Below are positions 1-62,131 of a stretch of DNA of 62,131 nt, piece by piece (position 1 is the first letter of the stretch; every line of letters begins with the position of its first letter). Under the pieces are notes generated by a model. It was not told where the DNA came from. It ran no database searches and worked only from the letters and a program-made list of their open reading frames with translations. The stretch comes from Tsukamurella sp. M9C (GTDB lineage: Bacteria > Actinomycetota > Actinomycetes > Mycobacteriales > Mycobacteriaceae), in NCBI RefSeq assembly GCF_020169415.1, contig NZ_JAIULG010000025.1:1-62131 (forward strand), read 5' to 3'. A program made the translations under genes and the position numbers.

Positions 1-95
1 GGGCCCGGGACCGGGACCGCGGGGAACTGCCCCGTCGGATACGGGGGCGGGGGCGCGAACTGCCCCGGTCCCGGTCCCGGGCCCGGGACCGGCGG
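1..95. repeat. Low-complexity GC-rich inverted and direct repeats
   Basis: Units of the type GGGCCCGGGACCGG occur in both orientations at about 1-18 and 62-92. They encode the Pro/Gly tail of the partial membrane protein. The stretch can fold on itself and would be a likely place for length variation or assembly error. Confidence 0.6.
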
Positions 96-512
96 CTGCG
101 GCGGGCGGGCGCCGCCGAGGCGGTCGGCGAAGGACATCGCGAGCAGCATGCAGAGCGAGACGAACAGGACCAGGACGTAGGCCGGGTGCACCTGCACCGC
201 GACCAGACCCAACAGCATGAGCACACCCCAGATGCAGCAGCTGGCGACGCGGGCCGGGAGCGACCCGCGCGCGACGAAGACGGAGAGGCCGATGAGCGGC
301 ACGAACAGGAGCGCGACCTGGATCAGCGTGGGCGCCAGCAGGATGAACATCATCCCGCCGAAGCCGAGGTCGTCCTCGTAGTCGTCCCCCATCGACGAGT
401 ACGACGACATCCACCAGATCACGAGCCCCACCAGGGTGAGCGCGGCGATCATCGCCTGGATCAGCGCGAGCGCGCGATAGATGCGCGGAATCGGTACGGC
501 GTTCGGATACAT
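1..512 (-). CDS. Membrane protein with Pro/Gly-rich C-terminal tail (partial)
   Basis: The frame starts at an ATG at 512, 8 bases after a strong GAGGGGGAGG ribosome site, and runs off the left edge, so only about 170 residues are visible. Four hydrophobic segments lie at about residues 13-35, 50-80, 88-108 and 112-130. They are followed by a proline/glycine-rich tail with repeats of PGPGPGQF type. This layout (a short four-helix protein plus a Pro-rich tail) is common among uncharacterised actinobacterial membrane proteins. The acidic loop after helix 1 (GDDYEDD) is distinctive. I do not recognise a family, and the function is unknown. Confidence 0.65.
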   Translation of the reverse strand, partial: MYPNAVPIPRIYRALALIQAMIAALTLVGLVIWWMSSYSSMGDDYEDDLGFGGMMFILLAPTLIQVALLFVPLIGLSVFVARGSLPARVASCCIWGVLMLLGLVAVQVHPAYVLVLFVSLCMLLAMSFADRLGGARPPQPPVPGPGPGPGQFAPPPPYPTGQFPAVPVPG

Positions 513-594
513 GCGGGCCCTCCCCCTCGACGTTTGCGTCTGCACCCACGGTAGCGGGCGGACCGTCGCCGGAGAAGGGCGAAAGCCGCGTGCG

Positions 595-620
595 GCGGCC
601 CGGAAACCGATCCGGGCCGC
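595..620 (-). terminator. Hairpin downstream of the alkaline phosphatase gene
   Basis: A perfect 10-bp stem (GCGGCCCGGA with TCCGGGCCGC) and a 6-base loop lie 14 bases beyond the phosphatase stop codon. There is no clear T run, as is usual in high-GC actinobacteria. Confidence 0.6.
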
Positions 621-633
621 CGCTCAGCAGCTG

Positions 634-2103
634 CTACTTCTTGTCGCGGTCCAGGCCCAGGACATCCGTGATGTAGAAGAACGGGTCGGTCTGGTCCGTC
701 AGCCCCACGACGTTGGCGGCGCCGGGGCCGTACGCGGCGATGCGGACGTGGCCGCCGGTGTGCTGCTCCTCGCCCGGCTCGAGCGAGGTGCCGTAGTTGA
801 CGGTGAGCAGGCCGCCGTCCTTCGTGTTCAGCGTGCGGGTCAGCCCGGGCGTGACGGTGCCCGCCTCGATGATCTGGCTGGTGTGCGCGTGATCGCCGGT
901 GACGATGACGAGGGTGTCCTTATCCTGCTTGGCGAACTCGAGCGCCGCGGTGACCGCCTCGGAGAGCTGGACCGTCTCGCCGATCTGGCCGCAGGGGTCG
1001 GCGTCGTGGTTGGCCTTGTCGACGGATCCGGACTCCACCTGAAGGAAAAAGCCCTTGTCGCCCTTGAGCAGGTCGATGGCCTTCTTCGTCATCGACGCGA
1101 GCTTCGGGGTGGCGCCGAAGGCGGGGTTGGGCGCGCAGGTGACGGCGGGCTCCCTGCCGCCGTCCTTGGTGGCGGTGGCCTTGTCCCACAGGCGCGGGAG
1201 GTTGCCGTCGGCGAAGACGCCGAGCACCGGCTTGTCCTGGTTCGCGGTGCTGATCGCGTCGAGCTCGGAGCCCGACCGCACGATCTGGTAGCCGCGCTCC
1301 TTGGCCTGCGCCTCGAGCGTCTTGTCCCGGTACTCGCCGCCGGTCGCGGTCTCCTGGAAGGTCTTCCAGCCGCCGCCGAGGGTGACGTCGGCACGGGCCG
1401 CGATCAGCTGCTCCGTGATCGACCCGAGGCCGCCGTTCTCCAGCGCGTCCGAGCTGCACTTCTCCTTGGTGGCGACGGGGCCGTAGCACTTGCGCTGGGC
1501 CACGTGCGCGACCTGCACGGCGGGGGTGGCGTCCTGCAGCTCGGTGGTGGTGACGTTGCCGGTCTTGCGGCCGTTGGCCCGGGCGATCTCGAGGATCGAA
1601 CGCTGCGGCTTGCCGTTCACGTCGACGCCGACGGCGCCGTTGTAGGTCTTGGTGCCGGTGGACCACGCGGTGCCGGAGGCGGCGGAATCGGTGGTGTAGT
1701 CGGGCTTCTTCGTCGTCTTGTCCAGCGCGTACGTGGTGTAGTCGCCCGACAGCGGCAGCTCGTCGATGCCGGGGATCTTCCCGCCCGCGCCCCACTGGTA
1801 GTCCCGGGCGAGGGTCAGCTCCTGGTTGGCGGTGCCGTCGCCGATCACGAGGATCACGTTCTTGGCCTTGGAGCGCTGGATGGACTCGGCGATGGCCTGC
1901 GTCTGGTCGCCGGCGAGGCGCTTGGCGCCGCCGTGCGTGGTGATGTCGCCCGCGGCCTGGCGGTTGATCTCCACCTTCGACGCGGTGTCGCCGGACGTGC
2001 CGGGGCCACCGTCGTTGCTCCCGCACGCGCCGACCACGCCGAGAACCGCCACCGCGCTGACGGCGAGCGCCGTCCGAGCCTTGCCCCTACCGAGATTCGT
2101 CAT
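634..2103 (-). CDS. phoA: Lipoprotein alkaline phosphatase (PhoA family)
   Basis: This 489-residue phosphomonoesterase is probably a surface lipoprotein that releases phosphate from organic esters. The N-terminus has a hydrophobic stretch and a lipobox (VVGAC, Cys at about 27). The catalytic serine sits in [13 protein letters not shown], which closely matches E. coli PhoA. Metal and phosphate ligands are visible in IGDGT, in [21 protein letters not shown] (the E322/D327/K328/H331 region of E. coli), in GDHAHT (D369/H370) and in EEQHTGGH (H412). The longer frame upstream was rejected because it overlaps thrE; the ATG at 2103 gives the signal peptide directly. The gene follows the AspAT operon but has its own PHO box. 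Family certain; lipidation inferred. Confidence 0.93.
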
Positions 2104-2120
2104 TGCTGCAGCGAAACATG

Positions 2121-2164
2121 CGCATGTGAACATAAGTCCATGCGCGGGTGAACTTTCCGTGATC
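2121..2164 (-). promoter_or_regulatory. PHO box (PhoP-type 11-bp direct repeats) upstream of phoA
   Basis: Read on the minus strand, four contiguous 11-mers precede phoA: GATCACGGAAA, GTTCACCCGCG, CATGGACTTAT and GTTCACATGCG. The second and fourth match the Streptomyces PhoP repeat unit G(G/T)TCAYYYR(G/C)G closely. The first keeps GATCAC. The third is degenerate but holds the register. The array ends 17 bases before the ATG. This fits induction under phosphate starvation. Confidence 0.75.
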
Positions 2165-2168
2165 GCGG

Positions 2169-3392
2169 CTAACGAACCCGCTCGGCGCGCCCGATCATCG
2201 CTTGCGCGAGCGCCGAGCCGAACAGCAGGCCGAGGGCGAGGGCGCAGATCACGGCCGCCACGTCCACGACGGTACGCGCGCCCTGTTCGGGATCGATCCC
2301 CACCGACGTGACGGACAGCAACCCGAGGCTGCCCGGCACCAGCACCCAGAACGCCGGCAGGAAGACCACCAGACGCGGCAACTGCGGCCGCACGTACGCG
2401 ACCAGCGAGGCGCCGAGGCTGCCCGCGATCGCCCCGAGGAAGCCGCCGAGCACGGCGCCGGAGACGTGCTGCCCCGCGAGCTGCGCCCCGAACGCGGCCG
2501 CCACCACGAGGCCGATCGCCGGGAACAGCCGCATCGACGCGCCCTCGTTGAGGCACACGCCCACGCAGATCAGCGCGAGCCCGACGGGCGGCCCCCACCA
2601 CCCGAGCTGGTTCACCCGCTCGTTGACCATCAGCTCCGGCCCGACGCCCAGCGCGGTCGTCGCGGCGAGGATGCCGAGCGAGAACATCAGCAGCTGGACG
2701 GTCCCGAAGGTGAGGCGGGCGCTGCCCGCGACCATCGCGCCGGCCGCGAGCTCCGACATCCCCGTCACCATGAGCGCGCCCGGGAGGAGCACCGCGAGCG
2801 GCGCGAGGAGGGTGCGCAGCGGACCGTCGAGCCAGCCCGCCTGCGCGGCCGCGAAGACCCCCGCGCCAACCGTGAAGGCGGCGATCGTGGGCAGCAGCGT
2901 CGCGGCCAGCCGCACCCGGCCGGCCAGCTTGACCAACAGCATCACGACGACACCGCCGATCGCCGCGGCCGCGATGTTGGGCCAGCCGGGCTGCAGCAGC
3001 ATCGCGATGCCGACGGCGATCACCGGCCACGAGACGTCCTGCACCCACTGGGGGTAGTGGTGCGGCAGCGAGCGCAGGGTCCCGAGTCGCGCGAAGGCCT
3101 CGTCGACGGAGAGCGTCCGGGCGACGAGGCCCCGGCGCACGTCGGCGACCACGGCCGACTGGTCGAGCCGCATCGGCCCGTCGACGGACTCGAAGGTCGC
3201 GGCGGCGCCCGGCTCGAGGCCCAGCGTGAGCCCGGTGGGGGTGGCGCCGATCTGCGCGAGCGGGTGCCCCATCGCGGTGGCGACGCTCTTGAGCTCGTCC
3301 TCGACCTCGTGCACGGGCTGGCCGCCCGCGATCATCGCGGCGCCGAGGTAGGCGAGCAGGCGGCGGTCGTCCTCGACCCGGTCAGGCTGCAC
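2169..3392 (-). CDS. thrE: Threonine/serine exporter family protein (ThrE, DUF1212)
   Basis: This 407-residue inner-membrane protein of the ThrE family exports threonine and serine in Corynebacterium. An N-terminal cytosolic domain (about 1-120) carries the family pattern of a glycine pair plus VHEVEDEL. About ten hydrophobic segments follow, in two blocks (about 120-260 and 270-400), matching the fused ThrE / ThrE_2 layout. The ATG at 3392 overlaps the end of the upstream GT87 gene by 11 bases, which suggests translational coupling. Substrate not provable from sequence. Confidence 0.85.
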
Positions 3393-4686
3393 GGGCGGCC
3401 GGCTCCGCGCTCGCCGGCACGGACCCGTCCGTGCTCCGCAGGTACCAGGCCGATCCGATCAGGGTCGCGACGAAGATCCACACGTAGACCCCGCCCGCGA
3501 GGGCCTTGAGCACCGGGTTGTCCATCGGCCGCAGGAAGATGCCGATCGCGTAAGTGTCGTGGACGTCGTCGACCCCCGTCGGCTGCAGCGTCGGGAAGTA
3601 GGTGACCCAGATGAAGGTCGCGGCGACGAGACCGGCGGCGGCGACCAGCGCGAGCACCCGCCGGCGCGGGTCGTCGGTGAGCATCGCGAGGGCGAGGAGG
3701 AGTACCAGCAGCGGCACGATCCACACCCAGTGGTGGCCCCACGAGAAGGGCGAGACCGCGCACGCCGTGAGCCCGACGACGGTGACTGCGAGCAGCACCA
3801 CCCCACGCCGATAGGCCCACGCCGCGACCGCGAGGCCCGCGAGGGCCGCGGGCACGGCGACCGCCAGCCAGACGACCGTCGACGGCTTCTCCGCGTTGGT
3901 GAGGTAGGCGATGAGACCGTTGATCGACTGGTTGCCCACCTGGTTCGGCTCGCCCACGCGGTTCGCGTCGAGGAACGTGCCCGACCAGTACTGCCACGAC
4001 TGCTGCGGGATCACGATGAAACCGATCACGACGGTGCCGGCCAGCGTCGCCAGCGCCGTGCGGGCCTCGCGCCACTGCCGGGTGACGACGAGGTAGGCGA
4101 GGAAGAACAGCGGCGTGAGCTTGATGCCGGCGGCGATGCCGATGCTGAAGCCCTTGAACCGCGCGCCCGGGGGCCGGCCGAGGTCCCACAGCAGGAGCAG
4201 CATGAGGAAGACGTTGATCTGGCCGAACCAGAGGGTCGTGCGGACGGGCTCGAGCACCGTCGCCACCAGCGTCAGGCAGATCGCCGCGAACCACACCCGC
4301 CCGTCGCGGACGAAGCCGACGAGCCGGAGCGCGATGAGGATGCAGGCGAGCAGCGCGAGCATCACGGCGATGGACCACACCCACCGCAGCACGTCGGTCG
4401 ACATCCAGCTCAGCGGCACGAACAGCACGCCGGCGAACGGGGTGTAGGTGAAGGGCAGGATCTCGTTGAGCAGCGGACCGTCGTACAGCCCGTCGCCCCC
4501 GTGCGCGACGATCTCGCCGCCCTTGCGGTAGACCTCGGCGTCGATCTGGTTGTGGAACAGCCCGTACATCGGCGTGGAGAACGGGATCCGCACGAACTGC
4601 TGCCACACGGCCACGCCCGCGGCGACCGCGAAGAGGGCCAGCACCCACCACTGCCGGGGGAACCGCCGGCTGTTCTCGTCCGCCAC
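3382..4686 (-). CDS. GT87-family membrane mannosyltransferase (DUF2029, PimE-like)
   Basis: This 434-residue polytopic protein has about ten membrane segments. The first periplasmic loop carries an Asp-containing motif (QIDAEVYRKGG), where GT87 enzymes such as PimE hold the catalytic aspartate. GT87 enzymes transfer mannose from polyprenyl-phosphate-mannose to glycolipids such as PIMs, LM and LAM in the outer leaflet. KLTPLFF and SPFSWGHHW are typical family signatures. The gene starts 30 bases after the AspAT stop and overlaps thrE, so the three form one operon. The acceptor is unknown, and a direct PimE orthologue is not claimed. Confidence 0.85.
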   Translation of the reverse strand: MADENSRRFPRQWWVLALFAVAAGVAVWQQFVRIPFSTPMYGLFHNQIDAEVYRKGGEIVAHGGDGLYDGPLLNEILPFTYTPFAGVLFVPLSWMSTDVLRWVWSIAVMLALLACILIALRLVGFVRDGRVWFAAICLTLVATVLEPVRTTLWFGQINVFLMLLLLWDLGRPPGARFKGFSIGIAAGIKLTPLFFLAYLVVTRQWREARTALATLAGTVVIGFIVIPQQSWQYWSGTFLDANRVGEPNQVGNQSINGLIAYLTNAEKPSTVVWLAVAVPAALAGLAVAAWAYRRGVVLLAVTVVGLTACAVSPFSWGHHWVWIVPLLVLLLALAMLTDDPRRRVLALVAAAGLVAATFIWVTYFPTLQPTGVDDVHDTYAIGIFLRPMDNPVLKALAGGVYVWIFVATLIGSAWYLRSTDGSVPASAEPAARAA

Positions 4687-4716
4687 CGGCGCGATCCTCC
4701 TGCTCAGGCGCGGCCC

Positions 4717-6194
<1,478 letters not shown>

Positions 6195-6280
6195 GGAGGA
6201 TTCGCCTAGTGGCCTATGGCGCTCGCCTGGAACGCGGGTTGGGTTAATAGCCCTCAGGGGTTCAAATCCCCTATCCTCCG
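6195..6280 (+). tRNA. tRNA-Ser(GGA)
   Basis: Acceptor arms GGAGGAT and ATCCTCC pair. The anticodon stem CTCGC/GCGGG encloses the loop CTGGAAC with anticodon GGA. A long variable arm and the T-loop TTCAAAT identify a class II serine tRNA. CCA is not encoded. Confidence 0.95.
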
Positions 6281-6284
6281 CAGA

Positions 6285-6322
6285 TCAGGGGCGGTTTCCG
6301 AGCAATCGGAGGCCGCCCCTGA
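6285..6322 (+). terminator. Hairpin after tRNA-Ser(GGA), shared with the opposing gene
   Basis: A 10-bp stem TCAGGGGCGG / CCGCCCCTGA lies 4 bases after the tRNA and 56 bases beyond the stop of the converging gene, so it can serve both strands. Confidence 0.7.
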
Positions 6323-6378
6323 GTCATTCCCACCCCGATCGACCGGCGAAAACCACCGCTCTTGCCTGCTGCCCCTGG

Positions 6379-7032
6379 TCATCGCAGGGACCACGGCTGC
6401 CACCGGCGGTCTGGGCGGGCATCGAGGAGCGCGGCGGCCGCACGTCGTTCGTCGGTCATCGCCACATAGGTCGTGCCGTCCTCGGACGCTCCCCTGGCAG
6501 GGTCTTCGATCCTGTATCCGACCGTGCACCTCTCGCCCGGCACGTCCCAGTCCGTGTCCGACTCGATCGCCTCGTTGAACCTTCCCGCTGCGACCGCGAG
6601 CACCAGGTGCTCGATGTCCTCAGCGCAGGTCTTCCACGTCTCATCGCACGCATCGCACGAACACCTGGGGAAGTCGACGTGGTGAGCGAGCCCCGAATCC
6701 ACATCCACCGACGGATAGTCGGTGAGACGGAACCGCAGGGACGCCCGACCCTCGCCGGTGGGTGTCAGCCTCACTGCTCTGATCGTCGAGCAGTTCCATC
6801 CGGTGTCATCGAAATCGAAGGGCGCGCTCGTGACCTCGTACGTGCTCACCAGGTGGTCGATGAGCGCTTCAGCAACGAGCAGCAGGGGCTCGAACCTGTC
6901 CAGGTTGCTCGTGCGGGTATAGCTGTCGTCGGGCGGGGACTCGACACCCCAGCGATTCCCGTAGTCGATCACCGCGCCCGACTCGTCGCGGTACACCTGC
7001 TCAGGCACCGACGGTCTCACGTAGCCGTTCAC
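6379..7032 (-). CDS. DUF6226-like hypothetical protein
   Basis: The 217-residue soluble protein starts MNGYVRPSVPEQVYRDE. It has the pattern I recall for DUF6226: a YG.RWG motif near residue 25, a central LLLVAEALIDHLVSTYEV helix and a conserved CSCDACDETW cluster at about 125-135 that could bind metal. The base composition is visibly less GC-rich than the flanking genes. It lies just after tRNA-Ser and beside another hypothetical gene on the same strand. Function unknown; the family name is from memory. Confidence 0.65.
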   Translation of the reverse strand: MNGYVRPSVPEQVYRDESGAVIDYGNRWGVESPPDDSYTRTSNLDRFEPLLLVAEALIDHLVSTYEVTSAPFDFDDTGWNCSTIRAVRLTPTGEGRASLRFRLTDYPSVDVDSGLAHHVDFPRCSCDACDETWKTCAEDIEHLVLAVAAGRFNEAIESDTDWDVPGERCTVGYRIEDPARGASEDGTTYVAMTDERRAAAALLDARPDRRWQPWSLR

Positions 7033-7111
7033 ACTCGTAACCCTATGGCGCGACGGTGCGCCGTCGCGATGAGATTTCCTTTGGAGCAGCGACTTCGCAG
7101 AGCGAAACTGC

Positions 7112-7825
7112 CTAGATGTGTCGCACTGCCGCCGGCGGGAGAGTGAGCACGCTCAGACCCTCGACCGTCTCGACCCCGTGCCTCAGCGAAATCGTCACGC
7201 GCTCGTCCGCGGCTTGAACCAGGTCCGCGTCGATCCACAGCTCGGTCGGCAAGTCCGAGACGGGAGTGTCGGGATACAGATCGAGTGCGGTCAGAACGGG
7301 CACCTTCTCGCTGATCCGATGCGTCCGACCGTCCGCGTCCGTCACCTCCACCTCGACCCAGCCTGGGTATCCATCCCAGTGCCACCGCACAATGCTGACG
7401 CGCGTCGCCGAGATGCCTACGGTCGGAGAATCTGCTGGAACCACATCACCGCTGGCAACGGACACATATGCGAACCACGGGAACTCATCAGGGGTCACCG
7501 GGAACCGCTCGCCGCGCTCGATGCGCGCACCCTCCTCCCGCGCGTGAGGGCAGATCACATCGAGGACCGACTCTGCCACCTTCCGCGCATCCGCCTCCGT
7601 GACATCGGCAGCCAGGTGGCGCACTCGTCGATCGTTCAGGGGCTCGTTCGGATGCTCGACTTTCCACTGCTCGGCGAGGGCTTCATGCGAAGGTTCATCG
7701 GCGACGGCGTCCACAAACTCGAACCGAGGTGCCGATTCACCCGAAGCGGCGGTTACCGCTTCGATCACACGGGTCTCATCACCCGGTCGGATAAGCACAT
7801 CGAACAGAACACGGCTCTCGCTCAT
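7112..7825 (-). CDS. Hypothetical protein, acquired-looking
   Basis: This 237-residue soluble protein is not recognised. The ATG at 7823-7825 (MSESRVLFDVLIRPGDETR) was preferred over an in-frame ATG about 100 bases upstream, because the upstream part is basic and unlike a protein. Features visible: an N-terminal alpha/beta-like segment, a VICPHAREEGARIERGE stretch at about 95-110, and a WHWDGYPGWVEVEVTDADGR segment at about 150. It shares lower GC and orientation with the DUF6226 gene, 79 bases apart. The pair may form a small insertion beside tRNA-Ser. Confidence 0.6.
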   Translation of the reverse strand: MSESRVLFDVLIRPGDETRVIEAVTAASGESAPRFEFVDAVADEPSHEALAEQWKVEHPNEPLNDRRVRHLAADVTEADARKVAESVLDVICPHAREEGARIERGERFPVTPDEFPWFAYVSVASGDVVPADSPTVGISATRVSIVRWHWDGYPGWVEVEVTDADGRTHRISEKVPVLTALDLYPDTPVSDLPTELWIDADLVQAADERVTISLRHGVETVEGLSVLTLPPAAVRHI

Positions 7826-7949
7826 GACAGCGAACCTATCGAGACCGCGGGCGCGAACGCATCGGGATTTCCACCCATTTCGACCCGTCGTGGACATCGC
7901 GATGATGCCCATCGCCACGGACGAGTTGGCCACTGGTTCGGTACTGCGA

Positions 7950-8390
7950 TCAGCCGTCGAGGGCGAGGGCGGCGTCAGCCAGCTTGGGGATCAGGGTGTT
8001 GCGGTAGCCGCGCTCGGCGGCGTTGCGGGCGAACAACTGCTGCCGATCGTCGACGTCGAAGCCCGACATCGTCAGGACCACACGGGTGCCCTTCCCCTCC
8101 GGAACCAGCCGCCAGTCCACGATCCAGCGCGCGGGCCGGGCGGCGCGGAGGTCGGTGTAGCTGTGCGTGAAGCGCTCGCCGGCGACGGCGGCGGTGACCT
8201 CGCAGGACACCTCCCCGGGCGGATCCGACGGGATCTCGAGAATGAACGTCGTGCCCTCCTCGGGCCGGAGCCCGACGGAGCGCACCAGCCACTGCTCCAC
8301 GACCTCGGGCTCGGTGAGCGCCCGCCACACCACCGCAGGCGCGCACGGCACGAAGCGGTCCAGCTCCACGATCGCCGGGTCGCGCTCCAT
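7950..8390 (-). CDS. SRPBCC / AHSA1-domain protein
   Basis: This 146-residue START-like fold protein shows the signatures of the AHSA1 branch: VELDRFVPCAPAVVWRALTEPEVVEQW near the N-terminus and a C-terminal amphipathic helix (RGYRNTLIPKLADA). The ATG at 8390 is used; an in-frame GTG three codons upstream is possible. It is divergent from the hydrolase at 8477. Ligand unknown. Confidence 0.8.
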   Translation of the reverse strand: MERDPAIVELDRFVPCAPAVVWRALTEPEVVEQWLVRSVGLRPEEGTTFILEIPSDPPGEVSCEVTAAVAGERFTHSYTDLRAARPARWIVDWRLVPEGKGTRVVLTMSGFDVDDRQQLFARNAAERGYRNTLIPKLADAALALDG

Positions 8391-8476
8391 CTCGAACACG
8401 CGATCAGTACAGCACGGTCCTGTCCTGCGCCCGGGCGCTTCGGTGCTGCCAGACTGGTGCGGACGAGGGGGATGCG

Positions 8477-9319
8477 ATGACCGACGACCGATTCCGCAGC
8501 AACGAGGGCGCCCGCGCGGTGCGCGACGAGTACGACCGGCTGCTGTCGGCACACCTGCCGGACGTGGAGCGCACCGTCGTCGACGGGACGCACGTCCTCA
8601 GCGCCGGGCCCGACGGTGCGCCCGCGGTCGTACTCCTGCACGGCTCGGGCGGCACGTCGCTGAACTGGGCGACCGAGATCCCACGGCTGGCGCAGTCCCA
8701 CCGCGTGCACGCCCTGGACCTGCCCGGCGAGCCGGGCGGCACCGTCGTCGAGCGGCTGCCGCTGGAGCCCGGGGCGCACGCCGCGTGGCTCGCAGGCGTG
8801 ACCGACGCCCTGGGCGCTCCGCACGCCGCGGTGATCGGCGAGTCCCTGGGCGGCTGGGTGGCGCTGGACTACGCCACGGAGCACCCGTCCCGCGTGCGGT
8901 CGCTGGGCCTGCTGGTGCCGGGCGGGCTCGGGCCGCGCCGGACGGCTCCGCTCCTGGTCGCGGGCCTGCTGAGCCTGCTGGGCGCGCCCGGCCGGCGGGC
9001 CGCGATGCGCTACTTCACGGGCTGGACGCCGTCGGACGAGCCGGGCCTCGAGCGCGACCTCGCCGCCTTCAGCGACCTCACGTTCCGGGCCTTCCGGCCG
9101 CGCACCGACGGCCTGCCCGTCTTCGCCGACGAGGCCCTGGCGCGGATCACCGCGCCGGTCACCGCCGCGTTCGGCGGCCGGGACAAGATGCTCGACGGTC
9201 CGCGGGCCGCCGCGCATGCGCGGACGGCCTTCGGCGACGACGCGGTGACCCTGCTGCCCGGCGCGGGGCACCTGCTCCCCGACCGCGCGAACCGGGCGCT
9301 GGCGGCCGCCGACCGGTAG
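8477..9319 (+). CDS. Alpha/beta-fold hydrolase
   Basis: The 280-residue hydrolase has an oxyanion motif LLHGSGG at about 54, nucleophile elbow GESLGG at about 114, an acid residue in FGGRDKML and a His in GAGHLLPDR near the C-terminus. The complete triad suggests an active esterase or related enzyme. GAGGGGG precedes the ATG by 5 bases. Substrate unknown. Confidence 0.88.
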   Translation: MTDDRFRSNEGARAVRDEYDRLLSAHLPDVERTVVDGTHVLSAGPDGAPAVVLLHGSGGTSLNWATEIPRLAQSHRVHALDLPGEPGGTVVERLPLEPGAHAAWLAGVTDALGAPHAAVIGESLGGWVALDYATEHPSRVRSLGLLVPGGLGPRRTAPLLVAGLLSLLGAPGRRAAMRYFTGWTPSDEPGLERDLAAFSDLTFRAFRPRTDGLPVFADEALARITAPVTAAFGGRDKMLDGPRAAAHARTAFGDDAVTLLPGAGHLLPDRANRALAAADR

Positions 9320-9405
9320 CCGCCTGCGAGCGATTGAGTTCGCAAGCACAACGAGACGAGTCGTGCGAAACTGAGCGCAACCTGAACACGAGAGGTCGCC
9401 CCGTC

Positions 9406-10905
9406 ATGCGCGATACCGCCCGCAAGCTCGGATACGCCCTGGTCGCAGTACTCGGTGCGATCGCCCTCACCTTCGTCTCCGCGGTCGCCTGGGCGGCCAC
9501 GACGGTGCTCGTCGTCCCCGGGACGGGGACGAAGGACCCGTCGAAGGTGACGGGTTACCAGGAGAACGTCATCGGCTACTACGTGCAACCGACCGGCGCG
9601 TGCGGGGCGACCGCCTGCGTCGCGAAGCCGGTGCCCTACATCGCCGAGTTCTGGCCGATCCCGCTCGAGGGCTGGGGCGGGCTCGAGGGAACGAAGTGGG
9701 ACGACTCGGTCGCGAGCGGCGTGACGAGCCTGAACGAGCAGTACGCCGCCGCCGACAAGGACTCCCCGATCGTGATCTTCGGGTACTCCCAGGGCGGCAC
9801 CGTGGTCACGGCGGTGAAGAAGCAGCTGGCCGAGAACGGCGGCATCCCCGACAACGTCTCCTTCGTGGTCATCGGCAACGCCAGCCGCCCCAACGGCGGT
9901 CTCTTCACCCGGCCGTCCTTCCTCGGGCACATCCCGATCCTCGACGTCACCTTCGGAACCGGCACCCCCACGAACACCGGCACCCCGACCCGTCCGATCA
10001 ACACCACCGACGTGGGCTTCCAATACGACGGCGTCACCGACTTCCCCAAGTACCCGGCGAACCTGCTGGCGACCGCGAACGCGCTCGCGGGGTTCTGGTA
10101 CGTGCACGGGAAGATGCTGGCTCCCAAGGGCTCCGACGCCCCGTCCGCCACGCCGATCGGCTACACCCCGGACGAGGTCCGCGCGGCCGTCGAGGCGGCC
10201 ACCGCGAACTGCACCGCCGGAAACCACTGCCAGGTCAGCGGCGACACCCGCTACGTGACGCTGCCGGCGAAGATCCTGCCGCTCATGCTGCCGCTGCTGG
10301 ATCTGGGTAAGGCCACGGGCACCACCGGACTGGTGACACCCTTCGTCGATCTGGTCTCACCGGTGGCCCGCGTGCTGATCGAGACCGGTTACGACCGTCG
10401 CGATTACGGCGCCGCGAGCCCCTTCGGGCTGTTCCCGGTGATCGATCCGCTGCGCCTCGGCGTGGACCTGATCGGCGCCGCCGTGCAGGGCATCGGCCAG
10501 GCCACGACCGGCACCGGCGACGCCTCGAAGTTCCTGGCGCCGAAGCCCACAGCCCCCGCAGCGACCGACGCCGCGGACACGGCCGCGTCGAAGACCACGG
10601 AGACCTCCGCGCCGCAGACGACGCAGGAGCAGTCGCCGGTGCTGCAGCTCGTGAAGACCACGGAGCCGAAGACCACGGAGCCGCAGTCCGATCCGTCCCC
10701 GACGACCGCACCGACCGGCACCGTCGGGACGACCGGCACCGTCGGGACGAGCGAGCCGAGCGCGCCGAGCACGACGGCCGAGCAGACCACCGAGCCGGCT
10801 GCGAGCGCGACGGAGAAGACCACGGCACCGACGGCGACCGAGCCGAAGACCGAGACCGCCGGGCCCGCCGCGGACGAGCCGACGGTGGCGGCGTCCGCAG
10901 CCTGA
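9406..10905 (+). CDS. Secreted PE-PPE-domain serine esterase with Pro/Thr-rich tail
   Basis: A 499-residue exported protein. The signal peptide covers about residues 1-31 and ends in WAATT. The mature domain opens with VLVVPGTGTKDPSK and has the nucleophile motif FGYSQGG at about 125, typical of the PE-PPE esterase/cutinase-like fold of Mycobacteriales. From about residue 385 onward the chain is Pro/Ala/Thr-rich with TTEPKTTEP and GTVGTTGTVG repeats, a cell-wall spacer type tail. The ATG at 9406 follows GAGAGG and gives a clean signal peptide; a much longer in-frame extension upstream was rejected. Probable substrates are cell-envelope lipids or glycolipids. Confidence 0.85.
   Translation: MRDTARKLGYALVAVLGAIALTFVSAVAWAATTVLVVPGTGTKDPSKVTGYQENVIGYYVQPTGACGATACVAKPVPYIAEFWPIPLEGWGGLEGTKWDDSVASGVTSLNEQYAAADKDSPIVIFGYSQGGTVVTAVKKQLAENGGIPDNVSFVVIGNASRPNGGLFTRPSFLGHIPILDVTFGTGTPTNTGTPTRPINTTDVGFQYDGVTDFPKYPANLLATANALAGFWYVHGKMLAPKGSDAPSATPIGYTPDEVRAAVEAATANCTAGNHCQVSGDTRYVTLPAKILPLMLPLLDLGKATGTTGLVTPFVDLVSPVARVLIETGYDRRDYGAASPFGLFPVIDPLRLGVDLIGAAVQGIGQATTGTGDASKFLAPKPTAPAATDAADTAASKTTETSAPQTTQEQSPVLQLVKTTEPKTTEPQSDPSPTTAPTGTVGTTGTVGTSEPSAPSTTAEQTTEPAASATEKTTAPTATEPKTETAGPAADEPTVAASAA
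10713..10748 (+). repeat. 18-bp perfect tandem repeat in the esterase tail
   Basis: Two adjacent copies of GACCGGCACCGTCGGGAC encode TGTVGT repeats. In-frame length polymorphism between strains would be expected here. Confidence 0.8.
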
Positions 10906-10909
10906 GCGA

Positions 10910-11551
10910 CTACTCGCCCGAGAAGAAGGCGGCGGTGCGCTCACCCTGCGCGAGAGCCTGATCCGCGGGCACGCCGGCGGCGATCGTCGCCTCGGCCCAC
11001 GCCTTCGCCGACGCCGCGACAAGGTTCTTGGCGGCGGGCGTCGTGAAGAACGCCTCGGCGTCCTCCGGGCGGTCCTGCCCCGTGGTGAGGAGTGCGTTCA
11101 GGCCCAGGAACGCGAGGTCCCAGCCGACGCCGGTGGCGCCGGGGCCGAACTGCTCGTAGAAGTCCCGCACGTTCTCGCCCGAGTGCGTGAGCGTCAGGCG
11201 CGCGCCGTCACCGTCGGGCTCGACGACGACCTCGACCTGCGAGGTGCCGCCCATGATCTCCCACGAGACGAGGTAGCGGTGCGGGGCGTCGCATTCGAGG
11301 ACGGTGCCGGCGGCGTTGCCCTCCACCTGGAAGCGGCCGCCCAGCGCGAGCTCCCCGTGGACGGGCGCGAACCAGCGCGGCAGGCGCTCGGCGCTGGTCA
11401 CCGCGTCCCAGAGGTCGGCGACGTCAGTGGGATAGGTCTGGCCGAGCGAGCCGGAGACGTAGACGTCCCCCTCGCCGCTGTCGCGCACCTCGGCGCGCCG
11501 GGTGACCGCTGCGGGCTGGGCCGCGGCGAGATCGTCGATGTCGTAGGTCAT
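10910..11551 (-). CDS. SRPBCC / AHSA1-domain protein, ArsR-coupled
   Basis: A 213-residue START-like protein with VSGSLGQTYPTDVADLWDAVTSAERLPRWF at the start of the fold and VSWEIMGGTSQVEVVVEPD in the beta-sheet. Its ATG overlaps the TGA of the upstream ArsR gene (ATGA), so the two are translationally coupled. ArsR-AHSA1 pairs are common in actinobacteria; the ArsR probably represses the pair. Ligand unknown. Confidence 0.88.
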   Translation of the reverse strand: MTYDIDDLAAAQPAAVTRRAEVRDSGEGDVYVSGSLGQTYPTDVADLWDAVTSAERLPRWFAPVHGELALGGRFQVEGNAAGTVLECDAPHRYLVSWEIMGGTSQVEVVVEPDGDGARLTLTHSGENVRDFYEQFGPGATGVGWDLAFLGLNALLTTGQDRPEDAEAFFTTPAAKNLVAASAKAWAEATIAAGVPADQALAQGERTAAFFSGE

Positions 11552-11922
11552 GATTCGTCCTTCTCGGTAGCCGTTCGGCGCGCCTTCTTGCCGCGCGAGA
11601 TCTCCGTCCCCAGGGCCCACAGCTTGGGCTCCCAGAAGTGCCGGAACGGGACCAGCCAGTCGTCGACCTCCCGCAGGGGTTCGGGCTGCACCGCGTACAG
11701 GCGGCGCGTCCCCTCCGGCCGGACGGTGACGAATCCCGCTTCCCGCAACACCTTCAGGTGCTGCGAGACCGCGGGCTGGCTGATGCCGAAACGTGCACGC
11801 ACGTCGTCGCTCAGCTCGCCCGCCGAGAGCTCGCCCTGAGCGAGGAGCTCGATCAGGTGGCGGCGGACGGGATCACCGAGGACGTCGAAGGCGTGCACGT
11901 GATCGAGTATTTCATTCGTCAC
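11548..11922 (-). CDS. ArsR-family winged-helix repressor
   Basis: This 124-residue regulator has the ArsR core: FDVLGDPVRRHLIELL, the recognition region ISQPAVSQHLKVLREAGFV and the wing RRLYAVQPEPL. No metal-binding cysteine motif is visible, so it is a non-metal ArsR of the type paired with AHSA1 proteins. The GTG at 11922 overlaps a palindromic operator. Confidence 0.92.
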   Translation of the reverse strand: MTNEILDHVHAFDVLGDPVRRHLIELLAQGELSAGELSDDVRARFGISQPAVSQHLKVLREAGFVTVRPEGTRRLYAVQPEPLREVDDWLVPFRHFWEPKLWALGTEISRGKKARRTATEKDES

Positions 11923-11932
11923 TTATATAAGT
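11921..11932 (-). promoter_or_regulatory. Palindromic ArsR operator candidate
   Basis: ACTTATATAAGT is a perfect 12-bp palindrome in an otherwise GC-rich context and touches the GTG start codon of the ArsR gene. Binding here would block transcription start or translation of its own operon. Autoregulation is inferred. Confidence 0.6.
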
Positions 11933-11971
11933 CAAGGATGAAATAGACCGGACGCGGACCGCCGGGCCGCG

Positions 11972-13495
11972 CTACCCGACGGTGACGGTGATCGTGCGCT
12001 CGGCGGTGGGCTCGTTCAGCTTGGTGGTGTCGACCTTGAGCACCTCGAGGCTGTCCTGCAGACCGTTGGCGAGGATCTTCGCCTTGAGCTGGAACGGCGT
12101 CTTCGGGCCCGCGATGCCGGCCAGGCCGAAGTCGCTGTCATTGGCGATGAACAGCGTCGTGCCGCCGTCGGGCGAGGCGAGGCCCTCCACCTTGTCGTGG
12201 CCGAAGAACGTCCCGGCGGGGTTGAGCTTGTCGACCAGCCCGCTGAGGTCGAGGGCCACCGACTTGCGGACCGGGGTGATGCCCGCGCCCTTGAGCGCGG
12301 CCTCCGCCTCCGCGGTGCCGGTCACGCCGGCGATGGTCTCGGGGTTCTGCTCGCCGAGCACGGTCGCGCCGTCGAGGCTGATCCGGTAGATCGTCTTGTT
12401 CGCCTTGGGCGCGGTCTTCCCGTCGCGCTCGTCGACGAGGAACTCCGTGTTCGAGATCGCGGTGATCTCGGAGACGGCCTTCTTGGTGTCCTTCGGGTTG
12501 TCCAGGAGGTAGGCGTACTGCTGGACGGCCTTGGTGGCGAGGTCGATCGCGACGATCCGCGTGACGGGCACCTCCTTGGCGTTGCCGCTCAGGCCGGGAA
12601 CGTTCAAGGCGGACTGCATGATTCCCACGAGCCGCTTGCCGTCGGGGGTCACCGTCAGGCCCTCCATGCCCTGGTTGGGCGTGCGACTGCGGAGGACCTC
12701 GGGCAGCCCCTTGCCGGGCAGGAGGCGCTCGAGCTCCTGGCCGTTGGCGTCGAAGTGGACGAGGAAGGGCCCGTACTCGTCCGAGACCCAGAACGAGCCG
12801 TCGGGCAGGGCGACGAGGCCCTCGGAGTCGATGCCGTGGTCGGTGGGCGGGAGCTCGGCGCCGTCGAGGTCGAGCATCTTCTCACCCGTGGGCGCGGCGG
12901 TATCGTTGCGGCCGTTGAGCGGGCGGCCGTCGCGGCCCTTGAGGGTGATGACGCTCTGCAGGACCGCGGCGCCGTCCTCGAGCTTGAACCGGCCGATCTG
13001 CGGGGTGAAGTCCGGCGTAGCGGCGATCTTCTCGTCCTTGCCCGGGCCGTCGACGTTGGGCCCGCGGTCGGTGAGGCCGTAGAACTCGCCGGGCGCGCCC
13101 GGGACCGGCGTCCACGACGAGCCGTAGCCGCTGCCGTCGATGGAGACGCCGCCGACGGTGGCGAGCGGCGGGATGTCCGACGAGTACAGCGCGACCGCCG
13201 GCGAGACGACGGCCTTCAGCTGCACCGAGCCGGTGAAGCCCGCCTTGGGCTTGAAGACGAGGGCGCCGCCCTTCGCCGCCTCGACGGTACCGTCGGGCGT
13301 GGGCTTGACGTCGACGACCGCGCCGCCCTGCGCGAGCCCGGCGAGCTGCGCCGCGGTGATGGTGAGCGGCGAATTCGTGCCGGTCTTGAGGTCGAGCTTG
13401 GCGGCGTCGTCACCCCCACCCGAGGAGCAGGCGGCGAGCGAGCCGCCCGCGAGGACGGCGACGAGGGCAACGGCGAGGCGGCGGTTCGAGCGCAT
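11972..13495 (-). CDS. Lipoprotein with esterase-like phytase domain
   Basis: A 507-residue surface lipoprotein with lipobox LAACS (Cys at about 23). Residues from about 95 match the esterase-like phytase domain: GGVSIDGSGYGSSW, YGLTDRGPNVDG, HGIDSEGLVALPDGSFWVSDEYGPF and NQGMEGLTVTPDGKRL. The domain forms a beta-propeller-like fold. A linker of about 60 residues precedes it. Phosphoesterase activity is possible but unproven for the family. Confidence 0.83.
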   Translation of the reverse strand: MRSNRRLAVALVAVLAGGSLAACSSGGGDDAAKLDLKTGTNSPLTITAAQLAGLAQGGAVVDVKPTPDGTVEAAKGGALVFKPKAGFTGSVQLKAVVSPAVALYSSDIPPLATVGGVSIDGSGYGSSWTPVPGAPGEFYGLTDRGPNVDGPGKDEKIAATPDFTPQIGRFKLEDGAAVLQSVITLKGRDGRPLNGRNDTAAPTGEKMLDLDGAELPPTDHGIDSEGLVALPDGSFWVSDEYGPFLVHFDANGQELERLLPGKGLPEVLRSRTPNQGMEGLTVTPDGKRLVGIMQSALNVPGLSGNAKEVPVTRIVAIDLATKAVQQYAYLLDNPKDTKKAVSEITAISNTEFLVDERDGKTAPKANKTIYRISLDGATVLGEQNPETIAGVTGTAEAEAALKGAGITPVRKSVALDLSGLVDKLNPAGTFFGHDKVEGLASPDGGTTLFIANDSDFGLAGIAGPKTPFQLKAKILANGLQDSLEVLKVDTTKLNEPTAERTITVTVG

Positions 13496-13563
13496 GCCCT
13501 GTGCTTACCAGACCCATATGAACCGTGCGTGGATCGCGCCGTCTGGGCGGGACCCGCCACGCA

Positions 13564-14084
13564 TCAGTCGTCCGCAGCCACGATCAGGTGGAGCACTCCC
13601 GACCCGCGGTCGATGACGACGAACTCGTGGTAGCCGCTACAGCCGACGATGCCGCCGAATCATGGAAGGCCTCGTCCCCGGGCGGCCGGAGCTCGAACAC
13701 CTCGCCCCCGGCGAACAGCGAGAGGACCTCGTCCCGCAGGGTGTCGCGGGTCTCGTCAGTGGGACCGGTGTAGCCGTCGCTCCACTCCTGGTCCACCGCC
13801 CACGACGTCACTGTGTCCACTGCGTCATCGGCCGCGACTCGCGTGAACATGGACGGCGCGAGGCGGTCGAGCCACCAATTGGCATGGCGCGAGGCGCCGG
13901 GATAGTCCATGCGTGCCGGGTCGAAGGGCGAGCAGTAGTCGTCGCGATAGGCGGACGTCGCCATCAGTGCGGCCAGCAGCTCGGCGTCGGTGGCGGCAGC
14001 CGTGATCACGAACGTCTTGAGGTCGACCCACATGTAGGTACCCCGGTCCATGTGGACGAGGGAGAAGTCTCGAAGAGTCAGCAC
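13564..14084 (-). pseudogene. Hypothetical gene with apparent 1-base frameshift near its 3' end
   Basis: The uninterrupted frame runs 14084 to 13584 (166 codons) and starts MLTLRDFSLVHMDRG. It ends in a serine/threonine-rich tail (SAVAATTSSSSSTAG) unlike the rest of the protein. In a neighbouring frame the same DNA reads GYHEFVVIDRGSGVLHLIV followed by AADD and a stop at 13564, a natural-looking C-terminus. One missing base around 13640-13650 would join the two. This is either a real mutation or a base-calling error. The gene follows the primase-polymerase gene by 6 bases in the repair operon. The family is not recognised. Confidence 0.6.
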
Positions 14085-14090
14085 CGACGG

Positions 14091-15179
14091 TTACAGCCTG
14101 TTGCCCTCGGCGTCCCAGTGCTCGGCGACCTTCTTGCTGGGCTGCACGCGCGGGGGCTCGCCGGGCATCTTGGGGTAGTCGGGCGGGTAGTTCAGCTCGA
14201 CGGGGTGCTGCTCCCACAGGTCCAGCAGGGGCGTGAGGTCGTGCGCGACCTCGTCCATGTCGGCCCACGGGTTCCCGTCGGCGAGGCGCTCGGGGACGGT
14301 GAACAGGTTGAGCTCGTGCGGGTCCTGCAGCTCGGCCAACTGATCCCACGTGAGCGGGGTGGAGACGGTGGCGCCCTGCACTGCGCGCAGCGACCACGCG
14401 GAGGCGATGGTGCGGTCGCGGCTGTTCTGGTTGTAATCCACGAAGATCCGCTCCCCCCGCTCCTCCTTCCACCACGCGGTGGTGACGCCGCTGTCGCGCT
14501 TCTCCAGCTCGCGGCCGAAGGCGATCGCGGCGTGGCGCACGTCCACGAAGTCCCAGCGCGGCGCGATGCGGATGAAGACGTGCACGCCGCGGTTGCCGGA
14601 GGTCTTGCAGTACGCCCGGAGGCCGAGGTCGTCGGCGAGCTCGCGGGCGACACCCGCGACCCGCACGGCGTCGCGGAAATCGGTGCCCGGCTGGGGATCG
14701 AGGTCGATCCGCAGCTCGTCGGGGTGGTCGACGTCGGCGCTGCGCACCGGCCACGGATGGAAGGTGATGGTGCCCATCTGCGCGCACCACACCGGGATCG
14801 CGATCTCGGAGGGGCACAGCTCGTCGGCAGGGCGGCCGGACGGGAAGGCGATCCGCACCGTCTGCGCGTACTCAGGCGCGCCCTTCATCATCCGCTTCTG
14901 ATAGAAGCCGTCGGCGTCCTTGTCCTGCGGGCCCTGCGCGAGCCGGCCGCCGGGGTGGACACCGCCGGGCCACCGCTCGAGCGCGGTGGGGCGGTCGCCG
15001 ATGGCCGCGAGCAGCGGCTCGCCGACGGCCGCGAAGTACTGCGCCACCTGGAGTTTGGAGACCTCGGGGGTGAGGTCGGTGCCGGGGTAGATGATCCGAT
15101 CCGGACTCGAGACCCGGACGGGGCGGTCACCGTCGGGCCCGAGGACGATCACCTCGGCTGCCGGGGCCTTGACCATCAC
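14091..15179 (-). CDS. LigD-like primase-polymerase (Prim-PolC type)
   Basis: A 362-residue archaeo-eukaryotic primase-superfamily polymerase of the LigD PolDom type. Catalytic signatures: RIDLDPQPG (metal-binding Asp pair, about 172), KTSGNRGVHVFIRI (nucleotide-binding SGxxGxH, about 205) and FVDYNQNSRDRTIASAWSLR (about 265). In mycobacteria the homologue next to LigC (Rv3730c / MSMEG_6301) fills short gaps with ribonucleotides during excision repair. The ATG overlaps the TGA of ligC (ATGA), showing tight coupling. Confidence 0.93.
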   Translation of the reverse strand: MMVKAPAAEVIVLGPDGDRPVRVSSPDRIIYPGTDLTPEVSKLQVAQYFAAVGEPLLAAIGDRPTALERWPGGVHPGGRLAQGPQDKDADGFYQKRMMKGAPEYAQTVRIAFPSGRPADELCPSEIAIPVWCAQMGTITFHPWPVRSADVDHPDELRIDLDPQPGTDFRDAVRVAGVARELADDLGLRAYCKTSGNRGVHVFIRIAPRWDFVDVRHAAIAFGRELEKRDSGVTTAWWKEERGERIFVDYNQNSRDRTIASAWSLRAVQGATVSTPLTWDQLAELQDPHELNLFTVPERLADGNPWADMDEVAHDLTPLLDLWEQHPVELNYPPDYPKMPGEPPRVQPSKKVAEHWDAEGNRL

Positions 15180-16204
15180 TCACCCTCCTGCAGGACGTCG
15201 TCGAGGTCGTAGTTGACGGGGACCTCGAGCTGGTCGTAGCCGCAGCTCGACGGTTCGCGGTCGGGGCGCCAGCGCTTGAACTTGGCGGTGTGCCGCAGGC
15301 GCATGCCCTCCATCTGGTCGTAGTCGAACTCGACGACCAGCTCGGGGCGGACGGGCACCCACTCCCCCGTCTTCTCCGGGGTGGCCCAGCGGTTGGGCTC
15401 GCCCTGGACGGAGTCGGCGGTGCGCATGGGCTCGAGGAGCTGCAGGTACTCCTCCCGCTTGGCAGCGGTGAAGGCGCCGATGCCGCCGATCGGCAGCAGC
15501 TGCCCGTCCTGGTAGAGGCCGAGCAGGACCGAGCCGACGGCGTTCGGCTGCGACTTGTGCGGGCGGTAGCCGATGACCACGGCCTCGCCCGTGCGGGCGT
15601 GCTTGACCTTGATCATCTCGCGCTTGCCGGGCAGGTAGTGGCCGTCGATCCGCTTGGAGATCACCCCGTCGAGGCCCGCGCCCTCGAACCGCTCGAACCA
15701 GTCGGCGGCGGCTTCGGCGTCGGTGGTGACACGGCTGATCTTGCAGGTCCCGGTGCCGGCGTACGCGGAGACGAGCACCTGGCGGCGCGCGCTGAAGGGC
15801 TTGCCGGTGAGGTCGACGTCGGCCATCGCGATCGCGTCGAAGCCGATGAAGATCGCCGGGGTCTCCTCCGAGAGCTTCGTGATGCGCGACTCGGCGGGGT
15901 GGATCCGCGCGGAGAGCGACTCCCAGTCGAGCCGCTTGCGGCCCTCGCGGTGCACGGCGACGGCGATCTCCCCGTCGAGCACGCAGCGCTCGGGCAGTTC
16001 CTCCCGTGCGGCCGCGACGACCTCGGGGAAGTAGCGGCCGAGGTCCTTGCCGCTGCGCGAGCCGATGAACACCTCGTCGCCGTCGCGGAAGATCAGGGCG
16101 CGGAAGCCGTCCCACTTGGGCTCGTGGGAGTAGCCCTCGCCGGGCACCGCCTTCGCGGCCTTGGCGAGCATCGGATCGAGCGGCGGGTTCACGGGGAGGT
16201 CCAC
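15176..16204 (-). CDS. ligC: ATP-dependent DNA ligase LigC
   Basis: A 342-residue two-domain ATP-dependent ligase. The adenylation lysine lies in EPKWDGFRAL (about 30). Further nucleotidyltransferase motifs: GSRSGKDLGRYFPE, LDGEIAV, GLDGVISKR and MIKVKHARTGEAVVIGYR. An OB-fold domain follows from about residue 225. It lacks the polymerase and nuclease domains of LigD, matching mycobacterial LigC (Rv3731). It leads the operon with the primase-polymerase, a pair that seals gaps in excision repair. Confidence 0.94.
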   Translation of the reverse strand: MDLPVNPPLDPMLAKAAKAVPGEGYSHEPKWDGFRALIFRDGDEVFIGSRSGKDLGRYFPEVVAAAREELPERCVLDGEIAVAVHREGRKRLDWESLSARIHPAESRITKLSEETPAIFIGFDAIAMADVDLTGKPFSARRQVLVSAYAGTGTCKISRVTTDAEAAADWFERFEGAGLDGVISKRIDGHYLPGKREMIKVKHARTGEAVVIGYRPHKSQPNAVGSVLLGLYQDGQLLPIGGIGAFTAAKREEYLQLLEPMRTADSVQGEPNRWATPEKTGEWVPVRPELVVEFDYDQMEGMRLRHTAKFKRWRPDREPSSCGYDQLEVPVNYDLDDVLQEGE

Positions 16205-16243
16205 GCCTCGATCCTAGGCGCGAGCACCGACGAAACGCCCGAA

Positions 16244-16273
16244 AGCGGGACCCCGCACCCGCGGGGTCCCGCT
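16244..16273 (-). terminator. Strong hairpin between DinB and ligC
   Basis: A perfect 13-bp stem AGCGGGACCCCGC / GCGGGGTCCCGCT with a 4-base loop lies 11 bases after the DinB-like gene and separates it from the ligC operon. Confidence 0.8.
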
Positions 16274-16284
16274 GCGAGGATCCG

Positions 16285-16821
16285 TCAGCCCATGCTCTTC
16301 TGGCCGTCGATGGCCTCGCGGATGATGTCGGCGTGACCCGAGTGGTGCGCGGTCTCGGCGGCGACGTGCAGGAACACGCGGCGCACGGTCCAGAACACCC
16401 CGGCGGGCTGCCAGGGCGCCTCGGGCAGCTCGTACGAGGCGTCGAGGTCGAGGGTGCGCACCAGCTCATCGGTGCGGGCAGCCGCGGCGTCGAAATCGGC
16501 GAGGATGCCCGCGAGGGTCTCGCCCTCGGCGATCCGGAACTTGTCCGCCCACTGCGCGAGCACCTCGGGGCTGGGGTTCTCCCAGTCGACGTCCGCATAA
16601 GCGTTGTCGGGCTTGGCCTCCGCGAAATCGGCCCAGCTCTTCTCCACCTCTGCGCAATGCTTGATCAGTCCGCCCACGGTCAGCTCGCTGACGGTGCTGC
16701 GGGTGTTGGCCTGCTCGTCGGTGAGGCCCTCCGCCGTGTGGCGGAGGAACTGCCGGCGATCGGCGAGGAGGCTGAGGATGTCGGCGCGTTCGCCGGTGGC
16801 GGTCTGCTGTGTCTCGTTCAT
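16285..16821 (-). CDS. DinB-family protein (DUF664)
   Basis: A 178-residue four-helix-bundle protein. Three metal-ligand histidines are in place: GGLIKHCAEVEKSW (about 54), and VFLHVAAETAHHSGHADIIRE near the C-terminus. Actinobacterial DinB proteins of this type include thiol-dependent S-transferases; the substrate here is unknown. Divergent from the WYL regulator across 61 bases. Confidence 0.88.
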   Translation of the reverse strand: MNETQQTATGERADILSLLADRRQFLRHTAEGLTDEQANTRSTVSELTVGGLIKHCAEVEKSWADFAEAKPDNAYADVDWENPSPEVLAQWADKFRIAEGETLAGILADFDAAAARTDELVRTLDLDASYELPEAPWQPAGVFWTVRRVFLHVAAETAHHSGHADIIREAIDGQKSMG

Positions 16822-16882
16822 GAGATAAGACTATTGAGCCAAGTGCCAGTTTCTGTCCTCAATTGAAGGAATTCTGAAAGAC

Positions 16883-17833
16883 ATGGCGAACACGAGCTCC
16901 CGAACCCTGCGGCTGCTGTCCCTCCTGCAGACCCACCGCTACTGGCCGGGCTCCGAGCTGGCGGACCGGCTCGAGGTGTCGGTGCGCACCCTGCGGCGCG
17001 ACATCGAGCGCCTGCGCGACCTCGGCTACCCCGTCTCCGCGTCCCGCGGCGTCGACGGCGGCTATCAGCTGGCGGCCGGCGCCGCGCTGCCGCCGCTGGT
17101 CCTCGACGACGAGGAGGCGGTGGCGATCGCCGTGGGCCTGCAGACCGCCGCGCAGGGCGGGATCGCGGGCATCGCCGAGACCTCGGTGCGCGCGCTGGGC
17201 AAGGTGGCCGCGGTGATGCCGCCGCGGCTGCGCAAACGCGTCGAGGCGCTGGGCGCCGTGACCCAGCCCGCCGTCCTCACCGGTGGCCCGGCCGTCGATC
17301 CGCGGATCCTCACCGGGCTCGCGGAGGCGTGCCGCGCGGAGGAGCGGATCGAGTTCGGCTACACCGCCGCCGACGGTGCGCGCACCGACCGTCTCGCCGA
17401 GCCGATGCGGCTCGTGCCGCTCGGGCGCCGCTGGTACCTCGTGGCCTACGACCTGTACCGCCACGACTGGCGCAGCTTCCGGCTCGACCGGATCAGCGGA
17501 CCGTCGAGCACGGGCGTGCGCTTCCGGCCGCGCGAGCTCCCCGCCGAGGACGCCGCCGCCTACGTCCGCGCGTCCGTCGGCCAACGCACGCCCGCGCACC
17601 GGATCGAGTTCCACGTGGCCGCGCCCGTCGAGCACGTGCGGCCGCTCATCGGCCGGTACGCGCGGCTCGAGGAGGTGCCCGACGGCACCGTCGTGCGGAT
17701 GGAGGCCGACACGCTGGACTGGCCCGCGATGGCGATCGCCGTGCTCGACGCGGAGGTCACCGTCGTCGAGCCGGCGGAACTGACGGCCCACCTCGCGCGC
17801 TGGGCCGGGAACCTCGCGCGGGTGCGCTCGTAA
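16883..17833 (+). CDS. WYL-domain transcriptional regulator
   Basis: A 316-residue regulator with an N-terminal winged helix (about 5-60, LADRLEVSVRTLRRDIERL), a WYL domain (about 145-215, with RRWYLVAYDLYRHDWRSFRLDR) and a C-terminal WCX region. WYL proteins sense nucleic-acid or other ligands and often respond to DNA damage. Position opposite DinB and near ligC suggests, but does not prove, a damage link. Confidence 0.9.
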   Translation: MANTSSRTLRLLSLLQTHRYWPGSELADRLEVSVRTLRRDIERLRDLGYPVSASRGVDGGYQLAAGAALPPLVLDDEEAVAIAVGLQTAAQGGIAGIAETSVRALGKVAAVMPPRLRKRVEALGAVTQPAVLTGGPAVDPRILTGLAEACRAEERIEFGYTAADGARTDRLAEPMRLVPLGRRWYLVAYDLYRHDWRSFRLDRISGPSSTGVRFRPRELPAEDAAAYVRASVGQRTPAHRIEFHVAAPVEHVRPLIGRYARLEEVPDGTVVRMEADTLDWPAMAIAVLDAEVTVVEPAELTAHLARWAGNLARVRS

Positions 17834-17842
17834 GCTGGGGCG

Positions 17843-18703
17843 GTGACAGCTGGACGGTACGCGCCGAGCCCGTCGGGCGACCTGCACGTGGGCAACCTGC
17901 GCACGGCCCTGCTCGCCTGGCTCTTCGCCCGCTCGACGGGGCGGGACTTCCTGATGCGCGTCGAGGACCTGGACACCGGGCGCACGGCCGACGGTGCCGA
18001 GGCGCGCCAGCTCGCCGACCTCGCCGCGCTGGGCCTGGACTGGGACGGCGACGTGGTGCGCCAGTCGTCGCGGACGGAGCGCTACGCGGCCGCGCTGGAG
18101 CGGCTCGACGTCTACGAGTGCTACTGCACCCGCCGGGAGATCCTCGCCGCCCCGTCGGCGCCGCACGCCCCGGAAGGCGCGTACCCGGGCACGTGCCGCG
18201 ATCTCACCGAGGCCGAGCGGGACGTGCGGCGGCGGGGGGAGCGGCCCGCGGCGGTGCGCCTGCGCGCGACCGTCGACCGGTTCACGGTGACCGACGTGCT
18301 GCACGGCGAGTTCACCGGCGCCGTCGACGATGTCGTGCTCCTCCGGGGCGACGGGACGTACGCCTACAACCTCGCCGTCGTGGTCGACGACGCCGCGCAG
18401 GGCATCGACCAGGTGGTGCGCGGCGACGACCTGCTCTCCTCCGCGCCGCGGCAGGCCTACCTGACGAGCCTGCTGGGCGGTACGCCGCCGACTTACGCCC
18501 ACGTGCCGATGGTGCTGGGGCCCACCGGCGTCCGGCTCGCCAAGCGCGACGGTGCCGTCACCCTCGCCGAGCGCGGCGGGCCGTCGGTCGTGCTGCCGGA
18601 GCTCGCCGCGAGCCTGGGGCTGCAGGGCCGCACGCCGCAGGAGATGCTCGACCGCTTCGACCCCGCGCGGCTACCGCGCGAGCCCTGGACGCTACCGCTC
18701 TGA
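17843..18703 (+). CDS. gluQ: Glutamyl-Q tRNA(Asp) synthetase
   Basis: A 286-residue truncated glutamyl-tRNA synthetase homologue that lacks the anticodon-binding domain. It attaches glutamate to the queuosine base of tRNA-Asp. HIGH-type motif [10 protein letters not shown] (about 8), zinc ligands CYC (about 93) with YPGTC (about 113), and KMSK-type motif [11 protein letters not shown] (about 232) are all present. GTG start, 9 bases after the WYL gene. Its function depends on queuosine, and a tRNA-guanine transglycosylase domain is encoded 1.3 kb away. Confidence 0.93.
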
Positions 18704-18910
18704 CGCGTGCCGCCCCGCGGGTGCCTGCCCCAGGCGGGGCCGCTCGCAGATCCGCGACCCGTGCGCGCCGGGGACGCCGGCGCCGTGCCGGACGAGGTTG
18801 CCCGCCGCGACGCCGGAGGCGAACTCCCGCAACCATCCCGGGGACCGGTTCGTCGTCGTCGGGGCCGCCCGGGTGCCGCCGAAGACCTTCCTCATCTGCT
18901 GAATCCTCAT
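18692..18910 (-). CDS. Possible small basic protein (72 aa)
   Basis: A short frame starting [14 protein letters not shown], rich in Arg, Gly and Ala, lies in the 264-base gap between gluQ and the AraC regulator. A GAGG lies upstream of an internal ATG at 18895. It overlaps the end of gluQ by 12 bases. No domain is recognised, and it may be spurious. Confidence 0.3.
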
Positions 18911-18967
18911 GTCCCAAACGCTATCCGGGGTGCGCCGCGCCGCCCAGGTGTGCGGTGCCGGAATTCC

Positions 18968-19957
18968 TCAAGATCCGGCCACGGGCCGGGCGGAGCTGCG
19001 GCCCACCTCGCTGCCGCGGAAGCGCTCGCGGTAGGCCGTCGGCGCGAGTCCGGTCTGTCGCTTGAAGTGGTAGCGCAGCGTCTCCTCGGCGTCGAAGCCC
19101 GCCCGGCCGGTGATCACGGCGACGGAGTCGTTGGTCGTCTCCAGCAGCCGCATGGCGCGGTAGACCCGTTGCCGCATCAGCCATTCCAGCGGAGCGATGC
19201 CGGTGTACTGCCGGAACCGGCGGTGCAGGGTGCGGCGGGAGACGCCCGCGCGGGCCGCCATGTCGTCGAGGCCCTTGACCCCGCTGATGCCGTGCGCGAG
19301 CCCCTGCAGGAAGTCGGCGAAGCGCTTGTCCATGTCGGGCCGCAGGGTGTCGATGTTGACGAACTGCGACTGGTCGCCGTCGCGGTGCGGCGCGACCACC
19401 AGGCGTCGGGCGACCTCGTTCGCGGTGGCGGCGCCGTGGTCGGTGCGGATGAGGTGCAGGCACAGGTCGAGCCCCGCCGCGGAGCCCGCGCCGGTGAGCA
19501 CCGGGCCGTCCTGGATGTACAGCTCCGACGGCGTGACGTGCACCCGCGGGAAGCGGTACTGCAGCAGCCCCGCGTGCCGCCAGTGCGTCGTGGCCCGCCG
19601 GCCGTCGAGCAGGCCCGCCGCGGCGAGCGCGAAGGCGCCGGTGCAGATGGAGACGATCCGCGCGCCGTTCGCCGCCGCCGCGCGCAGCGGCTCGTGCCAC
19701 TCCGGGTTCGAATCGGTCCGCGGGTCCGAGACCGCCGTGATGATGACGGTGTCGGCGCCCGCGATCTCGTCGAGGCCGTACGCGGGCTGCAGCACGGCGC
19801 CGCCGAGCGTCCGTACCCCGTCGGCCGGGCCGCAGCCGCGCACGTCGTACCCGAGCGACGGGAGGTCGTTCCACTCGAAGCTCAGCGCCTCGAGCACGGT
19901 GCCGTACTCGAGCATCGTCATCCCGTCGCAGACGGGCAGCGCCACCACGTGGGACAT
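18968..19957 (-). CDS. GlxA-type AraC regulator (DJ-1/PfpI + HTH_18)
   Basis: A 329-residue regulator. The N-terminal DJ-1/PfpI-like domain (about 1-180) has the elbow VSICTGAFALAAAGLLDGR. The C-terminal AraC domain (about 215-315) has SRRTLHRRFRQYTGIAPLEWL and the second helix-turn-helix AGFDAEETLRYHFKRQTG. The family senses small amines or other metabolites. AGGA precedes the start. It has a homologue at 47839-48804. Confidence 0.93.
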   Translation of the reverse strand: MSHVVALPVCDGMTMLEYGTVLEALSFEWNDLPSLGYDVRGCGPADGVRTLGGAVLQPAYGLDEIAGADTVIITAVSDPRTDSNPEWHEPLRAAAANGARIVSICTGAFALAAAGLLDGRRATTHWRHAGLLQYRFPRVHVTPSELYIQDGPVLTGAGSAAGLDLCLHLIRTDHGAATANEVARRLVVAPHRDGDQSQFVNIDTLRPDMDKRFADFLQGLAHGISGVKGLDDMAARAGVSRRTLHRRFRQYTGIAPLEWLMRQRVYRAMRLLETTNDSVAVITGRAGFDAEETLRYHFKRQTGLAPTAYRERFRGSEVGRSSARPVAGS

Positions 19958-19991
19958 GTCCGAATCCTACGGGGCGGCGGGCCCCCGCGGC

Positions 19992-22900
19992 CTAGTCGGA
20001 CTTGGCGAGGTGCTGCTGGGTGCCCTTGTAGTAGCGACCCAGGAACTCCTCCTTGAAGTCCCAGTACGTGCCGTCGAGCATCGACTGCCGGATCTTCGCG
20101 ACCAGGGAGACGATGAACTGCTCGTTGTGGATGGTGGCCAGCGTGGCCGCGAGGCCCTCCTTCGCCTTGAACAGGTGATGGATGTACGCGCGGGTGTACT
20201 GCGAGGTGTAGTTCTGCGTCTCCGGGTCCAGCGGGCGGAAGTCCGTCTTGAACCGCGAATTGGTCACGTTGTAGCGGCCGTCGAGCGAGTAGATCGCGCC
20301 GTTGCGGGCCACCCGCGACGGCGAGACGCAGTCGAAGGTGTCGATGCCCTGCTCGACCGCGGCGAAGATGTCGTCCGGCTCGGAGATGCCCAGCAGGTGC
20401 TTCGGCCGGTCCTCCTCGAGCTCCTGGTTCACCCAGCGCACGATGGTCGACAGGTTCGCCTTCTCCAGCGCGCCGCCGATGCCGTAGCCGCCGAAGCCGA
20501 GTCCGCCGGAGAGCCGGTCCTCCTCGCTCAGCGCGCGCAGGTCACGGGCCGCCTTGCGGCGCAGGTCCTCGTACTGCGCGCCCTGCACGACGCCCCACAA
20601 CGAGATCGCGTCCCGCCGCTGCGCGGTGAGCCAGTTGTGCTCGGAGAGGCAGCGCCGCGCCCACAGGCGGGTGCGCTCCAGCGACTCCACCTGGTACGCG
20701 CGGCTGTTGTGCAGCGTCGTCAGCTCGTCGAAGGCGAAGATGACGTCGGCGCCCAGCTGATGCTGGATCTGCATCGACACCTCGGGCGTGAACCGGTGCT
20801 CGGTGCCGTCGAGGTGACTCAGGAAGGTCACGCCGTCGTCGTCGACGCGGGAGAGCCGGTCCTTGCCCTCGGCGATCGCGTCGTCACCCTGCAGCTCCTC
20901 GCCGCCGGTCATGTCGATGACCTTCTTGAACCCGGAGCCGAGCGACATCACCTGGAAGCCACCGGAATCGGTGAAGGTGGGGCCGTCCCAGTTCATGAAC
21001 GCACCGAGGCCGCCGGCCTGCTCCACGATCTCCGGGCCGGGCTGCAGGTACAGGTGGTAGGCGTTCGCCAGCACCGCCTGCGCGCCCAGCTCCGAGACCG
21101 CCTCGGGCAGCACCGTCTTCACCGTGGCCTTGGTGCCGACGGGGATGAAGGCGGGGGTGAGCATCTCGCCGTGCGGCGTGAGCAGCCGGCCGGCGCGGCC
21201 GAGCGGACCGTCGGGGCCCTCGAGGCGCCCCTCGATCTCGAACCGCGTGGGGTCGCTGATGTGCTCGCTCTGCAGCCGCGTGCGGCTCGTCATCGAGCGG
21301 TAGTCGGAGCGCAGCGCGCTGAGCTCTGCCGCGATCGCCTTGTTCTGCTCGCGCAGCTGGGCGATCTCGTCGCGGGTGCGGTCGCGGGCGACGATCGGGC
21401 CGGTCGCGGTCTGGTCCGGGCGCGGGACGCCGGGCCGTGCGACCGGGTACTCGCCGGTGTCCGGCGCGACCGTATCCGGTGCCGCGGTGGCCACCTGTTC
21501 CGTGTCGGCGTACACGGGCGCCTGCTCGGTGACGTGCTCGTCGTCCTTGCCGAGGGGCACCAGCGGCACGGGCACCGTCGGTGCGGCCGTGGGGAGCTCG
21601 GCGCCGTTGGCGTGGCCGTTGGCGTGGCCGTTCACGCCGGCCTGCGCGACCCGCGCCTTGCCGCGGGCGTGCACGTCGGTCGCGCCGGCGGCGACGAGCT
21701 GCTCGGTCGGGACCGGGATCTCGGCCGTGGTCTGCGCGGGGATCGCGGCGGTGTCGGCGTTCGCGTCGCCGCGGCCGAGCTGGGCGACGAGCGCCTCTCC
21801 CTCGATGTCGACGTTGGGCAGGATCTTGTCGAGCCACTTCGGCAGCCACCATGCCCACTTACCGAGGAGCATCATCACCGACGGGATGATCACCAGGCGC
21901 ACCACGAAGGCGTCCAGCAGCACGGCGGCGGCGAGGCCGAAGCCGATCTCCTTGATGAAGACCTGTTCGTTGAGGATGAACGAGGCGAAGACCGAGATCA
22001 TGATGATCGCCGCGGCGGTCACGACGCGGGCGCCGTACTGCACGCCCGTCACCACGGACTGCGTGGCGTCGCCGGTGTGCACGAATTCCTCGCGCATCCG
22101 GGAGACGAGGAAGACCTGGTAGTCCATCGCGAGGCCGAAAACGATGCCGATCATGAAGATCGGCAGGAACGAGACCAACGGCTGCGTGTTGTCGATGAGG
22201 CCGAGGGCACCGTCGGTGAAGATCGCGGAGGTCACGCCGAACGTCGCGACCACGGACAGCAGGAAGCCCAGCGCGGCCGTGAGCGGCACCAGGATCGAGC
22301 GGAAGGCGACGAGCAGCAGCAGGAACGCCAGCCCGACGACGATCGCCAGGTACTTGGGCAGCGCGTTCTTGTTGAGCTCCTCCGAGATGTCCATCTCGAT
22401 GGCGGTGCTGCCCGCGACGCCGAGGTCCACGCCGAGCCGCGCCTTCGTGCCGGCCTCGCCGTTGACCATGGTGCGGAGCTTGGTCACCAGGGTCTTCGTT
22501 TCGTCGTCGTTCGGCCCGGACTTGGGCGTCACGATGATCGTGGCCGCCGCGTTGTCCGCCGCGAGCTGCGCGATCTGCGCGTTCGCGATCAGCGGCGCGA
22601 TGTTGGGGTTGCTGTTCAGTTGGTCGACGATCTGCTTGTAGGCGCCGAGGCGCTGGTTGGGCTGGGCCCCGGCACCGTCGACCGCGACGAGGAGGGTGCC
22701 GTTGGCGCCCTTGCCCCAGGCGTCGGAGATCAGGTCGTAGGCCTGGCGCTCCGATGTGCTCTTCTCGCTCATGCCCGAGCCGGGCAGGGCGGTCTTCATG
22801 TCCTTCATCGGGATGGCGAGGATGCCGAGGACGGCGACACCCGCGACGAGGGTGACGACGGGGACCTTCTTCACCAGGTTGGCCCAGCGCAGGCCGTTGG

Positions 22901-24149
22901 CGACGCGGCCCTCGCCCTGGTCGGTGTCCTGCGGGTGCAGGCCCTTGACCCGGCCGGCGAAGACCTTGGAGCCGAACAGGCCGAGCAGGGCAGGGAGCAG
23001 GGTCAGCGCGACGATGACGGCGATGAACACGCCCCACGCGGCGGCGACGCCCATCTGGCCGAGGAAGTCCATGCCGATGAAGGCCAGCGCGGCGAGCGCG
23101 ATGATCACCGTCAGGCCGGCGAAGATCACGGCGGTGCCGGCCGTGCCCACGGCGATGCCCGCGGCCTCGGCCCGCTGCTCCTTGGTGGTGGCGCCCAGGC
23201 GCCGGAGTTCGTGCCGGTATCTCGAGACGATGAACAGGGCGTAGTCGATGGTGACGGCCAGGCCGATCATCGACGTCAGCACCGTCGGGAAGGTACCGAG
23301 CTCGACGAAGTGGGTGGCGATCATGACGCCGCCGATGGCCACGGGGACCGCGATGATCGCGTTGATCAGCGGCAGGCCCCACGCGACGAGCGAGGCGAAG
23401 GTGATGATCAGCACGATCGCGGCGACGATCATGCCGATGATCTCGCTGGTCATGCCCATGTCCTCGGCGCCGCGGGCGGCGGAACCGTCGGCCTCGACCT
23501 GCAGGGTGCCGTTCGACGCGGCCTCGCCGGCCTCGCGGGCCTTCTTGATGTCCTCGGAGAGGGTGTCCGGGAGCTCCGTGACCTTGCCGATGAAGTTCAC
23601 GGTGATCTTGGCGGTCTTGCCGTCGGGGCTCACCGACGAGGTGGCCGCCGCGTCGGCGTCCTTCTGCGCCTGCGTCTTGGTCGACGCGATGTCCTTGCCC
23701 TGCGCCGTCATCGTCTCGAGCTTCGAGCGCTGGTCCGGGGTGAGGGCGTTCGTGTCCAGCTTGCCCGTCGGGTTGTGCAGCAGCTCGGGGTCCTGCACCA
23801 CGGAGACCTTCCGGCCGTCCTCGTCCTTGGTGAGGTTCTTGATGTCGGCGATGGTCCGGTCGATGCCCGCCGCGGCCGCCGGATCGGTGAGCTTGCCGTC
23901 CTTGGTGTGGAAGACGATGGTCGCCGAGGCGGTGGTGAACGGGTCGCCGCCGTTGTCGCCGAAGTTCGCGGAGACGATGTCCGTCGCCTTCGCCGAGGGC
24001 AGGCCCGGCAGCGAGAAGTTGTCGACCGTGGGCTTGCTGAGCAGCGCGCCGCCCGCAAGCATGCCGACGAAGATCAGCAGCCAGGCCGCGATGACTTTGA
24101 AACGATTGAGGTAGGCGAACCTCCCCAGCCGGTACAGGAACAGTGCCAT
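19992..24149 (-). CDS. MMPL/RND transporter fused in frame to tRNA-guanine transglycosylase
   Basis: One frame of 1385 codons encodes two proteins normally separate. Residues 1 to about 770 form an MMPL/RND transporter: MALFLYRLGRFAYLNRFK start, about 12 membrane helices, two periplasmic domains. Residues about 770-952 are a polar Ala/Pro/Thr linker ending in a coiled coil (RDEIAQLREQNKAIAAELSAL). Residues about 953-1385 are a full-length Tgt. It has Asp1061 in FTDSGGFQ, nucleophile Asp1273 in DTFDCVSPSRVARNG and the helix YTRAYIHHLFKAKEGLA. The zinc cysteines are replaced (T1311, N1313, S1316). ATG at 24149 has GGAG upstream. The internal ATG at 21293 (MTSRTRLQ) has no visible ribosome site, so a true fusion seems likelier than two genes. 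Confidence 0.85.
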   Translation of the reverse strand: MALFLYRLGRFAYLNRFKVIAAWLLIFVGMLAGGALLSKPTVDNFSLPGLPSAKATDIVSANFGDNGGDPFTTASATIVFHTKDGKLTDPAAAAGIDRTIADIKNLTKDEDGRKVSVVQDPELLHNPTGKLDTNALTPDQRSKLETMTAQGKDIASTKTQAQKDADAAATSSVSPDGKTAKITVNFIGKVTELPDTLSEDIKKAREAGEAASNGTLQVEADGSAARGAEDMGMTSEIIGMIVAAIVLIITFASLVAWGLPLINAIIAVPVAIGGVMIATHFVELGTFPTVLTSMIGLAVTIDYALFIVSRYRHELRRLGATTKEQRAEAAGIAVGTAGTAVIFAGLTVIIALAALAFIGMDFLGQMGVAAAWGVFIAVIVALTLLPALLGLFGSKVFAGRVKGLHPQDTDQGEGRVANGLRWANLVKKVPVVTLVAGVAVLGILAIPMKDMKTALPGSGMSEKSTSERQAYDLISDAWGKGANGTLLVAVDGAGAQPNQRLGAYKQIVDQLNSNPNIAPLIANAQIAQLAADNAAATIIVTPKSGPNDDETKTLVTKLRTMVNGEAGTKARLGVDLGVAGSTAIEMDISEELNKNALPKYLAIVVGLAFLLLLVAFRSILVPLTAALGFLLSVVATFGVTSAIFTDGALGLIDNTQPLVSFLPIFMIGIVFGLAMDYQVFLVSRMREEFVHTGDATQSVVTGVQYGARVVTAAAIIMISVFASFILNEQVFIKEIGFGLAAAVLLDAFVVRLVIIPSVMMLLGKWAWWLPKWLDKILPNVDIEGEALVAQLGRGDANADTAAIPAQTTAEIPVPTEQLVAAGATDVHARGKARVAQAGVNGHANGHANGAELPTAAPTVPVPLVPLGKDDEHVTEQAPVYADTEQVATAAPDTVAPDTGEYPVARPGVPRPDQTATGPIVARDRTRDEIAQLREQNKAIAAELSALRSDYRSMTSRTRLQSEHISDPTRFEIEGRLEGPDGPLGRAGRLLTPHGEMLTPAFIPVGTKATVKTVLPEAVSELGAQAVLANAYHLYLQPGPEIVEQAGGLGAFMNWDGPTFTDSGGFQVMSLGSGFKKVIDMTGGEELQGDDAIAEGKDRLSRVDDDGVTFLSHLDGTEHRFTPEVSMQIQHQLGADVIFAFDELTTLHNSRAYQVESLERTRLWARRCLSEHNWLTAQRRDAISLWGVVQGAQYEDLRRKAARDLRALSEEDRLSGGLGFGGYGIGGALEKANLSTIVRWVNQELEEDRPKHLLGISEPDDIFAAVEQGIDTFDCVSPSRVARNGAIYSLDGRYNVTNSRFKTDFRPLDPETQNYTSQYTRAYIHHLFKAKEGLAATLATIHNEQFIVSLVAKIRQSMLDGTYWDFKEEFLGRYYKGTQQHLAKSD

Positions 24150-24292
24150 GCGAGTCACTCCGAGTCGTCGAGGCGCGACGGGCTGCGCGATGCGGGTCGT
24201 GTTCGAGTGTACCGATCGTTGCCGCCCGCAATAATGTCGCTGACCGGCACTTTTGTGAGGCTCATCACCGAAACGCGGGTAGCGTGCAGGGC

Positions 24293-24682
24293 ATGACCGC
24301 ATTTCAGCACTTCGCAACGCCTGTCACAGCCGTCGCAACTGCAACAGTGTGCGGCCTGCTCCTCGCGGGCTGCGGCAGTTCGTCCGACCCCGCACCCGCG
24401 CCGTCGGGCGCACCGTCGGCCACGGCGACGGTGGCCGAGACCCGCGCCGAGATGTGCGGGCAGACCCGCGGCCCCGACGGGGCCCTGTACGTCCACGCGC
24501 TCGGCACCGTGAAGGTGGACTGCGCCGAGGCGATGCGCGTCGCGAACGCCTTCGGCCCGCAGATCGCGATGGCGAAGCCCGTCACCGTGGACGGCTGGAA
24601 CTGCACCTTCCCGCAGACCCCCGGGATGCTCGCGCGCTGCGACAGCGGCGACAAGGCGATCGGCTTCTTCAGCTCCCACTGA
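24293..24682 (+). CDS. Small lipoprotein with four conserved-looking cysteines
   Basis: A 129-residue lipoprotein with lipobox LLAGC (Cys at about 28) and a Ser/Pro/Ala-rich spacer. The compact domain has cysteines in EMCGQ, VDCAEA, NCTFPQ and ARCDSG, suggesting two disulphides. ATG at 24293 gives the signal peptide. The family is not recognised. The gene converges with the NAT-like gene, overlapping its end by 14 bases. Confidence 0.75.
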   Translation: MTAFQHFATPVTAVATATVCGLLLAGCGSSSDPAPAPSGAPSATATVAETRAEMCGQTRGPDGALYVHALGTVKVDCAEAMRVANAFGPQIAMAKPVTVDGWNCTFPQTPGMLARCDSGDKAIGFFSSH

Positions 24683-25508
24683 CCGCCGCGAGCGCGGCGG
24701 CCTCGTCCTCGGGCAGGTCGATCGCGAAGGTCGCGGCCAGGATCGCCTGACGGTCCGCCGCCGCGTACGGCATGGACTCCTTGAACCCGTCGGGGCGGGT
24801 GGTGATCACCGCGTCGCGCGTGAGCACGTGCCGCTCGCCGGGCCGGTTGACCACCGCCATGAGCCGCCCGCGGAAGGGCGAGTGCGGCGAGGTCGCGACG
24901 TAGAAGTTGGTCATCCGCAGGTCCGACCACGTGCGGTCGGTGAGCGCGAACCGGTACTGCGGCCGCCACTGGTGGGCCGAGCTCGGGTCGAGGAAGTCGA
25001 GCTGCCACTCCTCGGCGAAGCCGACGGTCGACGCCGTGAGCCGGTATCGCCAGCCGTCGGCGTCCTGCTCGAGGCCGCTCTCCAGCCGCAGCGGCGCGAG
25101 CGGGACCGCGCCGAAGCCGACCTCGGCGAGGTGCGGCGCACCGTCGACCTCGACGACGAGCAGGGCGTGCGTGCTCGCGGAGGGGCGGCCGTCGACCAGC
25201 ACGCGGCCCGACGCGGCGCCGAACCGGAAGCCCGTGCGCTGCAAGACCGCGGCCAGGAGCGGGACGTGGCCCGTGCAGCCGTAACCGCGGCGGCCGCCGA
25301 TCATGCGCCGCTGCAGCGCGCCGACAGTGAGGTCGCCGGGAATCCCGCGGACGGCGTCGAAGTTCTCCCACGGCAGGGTCGTCGCGTGCGCCCGGACCAG
25401 CGTGGACAGGCCGGCGAGGTCGGGCGCGGGCGGGGCGCTGAGGCCGACGCGCTCCAGGTACCGCGGCAGGTCGAGGGCGGGCGCGCCCCAGGCACCGTCG
25501 TCGTTCAT
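24669..25508 (-). CDS. Arylamine N-acetyltransferase-like enzyme
   Basis: A 279-residue member of the NAT family, which uses acyl-CoA and a Cys-His-Asp triad. LPWENFDAVRG (about 45) and GGRRGYGC (Cys78) are diagnostic. His114 lies in STHALLVV. The third residue is Glu129 (AEVGFG), where the family has Asp (VDVGFG). The motif around the cysteine (GCTGH) also differs from the usual GGYCFE. ATG at 25508 has GAGGGGG upstream and is preferred to the ATG ten codons earlier. It may have altered activity. Confidence 0.8.
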   Translation of the reverse strand: MNDDGAWGAPALDLPRYLERVGLSAPPAPDLAGLSTLVRAHATTLPWENFDAVRGIPGDLTVGALQRRMIGGRRGYGCTGHVPLLAAVLQRTGFRFGAASGRVLVDGRPSASTHALLVVEVDGAPHLAEVGFGAVPLAPLRLESGLEQDADGWRYRLTASTVGFAEEWQLDFLDPSSAHQWRPQYRFALTDRTWSDLRMTNFYVATSPHSPFRGRLMAVVNRPGERHVLTRDAVITTRPDGFKESMPYAAADRQAILAATFAIDLPEDEAAALAAVSGS

Positions 25509-25619
25509 CGTTTCCCCCTCGAAGGATCCCGCGACCATCGTGCCTCACCCGTGCGGACTACGCAGGTCCACCCGCGCGGGTGATCCGCCGCCGCGGGCTC
25601 CGTCCCTAGCGTTCCCCGT

Positions 25620-26309
25620 ATGAAGAAACTGCTGGTGGGCGCCCTGCTGGTGCTCGTCTTCCTCGCCTACTCCCTTCCTCCCTACCTGACGGGCGGCAGC
25701 CGCGTCCCGCTCGACGATCAGCCGAACTGGTACTACGGGCTGCTGGTCGGGCACATCCTGCTCGGGTCCGTGGCCATGCTCGCCGGGCTGGTGCAGCTGG
25801 GGCGTCGCTGGTTCGCGAAGTACCACTGGATCGCCGGCCGGATCTACGTCGCGTGCGCGCTGCCCGTCGGGCTCGCGGCCATCGCGATCGGCACCGTGAC
25901 GCCCTTCGGGCCGGTGAACGCCGCGTCCAACGTCACGCTGGGCTCGCTGATGCTGCTGTTCACGGCGCTCGGCGTCCGCGCGATCGTGGGCGGCGACGTG
26001 GCCGCCCACCGGCGCTGGATGCTGCGCAGCGCGGCGCTCATGTACTCGGTGATCATCAACCGGATCCTGGGGCCGATCATCTTCTTGGTCCTCGATGCCG
26101 CCGGGGCACCCAGCTCGATGACCGACGCCGTGGGCCCCGCGCTCGTCGCCTGGCCGAGCTGGCTGATCGCGATCGGCTTCTGCGAGTGGTGGCTGCGGCG
26201 CACCCCGCCGAAGCGGCGCCGTGTGGCGGGCACGCCGGCCCGGAACGGAGAAGACCCTCTCCGACCGGGGTCGGAGAGGGTCTCTCTCGGCGGTGGCGGA
26301 GGGATTTGA
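25620..26309 (+). CDS. DUF2306 membrane protein
   Basis: A 229-residue protein with about six membrane helices and the family motif AAHRRWMLRSAALMY (about 123). LVGHILLGSVAMLAGLVQL and WIAGRIY are typical of DUF2306. The last 30 residues are low-complexity: the frame runs through a perfect terminator hairpin and stops inside the 3' end of tRNA-Ser(CGA) on the opposite strand. Function unknown. Confidence 0.78.
   Translation: MKKLLVGALLVLVFLAYSLPPYLTGGSRVPLDDQPNWYYGLLVGHILLGSVAMLAGLVQLGRRWFAKYHWIAGRIYVACALPVGLAAIAIGTVTPFGPVNAASNVTLGSLMLLFTALGVRAIVGGDVAAHRRWMLRSAALMYSVIINRILGPIIFLVLDAAGAPSSMTDAVGPALVAWPSWLIAIGFCEWWLRRTPPKRRRVAGTPARNGEDPLRPGSERVSLGGGGGI
26252..26283 (-). terminator. Terminator of tRNA-Ser(CGA), inside the DUF2306 3' end
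   Basis: A perfect 13-bp stem AGACCCTCTCCGA / TCGGAGAGGGTCT with a 6-base loop starts 8 bases after the tRNA 3' end on the minus strand, followed by TCTCC. Confidence 0.75.
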
Positions 26310-26378
26310 ACCCTCGGTACGGGGTTACCGCACACAGCATTTCGAGTGCTGCACCTTCGGCCGCTCGGACACGCCACC
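26291..26378 (-). tRNA. tRNA-Ser(CGA)
   Basis: Class II tRNA with acceptor GGTGGCG / CGCCACC, anticodon stem CAGCA/TGCTG, loop CTCGAAA with anticodon CGA, a long variable arm and T-loop TTCAAAT. CCA not encoded. Confidence 0.95.
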
Positions 26379-26424
26379 GTCGGAGTACTTTACCGGAAGT
26401 CACCCCGGGAGATAAATCGGCTGG

Positions 26425-26889
26425 TCAGGACCGGTGCGGCTGGAAGAACCGGTGCAGCAGCGCCGCGCACTCCGCCTCCCGGACCCCGCCGCGCACCGTC
26501 ACTCGATGGGTGACGCGGGGGTCGCGGACCACGTCCCACACGGAACCGACGGCCCCGGTCTTGGGCTCGAAGGCGCCGAAGACGAGGTGGCCGATGCGGG
26601 CCGAGACCAGCGCGCCGGCGCACATGGCGCAGGGCTCCAGGGTGACGGCCAGGGTGCAGCCCTCGAGCCGCCAGCCGTCGCCGAACCGCGTGGCGGCCTC
26701 GCGGATCGCGAGGATCTCCGCGTGGGCGGTCGGGTCGCCCAGCGCCTCCCGGCGGTTCCCCGCCAGCGCGAGCACGGCACCGTCGGGCGCGATGACGGCG
26801 GCGCCGACGGGGACGTCGTCGGGCCCCGCGAGGCCCGCGGCCTCCAGGGCGGCGCCCATGGCCGCGCGTTCGGCGTCGAGCAGTGCCAC
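26425..26889 (-). CDS. tadA: tRNA-specific adenosine deaminase
   Basis: A 154-residue zinc deaminase that converts A34 to inosine in tRNA-Arg(ACG), a gene for which lies at 39389-39461. HAEILAIREA (zinc ligand and proton shuttle) and TLEPCAMCAGAL (PCxxC) are present. The start is a GTG sharing one base with the TAG of the upstream gene (TAGTG). Same order as Rv3752c/Rv3753c in M. tuberculosis. Confidence 0.93.
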   Translation of the reverse strand: MALLDAERAAMGAALEAAGLAGPDDVPVGAAVIAPDGAVLALAGNRREALGDPTAHAEILAIREAATRFGDGWRLEGCTLAVTLEPCAMCAGALVSARIGHLVFGAFEPKTGAVGSVWDVVRDPRVTHRVTVRGGVREAECAALLHRFFQPHRS

Positions 26890-27407
26890 TAGCCCAGCGA
26901 GTCGAGGATCGCGCCCAGCTCTGCGTCGAACTGGAGCCGCTCGGCGATCACCTGGAGCTGCTCGTCGGGATAGAGGTCCGGGTCGGCCAGCAGCACGCTG
27001 AGCTCCTGCTCGCCCAGGCCGAGGTCGCCGAGGATGCCGAGATCGCCCTCGGGCCAGGGGTCGGTGTCCTCGATCTCCTCGGGGTCGATGTCCGGCACGT
27101 CGACGTTGAGCCGGTCGAGCGCCTGCACGGCCAGCTCGTCGAAGACGGCGGCCGTCGCGTCGGAGAGCAGGATCCGCGAGTCCGACGGCCCGGGGCGCAC
27201 GATGACGAAGTACTCGTCGTCCACGTTGAGCAGGCCGATCACGGCGCCGGTCGCGCGCAGCGCCTTGAGCTCCTGTTCGGCCTTGGCGATGCTGCCCAAC
27301 GCGCCGGGGTCGAGCAGGTGCACCGTCCAGGCGGTCTCCCCGCGGATCACGGCCACGGCGTAGCCGTCGGTGTCGTCGTAACGCTCCGGTGAGGTCTCTG
27401 CGGCCAT
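26889..27407 (-). CDS. tRNA adenosine deaminase-associated protein
   Basis: A 172-residue acidic soluble protein, the conserved partner gene upstream of actinobacterial tadA. Features: GYAVAVIRGETAWTV, a KAEQELKALRATGAVIGLLNVDDEYFVIVRP core and an Asp/Glu-rich C-terminal half (DIDPEEIEDTDPWPEGDLGIL). ATG at 27407 gives the family's length. Function unproven; context suggests a tRNA-editing role. Confidence 0.85.
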   Translation of the reverse strand: MAAETSPERYDDTDGYAVAVIRGETAWTVHLLDPGALGSIAKAEQELKALRATGAVIGLLNVDDEYFVIVRPGPSDSRILLSDATAAVFDELAVQALDRLNVDVPDIDPEEIEDTDPWPEGDLGILGDLGLGEQELSVLLADPDLYPDEQLQVIAERLQFDAELGAILDSLG

Positions 27408-27486
27408 GCAGAGAACCGTATCCGTAAACGCGCGTCCGCGACACGTCTCATACGGCTTCCTCACGCCGCTGTGGAACGCTAGCGGG

Positions 27487-28446
27487 GTGTCCACACCTCA
27501 TTCCGGCGTCCCCGTGTGCGTCCTCGGCCTCGGCCTGATCGGCGGATCCATCCTCCGCGCCCTCGGCCGCGCGGGACGCCCCGCCTACGGCTGGAACCGC
27601 TCCGCCGCCGCCGTCGACGATGCCGGGGCCGCGGGCTTCGACGCCTCGTCGGACCTCGCGGCGACGCTCCGTCGCGCGGACGAGGGCGGGCACGTGGTCG
27701 TGGTCGCGGTGCCCGTCCCCGCGCTCGACGGGGTGCTCGCGGCCGTCGCCGAGCACGCCCCGAACGCCTGGCTGACCGACGCGGTGAGCGTCAAGGGCGA
27801 CGTCGCGCGCCGGGTCGCCGACGCCGGCCTGACGGGGCGGTACGCGGGCGGTCACCCGATGGCCGGGACCGCCTTCTCCGGTTGGGAGGCCACCGACGCC
27901 GCGCTGTTCGACGGCGCGACCTGGGTGGTCACCGCCGACGACGAGACCCCGGCGGAGGCCTGGCGGCTCGCCGCCTCCGTGGGCCTGGACTGCGGCGCGG
28001 TGATCGTGCCCGCGGGCTCCACCGAGCACGACGCGGCCGTCGCGCGGATCTCGCACTCGGTGCACGTGGTGGCCGAGGCCGTCGCGATCACAGCGGAGCT
28101 CGACCCGGCCGCCAAGCAACTGGCCCTGTCGCTGGCCGCGAGCAGCTTCCGCGACGTCACGCGGGTGGCGGGCACGGCCCCGTCGCTGGTGAACGCGATG
28201 TGCGAGGCGAACGCGGAGGCCCTGCTGGACGCGCTGGACGACACCATCGCCGAGCTCATCGCCGCCCGCGCCGAGCTGGCCGAGCAGGGCACCGTCGGCG
28301 ACATCACCGAGCGCGGCTACGCGGCGCGCAGGCGGTACGAGAACGCCCGCCGCACCCCCTTCACCCCCGTGCTCGACGGGGCGGGGTGGCAGCGGGCGCT
28401 GCGCGAGGCCGGTCACGCCGGGGGCGTGATCACCGCGCTCGACTGA
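27487..28446 (+). CDS. tyrA: Prephenate dehydrogenase
   Basis: A 319-residue enzyme of tyrosine biosynthesis that oxidises prephenate with NAD(P). N-terminal Rossmann motif VLGLGLIGGSILRAL, central TDAVSVKGD and GGHPMAGTAFSGWEATDA, and SEHDAAVARISHSVH-like helices match the family. GTG start. Divergent from the tadA pair, as with Rv3754. No ACT domain is present, so feedback control must differ from ACT-type enzymes. Confidence 0.93.
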   Translation: MSTPHSGVPVCVLGLGLIGGSILRALGRAGRPAYGWNRSAAAVDDAGAAGFDASSDLAATLRRADEGGHVVVVAVPVPALDGVLAAVAEHAPNAWLTDAVSVKGDVARRVADAGLTGRYAGGHPMAGTAFSGWEATDAALFDGATWVVTADDETPAEAWRLAASVGLDCGAVIVPAGSTEHDAAVARISHSVHVVAEAVAITAELDPAAKQLALSLAASSFRDVTRVAGTAPSLVNAMCEANAEALLDALDDTIAELIAARAELAEQGTVGDITERGYAARRRYENARRTPFTPVLDGAGWQRALREAGHAGGVITALD

Positions 28447-28455
28447 CTATTCGAC

Positions 28456-29070
28456 TTATTCGACGCGGCGCGAGAGGCCCGGGTAGTCGACGACGAAGCC
28501 ATCGGCGTCGACGGAGATCTTCGAGCTGCTGATCGGGGAGATCACCGTGATGCCGTCGGCGGCACCGTCGTAGTTGATGACCGTCTCCTTGACCGCAAGC
28601 GTCGGCAGGTCGACGTACACGACCGGCACGTCGATCTCCTCCGGGTGGCTCTGCAGGTCGAACCGGCGGATCGTGAGGGCGTTGAAGAACGCGGACTTGA
28701 GCACGTCGACGCTGAGCGCGCCGGAGAAGAAGCCGCGCTCCGAGCCCTGGGCGCCCTGGACCAGCCAGTGGTTCTCGCCGTCGCGCGCGATCGTCACCTG
28801 CGCCTCGCCGGCCTCGGTGAGGGCGTGCACGGAGAGCCGCTTGGTGACGCCCTCGTCGTCGGTGACCAGGTCGTACGAGGCGTTGAAGGCGGGGCCGTCG
28901 GCCGACGGGGCCGCGATGATCCGACCGTAGGCCTTGATCCGGTCGCCCGTGAGCTGCACGCGCACCGACTCCAGGAGGTTCCCGTCCTCGGAACGCCAGG
29001 TGAGGATCCTGGGCCAGCTCGCGCCGGTGATCACGGTGGCCACTGCGTCTGCGGATGTAGGGGTACTCAC
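28456..29070 (-). CDS. Putative glycolipid-binding family protein (PF06475 type)
   Basis: A 204-residue all-beta protein. ILTWRSEDGNLLESVRVQLTGDRIKAYG and YDLVTDDEGVTKRLSV match the pattern of the putative glycolipid-binding domain. FFSGALSVDVLKSAFFNALTIRRF fits its second half. Related proteins bind envelope glycolipids in mycobacteria; no ligand can be named here. Confidence 0.72.
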   Translation of the reverse strand: MSTPTSADAVATVITGASWPRILTWRSEDGNLLESVRVQLTGDRIKAYGRIIAAPSADGPAFNASYDLVTDDEGVTKRLSVHALTEAGEAQVTIARDGENHWLVQGAQGSERGFFSGALSVDVLKSAFFNALTIRRFDLQSHPEEIDVPVVYVDLPTLAVKETVINYDGAADGITVISPISSSKISVDADGFVVDYPGLSRRVE

Positions 29071-29191
29071 GCCCCTACGGTAACCCCTCGCATCCGGCGC
29101 GAACGAACCCCTGTGGCCGCCACTCGGTCAGCGCTGTCGCTGTGCCGGCGCTCACAGGGGGCCGCCCGTCACGCGCGTCCGTCGGGCCCGC

Positions 29192-29584
29192 TCAGAGCGC
29201 CGCGACGGCCTCGATCTCGACCACCTGATCGTCGTAGCGCAGGCGGCTGACGCCGATGATCGACACGGGCGGCAGGTCGACGAAGACCTCGGCCAGCGTC
29301 TCGGAGGCGACCTGCAGGTCCACCTGCAGGTGCTCGGCGACGAACACGGTCAGTCGCGCGACGTCGGACAGCTGCGCGCCGCGCTCGCCCAGGATCACCC
29401 GGAGGTTCGCCACGGCCGCGCGGACCTGGCCCTGCACGTCACCGGGGGCGACGGTGGTGCCGCCCTGGTCGAGCGGCGCCACACCGGCGACGTGGACCGT
29501 GGCCCCCGCGGGCACCGTCGCGCTGTAGGCGTGCTCGACCGCGGTGGTCAGCTGGTCCGAGCCGTGGAGCTGCACCCCGCCCAT
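29192..29584 (-). CDS. RidA-family protein (enamine/imine deaminase-like)
   Basis: A 130-residue protein of the Rid/YjgF fold: GVAPLDQGG, QVRAAVANLRVILGERGAQLSDVARLTVFV and PPVSIIGVSRL are the family core. The exact catalytic arginine of archetypal RidA cannot be confirmed by eye. It starts 2 bases after the upstream gene's stop, so the two are coupled. Confidence 0.85.
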   Translation of the reverse strand: MGGVQLHGSDQLTTAVEHAYSATVPAGATVHVAGVAPLDQGGTTVAPGDVQGQVRAAVANLRVILGERGAQLSDVARLTVFVAEHLQVDLQVASETLAEVFVDLPPVSIIGVSRLRYDDQVVEIEAVAAL

Positions 29585-29586
29585 GA

Positions 29587-30027
29587 TCAGGCGGCGTTCT
29601 TCTGGACGGCCGCGCCGACGCGCGGGAGCGCCGCGACGACGTTCTCCTTGGCCTTGCCGCGCAGGCTCGAGTAGGCCTTGCGCAGCGCGGGCTGGCTGGT
29701 GGACTCGGCCTTCTTGTCGGTCACCGCGAGCAGCGCGTCGCCGACGGCGTCGCCGCGGGCGGCGAGGTACTGGCCGAAGTCGCCGGGGCCCTGGGCCTGG
29801 AAGTCGGTCCAGAACGGGTCGAGTGCGGCGGCGAAGTCGGGGAGCAGCTTGGTCAGCGCCGACTCGATGACGTTCGGCGAGACTTTCTTGACCGCGGCGT
29901 ACGCGGTCTTGATGACGGTGCCCGACAGCCCGCTCTTGTCGCCCACCTCCGATTCGACGACCGACGCGAAGTCGGCGACGACGGCCGGCTGGCGCGCGGG
30001 GTCGAGGAGCGTGGTGGTCAGCGACAT
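29587..30027 (-). CDS. DUF6918-like helical protein
   Basis: A 146-residue all-helical soluble protein with the recurring pattern TLLDPARQPAVVADFASVV, DKSGLSGTVIKTAYAAVKKV and ALRKAYSSLRGKAKENV. I recall this as DUF6918, widespread in actinobacteria with unknown function. A strong GGAGGT precedes the ATG. It is divergent from the CocE-type hydrolase, sharing a 199-base control region. Confidence 0.65.
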   Translation of the reverse strand: MSLTTTLLDPARQPAVVADFASVVESEVGDKSGLSGTVIKTAYAAVKKVSPNVIESALTKLLPDFAAALDPFWTDFQAQGPGDFGQYLAARGDAVGDALLAVTDKKAESTSQPALRKAYSSLRGKAKENVVAALPRVGAAVQKNAA

Positions 30028-30130
30028 GGGGTACCTCCGAGTCTTCGCGGTCGATTGCGATGACGAGCTTATCGGGCCTTCCGGCGGCGTGCGGAGTGCT
30101 GAATCCACGCTGAGCCGGACCCGCCGGGAA

Positions 30131-30160
30131 TGCAACCGTTCTGCATCGGATCTGCAACAA
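30131..30160. promoter_or_regulatory. Triple TGCA operator upstream of the CocE-type hydrolase
   Basis: TGCA cores lie at 30131, 30142 and 30153, spaced exactly 11 bp, in TGCAACCGTTC, TGCATCGGATC and TGCAACAACAG. The same layout precedes the aldehyde dehydrogenase at 33536. One face of the helix would be presented to a multimeric regulator. Confidence 0.6.
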
Positions 30161-30226
30161 CAGCCACCGCGGTTTGTGAGGTACGTCACCCGTGATCTAA
30201 GTTGACGATTGAAGGAAGGGGTTGCA

Positions 30227-32254
30227 ATGGTGACCAGCCGATCCGGTAGAGCGAACGCACGACTGTCCGGTGTGCGCTTCCCGCTCTGGGACCGCAGCCC
30301 CGTGCTGCCGTCCCCGTCGGGCGGCGAGCACCACTCGCGCGTCGACCACACGCTCCCCCTCGGCGATCCCACCGGCGGCGCCGACGCCCTCGCCTGGCGC
30401 GAGGCCGTCGACGGCCGGCTCACCTACCCGCGGGTCCACATCGACCGCAACATCGACATCCGCATGTCCGACGGTGTCGTCCTGCGCGCGACCGTCGTCC
30501 GGCCCGCGGAGCTCGACGGGGTGGCCGTCGAGCGCCCGTACCCCGCGATCCTCAACCTCAACCCATACAACCGGATGATCGTCGACGCGATCGACGAGAC
30601 CACGCACGCCGCGTTCGTCGGGCCGGCGCTGACCAACGCCTCGAAGGCGCTCACGGGCGGCACCGTCGACTTCTCCGGCGGCCTGCTGCAGGGCTTCGGC
30701 ATCAACCGCCGCCTGGTGCGCAGCGGCTACGTGCAGGTGATCGTCGACGTCCGCGGCACCGGCACGTCGCACGGCGTGTGGCAGATCCTCGGGCCGCGCG
30801 AGCAGCAGGACTCGGTCGAGGTGCTGCGCTGGGCGCGCGGGCAGGACTGGTGCGACGGGAAGCTCGGGATGGGCGGCTGGTCGTACTCCGCGATCAACTC
30901 GCTGCAGGCCGCCGGGCACGCGCCGGAGGGCCTGGGCGCGGTCTTCGCGATCGAGGGCAGCGAGGACATCGTCCGCGACATCTACATCACAGGCGGCCTC
31001 CCGTCGGTGTTCATCCCGCTGTGGCTCGGCGCTGTGAACGCGCTCAAGTGGCTCTACAACCCCCGCACGCTGCTCCGCGACACCGTGAACGGCAACGTCT
31101 TCCGCTGGCTGCACAGCCGCATCGTCTCGCCCGCCACGGAGATCCCGTCGGTGGTGACCGGCGTACTCACCGGCCGCGACCCCCGCGTCAACGACAACCC
31201 GTACTTCACCGAGCGGAACGCGAAGATCGAGGGCATCACCGCCCCGACCTTCCTGTTCGGCGGCTGGCACGACCTCTTCGGCCGCAGCACGCCCCGCACC
31301 TTCGACCGCCTGAACCTGCCGGCGGGGCGCAAGCAGATGGTGATCACCGACGGCTTCCACGTCGACATGGGCGCCGGCTTCGGCGGCACCCAGGCGCCGC
31401 CGCGCATCGACGTCCTCGAGCGGGCCTGGTACGACCGCTGGCTCAAGGGCATCGACAACGGCGTCGACCGCTACGGCCCCGTCACCCTGCAGCAGCAGGG
31501 CGGCGGCTGGACCGCCGGCGAGTCCTTCCCGCGCCCCGGCGCCCGCACCCGGCGGCTCTACGCGACCCCGGCACCGTCGGGCACGGCGGAGCACGCGAAG
31601 TACGACGGTGGCCTCGCGACCTTCCCGGCGCGCCGGCACGCGTCCGCGTCCACGCGGATCGACCTGCGCGGCCTGGCCTCGCCCGACCTGACGCAGGTAC
31701 TCGCGGGCCTGACCAAGGCCGTCCCCGCGCTGGGGCACGCCGGCGTCCAGGAGCGCGGCGCGATCTGTTTCACCTCCCCGCCGGCCGCGGTGCCGGTGCA
31801 GATCAGCGGCGCGATCAACGTGCACCTGGTGACGCAGTGCGAGGGCGAGGAGGCGATCTGGACCGTCACCGTCAACGACGTGGCGCCCGACGGCACGTCG
31901 ACGGTGCTCTCGGGCGGCGCCGTCATGGCCTCGAACCGCGCCCTGGATCCGGCGCGCAGCACCTACGACCTCGACGGCGAGCTGCTCGGCGCCTTCCACC
32001 CGCTCACCTGGTCGGCGAAGCAGAAGGTCGTGCCGGGCGAGACGATCGAGATCGACGTCGACGTTGTCCCCACCGACGCCCTGCTCGAGGAGGGCCACCG
32101 CCTGCGGGTGGACGTCTACGCCGGCAGCGTGCCGCGCTACCTGGCGACGGTCCCCGATCTGGTGAAGACGCGGTTCGGCAAGCAGACCGTGCTGCTCAGC
32201 CCCGAGCAGCCGTCCTACGTGAGCCTGCAGATCGTGGGCGATCCGGGCTGGTGA
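30227..32254 (+). CDS. CocE/NonD-family hydrolase (S15-like)
   Basis: A 675-residue alpha/beta hydrolase with C-terminal jelly-roll domain. N-terminal DIRMSDGVVLRATVVRP and YNPYNR-type segments lead to the nucleophile GGWSYSA (about residue 225), an Asp in GGWHDLFGR and a His in DGFHVDMG. The C-terminal part (about 445-675) has the beta-rich substrate domain. Family members include cocaine esterase and acyl-peptide hydrolases. ATG at 30227 was chosen for the GAAGGAAGGGG just upstream. It is separated by only 31 bases from the GAF regulator. Confidence 0.88.
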   Translation: MVTSRSGRANARLSGVRFPLWDRSPVLPSPSGGEHHSRVDHTLPLGDPTGGADALAWREAVDGRLTYPRVHIDRNIDIRMSDGVVLRATVVRPAELDGVAVERPYPAILNLNPYNRMIVDAIDETTHAAFVGPALTNASKALTGGTVDFSGGLLQGFGINRRLVRSGYVQVIVDVRGTGTSHGVWQILGPREQQDSVEVLRWARGQDWCDGKLGMGGWSYSAINSLQAAGHAPEGLGAVFAIEGSEDIVRDIYITGGLPSVFIPLWLGAVNALKWLYNPRTLLRDTVNGNVFRWLHSRIVSPATEIPSVVTGVLTGRDPRVNDNPYFTERNAKIEGITAPTFLFGGWHDLFGRSTPRTFDRLNLPAGRKQMVITDGFHVDMGAGFGGTQAPPRIDVLERAWYDRWLKGIDNGVDRYGPVTLQQQGGGWTAGESFPRPGARTRRLYATPAPSGTAEHAKYDGGLATFPARRHASASTRIDLRGLASPDLTQVLAGLTKAVPALGHAGVQERGAICFTSPPAAVPVQISGAINVHLVTQCEGEEAIWTVTVNDVAPDGTSTVLSGGAVMASNRALDPARSTYDLDGELLGAFHPLTWSAKQKVVPGETIEIDVDVVPTDALLEEGHRLRVDVYAGSVPRYLATVPDLVKTRFGKQTVLLSPEQPSYVSLQIVGDPGW

Positions 32255-32285
32255 CGGCCTCTTCCGGGCTATCGTCGGAAGCACG

Positions 32286-33518
32286 ATGGTGACCGGTTCC
32301 CGAGCCGTCGCGTCCGCGGGTGCGGCCGCGCGGCTGCACAGCATGTTCGTCGACGGTGCGGTCGACGAGTCCGCGCTGCGCGCGTCCCAGCTGCGGCACC
32401 TCATCGCCGAGAGCTGGCAGCGCAGCCGCGACCTGGGCGTGAACCCGGACGGGGAGGCACCGTCGGGCGACGGTGCGCTCGACGCGCTGCGCGCCCGCAA
32501 CCCGCTGTCGGGCGTGATGCCTGTGATCCGCAGGCTGCTCGTCGACGATTCCGCCGGCGCGATGGTGGCCGTGGGCGACCGGGACGGGACGCTGCTGTGG
32601 GTGGAGGGCGACGGTGCCGCCGTCCGCCGGGCCGCCGCGATGAACTTCATCCCGGGCGCGAACTGGAGCGAGACCGCGGCCGGCACGAACGCGCCCGGCA
32701 CGGCGCTGGCGCTGGACACCGAGGTGCAGATCGCCGGGTCGGAGCACTTCGCCCGGCGGGCCCACCGGTGGAACTGCACCGCCGTGCCCGTGCACGATCC
32801 GGTGACCCGCGCGCCGATCGGCGTGCTCGACGTGACCGGCGGCCCCGAGGTCGCGACGCCGCAGGCCCTGGCCCTGGTGCGGGCCGCGGCGCTGGCCGTC
32901 GAGGGGCAGCTGGCGATCCTCCGGCTGGCCCCGCCCGCCCCCGCGGCGGGCCCGCGGCTGCGACTGCTGGGCGGCCGCCCCGTGCTGGAGCGGGACGGCC
33001 GCGAGGTGCCGCTCACGGGACGGCACGCCGACATCCTCGCCCTGCTCGCACGGCACCCCGAAGGTCTCACCGCCGACCACCTGGCCCTGCTGCTCGACGA
33101 GCGCGACCTCGACGTGGTGACGGTCCGCGCGGAGGTCTCGCGGCTGCGCAAGACCGTCGGCGCCGACCTGCTGGGCTCGCGTCCCTACCGGCTGCTGGGC
33201 GCCCTGGCCTCCGACGCCGACGACGCCGCGCGCGCCATCCGCGCGGGCCGTGTCGCGGACGCCCTCGCCGTCTACCGCGGGCCCCTGCTCCCCAACTCCG
33301 CGGCACCCGGCGTCGCGCGGCTGCGCACCGAGCTGGCGGAGAGCCTCCGCTCGGCCGTGCTGGCGAGCCGGGACCTGGGCCTGCTCCGACGGTGGCTCGA
33401 CCTCCCCGACGCGCGCGACGACGAGCACGGCTGGCGCGTCCTGCGCGCGCACGGCGATGCGCGGGCGCGCGCCGAGGCCGACGGCCGCCTCGCGGCGATC
33501 GCCATCGACCTGGCCTGA
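32286..33518 (+). CDS. GAF-domain transcriptional regulator without AAA domain
   Basis: A 410-residue regulator of the acetoin/aldehyde type. N-terminal [12 protein letters not shown] is the family signature. The GAF-like sensor spans about 60-205 ([22 protein letters not shown]). A winged helix follows at about 225-305 ([45 protein letters not shown]). It has no sigma-54 ATPase domain. Such genes sit next to ALDH operons in Mycobacterium and Rhodococcus. It probably controls the hydrolase and the dehydrogenase on either side. Confidence 0.87.
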
Positions 33519-33533
33519 CCTGGGCGGATCGAC

Positions 33534-33562
33534 GTTGCAACCGACTGCAACGTTGTTGCAAC
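33534..33562 (+). promoter_or_regulatory. Triple TGCA operator upstream of the aldehyde dehydrogenase
   Basis: TGCAAC copies at 33536, 33546 and 33557 (spacing 10 and 11 bp); the outer two are the palindrome GTTGCAAC. The first block, TGCAACCG, is identical to that at 30131. The array ends 57 bases before the ATG. Confidence 0.65.
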
Positions 33563-33619
33563 GGTCACTGCGTAGGGTGGAATGTGACTGACATCACGCC
33601 ACTCTTCTGGAGGTCCTCC

Positions 33620-35143
33620 ATGACCGTTTACGCACGCCCCGGGGCAGCCGGCTCGCTCATGAGCTACCAGTCCCGCTACGACAACTGGATCGGCGGCGAG
33701 TGGGTCGCGCCCGTCAAGGGGCAGTACTTCGAGAACGTCACCCCCGTCACCGGCCAGGGCTTCTGCGAGGTCGCGCGATCGACCGCCGAGGACATCGAGC
33801 TGGCGCTCGACGCCGCGCACGCCGCCGCCCCCGCCTGGGGCAAGACCGCGCCGGCCGTCCGCGCGGGGATCCTGCTCAAGATCGCCGACCGCATGGAGGC
33901 CAATCTCGAGTCGATCGCGCTCGCCGAGTCGTGGGACAACGGCAAGCCGATCCGCGAGACCCTCAACGCCGACATCCCCCTCGCGATCGACCACTTCCGG
34001 TACTTCGCGTCGTGCCTGCGCTCCCAGGAGGGCGGGATCTCGGAGATCGACGAGAACACCGTCGCGTACCACTTCCACGAGCCGCTCGGCGTGGTCGGCC
34101 AGATCATCCCGTGGAACTTCCCGATCCTCATGGCCGTGTGGAAGCTGGCGCCCGCGCTGGCCGCCGGCAACGCGATCGTGCTGAAGCCGGCCGAGCAGAC
34201 GCCGGTGTCGGTGCTGTACCTGTGGTCGCTCATCGGCGACCTGCTGCCCGCGGGCGTGGTGAACATCGTCAACGGCTTCGGCCTGGAGGCCGGCAAGCCG
34301 CTGGCCTCGTCGAAGCGGATCCGCAAGATCGCCTTCACCGGCGAGACCACCACGGGCAAGCTGATCGCGGGCTACGCCGCCGACAACCTCATCCCCGTGA
34401 CCCTGGAGCTGGGCGGCAAGAGCCCGAACGTCTTCTTCAAGGACGTCATGGCCGCGAACGACGACTACCAGGACAAGGCCCTCGAGGGCTTCACGATGTT
34501 CGCGCTGAACCAGGGCGAGGTGTGCACGTGCCCGTCGCGCGCGCTGCTGGAGAAGCCGATCTTCGACGAGTTCCTCGAGCTCGGCTCCATCCGCACCAAG
34601 TCGATCATCCAGGGCGACCCGCTGGACACCGACACCATGATCGGCGCGCAGGCGTCGAAGGAGCAGCACGAGAAGATCCTGTCGTACATCGAGATCGGCA
34701 AGAACGAGGGCGCGACGCTGGTGACGGGCGGCGAGGCGGCCGACCTGGGCGGCGATCTCTCCGGCGGCTACTACATCCAGCCGACCATCTTCTCCGGCAC
34801 CAACGACATGCGGATCTTCCAGGAGGAGATCTTCGGCCCGGTGCTCGCGGTGACGTCCTTCGACGGCTACGACAACGCGATGGAGATCGCCAACGACACC
34901 CGCTACGGCCTCGGCGCCGGCGTGTGGTCGCGCAACGGTGACGTCGCCTACCGCGCGGGCCGCGACATCCAGGCCGGCCGCGTCTGGACGAACACCTACC
35001 ACCAGTACCCCGCGCACGCGGCGTTCGGCGGCTACAAGGACTCGGGCATCGGCCGTGAGAACCACAAGATGATGCTCGATCACTACCAGCAGACCAAGAA
35101 CCTGCTGGTCTCGTACGCACCGGGCGCGCAGGGCTTCTTCTGA
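33620..35143 (+). CDS. Acetaldehyde-type aldehyde dehydrogenase (AldB/ExaC-like)
   Basis: A 507-residue NAD(P)-dependent [36 protein letters not shown] (general-base Glu) and [11 protein letters not shown] with Cys302 as nucleophile are intact. The DTDTMIGAQ and [10 protein letters not shown] segments complete the fold. Length and motifs match enzymes that oxidise acetaldehyde and other short aldehydes. CTGGAGG precedes the ATG. Likely controlled by the GAF protein through the TGCA repeats. Confidence 0.94.
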
Positions 35144-35518
35144 TCCCCTGCCCGGGCTACGCCTGAGGGTGTCAGCGGCGCCGTCTCCCATCCGGGGGCG
35201 GCGCCGCTCGCATGTCCGGGTGCTCTCTTGGGCAGCTGGGGCAACCTGTCCCCGAGGAGGGAGGCGTCGTTGTTCGCGCAGGTGATGCACCCTGCGCATA
35301 CCCATGAACATGCAGGTCACAGCGATATTCAGGGAGAAGACGATGCGTGGTACGCATACCCCTCACCCGCAACCTCGATCAGGCCCCGAGCGCTCGAACG
35401 CGCTCCCATCTTCGGTGCAGTCCTGCGACGACACGCCGTCGAACCGTCGCCGACACGCACCGAGGCTCGGGCGGACGCGCGGACGGCGGTTCCCGTTGTT
35501 CCGCCCGACGGTGCCGCC
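35144..35518. other. 375-base gap after aldehyde dehydrogenase
   Basis: It holds one hairpin (AGCGGCGCCG / CGGCGCCGCT, 35175-35209), likely the ALDH terminator. There is one weak candidate gene: a 63-codon frame from the ATG at 35343 with AGGGAGAAG upstream, encoding a basic Arg/Pro-rich peptide with no recognisable domain that would overlap the vapC end. I see no other gene. Composition is slightly less GC-rich than its surroundings. Confidence 0.5.
35175..35209 (+). terminator. Terminator of the aldehyde dehydrogenase gene
   Basis: A 10-bp perfect stem AGCGGCGCCG / CGGCGCCGCT, 31 bases after the stop codon. Confidence 0.7.
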
Positions 35519-35923
35519 TCACACCGTCCGGTAGGTTGCCCCGACCGCCTCGTAGGTCCGCGGCGCCCGCAGGTCGGCGGTCAGGAGAGTCATTCCGTGG
35601 TGCGCTGCAGTTGCGCCCACCAGTGCGTCGTAGGTCGCGCCGCCACCGATCCCGCGCGCTCCTAGGGCCGCCACCACTCGCCCGTGCTCACTGCCGGGAA
35701 GATCGATCAACGGTGCGTCGACACCCGCGATGAGCGCGGCGGCCTGCTCCGGCGAGAGCCGATTCTCGGGGAGCCTGGTGAGCACGCTGAAGGTCTCCAT
35801 CAGCGCATGCGCGGGCACCGCGAACTCCTGCTGCGCCAACGCGAAGGCGCACCTGGTGTGCGCATGGTGCCAAGACAGCAACGACGGAAGCAGAACGCTG
35901 GTGTCGCACGCTAGCGAGGCCAC
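35519..35923 (-). CDS. vapC: PIN-domain toxin (VapC)
   Basis: A 134-residue PIN ribonuclease. The four acidic metal ligands are visible: Asp in ACDTSVLLPS, Glu in ALMETFSVLTR, Asp in ATYDALVGA and Asp in LLTADLRA. The GTG at 35923 lies inside the antitoxin gene (13-base overlap), typical of VapBC coupling. The toxin would cleave RNA, often a tRNA, when freed from its antitoxin. Confidence 0.9.
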   Translation of the reverse strand: MASLACDTSVLLPSLLSWHHAHTRCAFALAQQEFAVPAHALMETFSVLTRLPENRLSPEQAAALIAGVDAPLIDLPGSEHGRVVAALGARGIGGGATYDALVGATAAHHGMTLLTADLRAPRTYEAVGATYRTV

Positions 35924-36165
35924 TGCCGGACCTCTTCGAGGGTCCGACGGACCATCTCGTCGGTCAGTGGCGGAACCGGCTCCCGCGGTACAGCCTTCGG
36001 AAACGGGTCGCCCGGCACGATATCGATCTCGACGGGTGCCACCTCGATCTCGATGCGCCCGTCTGCGAACGTCACGTCCACCGCCCTCCCCGCGCTCAAC
36101 CCCATCGCGTCCCGGATCGCCTTCGGCACCACGATCCGGCCCGCTCCGTCGATGGTAGTTCTCAT
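35911..36165 (-). CDS. vapB: AbrB/SpoVT-type antitoxin
   Basis: An 84-residue antitoxin with the swapped-hairpin DNA-binding motif MRTTIDGAGRIVVPKAIRDAMGL. The C-terminal tail is rich in Pro and Glu and should wrap the toxin. AGGA lies 8 bases before the ATG. The tail EVRQWPR overlaps the toxin start. Expected to repress its own operon. Confidence 0.9.
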   Translation of the reverse strand: MRTTIDGAGRIVVPKAIRDAMGLSAGRAVDVTFADGRIEIEVAPVEIDIVPGDPFPKAVPREPVPPLTDEMVRRTLEEVRQWPR

Positions 36166-36181
36166 ACCATTTTCCTACCAT
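36152..36181 (-). promoter_or_regulatory. vapBC operator candidate
   Basis: Three copies of ATGGTA/TACCAT: 36152-36157 in one direction, 36165-36170 and 36176-36181 in the other. The middle copy touches the vapB start codon and the outer one covers the ribosome site. AbrB-type antitoxin autoregulation is inferred. Confidence 0.55.
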
Positions 36182-36234
36182 CACGCCTGTAATATGTCGA
36201 TGCGGTCGCACAATCACCCACGTAGCCTGGGCGG

Positions 36235-36987
36235 ATGCCCGATTCTCCGCTCGTCCCGGACCGCGTCCTCCATGTGTGGCCCGACGTCGACCGGCCCCCG
36301 CTGGTCGGTGTCGACCAACTGCACCCGCTGAGCGGTGAGGACCTCGGCCTCTCGGGCGCACTCGCCGGCCGCGTCGACGCCTGGCAGGCGCTGTTGGAGA
36401 CCGACCACCTGGGCGGCCGCGAAGGCTGGCGCACGGCGACAGCCGAAGCGGACTACGCGCGTGAGGCTCACGCGATCCTCGACGGCCTGGTCGCCGAGCT
36501 ACCCGGCTTCGTCATCAAGTACAGCCTCTGGCCGATCGCCGAGCGCGGCTACGCCGGCGGCTGGGCGACGGGGTGGTCACCGTCGGGCGAGACGCCGCTC
36601 CTCGCCGGCACACAGGTGCGCCAGTTCGACGTCGCACCCGAGCGCTGGGTCCGCCTGATGAACGACTACTCCGGCCCGCCGCTGTGGGCCACCTACGGCG
36701 GTATCGGGCCGGAACACCTCGACCTGCCCGAAGCTCTGGGCCTCGAGCTCGATGCCTGGCAGGCCGAGTTCGACCGCGAGTTCCATTGGGAGACCGGCTG
36801 GCGGAGAGACGAACTCGCGGCGACCCATGCCGCCGAGGGGCGTCGGCTCCTCCCGCTCGTGGCCGCCGAACTCCCCGGACACGTCGTCGAACTGCAGACC
36901 GGCGACGTCCCCGTCTACGCGGGCGCGTGGGTCGACGGCTGGCTGCCGACGCTACCGGACGTGACATTCACGCCGTGGTGCGAGTGA
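36235..36987 (+). CDS. Hypothetical protein made of two tandem ~115-residue repeats
   Basis: A 250-residue soluble acidic protein. Repeat 1 (about 38-115) and repeat 2 (about 160-240) share DAWQA, then GWR, LVAELPG followed by V, and YAGGWATGW / YAGAWVDGW. The second unit uses Asp/Glu-rich substitutions. I do not recognise the family. The duplicated, acidic, Trp-rich form resembles immunity or effector-binding proteins, but there is no toxin partner beside it other than vapBC. Start at 36235. Confidence 0.65.
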   Translation: MPDSPLVPDRVLHVWPDVDRPPLVGVDQLHPLSGEDLGLSGALAGRVDAWQALLETDHLGGREGWRTATAEADYAREAHAILDGLVAELPGFVIKYSLWPIAERGYAGGWATGWSPSGETPLLAGTQVRQFDVAPERWVRLMNDYSGPPLWATYGGIGPEHLDLPEALGLELDAWQAEFDREFHWETGWRRDELAATHAAEGRRLLPLVAAELPGHVVELQTGDVPVYAGAWVDGWLPTLPDVTFTPWCE

Positions 36988-36988
36988 C

Positions 36989-37687
36989 TCAGTCCACCGG
37001 GATGGTGGTGGTACCGAGCAGATCCCCGAGTTGCCACGGATCGAGGCCGTTGGCGGCGTTCATGTCGCACCGCACGCGGCCGTAGCCCTCGGGCAGCCCA
37101 CCGCCGTAACCGCTGCCGTCGGTGTACTGGTGGATCGCGAAGCGCCGCCCCAGTTCCGGCGCCCGGGCGAAGTCGGGCAGCGCGCCGTAGGAGGGCACCA
37201 CGAAGGGCATGTCGGGCAGCGTCGGCCAGATGCTGATGTCGTTGGGGTTGAGGTAGCCGATGCACCGGGTGGGCCGCGGGTCCGCACCGCCGCCGCGCCA
37301 GTCCGAGGCGCCCCAGGTGAAGCCGTTGAAGGCCTCCGAGTGGTCGCCGACGATCTGCCCGCCCCAGGACTCCGCGTCGGCCATCGTCACCACGTCGGGC
37401 CGGTCCTCGCCCTGCATCTCTTTGTGCACGGCGAGGGTCTCCTCCCAGTTGGGGCGGACCACGGCGTAGACGATCGCGCCGACCAGCCGGCCGTCGTCGA
37501 GCATGCGCCGCACCGTGTCCCAGTTGGCGGCGAACCTGCGGTCGCGGTAGGTGCCGTCGTTGGAGCGGATCGCCACCCATCGGTAGGGGTACTTCTCGGG
37601 CAGCTCCGGCTGCCATTCGGAGACGTCCGCGTACAGGGTGTCGCGCTGCAGCCGCGCCGCGCGCGCCCGCCTCAGTCGCTTCCGCAT
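36989..37687 (-). CDS. GH25-fold lysozyme-like protein
   Basis: A 232-residue TIM-barrel hydrolase of GH25/phage-lysin type: YADVSEWQPELPEKYPY at about 18 (catalytic Asp region), RSNDGTYRDRRFAANW, TMADAESWGG, CIGYLNPND and IHQYTDGSGYG. A basic N-terminus without a signal peptide or wall-binding domain suggests a phage-derived endolysin catalytic domain. It converges with the preceding gene with one base between their ends. Confidence 0.78.
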   Translation of the reverse strand: MRKRLRRARAARLQRDTLYADVSEWQPELPEKYPYRWVAIRSNDGTYRDRRFAANWDTVRRMLDDGRLVGAIVYAVVRPNWEETLAVHKEMQGEDRPDVVTMADAESWGGQIVGDHSEAFNGFTWGASDWRGGGADPRPTRCIGYLNPNDISIWPTLPDMPFVVPSYGALPDFARAPELGRRFAIHQYTDGSGYGGGLPEGYGRVRCDMNAANGLDPWQLGDLLGTTTIPVD

Positions 37688-37780
37688 GGCCTCACGCTAC
37701 CCGTACCACCCCCGGTCATGAGGCGTGCTTTACCCGGTCTTGGGTTGCGCGAACGACTTTCGCGCGGGCAATCTGGACTG

Positions 37781-38491
37781 ATGCCCACTCTCGACCGGCT
37801 CGGCCGGTACTACCTGGCCGCCGCCGTCGCGCTCGTCGGCGCCGTCGTCGCCCTCGGCCTGCTCGTCGGGTGGCGGCCCGTCACCGAGGCCGACGGCGAG
37901 GTGCTGGAGGAGATGATCGAGCACCGCGGCTCTGCCACCACGTCGGTGATGACCCTCATCACCGACGTCTTCTCGCCGGGCGGCACCATCGCACTCGGCG
38001 TGCTCGTCGCCGCGCTCCTGGCGTGGCGACGGTCCGCCGGCTCCGCTGTCTTCGTGCTCGGCAGCACCGCCGTCGCCTCCGCGGCGACCCTCGCGCTGAA
38101 GTACGCCTTCGCCCGCCAACGCCCGCCGCTCGTCGACCATCTCGCGAACGAGACGGACTACGGCTTCCCGTCGGGCCACGTCACGGGCACGACGGCCCTG
38201 CTCCTGGCCACGACGGTGGCCGTCACCGCCGGCTGGACCGCCCGCCGGCGGCTGCTCGCACTCCTCGCCCCCGCGGTGGTGATCGGCGCCGTCGCGGCGA
38301 GCCGCCTGTACCTGGGCGTGCACTGGTTCTCCGACACCGCGGCCGGGTTCGCGATCGGCCTCGCGGGCGTCGCCGTCGGGCTCGCGCTGCTCCCGCCCGC
38401 ATCGTGGCCGCGCTGGGACCGCCGGCTGGCCGACACCGTCAGGCGCGGTCGCGCTCCGCGAACACGTCCCGCGCGACCAGCGTCGCGTTGA
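37781..38491 (+). CDS. PAP2-family membrane phosphatase
   Basis: A 236-residue protein with about six membrane helices and all three PAP2 motifs: KYAFARQRP, FPSGH and SRLYLGVHWFSDTAAG. It would dephosphorylate a lipid or prenyl phosphate at the outer face of the membrane. The Arg-rich tail overlaps the converging CMD gene by 53 bases. Confidence 0.88.
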   Translation: MPTLDRLGRYYLAAAVALVGAVVALGLLVGWRPVTEADGEVLEEMIEHRGSATTSVMTLITDVFSPGGTIALGVLVAALLAWRRSAGSAVFVLGSTAVASAATLALKYAFARQRPPLVDHLANETDYGFPSGHVTGTTALLLATTVAVTAGWTARRRLLALLAPAVVIGAVAASRLYLGVHWFSDTAAGFAIGLAGVAVGLALLPPASWPRWDRRLADTVRRGRAPRTRPARPASR

Positions 38492-38849
38492 TCGCGCGCG
38501 GGAAGCCCGTGTACACGGCGGCATGCAGGAGGACCTCGTTGATCTCCTCGCGGGTGATGCCCACGTTGAGCGAGGTGTTCACGTGCACCCGCAGCTGGTT
38601 CTCGGTCCCGCCGAGCGCGGTGAGAATGCCCAGCGTCACCAGCTGACGGTCGCGCGGGTTCAGGCCGGGCCGGGCGTAGACGTCGCCGAATCCCCACGCC
38701 GCGATGTGGTGCGCGAGCGCGGGGTTCACCTCCGCCAGCCCGTCGATCACCGTCCGGGCCGCGGACCCGTCGATGCCCTCCAGCACCTCCACGCCGGCCT
38801 CCCGGCGGGCGATCGACGCCTCGCTATCGATGTCGTACTGCTCGGGCAC
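38439..38849 (-). CDS. Carboxymuconolactone decarboxylase-family protein
   Basis: A 136-residue all-helical AhpD-like protein: NPRDRQLVTLGILTALGGTENQLRVHVNTSLNVGITREEINEVLLHAAVYTGFPRAINA is reduced to its key motifs RQLVTLG, ENQLRVHV and GFPRAINA. No CxxC pair is present, so it is the decarboxylase type rather than a peroxidase. Substrate unknown; no beta-ketoadipate genes are nearby. Confidence 0.88.
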   Translation of the reverse strand: MPEQYDIDSEASIARREAGVEVLEGIDGSAARTVIDGLAEVNPALAHHIAAWGFGDVYARPGLNPRDRQLVTLGILTALGGTENQLRVHVNTSLNVGITREEINEVLLHAAVYTGFPRAINATLVARDVFAERDRA

Positions 38850-38926
38850 GGTCCCACCTCCGTCGACGACATGTCATTCGCATGTCTCACGATCGACGGT
38901 ATCCCCGCGCCTCCGGTCACGCTCGT

Positions 38927-39304
38927 TCAGGCCTGCGGGACGGGGCAGGCGGCACCGTCGGCGCCGGCGATCCGGACCCGCGACACGAAGCGCTTGCCCG
39001 TGGAGCCCTCGAGCGAGAAGCCGGCGGCGCGGCCCGGCTCGAGGTCCAGGACGAGCACGCTGTTCTCCCAGACCCGCGCCTCGCCGTCGGACACCCAGAC
39101 CGGCACGTCGCGCCCGTCCCCGAGTTCGACGGTGCCGAGCCGCACGTTGGCATCGCCCACGCGGAACTCGTCGACGGCGAACACCATGGGCGCCGAGCCG
39201 TCGCAGCAGCCGCCGCTCTGGTGGATCAGCAGCGGGCCGCTGCCGTCCCACAGCTCGCCCAGCATCGCCCGCGCCGCCTGCGTCGATTCCACCCGCTCGT
39301 CCAT
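38927..39304 (-). CDS. DUF779 protein
   Basis: A 125-residue protein with the DUF779 core HQSGGCCDGSAPM (about 28) and FSLEGSTGKRFVSRVRI near the C-terminus. DUF779 genes usually sit next to acetaldehyde dehydrogenase genes and may act in aldehyde metabolism. Here the ALDH is 3.8 kb away with unrelated genes between, which suggests an insertion or rearrangement. Confidence 0.88.
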   Translation of the reverse strand: MDERVESTQAARAMLGELWDGSGPLLIHQSGGCCDGSAPMVFAVDEFRVGDANVRLGTVELGDGRDVPVWVSDGEARVWENSVLVLDLEPGRAAGFSLEGSTGKRFVSRVRIAGADGAACPVPQA

Positions 39305-39353
39305 GCCCGCTCCCGTCGTCGCCTTCGACGGTAACGCAGCCGGAACGCAGAAA

Positions 39354-39380
39354 CGCCGGGTCAGATGAACTGACCCGGCG
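39354..39380 (-). terminator. Terminator of the tRNA-Arg / tRNA-Ser unit
   Basis: Perfect 10-bp stem CGCCGGGTCA / TGACCCGGCG, 7-base loop, followed by TTTC on the minus strand, 9 bases after tRNA-Arg. Confidence 0.78.
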
Positions 39381-39388
39381 TCTGCCTG

Positions 39389-39461
39389 TGCGCCCGAAGG
39401 GATTCGAACCCCTGACCTTCTGATCCGTAGTCAGATGCTCTATCCACTGAGCTACGGGCGC
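39389..39461 (-). tRNA. tRNA-Arg(ACG)
   Basis: Acceptor GCGCCCG / CGGGCGC, D-arm AGCTCAGTGGATAGAGC, anticodon stem CTGAC-type with loop holding ACG, T-loop TTCGAAT. A34 is the substrate of the TadA encoded at 26425-26889. Confidence 0.96.
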
Positions 39462-39501
39462 ATACCCTATTCAATTCTCGCCGGTCCGAAGACCGACGTG
39501 G

Positions 39502-39590
39502 CGGAGGCGAGAGGATTTGAACCTCCGGTCCGGTGTTGGCCGGACAACTCATTAGCAGTGAGTCCCATTCGGCCGCTCTGGCACGCCTCC
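39502..39590 (-). tRNA. tRNA-Ser(GCT)
   Basis: Class II tRNA with acceptor GGAGGCG / CGCCTCC, anticodon stem CTCA./.TGAG, loop CTGCTAA (anticodon GCT), long variable arm, T-loop TTCAAAT. It lies 40 bases upstream of tRNA-Arg on the same strand. Confidence 0.96.
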
Positions 39591-39720
39591 AAATCGGACG
39601 CGATGCGCGAGCGATCCTTACGGGTCACGCGCAACCGCCGAGCAGCTACATTACACAACCTCTCCGCAACCCACAAAACCGCTGGTCATCTTCCGTTCAC
39701 GTGCGGGCCGCGCGGTGCGC

Positions 39721-40317
39721 TCAGATCGGCTCGGGCGTGAGCACGTCCTCCCAGGTGAGGTCGATGCGCACGTCGGCGGTGCCGACCATGCGCCGCACGA
39801 CGTCGGCCGTCAGGGCGCGGAGTCGCTCGCCACCGTCGAACAGCGTGTGGGACCGGCCGTCGGCACCCACCGCGACGAGATGGACGTGCACGGCGGCGAG
39901 CGCACCTCCACCGAGATCGAGCGCGACATCGGCGACGGCTGCGGACTCGGCGGCCGCGGTGTCGGAGAGCGCCGCCGTGATCGCCTTCGAGAGGGCCAGC
40001 TCGGTCACCGAGACCCCCCGCCGCACCGTCGGGATCGGGCGGGAGCGCCGGGGCAGCGCGGAGACCTGCTGGGCGACGGCCTCGCGCAGCCGGTCGATCG
40101 CGTCCGCACCCCAGCGCGGATCGACTTCGGGCGCCTCGGCATCGGGTGCGGACAGCCCGGCGAGCCGACGCGTCGCGTCGGCAATCCAATCGGTGGCCTG
40201 CGCCGGTTCGGCGTCGCCACTCTCCACTCGCCTGAAACTCATCGCTCCCCCAGTGTGACCACGTCCTGTCGGATTGCACAACGGTCCGGCCTCCGTGGGC
40301 CGCGTCGGATCGCTCAT
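39721..40317 (-). CDS. Hypothetical protein coupled to ECF sigma factor
   Basis: A 198-residue soluble protein. The N-terminal 30 residues are unstructured (MSDPTRPTEAG). An acidic helix follows (DPRWGADAIDRLREAVAQQVSAL). The second half looks like an Asp23-type beta/alpha unit (ADVALDLGGGALAAVHVHLVAVG, ADVVRRMVGTADVRIDLTWEDV). Its ATG overlaps the sigma-factor TGA (ATGA). It could modulate the sigma factor, but no anti-sigma motif or membrane helix is visible. Confidence 0.7.
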   Translation of the reverse strand: MSDPTRPTEAGPLCNPTGRGHTGGAMSFRRVESGDAEPAQATDWIADATRRLAGLSAPDAEAPEVDPRWGADAIDRLREAVAQQVSALPRRSRPIPTVRRGVSVTELALSKAITAALSDTAAAESAAVADVALDLGGGALAAVHVHLVAVGADGRSHTLFDGGERLRALTADVVRRMVGTADVRIDLTWEDVLTPEPI

Positions 40318-40901
40318 GGCCAGTACTCCCCCAGCGTCTCCGCGAGCCGCTGCCGCGTCCGCTGGAGGTGGCCGCGCACCGACCCCTCCGTGGTCCGCAG
40401 GACGCCCGCGATCTCGGCGATGGACAGCCCGTCGACCTCGCGGAGCCACCACGCCGCGCGGGCCGGGTACGGCAGGCGCCCCAGCTCCCGGGCGAGCGCG
40501 TCGAGGAAGTCCCTATCGGTCGCCTTCTCGACGGGGCCGGGCTCCCGCGCGACGGCCTCGTCGACGGCCTCCGAATCGACCACGGGCGCGCGGCGACGCA
40601 GCACGTCAGCGGTCTTGCGGGCCGCGATCGAGAACAGCCACGTCCGCAGGGTCGAGCGGAAGGCGAAGCTCGGGAGCGCCTTCCACGCGGCGATGAGGGA
40701 TTCCTGCACGATGTCGTCGCAGTCGCTGCGTTCGGGCATCGTCCGCGCGACGAAGCGATGCAGGGCGGGCGCGTGCCGCTGCACGAGCACGTCGAAGGCC
40801 GCGGCGTCGCCGCGCTGGGCGCGCCTCGTCAGGGTCTCGTCGGACAGCGACGGCAGCAGCTCCGAGTCGAACAACCACCCTCCAAATGTGAGATGGGTCA
40901 C
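40314..40901 (-). CDS. ECF sigma factor of the Asp23 island
   Basis: A 195-residue sigma-70-family ECF factor. Region 2: LVQRHAPALHRFVARTM, DCDDIVQESLIAAWKAL, STLRTWLFSIAARKTADVLRR. Region 4: RLPYPARAAWWLREVDGLSIAEIAGVLRTTEGSV. The frame begins with GTG at 40901; a TTG nine codons in, just after GGAGGG, is an alternative. Divergent from the Asp23 operon, whose promoter carries an ECF-type motif. It is likely to drive that operon. Confidence 0.9.
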   Translation of the reverse strand: MTHLTFGGWLFDSELLPSLSDETLTRRAQRGDAAAFDVLVQRHAPALHRFVARTMPERSDCDDIVQESLIAAWKALPSFAFRSTLRTWLFSIAARKTADVLRRRAPVVDSEAVDEAVAREPGPVEKATDRDFLDALARELGRLPYPARAAWWLREVDGLSIAEIAGVLRTTEGSVRGHLQRTRQRLAETLGEYWP

Positions 40902-40946
40902 AATCGCGTGCCGATCTCCGCGAGACGGCGACTCACCCAGTGTGCC

Positions 40947-40970
40947 GGAACGGATCCCGGTACATCAGTC
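40947..40970 (+). promoter_or_regulatory. ECF-type promoter of the Asp23 operon
   Basis: -35 GGAAC (40947-40951), a 16-base spacer and -10 core GTC (40968-40970), 20 bases before the Asp23 ATG. This matches the common ECF layout GGAAC-N16/17-GTC/GTT. Confidence 0.65.
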
Positions 40971-40989
40971 GACACAAGGGAGACCGAAC

Positions 40990-41466
40990 ATGACCTCGAC
41001 CACCACCAAGCCCGCCGCGACCGCCGACGAGTCGAAGGCCGCGAAGCCCGGGACCGCGGTCGCGACGCAGGTCGGGCGCGGCAGCACCAACATCGCCGAC
41101 GTGGTCGTGTCCAAGATCGCCGGTATCGCGGCCCGCGAGGTCGACGGTGTCTACGATCTCGGCGGCCAGGCCGCCCGCGTGGTCGGCCGCATCCGCGAGA
41201 CCCTCCCCGGCGCACCGGACCTCACGCAGGGCGTCACCGTCGAGGTCGGAGAGCGGCAGGCCGCGGTCGACGTGACGATCGTCGCCGAGTACGGCGTCGC
41301 GATCCACGACCTGGCCGCCGGCATCCGCAGCAACGTCATCGACGCCGTCGAGTCCATGACCGGTCTCGAAGTGACCGAGGTCAACGTGACCGTCCACGAC
41401 GTCCACTTCGCCGACGACGACGATGTCGCCACCGGCGAGGCGTCGGCGGAGTCGCGGGTCCAGTGA
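40990..41466 (+). CDS. Asp23/Gls24-family envelope stress protein
   Basis: A 158-residue Asp23-domain protein: NIADVVVSKIAGIAAREVDGVYDLGG, then VTVEVGERQAAVDVTIVAEYGVAIHDLAAGIRSNV and MTGLEVTEVNVTVHDVHF. Asp23 proteins gather at the membrane through an AmaP-like anchor and respond to envelope or alkaline stress. First gene of an operon of five overlapping frames. An acidic tail follows the domain. Confidence 0.92.
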   Translation: MTSTTTKPAATADESKAAKPGTAVATQVGRGSTNIADVVVSKIAGIAAREVDGVYDLGGQAARVVGRIRETLPGAPDLTQGVTVEVGERQAAVDVTIVAEYGVAIHDLAAGIRSNVIDAVESMTGLEVTEVNVTVHDVHFADDDDVATGEASAESRVQ

Positions 41467-41786
41467 GCTCCGCACGCGCCGCCCGGGTCGACGGGGTCGT
41501 CGCCGCCGTGACGGCGATCGACGGCGTCGTGGGCGTCCACGCGGGCGGGCCCGGCTCCCCCGCCACGTACCTCCCGGGCCGGACGGTGCGCGGCGTCCGG
41601 CTCGACGACGACGGAGGACAGGTCTCCGTCGTGCTCGAGTTCCGGCGCGATCTCGACCTCGTCGACCTCGCGGACCGCGTCCGCGCGGCCGCCTCCGACG
41701 CCGCGGGGGTCCCCGTGGACGTCGTCGTATCCGACATCGCGGTGTCCGACCAGGGCACCGCAGCACCGAAGGAGTTCACCGCATGA
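41463..41786 (+). CDS. Second Asp23-like protein (short)
   Basis: A 107-residue Asp23-type protein (VDGVVAAVTAIDGVVGVHAG, GQVSVVLEFRRDLDLVDLADRVRAAASDAAGV, VDVVVSDIAV). The GTG start overlaps the TGA of the first gene (GTGA). Sequence is divergent from the first copy, so it probably forms a heteromer rather than being a recent duplicate. Confidence 0.82.
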   Translation: MSSARAARVDGVVAAVTAIDGVVGVHAGGPGSPATYLPGRTVRGVRLDDDGGQVSVVLEFRRDLDLVDLADRVRAAASDAAGVPVDVVVSDIAVSDQGTAAPKEFTA

Positions 41787-41968
41787 CGCCAGGACACTTC
41801 ACCGTGTGGGGAGGCGTGATCGGCCTGCTCGTGGCGATCGCCATCGTGGTCGGCGGCCTGGTCGGCTTCCTCCTCGCGATCGTCCTCGGCACGGCCGGGG
41901 CGGCCGTGGGCGCACACTTCGACGGGCTCATCGACCTCACCGCCCTGCGGCGCCGCGACCGGAGCTGA
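41783..41968 (+). CDS. Small two-helix membrane protein (DUF2273-like)
   Basis: A 61-residue protein, almost all hydrophobic: VIGLLVAIAIVVGGLVGFLLAIVLGTAGAAVGAHF is one long Gly-broken hydrophobic stretch, reported here only by its ends VIGLLVAI and AVGAHF. A basic tail (LRRRDRS) follows. DUF2273-type proteins accompany AmaP/Asp23 genes as membrane anchors. ATGA overlap with the previous gene. Confidence 0.8.
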   Translation: MTPGHFTVWGGVIGLLVAIAIVVGGLVGFLLAIVLGTAGAAVGAHFDGLIDLTALRRRDRS

Positions 41969-41970
41969 CC

Positions 41971-42762
41971 ATGACCACCGAATCGGAGACCCCGGATGCC
42001 CCGGGCATCCCCGACGACACCGGCGCCGGGCGTGCCGCCGACACCGCGGGTCGCGGCCGCACCGTCATCGACGACCGCGTGCGGCGCCGACTGGTCGAGC
42101 ACGCCGCGCTCTCGGTGCCCGGCACCGAGCGGGTCCGCGGGCTCACGACGCGGCAGCTGCCCGCGGTGCGCTTCGCCGACCGCGCCCGCAGTGACGTCGA
42201 CGTGCAGATCGCCGCGCAGTGGCCGCTCGACTCCGCCCGGCTGGTTCCCGCGGTCCGCTCCGCGGTCGACGACGAGCTCGCCCGCAGCCTGGGCACGGCC
42301 CCGAAGGAGGTGCACGTGCACATCACCCGGATCAGCGACGAGCGCACCGGGTCTCGCGCCGCACTCGCGCACCACGCCGCCGTCGCCGCGACGGACGACG
42401 CGCCCACAGCCCGGGACCTGCGCCGTCACGCGCCGCGCCGCACCGCCGGCGCCAGCATCGCGACGGTGCCCCTGCTGCTCGCCGTCCTCGCGCTCGGCGT
42501 GATCGCGGTCCGCGACGCCCTCGTCTCGCTCGGCTGGGTCGCCGGGAGCCGCTGGATCGACGCGGTGCCCCGCATCGCCGACGACGTCCGCTGGTCGTGG
42601 TGGGCCTGGCCCGCGACGGTCGGCGCCATCGTGCTCGGCCTGCTGCTGCTGATCGCCGCGCTGAAGCCGCGCCGGCGCAGTCACACCCCCGTCTCCGACG
42701 AACTCTGGTTCCACCGGCGGATCGACCCCGACCGCCGCAGCGCCGAGGAGGTGGCCCGATGA
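41971..42762 (+). CDS. Asp23-island membrane protein with DUF6286-like C-terminus
   Basis: A 263-residue protein. N-terminal disordered stretch, an Asp23-like domain (about 28-125: DDRVRRRLVEHAALSVPGTERVRG, VHVHITRISDER) and two membrane helices (about 168-190 and 212-235) with a W-rich loop between. C-terminal HRRIDPDRRSAEEVAR is basic. It probably anchors the Asp23 network to the membrane. Two bases after the preceding gene. Confidence 0.78.
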   Translation: MTTESETPDAPGIPDDTGAGRAADTAGRGRTVIDDRVRRRLVEHAALSVPGTERVRGLTTRQLPAVRFADRARSDVDVQIAAQWPLDSARLVPAVRSAVDDELARSLGTAPKEVHVHITRISDERTGSRAALAHHAAVAATDDAPTARDLRRHAPRRTAGASIATVPLLLAVLALGVIAVRDALVSLGWVAGSRWIDAVPRIADDVRWSWWAWPATVGAIVLGLLLLIAALKPRRRSHTPVSDELWFHRRIDPDRRSAEEVAR

Positions 42763-43349
42763 AGGGCTCGACCCGCTTCATCGACCGGATCGTCGCCGGC
42801 CTCGTCGGGCTGGTGCTGCTCGGCGGCGGCCTGTGGGCGCTCGGCGACCGGCTCGGTCAGCGGACCGCGGCCGACGCCGCCGACCGCGTCTCGGTCCCGA
42901 CGATCGTGCGCCTGCCCGACCAGCCGTGGTGGCCCGCCGTCACCGGCGCGGCCGGCGCGGTCCTGGTGCTGGTGGCGCTGTGGCTGCTGGTCCGGCACCT
43001 GCGCAGCTCCGCCTCGCGCACCGCGCACGTCCCGGGCGACGGCACCGTCGACCTCGGGCGGGTGGCCGACGCCGTCGCCGCTGACCTGGGGCGCAGCCCC
43101 CTGATCCGGCGCGCCCGCCCGTCGACCGTGATCGAGAAGGGCCGGCCCGTCATCCGGGTGGCGGTCGCGATCTCCCCCGGCGCACCCGTCGACGAGCTCA
43201 CCGCCCTGGCGGCCGCCGCCCGCCACGACGTGGCCGCCGCGACCGGGCCCGACGTCGCGTTCCAGGTCCTCGTGAACGACCGGCGCGGCGACAGAAGACT
43301 TGGGGAACTCCCCCGAGATGAAGATCCAACGACCATCGAGAGGACGTGA
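42759..43349 (+). CDS. AmaP-like membrane anchor protein
   Basis: A 196-residue protein. Two helices (about 12-32 and 62-82) form a hairpin, followed by a cytosolic alpha/beta domain (VDLGRVADAVAADLGRSPLIRRA, IRVAVAISPGAPVDELTALAAAARHDV) typical of alkaline-shock membrane anchors. ATGA overlap with the previous gene. Last gene of the overlapping operon; the CsbD gene follows. Confidence 0.8.
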   Translation: MKGSTRFIDRIVAGLVGLVLLGGGLWALGDRLGQRTAADAADRVSVPTIVRLPDQPWWPAVTGAAGAVLVLVALWLLVRHLRSSASRTAHVPGDGTVDLGRVADAVAADLGRSPLIRRARPSTVIEKGRPVIRVAVAISPGAPVDELTALAAAARHDVAAATGPDVAFQVLVNDRRGDRRLGELPRDEDPTTIERT

Positions 43350-43351
43350 CC

Positions 43352-43561
43352 ATGGGCATCGCAGACGACGCCAAGAACAAGGCTGAGGACCTCAAGGGGC
43401 GCGCCAAGGAGGCCGCGGGCGCGGCCACGGGCGACGACGATCTCAAGGCCGAGGGGCAGGCGGATCAGGGCCTCGCCGCAGCGAAGGAGAAGATCGCCGA
43501 CGTCGCGGACAAGGTCAAGGAGGGCGTCGACGCCGTCAAGGACAAGCTCTCCGGAAACTGA
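43352..43561 (+). CDS. CsbD-family stress protein 1
   Basis: A 69-residue amphipathic helical protein, MGIADDAKNKAEDLKGRAKEA start, KDKLSGN end. CsbD proteins are general-stress proteins of unknown mechanism. AGAGGA precedes the ATG. 2 bases after the AmaP-like gene, so it belongs to the same transcript. Paralogue 120 bases downstream. Confidence 0.9.
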   Translation: MGIADDAKNKAEDLKGRAKEAAGAATGDDDLKAEGQADQGLAAAKEKIADVADKVKEGVDAVKDKLSGN

Positions 43562-43564
43562 AAC

Positions 43565-43600
43565 CGCAGGTCCGTCGTTATCGCAATCGATAACCCTGCG
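43565..43600 (+). terminator. Hairpin between the two CsbD genes
   Basis: Nested pairing: CGCAGG (43565-43570) with CCTGCG (43595-43600) and GTTATCG (43577-43583) with CGATAAC (43588-43594). Confidence 0.5.
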
Positions 43601-43681
43601 CGGTTGTGCCGAACAGCGCACAATCAAAGCCTCGGGGATCCGCCTCGGGGGAACACATCGGGTGTATCGGAAGGATCACGC

Positions 43682-43867
43682 ATGGGCATCGCAGACGACG
43701 CGAAGAACAAGGCCGAGGAGCTCAAGGGCCGCGCCCAGGAGGCCGCCGCGGCCGCCGGCGAGAAGGTCGACCAGGCCACCGCCGCCGCCAAGGAGAAGGC
43801 GGGCGAGTTCGGCGACAAGGTCAAGGGCGAGGCTGACTCCCTCAAGAACAAGCTCTCGGGCAACTGA
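43682..43867 (+). CDS. CsbD-family stress protein 2
   Basis: A 61-residue paralogue of the preceding gene: the first 12 residues are identical (MGIADDAKNKAE), and the end NKLSGN matches KLSGN. The middle is shorter and Ala/Lys-rich. It has its own GGAAGGA ribosome site and lies behind a hairpin, so it may be transcribed separately. Confidence 0.9.
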   Translation: MGIADDAKNKAEELKGRAQEAAAAAGEKVDQATAAAKEKAGEFGDKVKGEADSLKNKLSGN

Positions 43868-43881
43868 TCCGTTGCACCCAC

Positions 43882-43921
43882 GGCCACCGGGGCCGGTCCG
43901 CGCGGACCGGCCTCGGTGGCC
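43882..43921 (+). terminator. Strong terminator ending the Asp23/CsbD island
   Basis: Stem GGCCACCG / CGGTGGCC, continued by GGCCGGTCCGC / GCGGACCGGCC with one mismatch between the two blocks. 15 bases after the CsbD-2 stop. Confidence 0.8.
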
Positions 43922-43954
43922 CCGGGGGCCGGGCCGTCGGTCTACCCTGGCCGA

Positions 43955-45046
43955 GTGGCCATTGAGAACTCCTCCCGTCCCGCGCCGCTGAGCATCCGCT
44001 CCGATCTCGACGCGCTCCCGGCGTACGTTCCGGGGAAGTCCGCGCCGGGCGCGATCAAGCTCGCCTCCAACGAGATCGTCGACGGTCCGCTGCCGTCCGT
44101 CGCCGCGGCCCTCGCCGGGGTGCTGCGCAGCGCCAACCGGTACCCCGACAACGGGGCGGTGGCCCTCAAGGCCGAGCTGGCGAAGCTCACCGGCGCCACG
44201 GAGGAGCAGCTGCACGCGGGCTGCGGCTCCGTCGCCCTCTGCCAGGACCTGGTCCAGGTCACCTGCCGCCCCGGCGACGAGGTGATCTTCGCGTGGCGCA
44301 GCTTCGAGGCCTACCCGATCGTGACCCGCGTCGTCGGCGCGACGCCGGTCCAGGTGCCCCTCACCACGGACCACGTGCACGACCTCGACGCCATGGCCGC
44401 CGCGATCACCGACCGCACGCGCCTGATCTTCGTCTGCAACCCGAACAACCCGACCGGCACGACGGTCTCCGAGGAGGCTCTCGAGGCGTTCCTGCAGAAG
44501 GTGCCGCCGCACGTGATCGTCGCCCTCGACGAGGCCTACTACGAGTACCACCGCGCCAACGAGCAGACCGGCGAGCGCATCGACGGCGCCGCCCTGATCG
44601 CCCGGCACCGCAACGTGATCGCCCTGCGCACCTTCTCCAAGGCCTACGGCCTCGCCGGCCTGCGGGTGGGCTACGCCATCGCCGATCCCGAGCTCATCGC
44701 CGCACTCACCAAGGTGCACCTGCCCTTCTCCGTCAGCGTGCCCGCGCAGGCCGCCGCCATCGCCTCGCTGCACGCGAACGACGAGCTGCTGGCCCGCACC
44801 GAGACCGTCGTCGCCGAGCGCGCCCGCGTCCGGGACGCGTTGCTGCAGGCCGGTTTCGAGGTCCCGCACACCCAGGCCAACTTCGTCTGGCTCCCGCTGG
44901 GCGCTGACTCGGTGCGGTTCACCACCGACGCCGCCGAGGCCGGCCTCCTGGTCCGGGGCTTCGACGGTGCCGGCGTCCGCGTCACCGTCACCGTGCCCGA
45001 GGAGAACGACGCCTTCCTCGCCTTCGCCACGAAGTGGCAGCGATGA
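43955..45046 (+). CDS. pat: Aromatic/histidinol-phosphate aminotransferase (Pat/HisC2 type)
   Basis: A 363-residue fold-type I PLP enzyme. LPAYVPGKSAPGAIKLASNE, CNPNNPTGT, ALDEAYYEYHR and the PLP lysine in FSKAYGLAGLRVGY are all present. It matches mycobacterial Pat (Rv3772, earlier named HisC2), which prefers aromatic amino acids. GTG start at 43955. Overlaps the thioesterase gene (ATGA). Confidence 0.9.
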   Translation: MAIENSSRPAPLSIRSDLDALPAYVPGKSAPGAIKLASNEIVDGPLPSVAAALAGVLRSANRYPDNGAVALKAELAKLTGATEEQLHAGCGSVALCQDLVQVTCRPGDEVIFAWRSFEAYPIVTRVVGATPVQVPLTTDHVHDLDAMAAAITDRTRLIFVCNPNNPTGTTVSEEALEAFLQKVPPHVIVALDEAYYEYHRANEQTGERIDGAALIARHRNVIALRTFSKAYGLAGLRVGYAIADPELIAALTKVHLPFSVSVPAQAAAIASLHANDELLARTETVVAERARVRDALLQAGFEVPHTQANFVWLPLGADSVRFTTDAAEAGLLVRGFDGAGVRVTVTVPEENDAFLAFATKWQR

Positions 45047-45477
45047 CCCTCGGCAAGTACGAGTTCGCCTTCACCGCACACGTTCCCGTCCGCTGGTCGG
45101 ACATGGATGCGCTGGGCCACGTGAACCACGCGCGGATGGTCACGCTGCTGGAGGAGGCCCGCATCCAGTGGCTGCTCTCCGCCGGCGAGAAGTACGCGCC
45201 GCTGATCAAGAGCGCCTTCATCGCGGACGTCGCGATCAAGTACAAGGCGCAGCTGTACCACGAGGATTCGCCGGTGCAGGTGGGCATGTACATCGCGTCG
45301 AACCGCAGCGTCGACTTCACCATCGGCTACGAGGTCCGCGCGAAAGACGCCGCGCCGGAGTCGAAGCCGGCGATCCTCGCGACCACGCAGATGGCGGTCG
45401 TCGACATCGAGAAGCGCAGCCTGCGGCGTCTCACCGACGAGGAGAAGACCTACCTCGCGTCCTGGTCGCGCGGCTGA
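45043..45477 (+). CDS. Hotdog-fold acyl-CoA thioesterase (4HBT/YbgC type)
   Basis: A 144-residue thioesterase with the active-site motif RWSDMDALGHVNHARM (about 15-30). Length and motif are typical of the 4HBT subfamily. Translationally coupled to the aminotransferase. Substrate unknown. Confidence 0.9.
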   Translation: MTLGKYEFAFTAHVPVRWSDMDALGHVNHARMVTLLEEARIQWLLSAGEKYAPLIKSAFIADVAIKYKAQLYHEDSPVQVGMYIASNRSVDFTIGYEVRAKDAAPESKPAILATTQMAVVDIEKRSLRRLTDEEKTYLASWSRG

Positions 45478-46637
45478 GCCGGCGCGGGCTTCCACGCCTT
45501 CGGCGCCTCCCCCGGAAGGGCCGAATCCGGTAGCGCCGCACCGGGCAGGGCGCGCCGCGTACCGTCGGGCAGCGCGGGCGGGAGGTCGCCCCGCGCGCCC
45601 ATGATCTGCCCGGCGACGCGACGCGCACTCTGCGTGGAGATCTCGCGCTCGCCGGAGCGCTGCACCAGCTCGTGGATCTGCTGGTCGATCGACTCGATCG
45701 ACAGGCGGCGCGGCCGTTTGGAATCGGCGACGTCCACGAGGTCACCCACGCGGGTGAGCGCAGTTACCCGATCGACGAGCTCCTCCCACACCGTGTCGAG
45801 CTCGCTCGACCGGGTGCCGTCGGCGAGGCCCGGCGCGTACCGCAGCTGGCCCCAGACGGACTTGAGCTGCACCACGTCGGCGGAGATCTGCACCAGGTCG
45901 GTCGGGAGGTCCAGTTGGCCGAGCTGTTCGTCGAACTCGCCGGAGCTCACCGACCGCGAGTAGCTGACCTTGTCGTAGACCAGGCCGGCGACGAAGAGCA
46001 GCACGTCGTACCGGTCCTCGAAGACGAGCAGGCCCTCGTCGGGCGCGCCGTGCCCGTCGACCCAGCCAGCGAGCTGCGGGGCGAGCCGCAGGGCCGGACC
46101 GGCCACCCGCGCGACGGTCCGCGCCGCGACCGCCGCGGCCGACGGAGTCACCGGGAGCGGCGTCAGGCACAGCGCGTCGAACAGGGCGTCGCGCTCGTCG
46201 AGGTCGAGGTGGACGGCGTCCTTGCGGGCCCGCCGCACGGCGCGGACGCCCGCGGCGAACGAGATGCGGTTGAGGGTGAAGGCGTGCCGGAAGCCGGCGA
46301 GCTTGCGGCGGGCGTCGGCGCCGCGGACCGCGTCGGCGGCGGCCTTGGCCTGCTGCAACGGGTTCGGCGGGAGGCCGTCGGCCGAGGGCGGCGGTGCCTC
46401 GTGCTCGGCGATCCGGCTGAGCCGGCGCAGCTTGGCGTAGCCGCCGATGTCGGGGAAGGCGCGCTCAGTGTCGAACCGGTTGAGCACCACCTCGCGGGCC
46501 GCGGGCTGCAGGTGCCCCGCGGCGATGAGCAGTGCGGCCTCGTCGGAGAGCTCGCGCCGCGGCATGGGGATGGCGCGGGCGTCGCACCAGCGGCGCACCG
46601 GCGCCTCGATGTGCACTTCAGGCTCCTGCGCGGACAT
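45450..46637 (-). CDS. Hypothetical protein upstream-coupled to acyltransferase
   Basis: A 395-residue mainly helical soluble protein, not recognised. N-terminus RRWCDARAIPMPRRELSDEA; a basic patch at about 110-140 (RRKLAGFRHAF, RRARKD); a long acidic helical centre (FDEQLGQLDLPTDLVQISADVVQL); a C-terminal Pro/Ala-rich tail. It overlaps the acyltransferase gene by 20 bases and the converging thioesterase by 28. No membrane helices or signal peptide. Confidence 0.7.
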   Translation of the reverse strand: MSAQEPEVHIEAPVRRWCDARAIPMPRRELSDEAALLIAAGHLQPAAREVVLNRFDTERAFPDIGGYAKLRRLSRIAEHEAPPPSADGLPPNPLQQAKAAADAVRGADARRKLAGFRHAFTLNRISFAAGVRAVRRARKDAVHLDLDERDALFDALCLTPLPVTPSAAAVAARTVARVAGPALRLAPQLAGWVDGHGAPDEGLLVFEDRYDVLLFVAGLVYDKVSYSRSVSSGEFDEQLGQLDLPTDLVQISADVVQLKSVWGQLRYAPGLADGTRSSELDTVWEELVDRVTALTRVGDLVDVADSKRPRRLSIESIDQQIHELVQRSGEREISTQSARRVAGQIMGARGDLPPALPDGTRRALPGAALPDSALPGEAPKAWKPAPAQPRDQDAR

Positions 46638-47760
46638 CCGTCACCCCCTTCTGCGTCGACGTGCGACCTTCATCATCCCCGAAGGGCAGGGCCGCGCGCA
46701 GCGCCCACGCGAGCACCACGCTCACGACGGAGGTCGCGAGGAAGGCCACGGCGATGTTCCCGGTGAACGGCCGCCAGCCGAAGACGTCGAGGAGCAGCAC
46801 GTCCATGACGATGAGGTGCACCAGGAAGTACTCGTAGGAGATCCTGCCCAGCCACACCATCGGGCGGCTGCCGAGCAGCCGGTGGTACGGCGAGCGCGCA
46901 CCCGGCGCCAGCCCGAGCGGGGCGATCAGCGCGGTCGCGATCAGCAGGTACAGCGCCGACTTCACGAGCGCCTCCACCTGGCTCGCCGGGACCATTGTCG
47001 GCGGGCCGCCGATCACCGGCAGGGCGGAGACGACGAACCCCGCGAGGGCGACGGCGAGGCACGCGGGTGTGGCCCACGCCGGCCACCGTCGGACCAGCGG
47101 GACCGCGACCGTCAGGGCCATGCCCCCGACGAACCACCACAGGTAGGCGGGCGGCCACATGCGCGCGGTGCGCTCGATCTCGGGGGCGATCATGATCCAC
47201 ACGGGCGTGATCGCGGCGACGCCGGCGAGGCCCGCCAGCAGCCGCGCGGGCCGCCACCGGTACCGGCACAGGACCGCGGTGAGCGCCCAGCCGATCAGCG
47301 GGAGCGCCAGGTAGAAGGCCACCTCCACGGCGAGGCTCCACGCCTGGGTGAGCCCGACCCGCAGGTGCCCGAAGCCGTAGATCTGGGTGAAGGTGAGGTT
47401 GCGCAGGAGCCCGTCGATCCCGCCGCCCGACGGGTTCGGCTCGTGCCGGACGAGCCCCAGCGCGTACACCACGACGACGACCGCCCAGTACGCCGGCACC
47501 ACGCGCCGGAACCGGTGCCAGGCGTACCGCCGCAGGTCGGGTTGGTGGCCCGTGCCGTCCTGCAGCAGCCGCACCCACGGCCGGAACAGCAGGAAGCCCG
47601 ACAGCGCGAAGAAGATGGGGACGCCGATCTCGAACCGCGCCCAGAGGTGGCCGGCGAAGTCGTCGGTGTAGTGCCCCGTCGAGAACGCGGCGTGCGTGAG
47701 GCACACCGTGGCCGCCGCGACGGCACGCAGCCCGGTGAGCGGCGCTACCCGACTCTGCAT
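46618..47760 (-). CDS. Acyltransferase-3 family membrane protein
   Basis: A 380-residue protein with about ten membrane helices. LTGLRAVAAATVCLTHAAFSTG holds the conserved His, GVPIFFALSGFLLFRPW is the family signature, and YAWHRFRRVVPAYW and SLAVEVAFYLALPL follow. Members O-acylate cell-envelope sugars or glycolipids. First gene of a two-gene minus-strand unit. Confidence 0.9.
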   Translation of the reverse strand: MQSRVAPLTGLRAVAAATVCLTHAAFSTGHYTDDFAGHLWARFEIGVPIFFALSGFLLFRPWVRLLQDGTGHQPDLRRYAWHRFRRVVPAYWAVVVVVYALGLVRHEPNPSGGGIDGLLRNLTFTQIYGFGHLRVGLTQAWSLAVEVAFYLALPLIGWALTAVLCRYRWRPARLLAGLAGVAAITPVWIMIAPEIERTARMWPPAYLWWFVGGMALTVAVPLVRRWPAWATPACLAVALAGFVVSALPVIGGPPTMVPASQVEALVKSALYLLIATALIAPLGLAPGARSPYHRLLGSRPMVWLGRISYEYFLVHLIVMDVLLLDVFGWRPFTGNIAVAFLATSVVSVVLAWALRAALPFGDDEGRTSTQKGVTDVRAGA

Positions 47761-47838
47761 CCCTTCATTTTGCCCGGTGTCCCCCGGGCCCCGTCCAGCC
47801 GCCCGGGCGGCGGTCGCCCGGGCCCGACGGTGCGCGGC

Positions 47839-48804
47839 TCACGCGACCGGGGCCTCCCGGAAGACGCGACGGTAGCCGAGCGGCGTCATGCCGGTATCGC
47901 GCCGCAGGTGGGCCCGCAGGCTGGCGCCGGTGCCGAGCCCGGAATCCCGGGCGACGGCGTCGACCGACAGCTCGCTGGTCTCCAGCAGCTCGCGGGCGCG
48001 GTCGAGGCGGCGGCGCAGGATCCACGCCCCCGGCGTCTGTCCCGTCTCCTCGCGGAACCGCCGATTGAAGGTGCGCACCGACATCCCCGCGCGCCGCGCG
48101 AGCACCTCGACCGAGAGGTTCTCGTGCAGATTCCGGACGGCCCAGTCCCGCGGTTCGACGGTGCTGCCCGCCCCGCTCACGGGCACGGGGACGTCGACGA
48201 ACTGCGCCTGCGTCCCCTCGCGGGCGGGCGGCACCACGCAGTGTCGCGCGACCTTGTTGGCGACGGCCGCGCCGTGGTCGCTGCGGATCAGGTGCAGGCA
48301 CAGGTCGAGGCCGGCGGCGAGCCCGGCGGAGGTGAAGACGTCGCCGTCGTCGGTGAACAGGACGTGGTCGACGAGCCCGACGGCGGGGTAGAGCTTGCGC
48401 AGCTGCGCGCCGTACTTCCAGTGCGTGGTCACGCTCCGCCCGTCGAGCAGGCCCGCGGCGGCGAGCACGAAGGCGCCGGTGCAGATGGAGACGATGCGGG
48501 TGCCCGGGCGGATGGTGGCGAGGGCGGCGCGGATGTCGTCCGGGAGGGTGCCGTCGAACCGGGGGCCGTTGATCTTCGTGCCCGGCACGATCACCGTGTC
48601 GGCGAGGGCGAGGGCCTCGGGGCCCGCCTCGGGCGTGATCGTGTAGCCGCCCGTCGCGCGGACCGGATTCCGGTCGACGCCGCAGGTGATGACGCGGTAG
48701 AGGGGCCGGTCGGCCTCGTCGGTGGCCTCGGAGAAGCACAGCGGCGGGATCGCGGCGTCGAAGCCGACGATGGGTTCCAGCAGCAGGACGGCGACGGTGT
48801 GCAT
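47839..48804 (-). CDS. GlxA-type AraC regulator
   Basis: A 321-residue protein with the same architecture as the regulator at 18968-19957. DJ-1/PfpI domain to about 180 (VSICTGAFVLAAAGLLDGR). AraC domain at about 215-310 (ARRAGMSVRTFNRRFREETG, RDSGLGTGASLRAHLRRDTG). Divergent from an MFS transporter gene; it likely controls that transporter. Confidence 0.93.
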   Translation of the reverse strand: MHTVAVLLLEPIVGFDAAIPPLCFSEATDEADRPLYRVITCGVDRNPVRATGGYTITPEAGPEALALADTVIVPGTKINGPRFDGTLPDDIRAALATIRPGTRIVSICTGAFVLAAAGLLDGRSVTTHWKYGAQLRKLYPAVGLVDHVLFTDDGDVFTSAGLAAGLDLCLHLIRSDHGAAVANKVARHCVVPPAREGTQAQFVDVPVPVSGAGSTVEPRDWAVRNLHENLSVEVLARRAGMSVRTFNRRFREETGQTPGAWILRRRLDRARELLETSELSVDAVARDSGLGTGASLRAHLRRDTGMTPLGYRRVFREAPVA

Positions 48805-48874
48805 GGCATGATTCTTTCATATCTTGTCATTAATGCCACTGGTTCGCGGGCGCCGGATCCGGGAATCTAGTCCG

Positions 48875-50158
48875 GTGACTACACCGCTGAGGCGCCTGCG
48901 CGCGCCGCACTACGCCTGGATCGTGGCCGGCGTCGCCTTCGTGACGATGCTGGGTGCGGCCGGTTTCCGGTCCGTCCCCGGCGTGATGATGGACCCGCTG
49001 CACATGGAGTTCGGGTGGTCGCACGCGACGATCGGCGCGGCGATGTCGGTGAACATGGCGCTGTTCGGGCTCACCGCGCCGTTCTCCGCGGCGCTCATGG
49101 ACAAGCTGGGCGTGCGCCCCGTAGTCATCGGCGCGCTGACGCTCGTCGCCGCCGGCACCGGGCTCGCGGTGTTCATGACCGACGCCTGGCAGCTGGTGCT
49201 GCTGTGGGGCGTGCTGGTGGGCCTGGGCACCGGCTCGTTGTCGACGGCCTTCGTCGCCACCATCGCGATGCGCTGGTTCGTCGCCCGACGGGGCCTGGTG
49301 ACGGGCGTCCTCACCGCCGCCAGCGCCACCGGCCAGCTGATCTTCCTGCCCGTGGTCGCGGCGCTGTCCGAGGCGCACGGCTGGCGGACGGCCACGCTGG
49401 TGGTGACCGCCGTGGCGGTCGCGGTGATCCCCGTCGCCGGACTGTTCCTCCGGTCGTGGCCGGCGCAGTTGGGGCTCCCTCCCTTCGGCGCCGACGAGGT
49501 CGCACCCCCGCCGGAGCCGACGCGCGGTGCGGTGCGCGCGGCCTTCGCGGGGCTGGCGATGGGCGCACGGCGTCCCGCCTTCTGGCTGCTCGCCGCGAGT
49601 TTCGCCATCTGCGGCGCCACCACCAACGGCCTGCTGCAGACGCACTTCATCCCCGCCGCCGGCGACCACGGGATGCCCGCGACGACCGCCGCCTCACTGC
49701 TCGCGGTCATCGGCGTCTTCGACGTGGTCGGCACGATCGCGTCGGGCTGGCTCACGGACCGCGTCGACTCGCGGATCCTGCTGGTGGTCTACTACCTCGG
49801 CCGCGGACTCGCGCTCGCGCTGCTGCCCGCGCTGCTCTCCCCCGGCATCGCGCCCGGCCTGCTGGTCTTCATCCTGTTCTACGGCCTCGACTGGGTCGCG
49901 ACGGTGCCGCCGACGATGGCGCTGGCCCGCGAGCACTTCGGCGAGTCGACGCCGGTGGTCTTCGGCTGGATCTTCGCCTCGCACCAGCTGGGCGCCGCGG
50001 TCGCGGCGTTCGGCGCCGGCTACATTCGCGACGCCTCGGGCGGCTACGACCCGGCCTTCTACACCGCGGGCGCGCTCTGCGTCGGCGCCGCCGCGATGTG
50101 CTGGGTGATCCCGCGCGCCCGCTCCCGCGCGGCCGAGCCGGAGCCCGTCGCCGTCTGA
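48875..50158 (+). CDS. MFS transporter (OFA/monocarboxylate-like)
   Basis: A 427-residue carrier with about twelve helices. APHYAWIVAGVAFVTMLGAAGFRSVPG at the start is typical of the OFA/MCT branch, and MDKLGVRPVVIGAL and ASGWLTDRVDSRILL are the MFS loop motifs. The GTG at 48875 is used; in-frame ATGs upstream at 48824 and 48833 would add an unlikely polar leader. Divergent AraC regulator suggests inducible uptake or export. Confidence 0.87.
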   Translation: MTTPLRRLRAPHYAWIVAGVAFVTMLGAAGFRSVPGVMMDPLHMEFGWSHATIGAAMSVNMALFGLTAPFSAALMDKLGVRPVVIGALTLVAAGTGLAVFMTDAWQLVLLWGVLVGLGTGSLSTAFVATIAMRWFVARRGLVTGVLTAASATGQLIFLPVVAALSEAHGWRTATLVVTAVAVAVIPVAGLFLRSWPAQLGLPPFGADEVAPPPEPTRGAVRAAFAGLAMGARRPAFWLLAASFAICGATTNGLLQTHFIPAAGDHGMPATTAASLLAVIGVFDVVGTIASGWLTDRVDSRILLVVYYLGRGLALALLPALLSPGIAPGLLVFILFYGLDWVATVPPTMALAREHFGESTPVVFGWIFASHQLGAAVAAFGAGYIRDASGGYDPAFYTAGALCVGAAAMCWVIPRARSRAAEPEPVAV

Positions 50159-50169
50159 TCTCCGGGTCG

Positions 50170-50189
50170 GGGCCGCGACGACGCGGCCC
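50170..50189. terminator. Bidirectional hairpin between converging genes
   Basis: GGGCCGC and GCGGCCC with a 6-base loop, 11 bases after the MFS gene and 8 bases before the end of the opposite gene. Confidence 0.6.
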
Positions 50190-50197
50190 GCAACGAC

Positions 50198-50755
50198 TCA
50201 GACCGCGGCGTCGGTGAACAGGCGCAGGCCCTCGGCCCGGACCTGCGCCGGATCCGCTGCCGGGACGACGCCCGCGAGCCGGACCCCGGCGACCACGCCC
50301 GCCGCCGCGGGCCCGCCCGCCTCGGGCCGGTCCTCCGGCCAGACCGTGGCCTCACGCACCTCGCGGTAGTCCACGGAGGCGGGGTCGATGTCGAGCTCGC
50401 CCGAACGCTCGCGCGCGTAGGTGCCGGTCTCCTCGAGCAGCACCTCGACGGTGCCGAGCATCGTCGGCGCCGGCCCGGCGTCGTGCCAGCCCAGGCTCAC
50501 GATGAGGTCGGTGCGGTACGGGTCGGTCACGGAGAAGCCGAGCTGCGCGTACAGGTCGCCCACGCGGACCAGCCCCGTCTCGGGATCCCAGTCGAGCACC
50601 TCGGGCGCCGGATATCCGGGCCGCCGGCTGGGGTGCAGGGTGAGCGAACCGCGCACCGCGCCGCCGACGCGAGGTACCGCGCCGCAGCACTGGTACTCCC
50701 AGTTGGAGATGTGCACGTACAGCAGCGATACGTCCAGCGACAAAGGAGAATTCAC
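50198..50755 (-). CDS. DUF6578-like protein A
   Basis: A 185-residue protein with the DUF6578 signature near its start: LLYVHISNWEYQCCGAVPRVG. Central LGWHDAGPAPTMLGTVEVLLEETG and C-terminal AGVVAGVRLAGVV follow. A paralogue lies 172 bases upstream in the same orientation. Function unknown; the Cys pair in the signature could be a metal or redox site. Confidence 0.7.
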   Translation of the reverse strand: MNSPLSLDVSLLYVHISNWEYQCCGAVPRVGGAVRGSLTLHPSRRPGYPAPEVLDWDPETGLVRVGDLYAQLGFSVTDPYRTDLIVSLGWHDAGPAPTMLGTVEVLLEETGTYARERSGELDIDPASVDYREVREATVWPEDRPEAGGPAAAGVVAGVRLAGVVPAADPAQVRAEGLRLFTDAAV

Positions 50756-50927
50756 GACTCTGCACCGGGCGTTCGGCGACCCGCAGGAGTGGTTCCGCGG
50801 GGTCCCGGCGTACCTCCGCGGCTATCGTAGCCACGCCGTCGTCGGACTGATGCGATTGCACTCGCCGTGGCGCTGAGATGCGCGCTCCAGCGGCGCGGGC
50901 CCGGCGTGTCGCCGGGGGTCGCGCCGC

Positions 50928-51767
50928 TCAGGCGCTCATCTCAGCGTCACGCGGATCGATGAGTAGCCGGACGAACAGTTCGGCGGGCGGATTCGCCGGA
51001 TCGGGTCGGACGAACACCACACCGAAGAGCTGCCCGCCCATGTCGCTCATCGCGCTCGCCTGGAGCACCTCTCCACGGACCACGCCGATCATGTGCGCCA
51101 AGGAGCCGGTCTTGTCCAGCCGGTCGTCACCCAGGTCCACCTCGATCACGCTCCCCTCCTTCGGGAGCGCGGGCCCGAACAATTCCGTCGGGCCGGTGAG
51201 GTGCACCGTGCGACGGCCGCGTTCCTCGTCGGCGAGGCGCGCCTCGATCTCGTCCGGCGTCGGGACCCGCACTTCCGTGACCCGCAGCCCGACTACGACA
51301 CCGATGGTCGCGGCACCGCCGCCCTCGAGCTGTTCCTCCGGCCAGCGCGTCGCTTCGTCGACGGCGGCAAACCCTCGCGACTCGGGATCCACCAGCAGCG
51401 TCCGATCGTCGCCGACAGGGAGGAACCGACCCGTCTCCTCGAGGACATGCTCGACGACGCCGGTCACAGCCGGACGTGCGTCGCGGTCGTGCCAACCGAG
51501 TCCGAGCCGCAGGTCCCCGACGGGCTCGTCGAGTCCGTACCCGAGCTGCGCGACGACGGCTCCGAGCTGCACCAGGCCACTGCGCTTGTCGAAGCCGGTG
51601 ACCGGCGGGGCGAGGTAGCCGGGGATACCGCTCTCGTAGACGGTCAGGGTTCCGCTGAGCTCGGCACCGACGCGGGGCACCGTGCCGCAGCACTGGTACT
51701 CCCAGGTGTCGATGTGGACGTACACCAGCGGATCGTCAGAGGACGACGGAGTGTTCACAGAAGTCAC
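50928..51767 (-). CDS. DUF6578-like protein B, with C-terminal extension
   Basis: A 279-residue paralogue of protein A: LVYVHIDTWEYQCCGTVPRVG, LGWHDRDARPAVTGVVEHVLEETG and ATIGVVVGLRVTEV align along the first 185 residues. The extra 95 residues (VHLTGPTELFGPALPKEGSVIEVDL, VFVRPDPANPPAEL) have no counterpart in A. The gap between the two genes holds no clear gene. Confidence 0.7.
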   Translation of the reverse strand: MTSVNTPSSSDDPLVYVHIDTWEYQCCGTVPRVGAELSGTLTVYESGIPGYLAPPVTGFDKRSGLVQLGAVVAQLGYGLDEPVGDLRLGLGWHDRDARPAVTGVVEHVLEETGRFLPVGDDRTLLVDPESRGFAAVDEATRWPEEQLEGGGAATIGVVVGLRVTEVRVPTPDEIEARLADEERGRRTVHLTGPTELFGPALPKEGSVIEVDLGDDRLDKTGSLAHMIGVVRGEVLQASAMSDMGGQLFGVVFVRPDPANPPAELFVRLLIDPRDAEMSA

Positions 51768-51854
51768 CGGGCGATCGACGACCGCGGCGCGAAGGCCCCG
51801 GGGCCCGGTGTACCCGCGTTCAGATTAGCGAAGGCCGCACGCGGGATGCAAGAT

Positions 51855-52562
51855 TCAGCAGAAGCCGCACTCGCCGTTGGCGGCGAGCTGGGTGAAGCAG
51901 TTGGGGCACAGTTTCGCCGGACGGGGCTCGGGCTTGGCAGGTGCGGCCTTAGCCGGCCGGGCCGACGGCGCCTTCGCCGCGCGCGGCGCCGCAGGCGTGC
52001 GGGCCTTGACGACGCGGCCGTTCGACGCGGCCTTCGCCGGCTTCACCTTCGCGACACGCGCCGCGGCGACCCGACGGGCCTCCTCCAGCTTGGGGGTGAG
52101 CTGCGGGGCCGCGCCGGCGGGCATCGTCGCCCCGAAGTGCAGGTAGCAGGCGAAACGCGCGGCGGCGGCGTGCTGGTCGAGGCTCTCGGGAACGGGCAGC
52201 CCGGCGGCGGCGACGGCGTAGGCGTAGCCCTCACCGACGGTCTGGTCGTGCGCGACCATCAGCGCGACGAGCGGCGGCTCCCCGGCGGCCTCGCAGCGGT
52301 CCGTCACGCGGCGCTGCAGCGCGGCGACCCACAGGCGCACGGGGGCGCGGGTAGCGATGCCGGCGTCGGCCTGCGCGCGGGCGGCGAGCTCGGCGAAGGA
52401 GATGAACGATCCGTACCGGCCGGCCAGCTCGACGAGGGCGGCATGCGCGGTGTCGGCCCAGAGGTCCAGCGCCTCGGAGAAGGGCACGGACAGTTCGTTG
52501 GCGGTGCGCCACGCTTCGAGGTCGGTCGGGTCTTCGGGGACTGCAGCACCGGCTTCGCTCAC
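51855..52562 (-). CDS. Hypothetical protein with Ala/Lys/Pro linker and C-terminal zinc ribbon
   Basis: A 235-residue protein. Helical N-terminal domain (about 1-150: LDLWADTAHAALVELAGRYGSFISF), then a Lys/Ala/Pro-rich linker (about 165-215, KVKPAKAASNGRVVKA) resembling histone-H1-like tails, then a zinc ribbon CPNCFTQLAANGECGFC at the very end. The layout suggests nucleic-acid binding; family not recognised. Confidence 0.68.
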   Translation of the reverse strand: MSEAGAAVPEDPTDLEAWRTANELSVPFSEALDLWADTAHAALVELAGRYGSFISFAELAARAQADAGIATRAPVRLWVAALQRRVTDRCEAAGEPPLVALMVAHDQTVGEGYAYAVAAAGLPVPESLDQHAAAARFACYLHFGATMPAGAAPQLTPKLEEARRVAAARVAKVKPAKAASNGRVVKARTPAAPRAAKAPSARPAKAAPAKPEPRPAKLCPNCFTQLAANGECGFC

Positions 52563-52717
52563 CGACTCATTTTACGGCGATCCATGGGGTGCAACGCAAA
52601 CCGTCGACCTCGACGTGAACTCGGCCACACCCCCGCGCCCGCCGCGACCAAGGAGGCGCGGGGATTGTTGGAGGTTCGGACAAGTCATCCGCACGCGCGC
52701 GCCGATACCGTGGTCGG

Positions 52718-53275
52718 ATGCCGAATGAAACCGCCACCGCCCCGCTGACCCCCGACGAGATCAGCGAGCGCACCGCGAGGGCCGTCGGCCACCACTACGT
52801 GTACGGCGACACCTACCTGGTGGGCCGCGAGAAGATTCGCGAGTACGCCCTCGCGTCTCAGTTCTCGGCCCCGGTGCACTTCGACGTCGAGGCGGCGCGC
52901 GCCGCCGGCTACTCCGACCTGGTCGCGCCGCCGATGCTCGTGAGCGTCGCGGGCATCGTCTCCAACCGCCCGCTCTTCGACGACTCCGTGATCGGGTACG
53001 GCGCCAGCCAGCTGATCCAGGCCGACGAGGCGATGACCTACCACCGACCCGTGGTCGCGGGTGACGAGTTGACCATCCATGTGTACGTCGACAAGCACCG
53101 CCGCGTCGGCGGGTACGACATGGTGACGCTCCGGAACGAGATGTACGCGCAGGACGGCGAACACCTGGTCACGCTCTCCACCACGCTCATCGGCGGCTCG
53201 CCCGACGGCGACGAGGCCGGGGACTTCAGCGAGGCCGCGAAGAGCGTGGTGATGCACGGCGTCGTCATCGCCTGA
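52718..53275 (+). CDS. MaoC-like (R)-hydratase / dehydratase subunit
   Basis: A 185-residue hotdog-fold protein. The YVYGDTYLVGREKIREYALA start, VHFDVEAARAAGYSDLVAPP and LIQADEAMTYHRPVVAGDEL match FAS1-type / HadA-like (3R)-hydroxyacyl dehydratase subunits. The catalytic Asp/His pair of active hydratases is not clearly present, so it may be a structural subunit. No partner subunit is adjacent. Confidence 0.85.
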   Translation: MPNETATAPLTPDEISERTARAVGHHYVYGDTYLVGREKIREYALASQFSAPVHFDVEAARAAGYSDLVAPPMLVSVAGIVSNRPLFDDSVIGYGASQLIQADEAMTYHRPVVAGDELTIHVYVDKHRRVGGYDMVTLRNEMYAQDGEHLVTLSTTLIGGSPDGDEAGDFSEAAKSVVMHGVVIA

Positions 53276-53297
53276 CCGCGGCGACGCTGCCGGGCGG

Positions 53298-54083
53298 TCA
53301 CAGCGCGAACTGCCGCACCACGTCGTAGCCGAGCTTGCAGATGAACGCCGAGACCACGACGAGGAAGACCACCTTGACGAAGCCGCTGCCCTTCGCGACG
53401 GCGGTCCGCGCGCCGAGGTAGCCGCCCGCGACGTTGGCGCACGCCATGGCGACGCCGAGCTTCCAGTAACCCGCGCCCTGGGGCAGGAAGACCACGAGCG
53501 AGGCGAGGTTGGTCGCGAAGTTGGCGACCTTCGCCTTCGCCGACGCCTCGAGGAAGGCGTAGCCCATGAGGCCGACCATCGCGAAGACCAGGAACGATCC
53601 GGTGCCCGGGCCGAGCGCACCGTCGTAGACGCCGATCGCGAACCCGGCCAGCCCTGCCGTCACGAGATGACGATGCCCGCGGTACCGCAGGTCGGTCTCG
53701 TCACCGAGGTCGGGCTGGCGCAGCGTGTAGACGAAGACCGCGATGAGCGCGGCCAGGATGATCGGGTTGAACGCCGACCGCGGGATGTGCGAGGCGATGA
53801 GCGAGCCCGCGATCGCGCCGGCGAACGCGGGTACCGCCAGCGCGACGGCGGTCCGCCAGTCCGGCCGCACGCGCCGCCAGTAGGTGATGCTGCTCGTCGT
53901 CGTGCCCGCGATCGAGGCCATCTTGTTCGTCGCGAGCAGATGGATCGGCGCGGCCGTCGGGAAGGCGATGAGCAGCGCGGGGAGTTGGATCAGCCCGCCC
54001 CCGCCCACGACGGAGTCCACCCAGCCCGCGGCGAGGGCCGCGAACAGGAGCAGGATCAGCGTCGTCGTGGTGATGTCGGGCAC
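53298..54083 (-). CDS. TauE/SafE-family permease
   Basis: A 261-residue membrane protein with about eight helices in two repeats: WVDSVVGGGGLIQLPALLIAFP and YDGALGPGTGSFLVFAMVGLMG are the paired family motifs. Members export sulphite, sulphonates or organic anions. GTG start at 54083 lies just 25 bases from the divergent GTG at 54109. Confidence 0.88.
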   Translation of the reverse strand: MPDITTTTLILLLFAALAAGWVDSVVGGGGLIQLPALLIAFPTAAPIHLLATNKMASIAGTTTSSITYWRRVRPDWRTAVALAVPAFAGAIAGSLIASHIPRSAFNPIILAALIAVFVYTLRQPDLGDETDLRYRGHRHLVTAGLAGFAIGVYDGALGPGTGSFLVFAMVGLMGYAFLEASAKAKVANFATNLASLVVFLPQGAGYWKLGVAMACANVAGGYLGARTAVAKGSGFVKVVFLVVVSAFICKLGYDVVRQFAL

Positions 54084-54096
54084 CGGTCGATCGTGC

Positions 54097-54102
54097 TGTA
54101 AT
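54097..54102 (+). promoter_or_regulatory. -10 element for a leaderless transcript
   Basis: TGTAAT ends 6 bases before the GTG at 54109, the spacing expected if transcription begins on the start codon. Confidence 0.55.
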
Positions 54103-54108
54103 GGCCTT

Positions 54109-54618
54109 GTGCACATCAACCCTTACGGCGAGGGCCCCGTTCTCCTCGCGGTCGACCTGGCAAACGCTCCGGCCGTCGACCTCGACGACCTGGTCCGACG
54201 GTGCGGTGCGCACGACATGCTCGTCGAGACCGTCGGCGCGGAGGACTTCGCCGGCTGTCGCGCCCTGATCGACGCGTGGCTCACCGTGGTGGACGCGGAC
54301 GACGTCGCGACCCGCGTCGCGCGACTCAACGCGCTGCTCGCGGAGCACGCCTCCCACCCGCGCGTCACCGACCACGCCGGCACCGGCTGGCACATCCACT
54401 ACCGCGAGTCCGGCGCGACGCTCACCGGCCAACTCGCCGTTCTGATCCTCACCGGGACGGCGCTGCACCTGACCACGCGCGGCATGAGCCGGCTGGGGCG
54501 GTGCGCCTCGTCGGACTGCGCAGCGGTGTTCGCGGACGTCTCCCGCAACGGCCGGCAGCGGTACTGCTCGCCGCGCTGCGGCAGCCGGGAGGCGGTGCGC
54601 CGCCACCGCGCGGCCTGA
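54109..54618 (+). CDS. CGNR zinc-finger protein (ABATE domain)
   Basis: A 169-residue probable regulator. N-terminal ABATE domain (about 1-120: HINPYGEGPVLLAVDLANA), C-terminal CGNR zinc finger (CASSDCAAVFADVSRNGRQRY followed by CSPRC). GTG start, apparently leaderless. These proteins resemble stress-response regulators in Streptomyces. Confidence 0.88.
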   Translation: MHINPYGEGPVLLAVDLANAPAVDLDDLVRRCGAHDMLVETVGAEDFAGCRALIDAWLTVVDADDVATRVARLNALLAEHASHPRVTDHAGTGWHIHYRESGATLTGQLAVLILTGTALHLTTRGMSRLGRCASSDCAAVFADVSRNGRQRYCSPRCGSREAVRRHRAA

Positions 54619-54653
54619 CCCGGCGACGAATACTGTATTCCAAGTCACAGGAT

Positions 54654-54683
54654 TTGATATTCCGAACGAGGGTTGTCGATACT
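54654..54683 (+). promoter_or_regulatory. Sigma-A-type promoter of the LppU-like gene, leaderless
   Basis: -35 TTGATA (54654-54659), 18-base spacer, -10 GATACT (54678-54683), then 7 bases to the ATG at 54691. Confidence 0.6.
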
Positions 54684-54690
54684 TGCCCTC

Positions 54691-55320
54691 ATGACCATCC
54701 CCACCGCCGGCCCGACGTGCCGGTTCTGCGGCGCCGCACCCGCCCTCGAGACGACGGTGCGCGGCCACCAGGGCTTCCTCATCGCGATGCGTTTCCTCAA
54801 GCAGAAGGGCCCGTTCTGCCGTACCTGCGGCATCGCGACGGTCCGGGACATGTCCGCGAAGAGCCTCTGGCAGGGCTGGCTGACGCTGGTCTCCGTCGTC
54901 GTCAACCCGCTCACCCTGCTGTGGAACCTGTCCGTGTGGGTGCGCCTGCGTCGCCTCCCCGAGCCGCAACCCGCCTCGGCGCCGCACCTGGATCCGGGCA
55001 AGCCGCTGTACCAGCGGCTCGCGATGCTGGGCCTGCTCATCCCGGTGGCGATGATCGGCACGATCGCCTACTTCGGCCAGCGCGACGTGGCGGGAGCAAC
55101 GGTCGGCGACTGCGTCTCGATGTCGGGCACGGGGAGCAACGCCGATTCCGACAAGGTGGACTGCTCCGATGCGAGCGCCCGGTACCGGATCGTCGGCAAG
55201 CTGAAGAACACGACCGACGACACCGGCTGCGCGGAGTATCCGACCGCCACGGTGTCCTACACGATGAAGCGCAAGACCGGATCGATCGTCGTGTGCCTGG
55301 AGCCGCTCAAGGCCGAGTAG
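54691..55320 (+). CDS. LppU/SCO3897-family protein with N-terminal zinc ribbon
   Basis: A 209-residue protein. An N-terminal zinc ribbon (CRFCGAAP, then FCRTCG), two membrane helices (about 62-82 and 112-132), and an extracytoplasmic domain with AGATVGDCVSM, VDCSDASARYRIVGKLKN and CAEYPTATVSY, the LppU/SCO3897 pattern. ATG at 54691. It overlaps the converging BASS gene by 14 bases. Function unknown. Confidence 0.85.
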   Translation: MTIPTAGPTCRFCGAAPALETTVRGHQGFLIAMRFLKQKGPFCRTCGIATVRDMSAKSLWQGWLTLVSVVVNPLTLLWNLSVWVRLRRLPEPQPASAPHLDPGKPLYQRLAMLGLLIPVAMIGTIAYFGQRDVAGATVGDCVSMSGTGSNADSDKVDCSDASARYRIVGKLKNTTDDTGCAEYPTATVSYTMKRKTGSIVVCLEPLKAE

Positions 55321-56299
55321 TCGACTCGTCCGCAAGCGGCCTGCGCGCCAGCCAGGCCGCGACAACCGCCCCGGAGATGTTGTGCCACAGCGAGAAGACC
55401 GCCGACGGCAGCGCCGCGAGGGGCGAGAAGTGGGCGGTGGCCAGCGTGGCTGCCAGGCCCGAGTTCTGCATGCCGACCTCGAACGCGAGGGCGCGGCGGG
55501 CGCGGTCGTCGAGGCGCCCCACCTTGCCGGCCAGGTAGCCCAGGCCCAGCCCGAAGCCGTTGTGCAGCACTACTGCGAGGAAGACGATGCCGCCCGCCGC
55601 GGCGAGCTTGCTCGCGCTGCCGGCCACAACGATCGCGACGATGAAGGCGATGACGAGCGCGGACGCCCACGGCAGCACGGGAAGCGCCCGCGCGACCAAG
55701 CTCTTCGCGAATCGCCGCGCCAGGACGCCGAGGATCACCGGCAGCAGAACGGTTTTGACGATGTCGAGCACCATGCCGCCGGCGTCGATGGGTAGGTAGG
55801 AGCCCGCGAGGAACAGCACCAGCAGCGGCGTCACGATCGGGGCGATGAGCGTGGAGACGCTCGCCACCGCGACCGACAGCGCGACGTCGCCCTTGGCCAG
55901 GAAGGCCATGACGTTCGACGCCGTGCCGGACGGCGCGCAGCCCACGAGGATCACGCCCACCGCCAGCTCGGGCTCGAGGTTCAGGCCGTGGGCGATGACC
56001 CAGCCCGCGCCCGGCATGATCACGTAGTGCGCGACGATGCCGAGCACGACCGCCCAGGGCCGCTTCGCCACGGAGGCCAGGTCGGGCGGGGTCAGGGTGA
56101 GGCCCATGCAGAACATGATCACGCCGAGCAGGTAGGGCACCGAGGGCGCGAGCGGCGTGAACGTGCTCGGCGTCAGGTAGCCCACGACGCCCGCCACCAG
56201 GACCAGGAGCGGGAAGACAGTGACCGCCGTCCGCGCGATCCGTGCCTCCGCCGCGAGGGCGGGGTTCTCGGGGGTTCCGGGCGGCGGGGACGCAGACAT
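55307..56299 (-). CDS. BASS-family sodium symporter
   Basis: A 330-residue carrier with about nine helices. IMFCMGLTLTPPDLA, GCAPSGTASNVM (sodium-site region) and FEVGMQNSGLA are the family motifs. Members take up bile acids, pyruvate, pantothenate or similar organic anions with sodium. Its neighbours, a LysR gene and the AtuA/CoA-transferase operon, suggest that it may import their substrate. Confidence 0.9.
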   Translation of the reverse strand: MSASPPPGTPENPALAAEARIARTAVTVFPLLVLVAGVVGYLTPSTFTPLAPSVPYLLGVIMFCMGLTLTPPDLASVAKRPWAVVLGIVAHYVIMPGAGWVIAHGLNLEPELAVGVILVGCAPSGTASNVMAFLAKGDVALSVAVASVSTLIAPIVTPLLVLFLAGSYLPIDAGGMVLDIVKTVLLPVILGVLARRFAKSLVARALPVLPWASALVIAFIVAIVVAGSASKLAAAGGIVFLAVVLHNGFGLGLGYLAGKVGRLDDRARRALAFEVGMQNSGLAATLATAHFSPLAALPSAVFSLWHNISGAVVAAWLARRPLADESTTRP

Positions 56300-56366
56300 T
56301 CTTCGATAGTCTCACTTCAAGCGTCGAGCCCGGTCACGCGGCCCGACGGTGCCGCGGGGCCCGGTC

Positions 56367-57263
56367 TCAGACCACGGTCGGTCCGTCCGGAACCGCGCGC
56401 CCGATCGCGGCGACGGCGTCGCGAACGCGGGGATCGGCGACGATTCCCGCAGTGCTCCATGCGGCGTGCGTGGAGAGCGATCCGGCACCGTCGACCTCGA
56501 GGAAGACGACATCCTCGTCGCGGAGCAGTCGTGCGGCGGTCCCCGTGTCGCGGGTCGAGAGCGTGAAGGCCTGGCCGGCTGCCACGAGCTGCGCGACTCC
56601 GGCGAAGTTGGAGTCCGCGACGGTCGCGCGTCGATGCACTCCCGCAGCGCGGAGCGCCTCGTCCAGGCGCCCGTACAGCGCCGGCGCGGCTGTCATGTCG
56701 ATCGACGCGAAGGCGAGGTCGGCGAGCTCCGACAACCGCACGGACGTCCGATCGCCGAGGGCGGTACCGCGGCCCACCACCGCGTAGCTGCGTCGCCGCT
56801 CGAGCAGGACGGAGTCGATGCCCGGCTCCTCGATCGGGCCGTGCGCGACCGCGAGTGCCAGGTCGCCGGCGCGCAGGCTCACGAGGAGCGGACCGGTGTG
56901 GGCCGGTGCGAGCGCGACCTCGACGCCGGGGCAGGCCTCGGCGACGGCGCCGAGCACGAGGTCCCGGGCCTCTGCCGAGACGTCGGGTGCGATACCGACG
57001 GTCATCCGGGCGGGGGCCGCCGACGCGGCGATCGCGTCGAACCGCGCCAGCACGTCCGCCGCGCGGGTCAGCAGGTCGGCGCCGTCCGGCGTGAGATCCA
57101 CGCGATGGTGCGTCCGAACGAACAGCGTCGTACCCAGCTCGCGCTCCAGATCGCGGATCCGGCGACTCAGCGGCGACGCCGCCATGTGCAGGCGCTCGGC
57201 GGCGCGGGCGATCGTGCCCTCCTCCGCGACGGCCACGAAGTACCGCAGGTGCCGGATCTCCAC
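56367..57263 (-). CDS. LysR-family regulator
   Basis: A 298-residue LTTR with N-terminal winged helix MEIRHLRYFVAVAEEGTIARAAERLHMAASPLSRRI and a periplasmic-binding-type effector domain from about 88. Divergent from the AtuA operon (121 bases); a palindrome in the gap is a candidate operator. Confidence 0.93.
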   Translation of the reverse strand: MEIRHLRYFVAVAEEGTIARAAERLHMAASPLSRRIRDLERELGTTLFVRTHHRVDLTPDGADLLTRAADVLARFDAIAASAAPARMTVGIAPDVSAEARDLVLGAVAEACPGVEVALAPAHTGPLLVSLRAGDLALAVAHGPIEEPGIDSVLLERRRSYAVVGRGTALGDRTSVRLSELADLAFASIDMTAAPALYGRLDEALRAAGVHRRATVADSNFAGVAQLVAAGQAFTLSTRDTGTAARLLRDEDVVFLEVDGAGSLSTHAAWSTAGIVADPRVRDAVAAIGRAVPDGPTVV

Positions 57264-57282
57264 CCCGACAGCGTAGGCATAA

Positions 57283-57301
57283 CCGGACCGCCGCGGTCCG
57301 G
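57283..57301. promoter_or_regulatory. Palindrome, LysR operator candidate
   Basis: CCGGACCG-CCG-CGGTCCGG, a perfect 8-bp inverted repeat 19 bases upstream of the LysR start. Confidence 0.5.
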
Positions 57302-57324
57302 CTCCGGCGTCGGAAACGGTCCTG

Positions 57325-57356
57325 GTCCGACGGTGCCCGACGGCCTACCGTCGGAC
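57325..57356 (+). promoter_or_regulatory. Inverted repeat in the AtuA leader
   Basis: GTCCGACGGT and ACCGTCGGAC, a perfect 10-bp inverted repeat with a 12-base loop, 28 bases before the ATG. It could be an operator or a leader hairpin. Confidence 0.5.
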
Positions 57357-57384
57357 GGGAACGACGTGAGAGACGGAGGCGGAC

Positions 57385-59172
57385 ATGGACCAGCGACCGG
57401 TGCGGATCGCGAACTTCTCGGGGTACCTCGGGGATCGCGCGACCGCGATCGACGAGGTGATGGCCGGCGACCCCGTGGACGTGCTGGTGGGCGACTACCT
57501 GGCCGAGATCACCCTCGCGGGGCTGGTCGCCGCGCACCGGGCGGATCCGAGCGCCGGCTACGTCCCCGTCTTCGTCGACCAGCTCCGTCCCCACCTCGGC
57601 GCCGTGGCCGAGCGCGGGCTCAAGGTCGTGACCAACGCGGGCGGCTTCAACCCCGCCGCGCTCGCCTCCGTCCTGCGCGAGGAGGCGCAGCGGGCCGGCG
57701 TCGAGCTGTCGGTCGCGCACGTCGAGGGCGACGCGGTCTTCGACCGCCTCGACGAGCTCGTCGCCGCCGGCCACCGGCTGGACAACCTGGACGACGGTGC
57801 GCCCATCGCCGGGTGGCGGGCCACGCCCGTGGCCGCGAACGCGTACCTCGGCGGCTGGGGCATCACCGCCGCGCTCGCGGCGGGCGCCGACATCGTGGTC
57901 TGCGGCCGGGTGACCGACGCTTCGCTGATCACGGGGCCCGCGGCGTGGTGGCACGGCTGGGGCCGTGAGGATTTCGACGCGCTCGCCGGCGCCGTGGTCG
58001 CGGGCCACGTCATCGAGTGCGGCCCGCAGGCGGTCGGCGGCAACTTCTCCGGCTTCACCGGCATCGGCGACCTGCGCCGCCCCGGCTTCCCCGTCGCCGA
58101 GATCGTCGCCGATGGCACCGCCGTCATCACGAAGCACGCCCGCGACGGCGGCACCGTCACCGTGGACACCGTCACCGCGCAGCTCGTCTACGAGATCCAG
58201 GGGCCGCAGTACCTCAACCCGGACGTCACCGTCGACCTGCAGCACGTCCGCCTCGACCAGGACGCCCCGGACCGGGTGCGCGTCTCCGGCGCCACGGGCG
58301 CCCCGCCACCTCCGACCACCAAGGTCGCCGCGTTCGGCGTGGTCGGCCACCGCGTGGTGGGCACCGTCTTCGCCACGGGCACCGAGGTTCCCGCGAAGGT
58401 CGAACTGCTGCGGTCCCAGCTGGACCTGGACCGGCCGGACGGCGTCACGGTCACGGTGACCCAGGTTGGCGTGCCGGCCGACGATCCCGAGACCCAATGG
58501 GAAGCCACCGTCGCGCTGCGCGTCCTGGCCACCGCGCCGGATGCCACAACCCTCGCCGACTACAACCTTGTTCGCCGTCTCGGCAGCCTCTACCTGCAGA
58601 GCTTCCCCGGCATCTTCCACGACGGCGCCTCCGTGCTGCAGGGCAGGCCCGTGCCGATCGTCGACTACTGGCCGGGCCTGCTGCCGACCGCGGCGCTCGC
58701 GCACCGCGCCGTCCTCGCCGACGGCACCGCACTCGAGATCGGGCCCCCGGAGCGGACGCAGTCACCGGCTCAACCCGTCCACCCGGAGCCCGATGCCGCC
58801 CCGGAATCGGTTCCGACGGTGTCGGTTCCACTCGGCGTCGTGGCCCACGCCCGCAGCGGCGACAAGGGCGGCAACAGCAACGTCGGCATCTGGGCAGCGG
58901 ACGCCGCGGCCTGGCCCTGGCTGCGCCGCTTCCTCAGCACCGACGAGGTACGCCGACTCTTCCCGGACGCCAAGGGCCTGGACATCGTCCGGCACGAGTT
59001 CCCCGAACTCCGCGCGGTGCACTTCGTCTTCCGGGGCCTGCTCGGCACCGGGGGTTCCTCGAACGACCGGATCGACCAGGTGGGCAAGGCCGTCGGCGAG
59101 TATCTGCGCTCCCGCGTCGTCCCCGTACCCGAATCCGTTCTCTCCACCACCGCTACGGAGGCCCGACGATGA
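57385..59172 (+). CDS. AtuA-like acyclic terpene utilisation protein (DUF1446)
   Basis: A 595-residue protein: DUF1446 domain (about 5-460) with RIANFSGYLGDRATAID, VLVGDYLAEITL, VTNAGGFNPAAL, YLGGWGITAALAAGADIVVCGRVTDASL and HVIECGPQAVGGNFSGF. The C-terminal AtuA-like domain (about 485-590) has VAHARSGDKGGNSNVGIWA. Known relatives act in citronellol/geraniol catabolism in Pseudomonas. GACGGAGG precedes the ATG. Operon with the CoA-transferase (ATGA overlap). No geranyl-CoA carboxylase is nearby. Confidence 0.9.
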   Translation: MDQRPVRIANFSGYLGDRATAIDEVMAGDPVDVLVGDYLAEITLAGLVAAHRADPSAGYVPVFVDQLRPHLGAVAERGLKVVTNAGGFNPAALASVLREEAQRAGVELSVAHVEGDAVFDRLDELVAAGHRLDNLDDGAPIAGWRATPVAANAYLGGWGITAALAAGADIVVCGRVTDASLITGPAAWWHGWGREDFDALAGAVVAGHVIECGPQAVGGNFSGFTGIGDLRRPGFPVAEIVADGTAVITKHARDGGTVTVDTVTAQLVYEIQGPQYLNPDVTVDLQHVRLDQDAPDRVRVSGATGAPPPPTTKVAAFGVVGHRVVGTVFATGTEVPAKVELLRSQLDLDRPDGVTVTVTQVGVPADDPETQWEATVALRVLATAPDATTLADYNLVRRLGSLYLQSFPGIFHDGASVLQGRPVPIVDYWPGLLPTAALAHRAVLADGTALEIGPPERTQSPAQPVHPEPDAAPESVPTVSVPLGVVAHARSGDKGGNSNVGIWAADAAAWPWLRRFLSTDEVRRLFPDAKGLDIVRHEFPELRAVHFVFRGLLGTGGSSNDRIDQVGKAVGEYLRSRVVPVPESVLSTTATEARR

Positions 59173-60656
59173 CCGACCCTCTCGCCGAACGCATCCGGGC
59201 CACGGTCGCCGCCCCGGCCACCGACGACACCTACGACCTGAACGCCGCCCTCGACGAGGTGCTCGCCGGCCTCGGCATGTCGGCGGAGGACACCGGCGGC
59301 GCCATCCGGTTCCGCGGCGCGGACCCCGTGGTGCCCAGTACGTTGCGCATCGGCGGCGCCACCTCGATCGCCCTGGCCGCGAAGTCCGCGGCGGTCGCGA
59401 AGCTGTGGCGGCTGCGCGGCGGCGAGGGGCAGGACATCGACATCGACATCCGCCCGACGCCGCATCGCCTGTGCCCCTTCTACGACCGGCGCTGGGAGCT
59501 GGTGAACGGGTACCCGGCGGCATCGTCGGCCAATGCCACCAACGCCTTCGGCTTCCGCTTCTACCGCACACGCGACGAGCGGTGGGTGATGCCGCTCAAC
59601 CCGTATCCGAAGATCAAGGTCGCGGCGCAGAACCTGCTCGGCGTCCCCGAGGACGAGGACGCGGTGGCCGCCGCGGTCGCGCGGTGGGACGGCCTCGAGC
59701 TCGAGGAGGCGGCCGCCCGGGCGGGTGTCGTGCTCCCGATGCTGCGCACCGCCGAGGAGTTCCTCGCGCACCAGCAGTACCTCGAGGGTGTGGCCGGAGC
59801 ACCGCTGGTGGAGATCACGAAGATCGGTGACTCGGAACCGGAGCCACTGCCGCCGGGCGAGCAGCCGCTGTCCGGGATCCGTGCGCTCGGGATGGGGCAC
59901 GTCATCGCCGGCGCGGGCGCGGGGCGCTCCCTCGCGCTGCACGGCGCGGACGTGCTCAACGTCTGGCGGCCGGGCGAGCACGAGCACGACACGACGTACG
60001 TCACCGCCAACGTCGGGGTCCGTTCGTGCGTCCTGAGCCCGTACCGCGAGGAGGGCGCCGCCCGCCTGCGCGAGTTGGCCGACGGCGCCGACGTCTTCTA
60101 CGCGAACCGGCGGCCGGGCTACCTGGCCTCGATCGGGATGTCCGCGGAGCAGATGGCCGAGCGCCGGCCCGGCATCGTCCACGCGACCGCGTCGCTGTTC
60201 GGCACCGGCGGCCCGTGGACCGACCGCGTGGGCTTCGACCAGACGGCCGGCAGCCTCGTCGGGATGATGAACCTGGAAGGCGGCGAGGGCGATCCGGCGC
60301 TCCCTCCGATCCTCGTGGTGAACGACTACATCGTCTCCTGGCTCATGGCAGCGGGCATCACGGAGGCGCTCGCGCGGCGTGCCGTCGACGGCGGCAGCTA
60401 CCGCGTGCACGTCTCGCTGGTGCGGGCCGCGCTCTGGGTCCTCTCGCTCGGCGTCTTCGACCGCGAGTACGCGCACGCTATCGCCGGCACTTCCGGCGAT
60501 CACGAGTACCTGCCGCCCGAGATCTTCACCGCCGCCACGCCACTGGGGCAGTTCCAGGGCGTCACCGATCAGGTACGCATGTCGGCGACTCCGGGCGCGT
60601 ACCGCACCGTGCTGGTGCCGCGCGGGTCGAGTGCCGCGGAGTGGCTACCGGCCTGA
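59169..60656 (+). CDS. CaiB/BaiF-type (class III) CoA-transferase
   Basis: A 495-residue family III transferase. LFGTGGPWTDRVGFDQTAGSLVGMM and the NRRPGYLASIG region match the family, and an Asp in VVNDYIVSWLMAAG aligns with the catalytic Asp169 region of formyl-CoA transferase. It would activate a carboxylate to its CoA thioester. ATGA overlap with the AtuA gene. It overlaps the converging MpaB gene by 12 bases. Confidence 0.88.
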   Translation: MTDPLAERIRATVAAPATDDTYDLNAALDEVLAGLGMSAEDTGGAIRFRGADPVVPSTLRIGGATSIALAAKSAAVAKLWRLRGGEGQDIDIDIRPTPHRLCPFYDRRWELVNGYPAASSANATNAFGFRFYRTRDERWVMPLNPYPKIKVAAQNLLGVPEDEDAVAAAVARWDGLELEEAAARAGVVLPMLRTAEEFLAHQQYLEGVAGAPLVEITKIGDSEPEPLPPGEQPLSGIRALGMGHVIAGAGAGRSLALHGADVLNVWRPGEHEHDTTYVTANVGVRSCVLSPYREEGAARLRELADGADVFYANRRPGYLASIGMSAEQMAERRPGIVHATASLFGTGGPWTDRVGFDQTAGSLVGMMNLEGGEGDPALPPILVVNDYIVSWLMAAGITEALARRAVDGGSYRVHVSLVRAALWVLSLGVFDREYAHAIAGTSGDHEYLPPEIFTAATPLGQFQGVTDQVRMSATPGAYRTVLVPRGSSAAEWLPA

Positions 60657-61622
60657 GCCCGTCGGCGGACCGTCGGACCGGCGGCGGTTCCGGCGACGCT
60701 CGGCCGGCGTGCGCCCCTGCTCGCCCAGCGGCGCGTCGAGGATCTTCTCGGGCCCGAGGATCGACCCGCGCAGGCGCAGCCTCAGGCGGAGGTCGAGAAG
60801 CAGGACCTGGGAGTACGTGCGGATCGCGTGCGGGTTCACGACGTCGGCGACGCGCAGTAGCCGGAGCAGCCGGTCGAACCACAGTTGCTCGGCCTCGGAC
60901 CACTCCCACCCGAGCATGTCCCGGAACTCGGGCGGGAGGTTGCCGCGGGTGAGGAAGTGATTGAGCGGGCCGAAGACCTTCGCCAGCACCCATCCCGGGG
61001 CGCCGAGTGCCTCGTTGAGGAACATGAAGTCCGAGAGGGACTTCAGGTCGTCGCGCACCTCCGGGGCGATCGCGAGGCGGGGCAGCATCGAGTCCCAGTA
61101 GTCCTCGAACTCCTGCCAGCTCTGCGGCCACTCGGCCTCCCTGACGTTGACGCCGGTAGCGAGAGGGGCGGCGACGGGGGTGAGGACGTCGAGGGTGGCG
61201 CGGTCGAGCGGGCCGTAGAGGAACTCGTACTGATCGATGTAGAAGCGGTACAGGCACGCCGCCACCCAGAGCTGAAGATCGCGTGCGTTGCCGCTGTACT
61301 TGACCGGGCTGCTCGCGGTCGAGTGGACGTGCGCGTGCACCTTCCGCATCTCCTCCCGGAAGGCCGAGCGGTCGGACTCGTTCCCGACCACCGAGACCAC
61401 GAGATGCTGCCCCGTCGTCCGCAGACGCTTGAAGGGCCTGCGGCGGGGGCTCCCGGAGACCACCCGGCTCTCGTGCACGCCGTGTCCGACCGGAGGCAGC
61501 GCGAGCTGCATGATGATGTTCGCGACTCCGCTCGTGAATCCCACGAACGTCATCAGATCCGCCAGCGTCTCCGGCTGCCGTGCGCGCCGGGAGCGGGTCA
61601 GAGCCTGATCGATGACAGCCAT
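60645..61622 (-). CDS. Oxygenase MpaB-family protein (DUF2236)
   Basis: A 325-residue haem-protein family member (latex-clearing protein / MpaB type): VGFTSGVANIIMQLALPPVGHGV, then KVHAHVH (likely haem-ligand region), LQLWVAACLYRFYIDQYEF and FLNEALGAPGW. The ATG at 61622 is used; the longer frame upstream is non-protein-like. The C-terminus is Arg-rich. Divergent from desA. Confidence 0.85.
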   Translation of the reverse strand: MAVIDQALTRSRRARQPETLADLMTFVGFTSGVANIIMQLALPPVGHGVHESRVVSGSPRRRPFKRLRTTGQHLVVSVVGNESDRSAFREEMRKVHAHVHSTASSPVKYSGNARDLQLWVAACLYRFYIDQYEFLYGPLDRATLDVLTPVAAPLATGVNVREAEWPQSWQEFEDYWDSMLPRLAIAPEVRDDLKSLSDFMFLNEALGAPGWVLAKVFGPLNHFLTRGNLPPEFRDMLGWEWSEAEQLWFDRLLRLLRVADVVNPHAIRTYSQVLLLDLRLRLRLRGSILGPEKILDAPLGEQGRTPAERRRNRRRSDGPPTGSGR

Positions 61623-61925
61623 ATCCCTATCATGCAGTCGCAATCCTGGATGCGGAAGGAAATCGAGAACATTCGATAACTTCGCAGGAGCGGCCGGGGC
61701 GGTAGCCGAGGCGACTACCTGGTCGGGCCGCCTATCGGTGGTCGGCCGGCGCATCGACCAGGAATGGGACGCAGCGGCTGTACAGTCGACACAGCACACC
61801 GACGTCTCGCAGGTAGTTCCATCACTTCGTCAGACGCCCGATGTCGGTGCCCGACTTCTCGGTGGAGTTCCCACGCTGAGGATCCTCAGAGTGCCGGACC
61901 GGCACGACATCGATTGGAGCCAGCG
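61623..61925. other. 303-base gap with desA control region
   Basis: No gene is seen. It holds an inverted repeat GCTGT-N9-ACAGC near 61774, and two adjacent perfect palindromes at 61876-61889 (CTGAGGATCCTCAG) and 61891-61905 (GTGCCGGACCGGCAC), before GGAG and the desA ATG. Confidence 0.7.
61876..61905 (+). promoter_or_regulatory. Twin palindromes in the desA leader
   Basis: CTGAGGATCCTCAG and GTGCCGGACCGGCAC, one base apart, 20 bases before the ATG. Candidates for a lipid-responsive repressor or a leader structure. Confidence 0.55.
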
Positions 61926-62131
61926 ATGGCACCCAGTTCCACTCCGTACGGCTCCGGCGCGAGCCTCGTCTCGACCCGCCCGATGACCCAGCTGGAGCTC
62001 CTTAAGGAGCTCTCCGGTGTCGCCGAGGACAACGTCAACCGCCATCTCTCGATGACGAAGGACTGGAGCCCCCACGACTACATCCCGTGGTCGGACGGCA
62101 AGAACTTCGCCGCCCTCGGCGGATCGGACTA
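61926..62131 (+). CDS. desA: Acyl-ACP desaturase DesA1/DesA2 type (partial)
   Basis: The visible 68 residues include ELLKELSGVAEDNVNRHLSM, then WSPHDYIPWSDGKNFAALGG, near-identical to M. tuberculosis DesA1 at the same position. DesA enzymes desaturate acyl-ACP in mycolic-acid synthesis. GGAG lies upstream of the ATG; an in-frame ATG at 61983 aligns better with DesA1 and is an alternative start. The di-iron motifs lie beyond the window. Confidence 0.9.
   Translation, partial: MAPSSTPYGSGASLVSTRPMTQLELLKELSGVAEDNVNRHLSMTKDWSPHDYIPWSDGKNFAALGGSD

Follow-up and report, generated by a model that had tools for sequence, protein, structure and literature searches.

Fusions between transporters and tRNA-guanine transglycosylases (TGT) have already entered the literature. 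In the parts of Quaiyum et al. (2024; PMC11130926) covered here, MMPL-TGT and MFS-TGT fusions are reported as unique to Tsukamurella, MMPL genes are reported to cluster with tgt, and a QPTR-TGT fusion is known, with fusions of this kind serving the search for transporters of queuosine precursors. An earlier note on the DNA considered here, which held that the two activities of its MMPL-TGT gene have no known link, was therefore mistaken, and the MMPL-TGT fusion itself is not new. The published genes Tpau_4044 (MMPL-TGT) and Tpau_0550 (MFS-TGT) share genus and architecture with the genes termed here class A and class F, respectively, and by this likeness they are probably their orthologues. The covered parts of the paper, which do not extend to its Table S1, make no mention of active-site loss, of other carriers of the module, or of the coiled coil described below. 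Moreover, a literature search, again outside Table S1, found no report of the single origin of the module, its further carriers, its loss of active-site residues or its constrained coil.

The window, i.e., the whole stretch of 62,131 nucleotides from Tsukamurella sp. M9C that was analysed, carries the class A fusion gene on its reverse strand (positions 19992..24149; 1385 codons plus stop), and all parts of this gene named hereafter lie on the same strand. Its start is an ATG with GGAG 8 nt upstream. Residues 1–795 (21765..24149) constitute an MMPL/RND transporter, matched by PF03176 in two stretches with 287.9 bits against a cut-off of 20.5, which assigns it to the MMPL family; the score with the equivalog profile NF052608 for MmpL3, the trehalose monomycolate exporter, is below its cut-off (199.5 vs 1400 bits). 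For this part the earlier note gave 12 helices; a simple hydropathy scan resolves eight segments, with helices merged, and hydrophobic segments extend as far as residue 770. The linker region reaches from there to the TGT domain at about residues 966–984, and consists mainly of an Ala/Pro-rich, weakly conserved portion (residues 796–925; 21375..21764; dN/dS 0.52) followed, near the end, by a heptad coiled coil of 28 residues (926–953; 21291..21374). The TGT domain spans residues 966–1385 (19995..21254), with a Pfam stretch at 984–1374; PF01702 matches with 376.2 bits over profile positions 3–356 of 357, and TIGR00430 with 375.4 bits, above the equivalog cut-off of 306.75. Two claims of the earlier note, a single unbroken frame of 1385 codons with an MMPL transporter followed by a full TGT, and a linker ending in a coiled coil, are thus borne out by the profile matches and the heptad pattern. 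The AlphaFold model of the product reaches a mean pLDDT of 69.9, a middling confidence.

Long open frames are little evidence in this DNA because the G+C content is 70%; an ORF of 1699 aa lies antisense to the fusion gene and overlaps it. When the same locus was compared across relatives, a check that the earlier note had proposed, 14 of the 16 Tsukamurella genomes had the MMPL and TGT parts in a single frame, and for this reason an assembly or base-calling artefact is ruled out. The exceptions are G014, a genome rated 83% complete in which the frame is broken within the linker, and G006, where class A is seen only as a piece of the TGT at the end of a contig. The fusion is beyond chance, as the frame is shared in these 14 genomes and the coil is conserved as protein. 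As the earlier note had suggested, the Tgt is very probably tethered to the membrane, and it would lie on the cytoplasmic side.

Regarding the TGT domain, the catalytic Asp1061 (D102) and Asp1273 (D280) are present, as is His1341 (H349). We compared 21 catalytic and base-binding residues, including D102, D156, Q203, G230 and D280, with numbering checked against printed Z. mobilis rows; by class majority, class A agrees with the separate Tgts at 21 of 21. The structural zinc site (C318, C320, C323, H349) has lost its cysteines in all 15 class A rows, the His being kept. This loss is not peculiar to the fusion, nor a result of it, because the cysteines are also missing in 10 of the 20 separate Tgts fetched. 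The same genome holds three TGT regions, and since the two besides the window gene fall in decayed classes, the latter apparently encodes the cell's only active tRNA-guanine transglycosylase, as judged from these residues.

The window also encodes GluQRS, the tRNA glutamyl-Q(34) synthetase (17843..18703, forward strand; TIGR03838, 297.3 bits against a cut-off of 276.7). It acts on queuosine-modified tRNA and so supports a working Q pathway; 14 of 15 class A loci, and 15 of 20 loci with a separate tgt, have its gene close to tgt. QPTR is present in the genome. The Q-pathway survey looked for QueA and did not find it, and its single QueC match is an asparagine synthase. Outside the genus, TGT was found in 24 genomes, and the loci of all but four of them (G039, G050, G053 and G054) were fetched, 20 in total; at least four genomes (G206, G219, G311, G403) have two matches each among the matches listed. 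The mmpl gene stands directly upstream of tgt in five of these 20 loci. In two loci from other genera (L089, L092), mmpl and tgt are in one frame with a single in-frame stop between them. The earlier note had counted a stop codon between the two parts in relatives against the fusion; such a stop does occur in these genera, but it appears to represent an earlier condition with separate genes and not an error.

The coil and the TGT domain travel together. The coil was matched 41 times in 16 Tsukamurella genomes, on five different transporters: 15 matches belong to class A, 15 to class F (L054 included), eight to a second MMPL termed M2, which is 40% identical to the first, two to EmrB-like MFS carriers (L055 and one in G006, with MFS parts 81% identical) and one to an LfrA-like MFS. 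An order-wide coil search, with at most 17 candidates scored per genome, matched three of 397 genomes, all Tsukamurella, and none of the other 394. In a rooted tree, built without the M2 rows L037 and L049 (two of eight), the 38 Tsukamurella module rows fall without exception into a single clade (100/100), and the degenerate copies form a clade within it (100/100), with the caution that M2 and L055 are long-branched and compositionally uneven in this tree. By this topology, the coil and the TGT domain make up a single module that arose once. The module of L068 is nested in class F (99/89) and is 72–75% identical to those of L036 and L039 and 69% identical to that of L070, and its transporter is 24% identical to the L036 and L039 transporters. 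Such comparisons indicate that the module has been placed onto new transporters more than once. Whether M2 is a plain duplicate of the class A MMPL is left indecisive by the MMPL tree, with forks at 87/79 and 87/85 and long branches.

The degenerate copies on other transporters, which lie outside the window, are the more surprising part. The active-site residues kept, out of 21, number 21 in class A, 11 in L054, six each in class F and L068, five in L055 and three in M2. The class F and M2 tails miss the TIGR00430 cut-off of 306.75 bits (195.1 for L036, 111.9 for L040), and PF01702 still matches them (226.8 and 129.4 bits, respectively). Because the active site is lost, these tails are probably pseudo-TGTs and no longer enzymes.

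This decay bears on the published reasoning, in which each fused transporter would import a queuosine precursor and pass it to its own TGT domain. According to the covered parts of PMC11130926, fusion and clustering with tgt were used to nominate the MMPL and MFS families, and three other candidates nominated there transported preQ0 and preQ1; the mmpl genes found directly upstream of separate tgt genes agree with this. However, the TGT domains on the MFS and on the second MMPL are without most base-binding residues, which probably leaves no enzyme to receive a precursor, and the genome already has QPTR. The MFS parts of the fusions score best with efflux families, and of 21 genomes from other genera of the family, 15 encode the F-type MFS (62–70% identity, frames of 564–855 aa) at a distance from tgt. 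In addition, the one MMPL tested, that of Corynebacterium propinquum, gave no preQ1 transport in E. coli, a failure of expression being possible (PMC11130926, as covered). We therefore consider this channelling unlikely, with the caution that a transporter-TGT fusion is no proof that the transporter carries queuosine precursors.

Selection on the parts of the fusions was estimated for 14 of 15 class A loci (without L071), 13 of the 17 loci listed for class F (without L054, L055, L068 and L072) and six of eight M2 loci (without L037 and L049). For A, F and M2, respectively, dN/dS is 0.079 (median over 91 pairs), 0.106 and 0.117 for the coil, 0.09, 0.20 and 0.35 for the TGT domain, and 0.26, 0.16 and 0.09 for the transporter; the linkers range from 0.46 to 0.53. 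In A and F, then, no other part is under tighter constraint than the coil; in M2 only the MMPL is (0.091 vs 0.117). Its heptad core residues in the window gene are I929, L932, N936, I939, L943, L946, Y950 and M953, the hydrophobic fractions of the two core phases are 0.75 and 0.98–1.0, and Asn occupies the same core position in all 40 module rows; the AlphaFold model shows a helix there, at a pLDDT of about 65 or lower. Asn at an "a" core position of an a/d heptad favours parallel two-stranded dimers, and the sequence pattern of the coil fits this rule.

That the fused TGT copies are non-adaptive passengers, which decay slowly and do nothing, would account for the eroded active sites and for the M2 TGT, whose dN/dS exceeds that of the other TGT classes and which carries large deletions. 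It would also fit the interruption of M2 in G004 and the M2-like MMPL without the module in G011 (67% identity); since M2 was, moreover, not found in eight of 16 genomes, its tail may be dispensable. Yet all TGT classes have dN/dS values well under 1, the coil ranks first or second in constraint, and the module has been placed on new transporters repeatedly. The coil-TGT stretch is also open in 25 of 25 loci of the class F list and M2, although such frames arise easily at this G+C and the transporter part of L072 and L049 is out of frame or broken off. On balance, idle passengers appear improbable.

A separate start for the Tgt was proposed at the internal ATG (21291..21293) that encodes Met953, with which the core positions of the coil end; this start is unsupported, as the earlier note had seen in finding no ribosome site there. 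Among the 14 of 15 class A loci scanned, 13 have this ATG, with 2–3 of six Shine-Dalgarno matches, and L053 lacks it; the true start has GGAG 7–8 nt upstream in all 14. A separate Tgt from an internal start is unlikely, given that no ribosome site stands at a conserved position, although an internal GTG with four of six matches, a score also reached by most true starts, occurs in four of the 14 (L038, L060, L062, L067). Release of the Tgt by proteolysis in the linker, or also from an internal start, with the fusion merely coupling expression, could draw on the long and weakly conserved linker and on the existing internal ATG, GTG and TTG codons, but it is very unlikely, as those GTGs sit at no single conserved position, the ATG is as poor as just described, and a strongly constrained coil right after the linker is unneeded for mere co-expression.

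The account we favour, and to which we give about an even chance, combines a sole active Tgt tethered by the MMPL with pseudo-TGT tails used for pairing. It builds on the fusion, single origin, spread, active-site decay and strong coil constraint, which the sequence comparisons establish. In a Tsukamurella ancestor, mmpl and an adjoining tgt would have been joined, as the one-frame arrangement of L089 and L092 suggests, and a linker with a coiled coil would have arisen between them. The product would be the cell's only active Tgt, held at the cytoplasmic side by the MMPL transporter, in a salvage pathway where QPTR imports the precursor, Tgt inserts it and GluQRS glutamylates the product. The coil-TGT unit would have been copied onto an MFS and a second MMPL, and in a few genomes also onto two more MFS transporters, and the copies would have lost the active site while keeping the coil and a recognisable TGT domain. 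The parallel two-stranded coil and the TGT-type dimer may then join like with like, or a pseudo-TGT transporter with the active Tgt, much as the non-catalytic QTRT2 pairs with QTRT1 in eukaryotes. The bolder idea that a tRNA-modifying enzyme became a portable membrane-assembly module (coil plus pseudo-TGT), pairing exporters together or with the active tethered Tgt, is offered tentatively. A single family lets one follow how neighbouring genes gave rise to a fusion and then to a portable, apparently non-catalytic domain, and whether tRNA modification is confined to the membrane, and what role a dead TGT plays, can now be tested.

By analogy, the pseudo-TGT tails are probably pairing modules. 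Several observations speak against pairing, however. In the interface stretch 326–352, class F keeps 11 and M2 eight of the 12 residues invariant in separate Tgts; this enrichment is not significant by circular shifts (15/166 for F, 25/166 for M2), i.e., the dimer interface is not clearly more conserved in pseudo-TGTs than the sequence elsewhere. Phe92 of the published dimer hot spot is lost in 15 of 17 class F rows (Ala in 14, Val in one), and M2 has an aromatic residue at position 326 in only one of eight rows. In M2, moreover, the MMPL is under tighter constraint than the coil, and the constraint on the TGT domain is weak. The hot-spot residues Phe92, Tyr330 and His333 are kept in 14 or 15 of 15 class A rows.

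These features can be set beside three known systems, each taken from the covered parts of its source. The QPTR-TGT fusion (PMC11130926) likewise joins a transporter to a bacterial TGT; however, QPTR, known to transport preQ0 and preQ1, belongs to a different family, whereas the Tsukamurella carriers are MMPL and DHA2-type MFS proteins. The Zymomonas mobilis TGT homodimer (PMC5395182) shares with class A the 21 active-site residues and the hot spot of Phe92, Tyr330 and His333, but class A is without the CxCxxC zinc ligands, has Tyr or Phe for Trp326 and is fused to a membrane protein. Finally, in QTRT1-QTRT2 (PMC6165067) a catalytically dead partner with the TGT fold stands beside an active one, resembling the pseudo-TGTs and class A. 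The class F and M2 tails have lost the active site and keep a PF01702 match, as a candidate partner of the QTRT2 type might, and M2 has Glu in seven of eight rows where QTRT2 has Glu for the nucleophile Asp279. The pseudo-TGTs differ from QTRT2 in that they arose independently, within Tsukamurella, and are fused to transporters, and their pairing is a proposal. If the portable-module reading is true, it would provide a bacterial counterpart of QTRT1-QTRT2, tying tRNA wobble modification to exporters.

The genome under study, 4.73 Mb in 110 contigs, is placed in Tsukamurella by its named relatives, e.g., T. ocularis, T. sputi, and T. asaccharolytica. On the minus strand, a frame at window 19992–24149 encodes a protein of 1385 residues, the N-terminal part of which matches the MMPL family (PF03176, 287.9 bits) and the C-terminal part the TGT family (PF01702, 376.2 bits; TIGR00430 score of 375.4, above the cut-off of 306.75). 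An Ala/Pro-rich and weakly conserved linker, followed by a 28-residue coil (residues 926–953), bridges the two, and a hydropathy scan of the fusion protein found no hydrophobic segment beyond residue 770. In the AlphaFold model (mean pLDDT 69.9), the coil is a single helix spanning residues 924–956, with pLDDT of about 65 or lower, and the TGT domain is of mixed confidence. An antisense ORF of 1699 aa (19197–24296, plus strand) faces the fusion gene and is probably a by-product of high G+C.

That transporter and enzyme form an in-frame fusion, as the earlier note proposed, holds: they share one open frame at this locus in 14 of the 16 Tsukamurella genomes. The other two are G014 (Tsukamurella sp. 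PLM1; L071/L112, assembly rated 83% complete), where the linker holds a frame break that may be either a sequencing error or real, the two being indistinguishable, and G006, where only a fragment of the corresponding TGT (class A, see below) is seen at a contig end. Outside the genus, mmpl and tgt lie in the same frame at two loci (L089 and L092) and are separated by a single stop, probably the ancestral arrangement of separate genes. Selection is a stronger argument for the fusion than the open frame, because long frames without stops arise easily at 70% G+C; for the window gene type, named class A, the median dN/dS over 91 pairs is 0.26 for MMPL, 0.52 for the linker, 0.079 for the coil, and 0.09 for TGT. 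The true start is preceded by GGAG 7–8 nt upstream in every one of the 14 loci compared for this. The internal ATG (21293), noted as having no visible ribosome site, indeed shows only 2–3 of 6 Shine-Dalgarno matches and is missing from L053, another locus compared; GTGs elsewhere, at positions not common to all loci, score 4/6 in 4 of 14 loci.

The MMPL−TGT fusion is real and partly published. Quaiyum et al. (PMC11130926) described it in 2024, in a screen for transporter−TGT fusions that names an MFS (Tpau_0550) and an MMPL (Tpau_4044) fusion as restricted to Tsukamurella, along with a QPTR−TGT fusion. The same source describes a Corynebacterium propinquum MMPL that gave no preQ1 transport in E. 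coli, failed expression not being excluded. Literature searches for Tpau_0550/Tpau_4044, and for Tsukamurella paired with queuine or tRNA-ribosyltransferase, returned no further paper. Thus, the fusion itself is known, and we found no printed account of its wider setting, the comparison being with literature other than the supplementary fusion Table S1.

Among the TGT copies of the genome, only that of class A has an intact active site. GluQRS lies near it (17843–18703), as in 14/15 class A loci and 15/20 separate-tgt loci; QPTR is present in the genome, and a search there for QueA found none. A borderline QueC match was rejected as an asparagine synthase. The predicted gene set fits queuine salvage by a Tgt that would be permanently bound to the membrane. 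The fusion neighbours are a GlxA-like regulator combining DJ-1/PfpI with an AraC helix-turn-helix (18968–19957, minus strand) in 12/15 class A loci and an arylamine N-acetyltransferase family gene (24669–25538, minus strand) in 9/15, some of the 15 loci being short.

As for origin, 20 separate-tgt loci from relatives were compared: 5 have an MMPL gene directly upstream of tgt on the same strand, and in 3 more it lies 2–4 kb upstream. The Tsukamurella module rows (coil plus TGT domain) form one clade inside the separate Tgts (38/38, support 100/100), so that a single founding event suffices. None of the 20 separate Tgts is preceded by the coil, and among 397 genomes of the order 394 gave no match, the three matching ones being Tsukamurella; since no more than 17 candidates were scored in each genome, weak matches may have escaped this search.

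In 16 Tsukamurella genomes, the coil model detects 41 copies, which we assign as 15 in class A, 15 on a DHA2-type MFS (class F), 8 on a second MMPL sharing 40% identity with that of class A (class M2), 2 on an EmrB-like MFS (G007 and G006), and 1 on an LfrA-like MFS (G013). This portable coil and pseudo-TGT module, carried by five transporters of one genus, is the new and odder context of the fusion. The genome under study contains three TGT regions; two of them lie in frames of 1443 and 1195 codons, whereas a contig end truncates the third. Its M2 gene, with MMPL at the end of contig C40 and coil plus TGT at the end of C31 (L208, L212), appears to be split by an assembly gap. Elsewhere, a frame break parts transporter and module in L071 and L072 of G014, contig ends cut the gene at L037 and at the G006 locus, and an M2 gene (L049, G004:C3:3866500-3879500) lies in two pieces ∼3.7 kb apart, separated by other sequence. 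The EmrB-like carrier of G006 (L234, G006:C358:1-2600), 81% identical to its G007 counterpart L055, ends with its contig just past the coil. Transporters also occur alone: F-type MFS frames of 564–855 aa, 62–70% identical and distant from tgt, are found in 15 of the 21 genomes that represent other genera of the family, and G011 has an M2-like MMPL (67% identity) with neither module nor downstream remnant. Module movement is shown by G013, because its module is 72–75% identical to class F modules (L036, L039) and nested in that class (99/89), but its transporter is only 24% identical to the F-type MFS.

When 21 active-site positions are checked against the separate Tgts, class A retains all 21, class F 6, and M2 3; the F-orthologue of G007 (L054), which is the basal branch, keeps 11, the G013 copy (L068) 6, and L055 5. 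Beyond the first catalytic aspartate, the M2 domain has lost ∼50 residues; Glu replaces the nucleophile in 7/8 rows. The zinc ligands CxCxxC, absent from class A, are missing as well in 10 of the 20 separate Tgts (L075–L094), which keep the catalytic residues, so that their loss is unrelated to the fusion in Tsukamurella. The pseudo-TGTs still evolve below neutrality (dN/dS 0.20 in F, 0.35 in M2); the coil is the lowest part of class F (0.106) and second in M2 (0.117) to MMPL (0.091). Its heptads are regular, with Asn at one shared core position in 40/40 rows.

In our view, the fused transporters do not serve to supply Tgt, because a known importer type is present and the other TGT copies lack most base-binding residues. 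The constraint on the coil, together with its buried Asn, points to pairing of the modules. Since a test of interface-residue retention in the pseudo-TGTs gave no significant enrichment, such pairing is what we infer, by analogy, and the pseudo-TGT tails could pair as known TGTs do. Bacterial TGT is described as a homodimer (PMC5395182); in the eukaryotic TGT, as described, an active subunit is coupled with a dead one (PMC6165067), and the pseudo-TGT tails could be the Tsukamurella counterpart of the latter.
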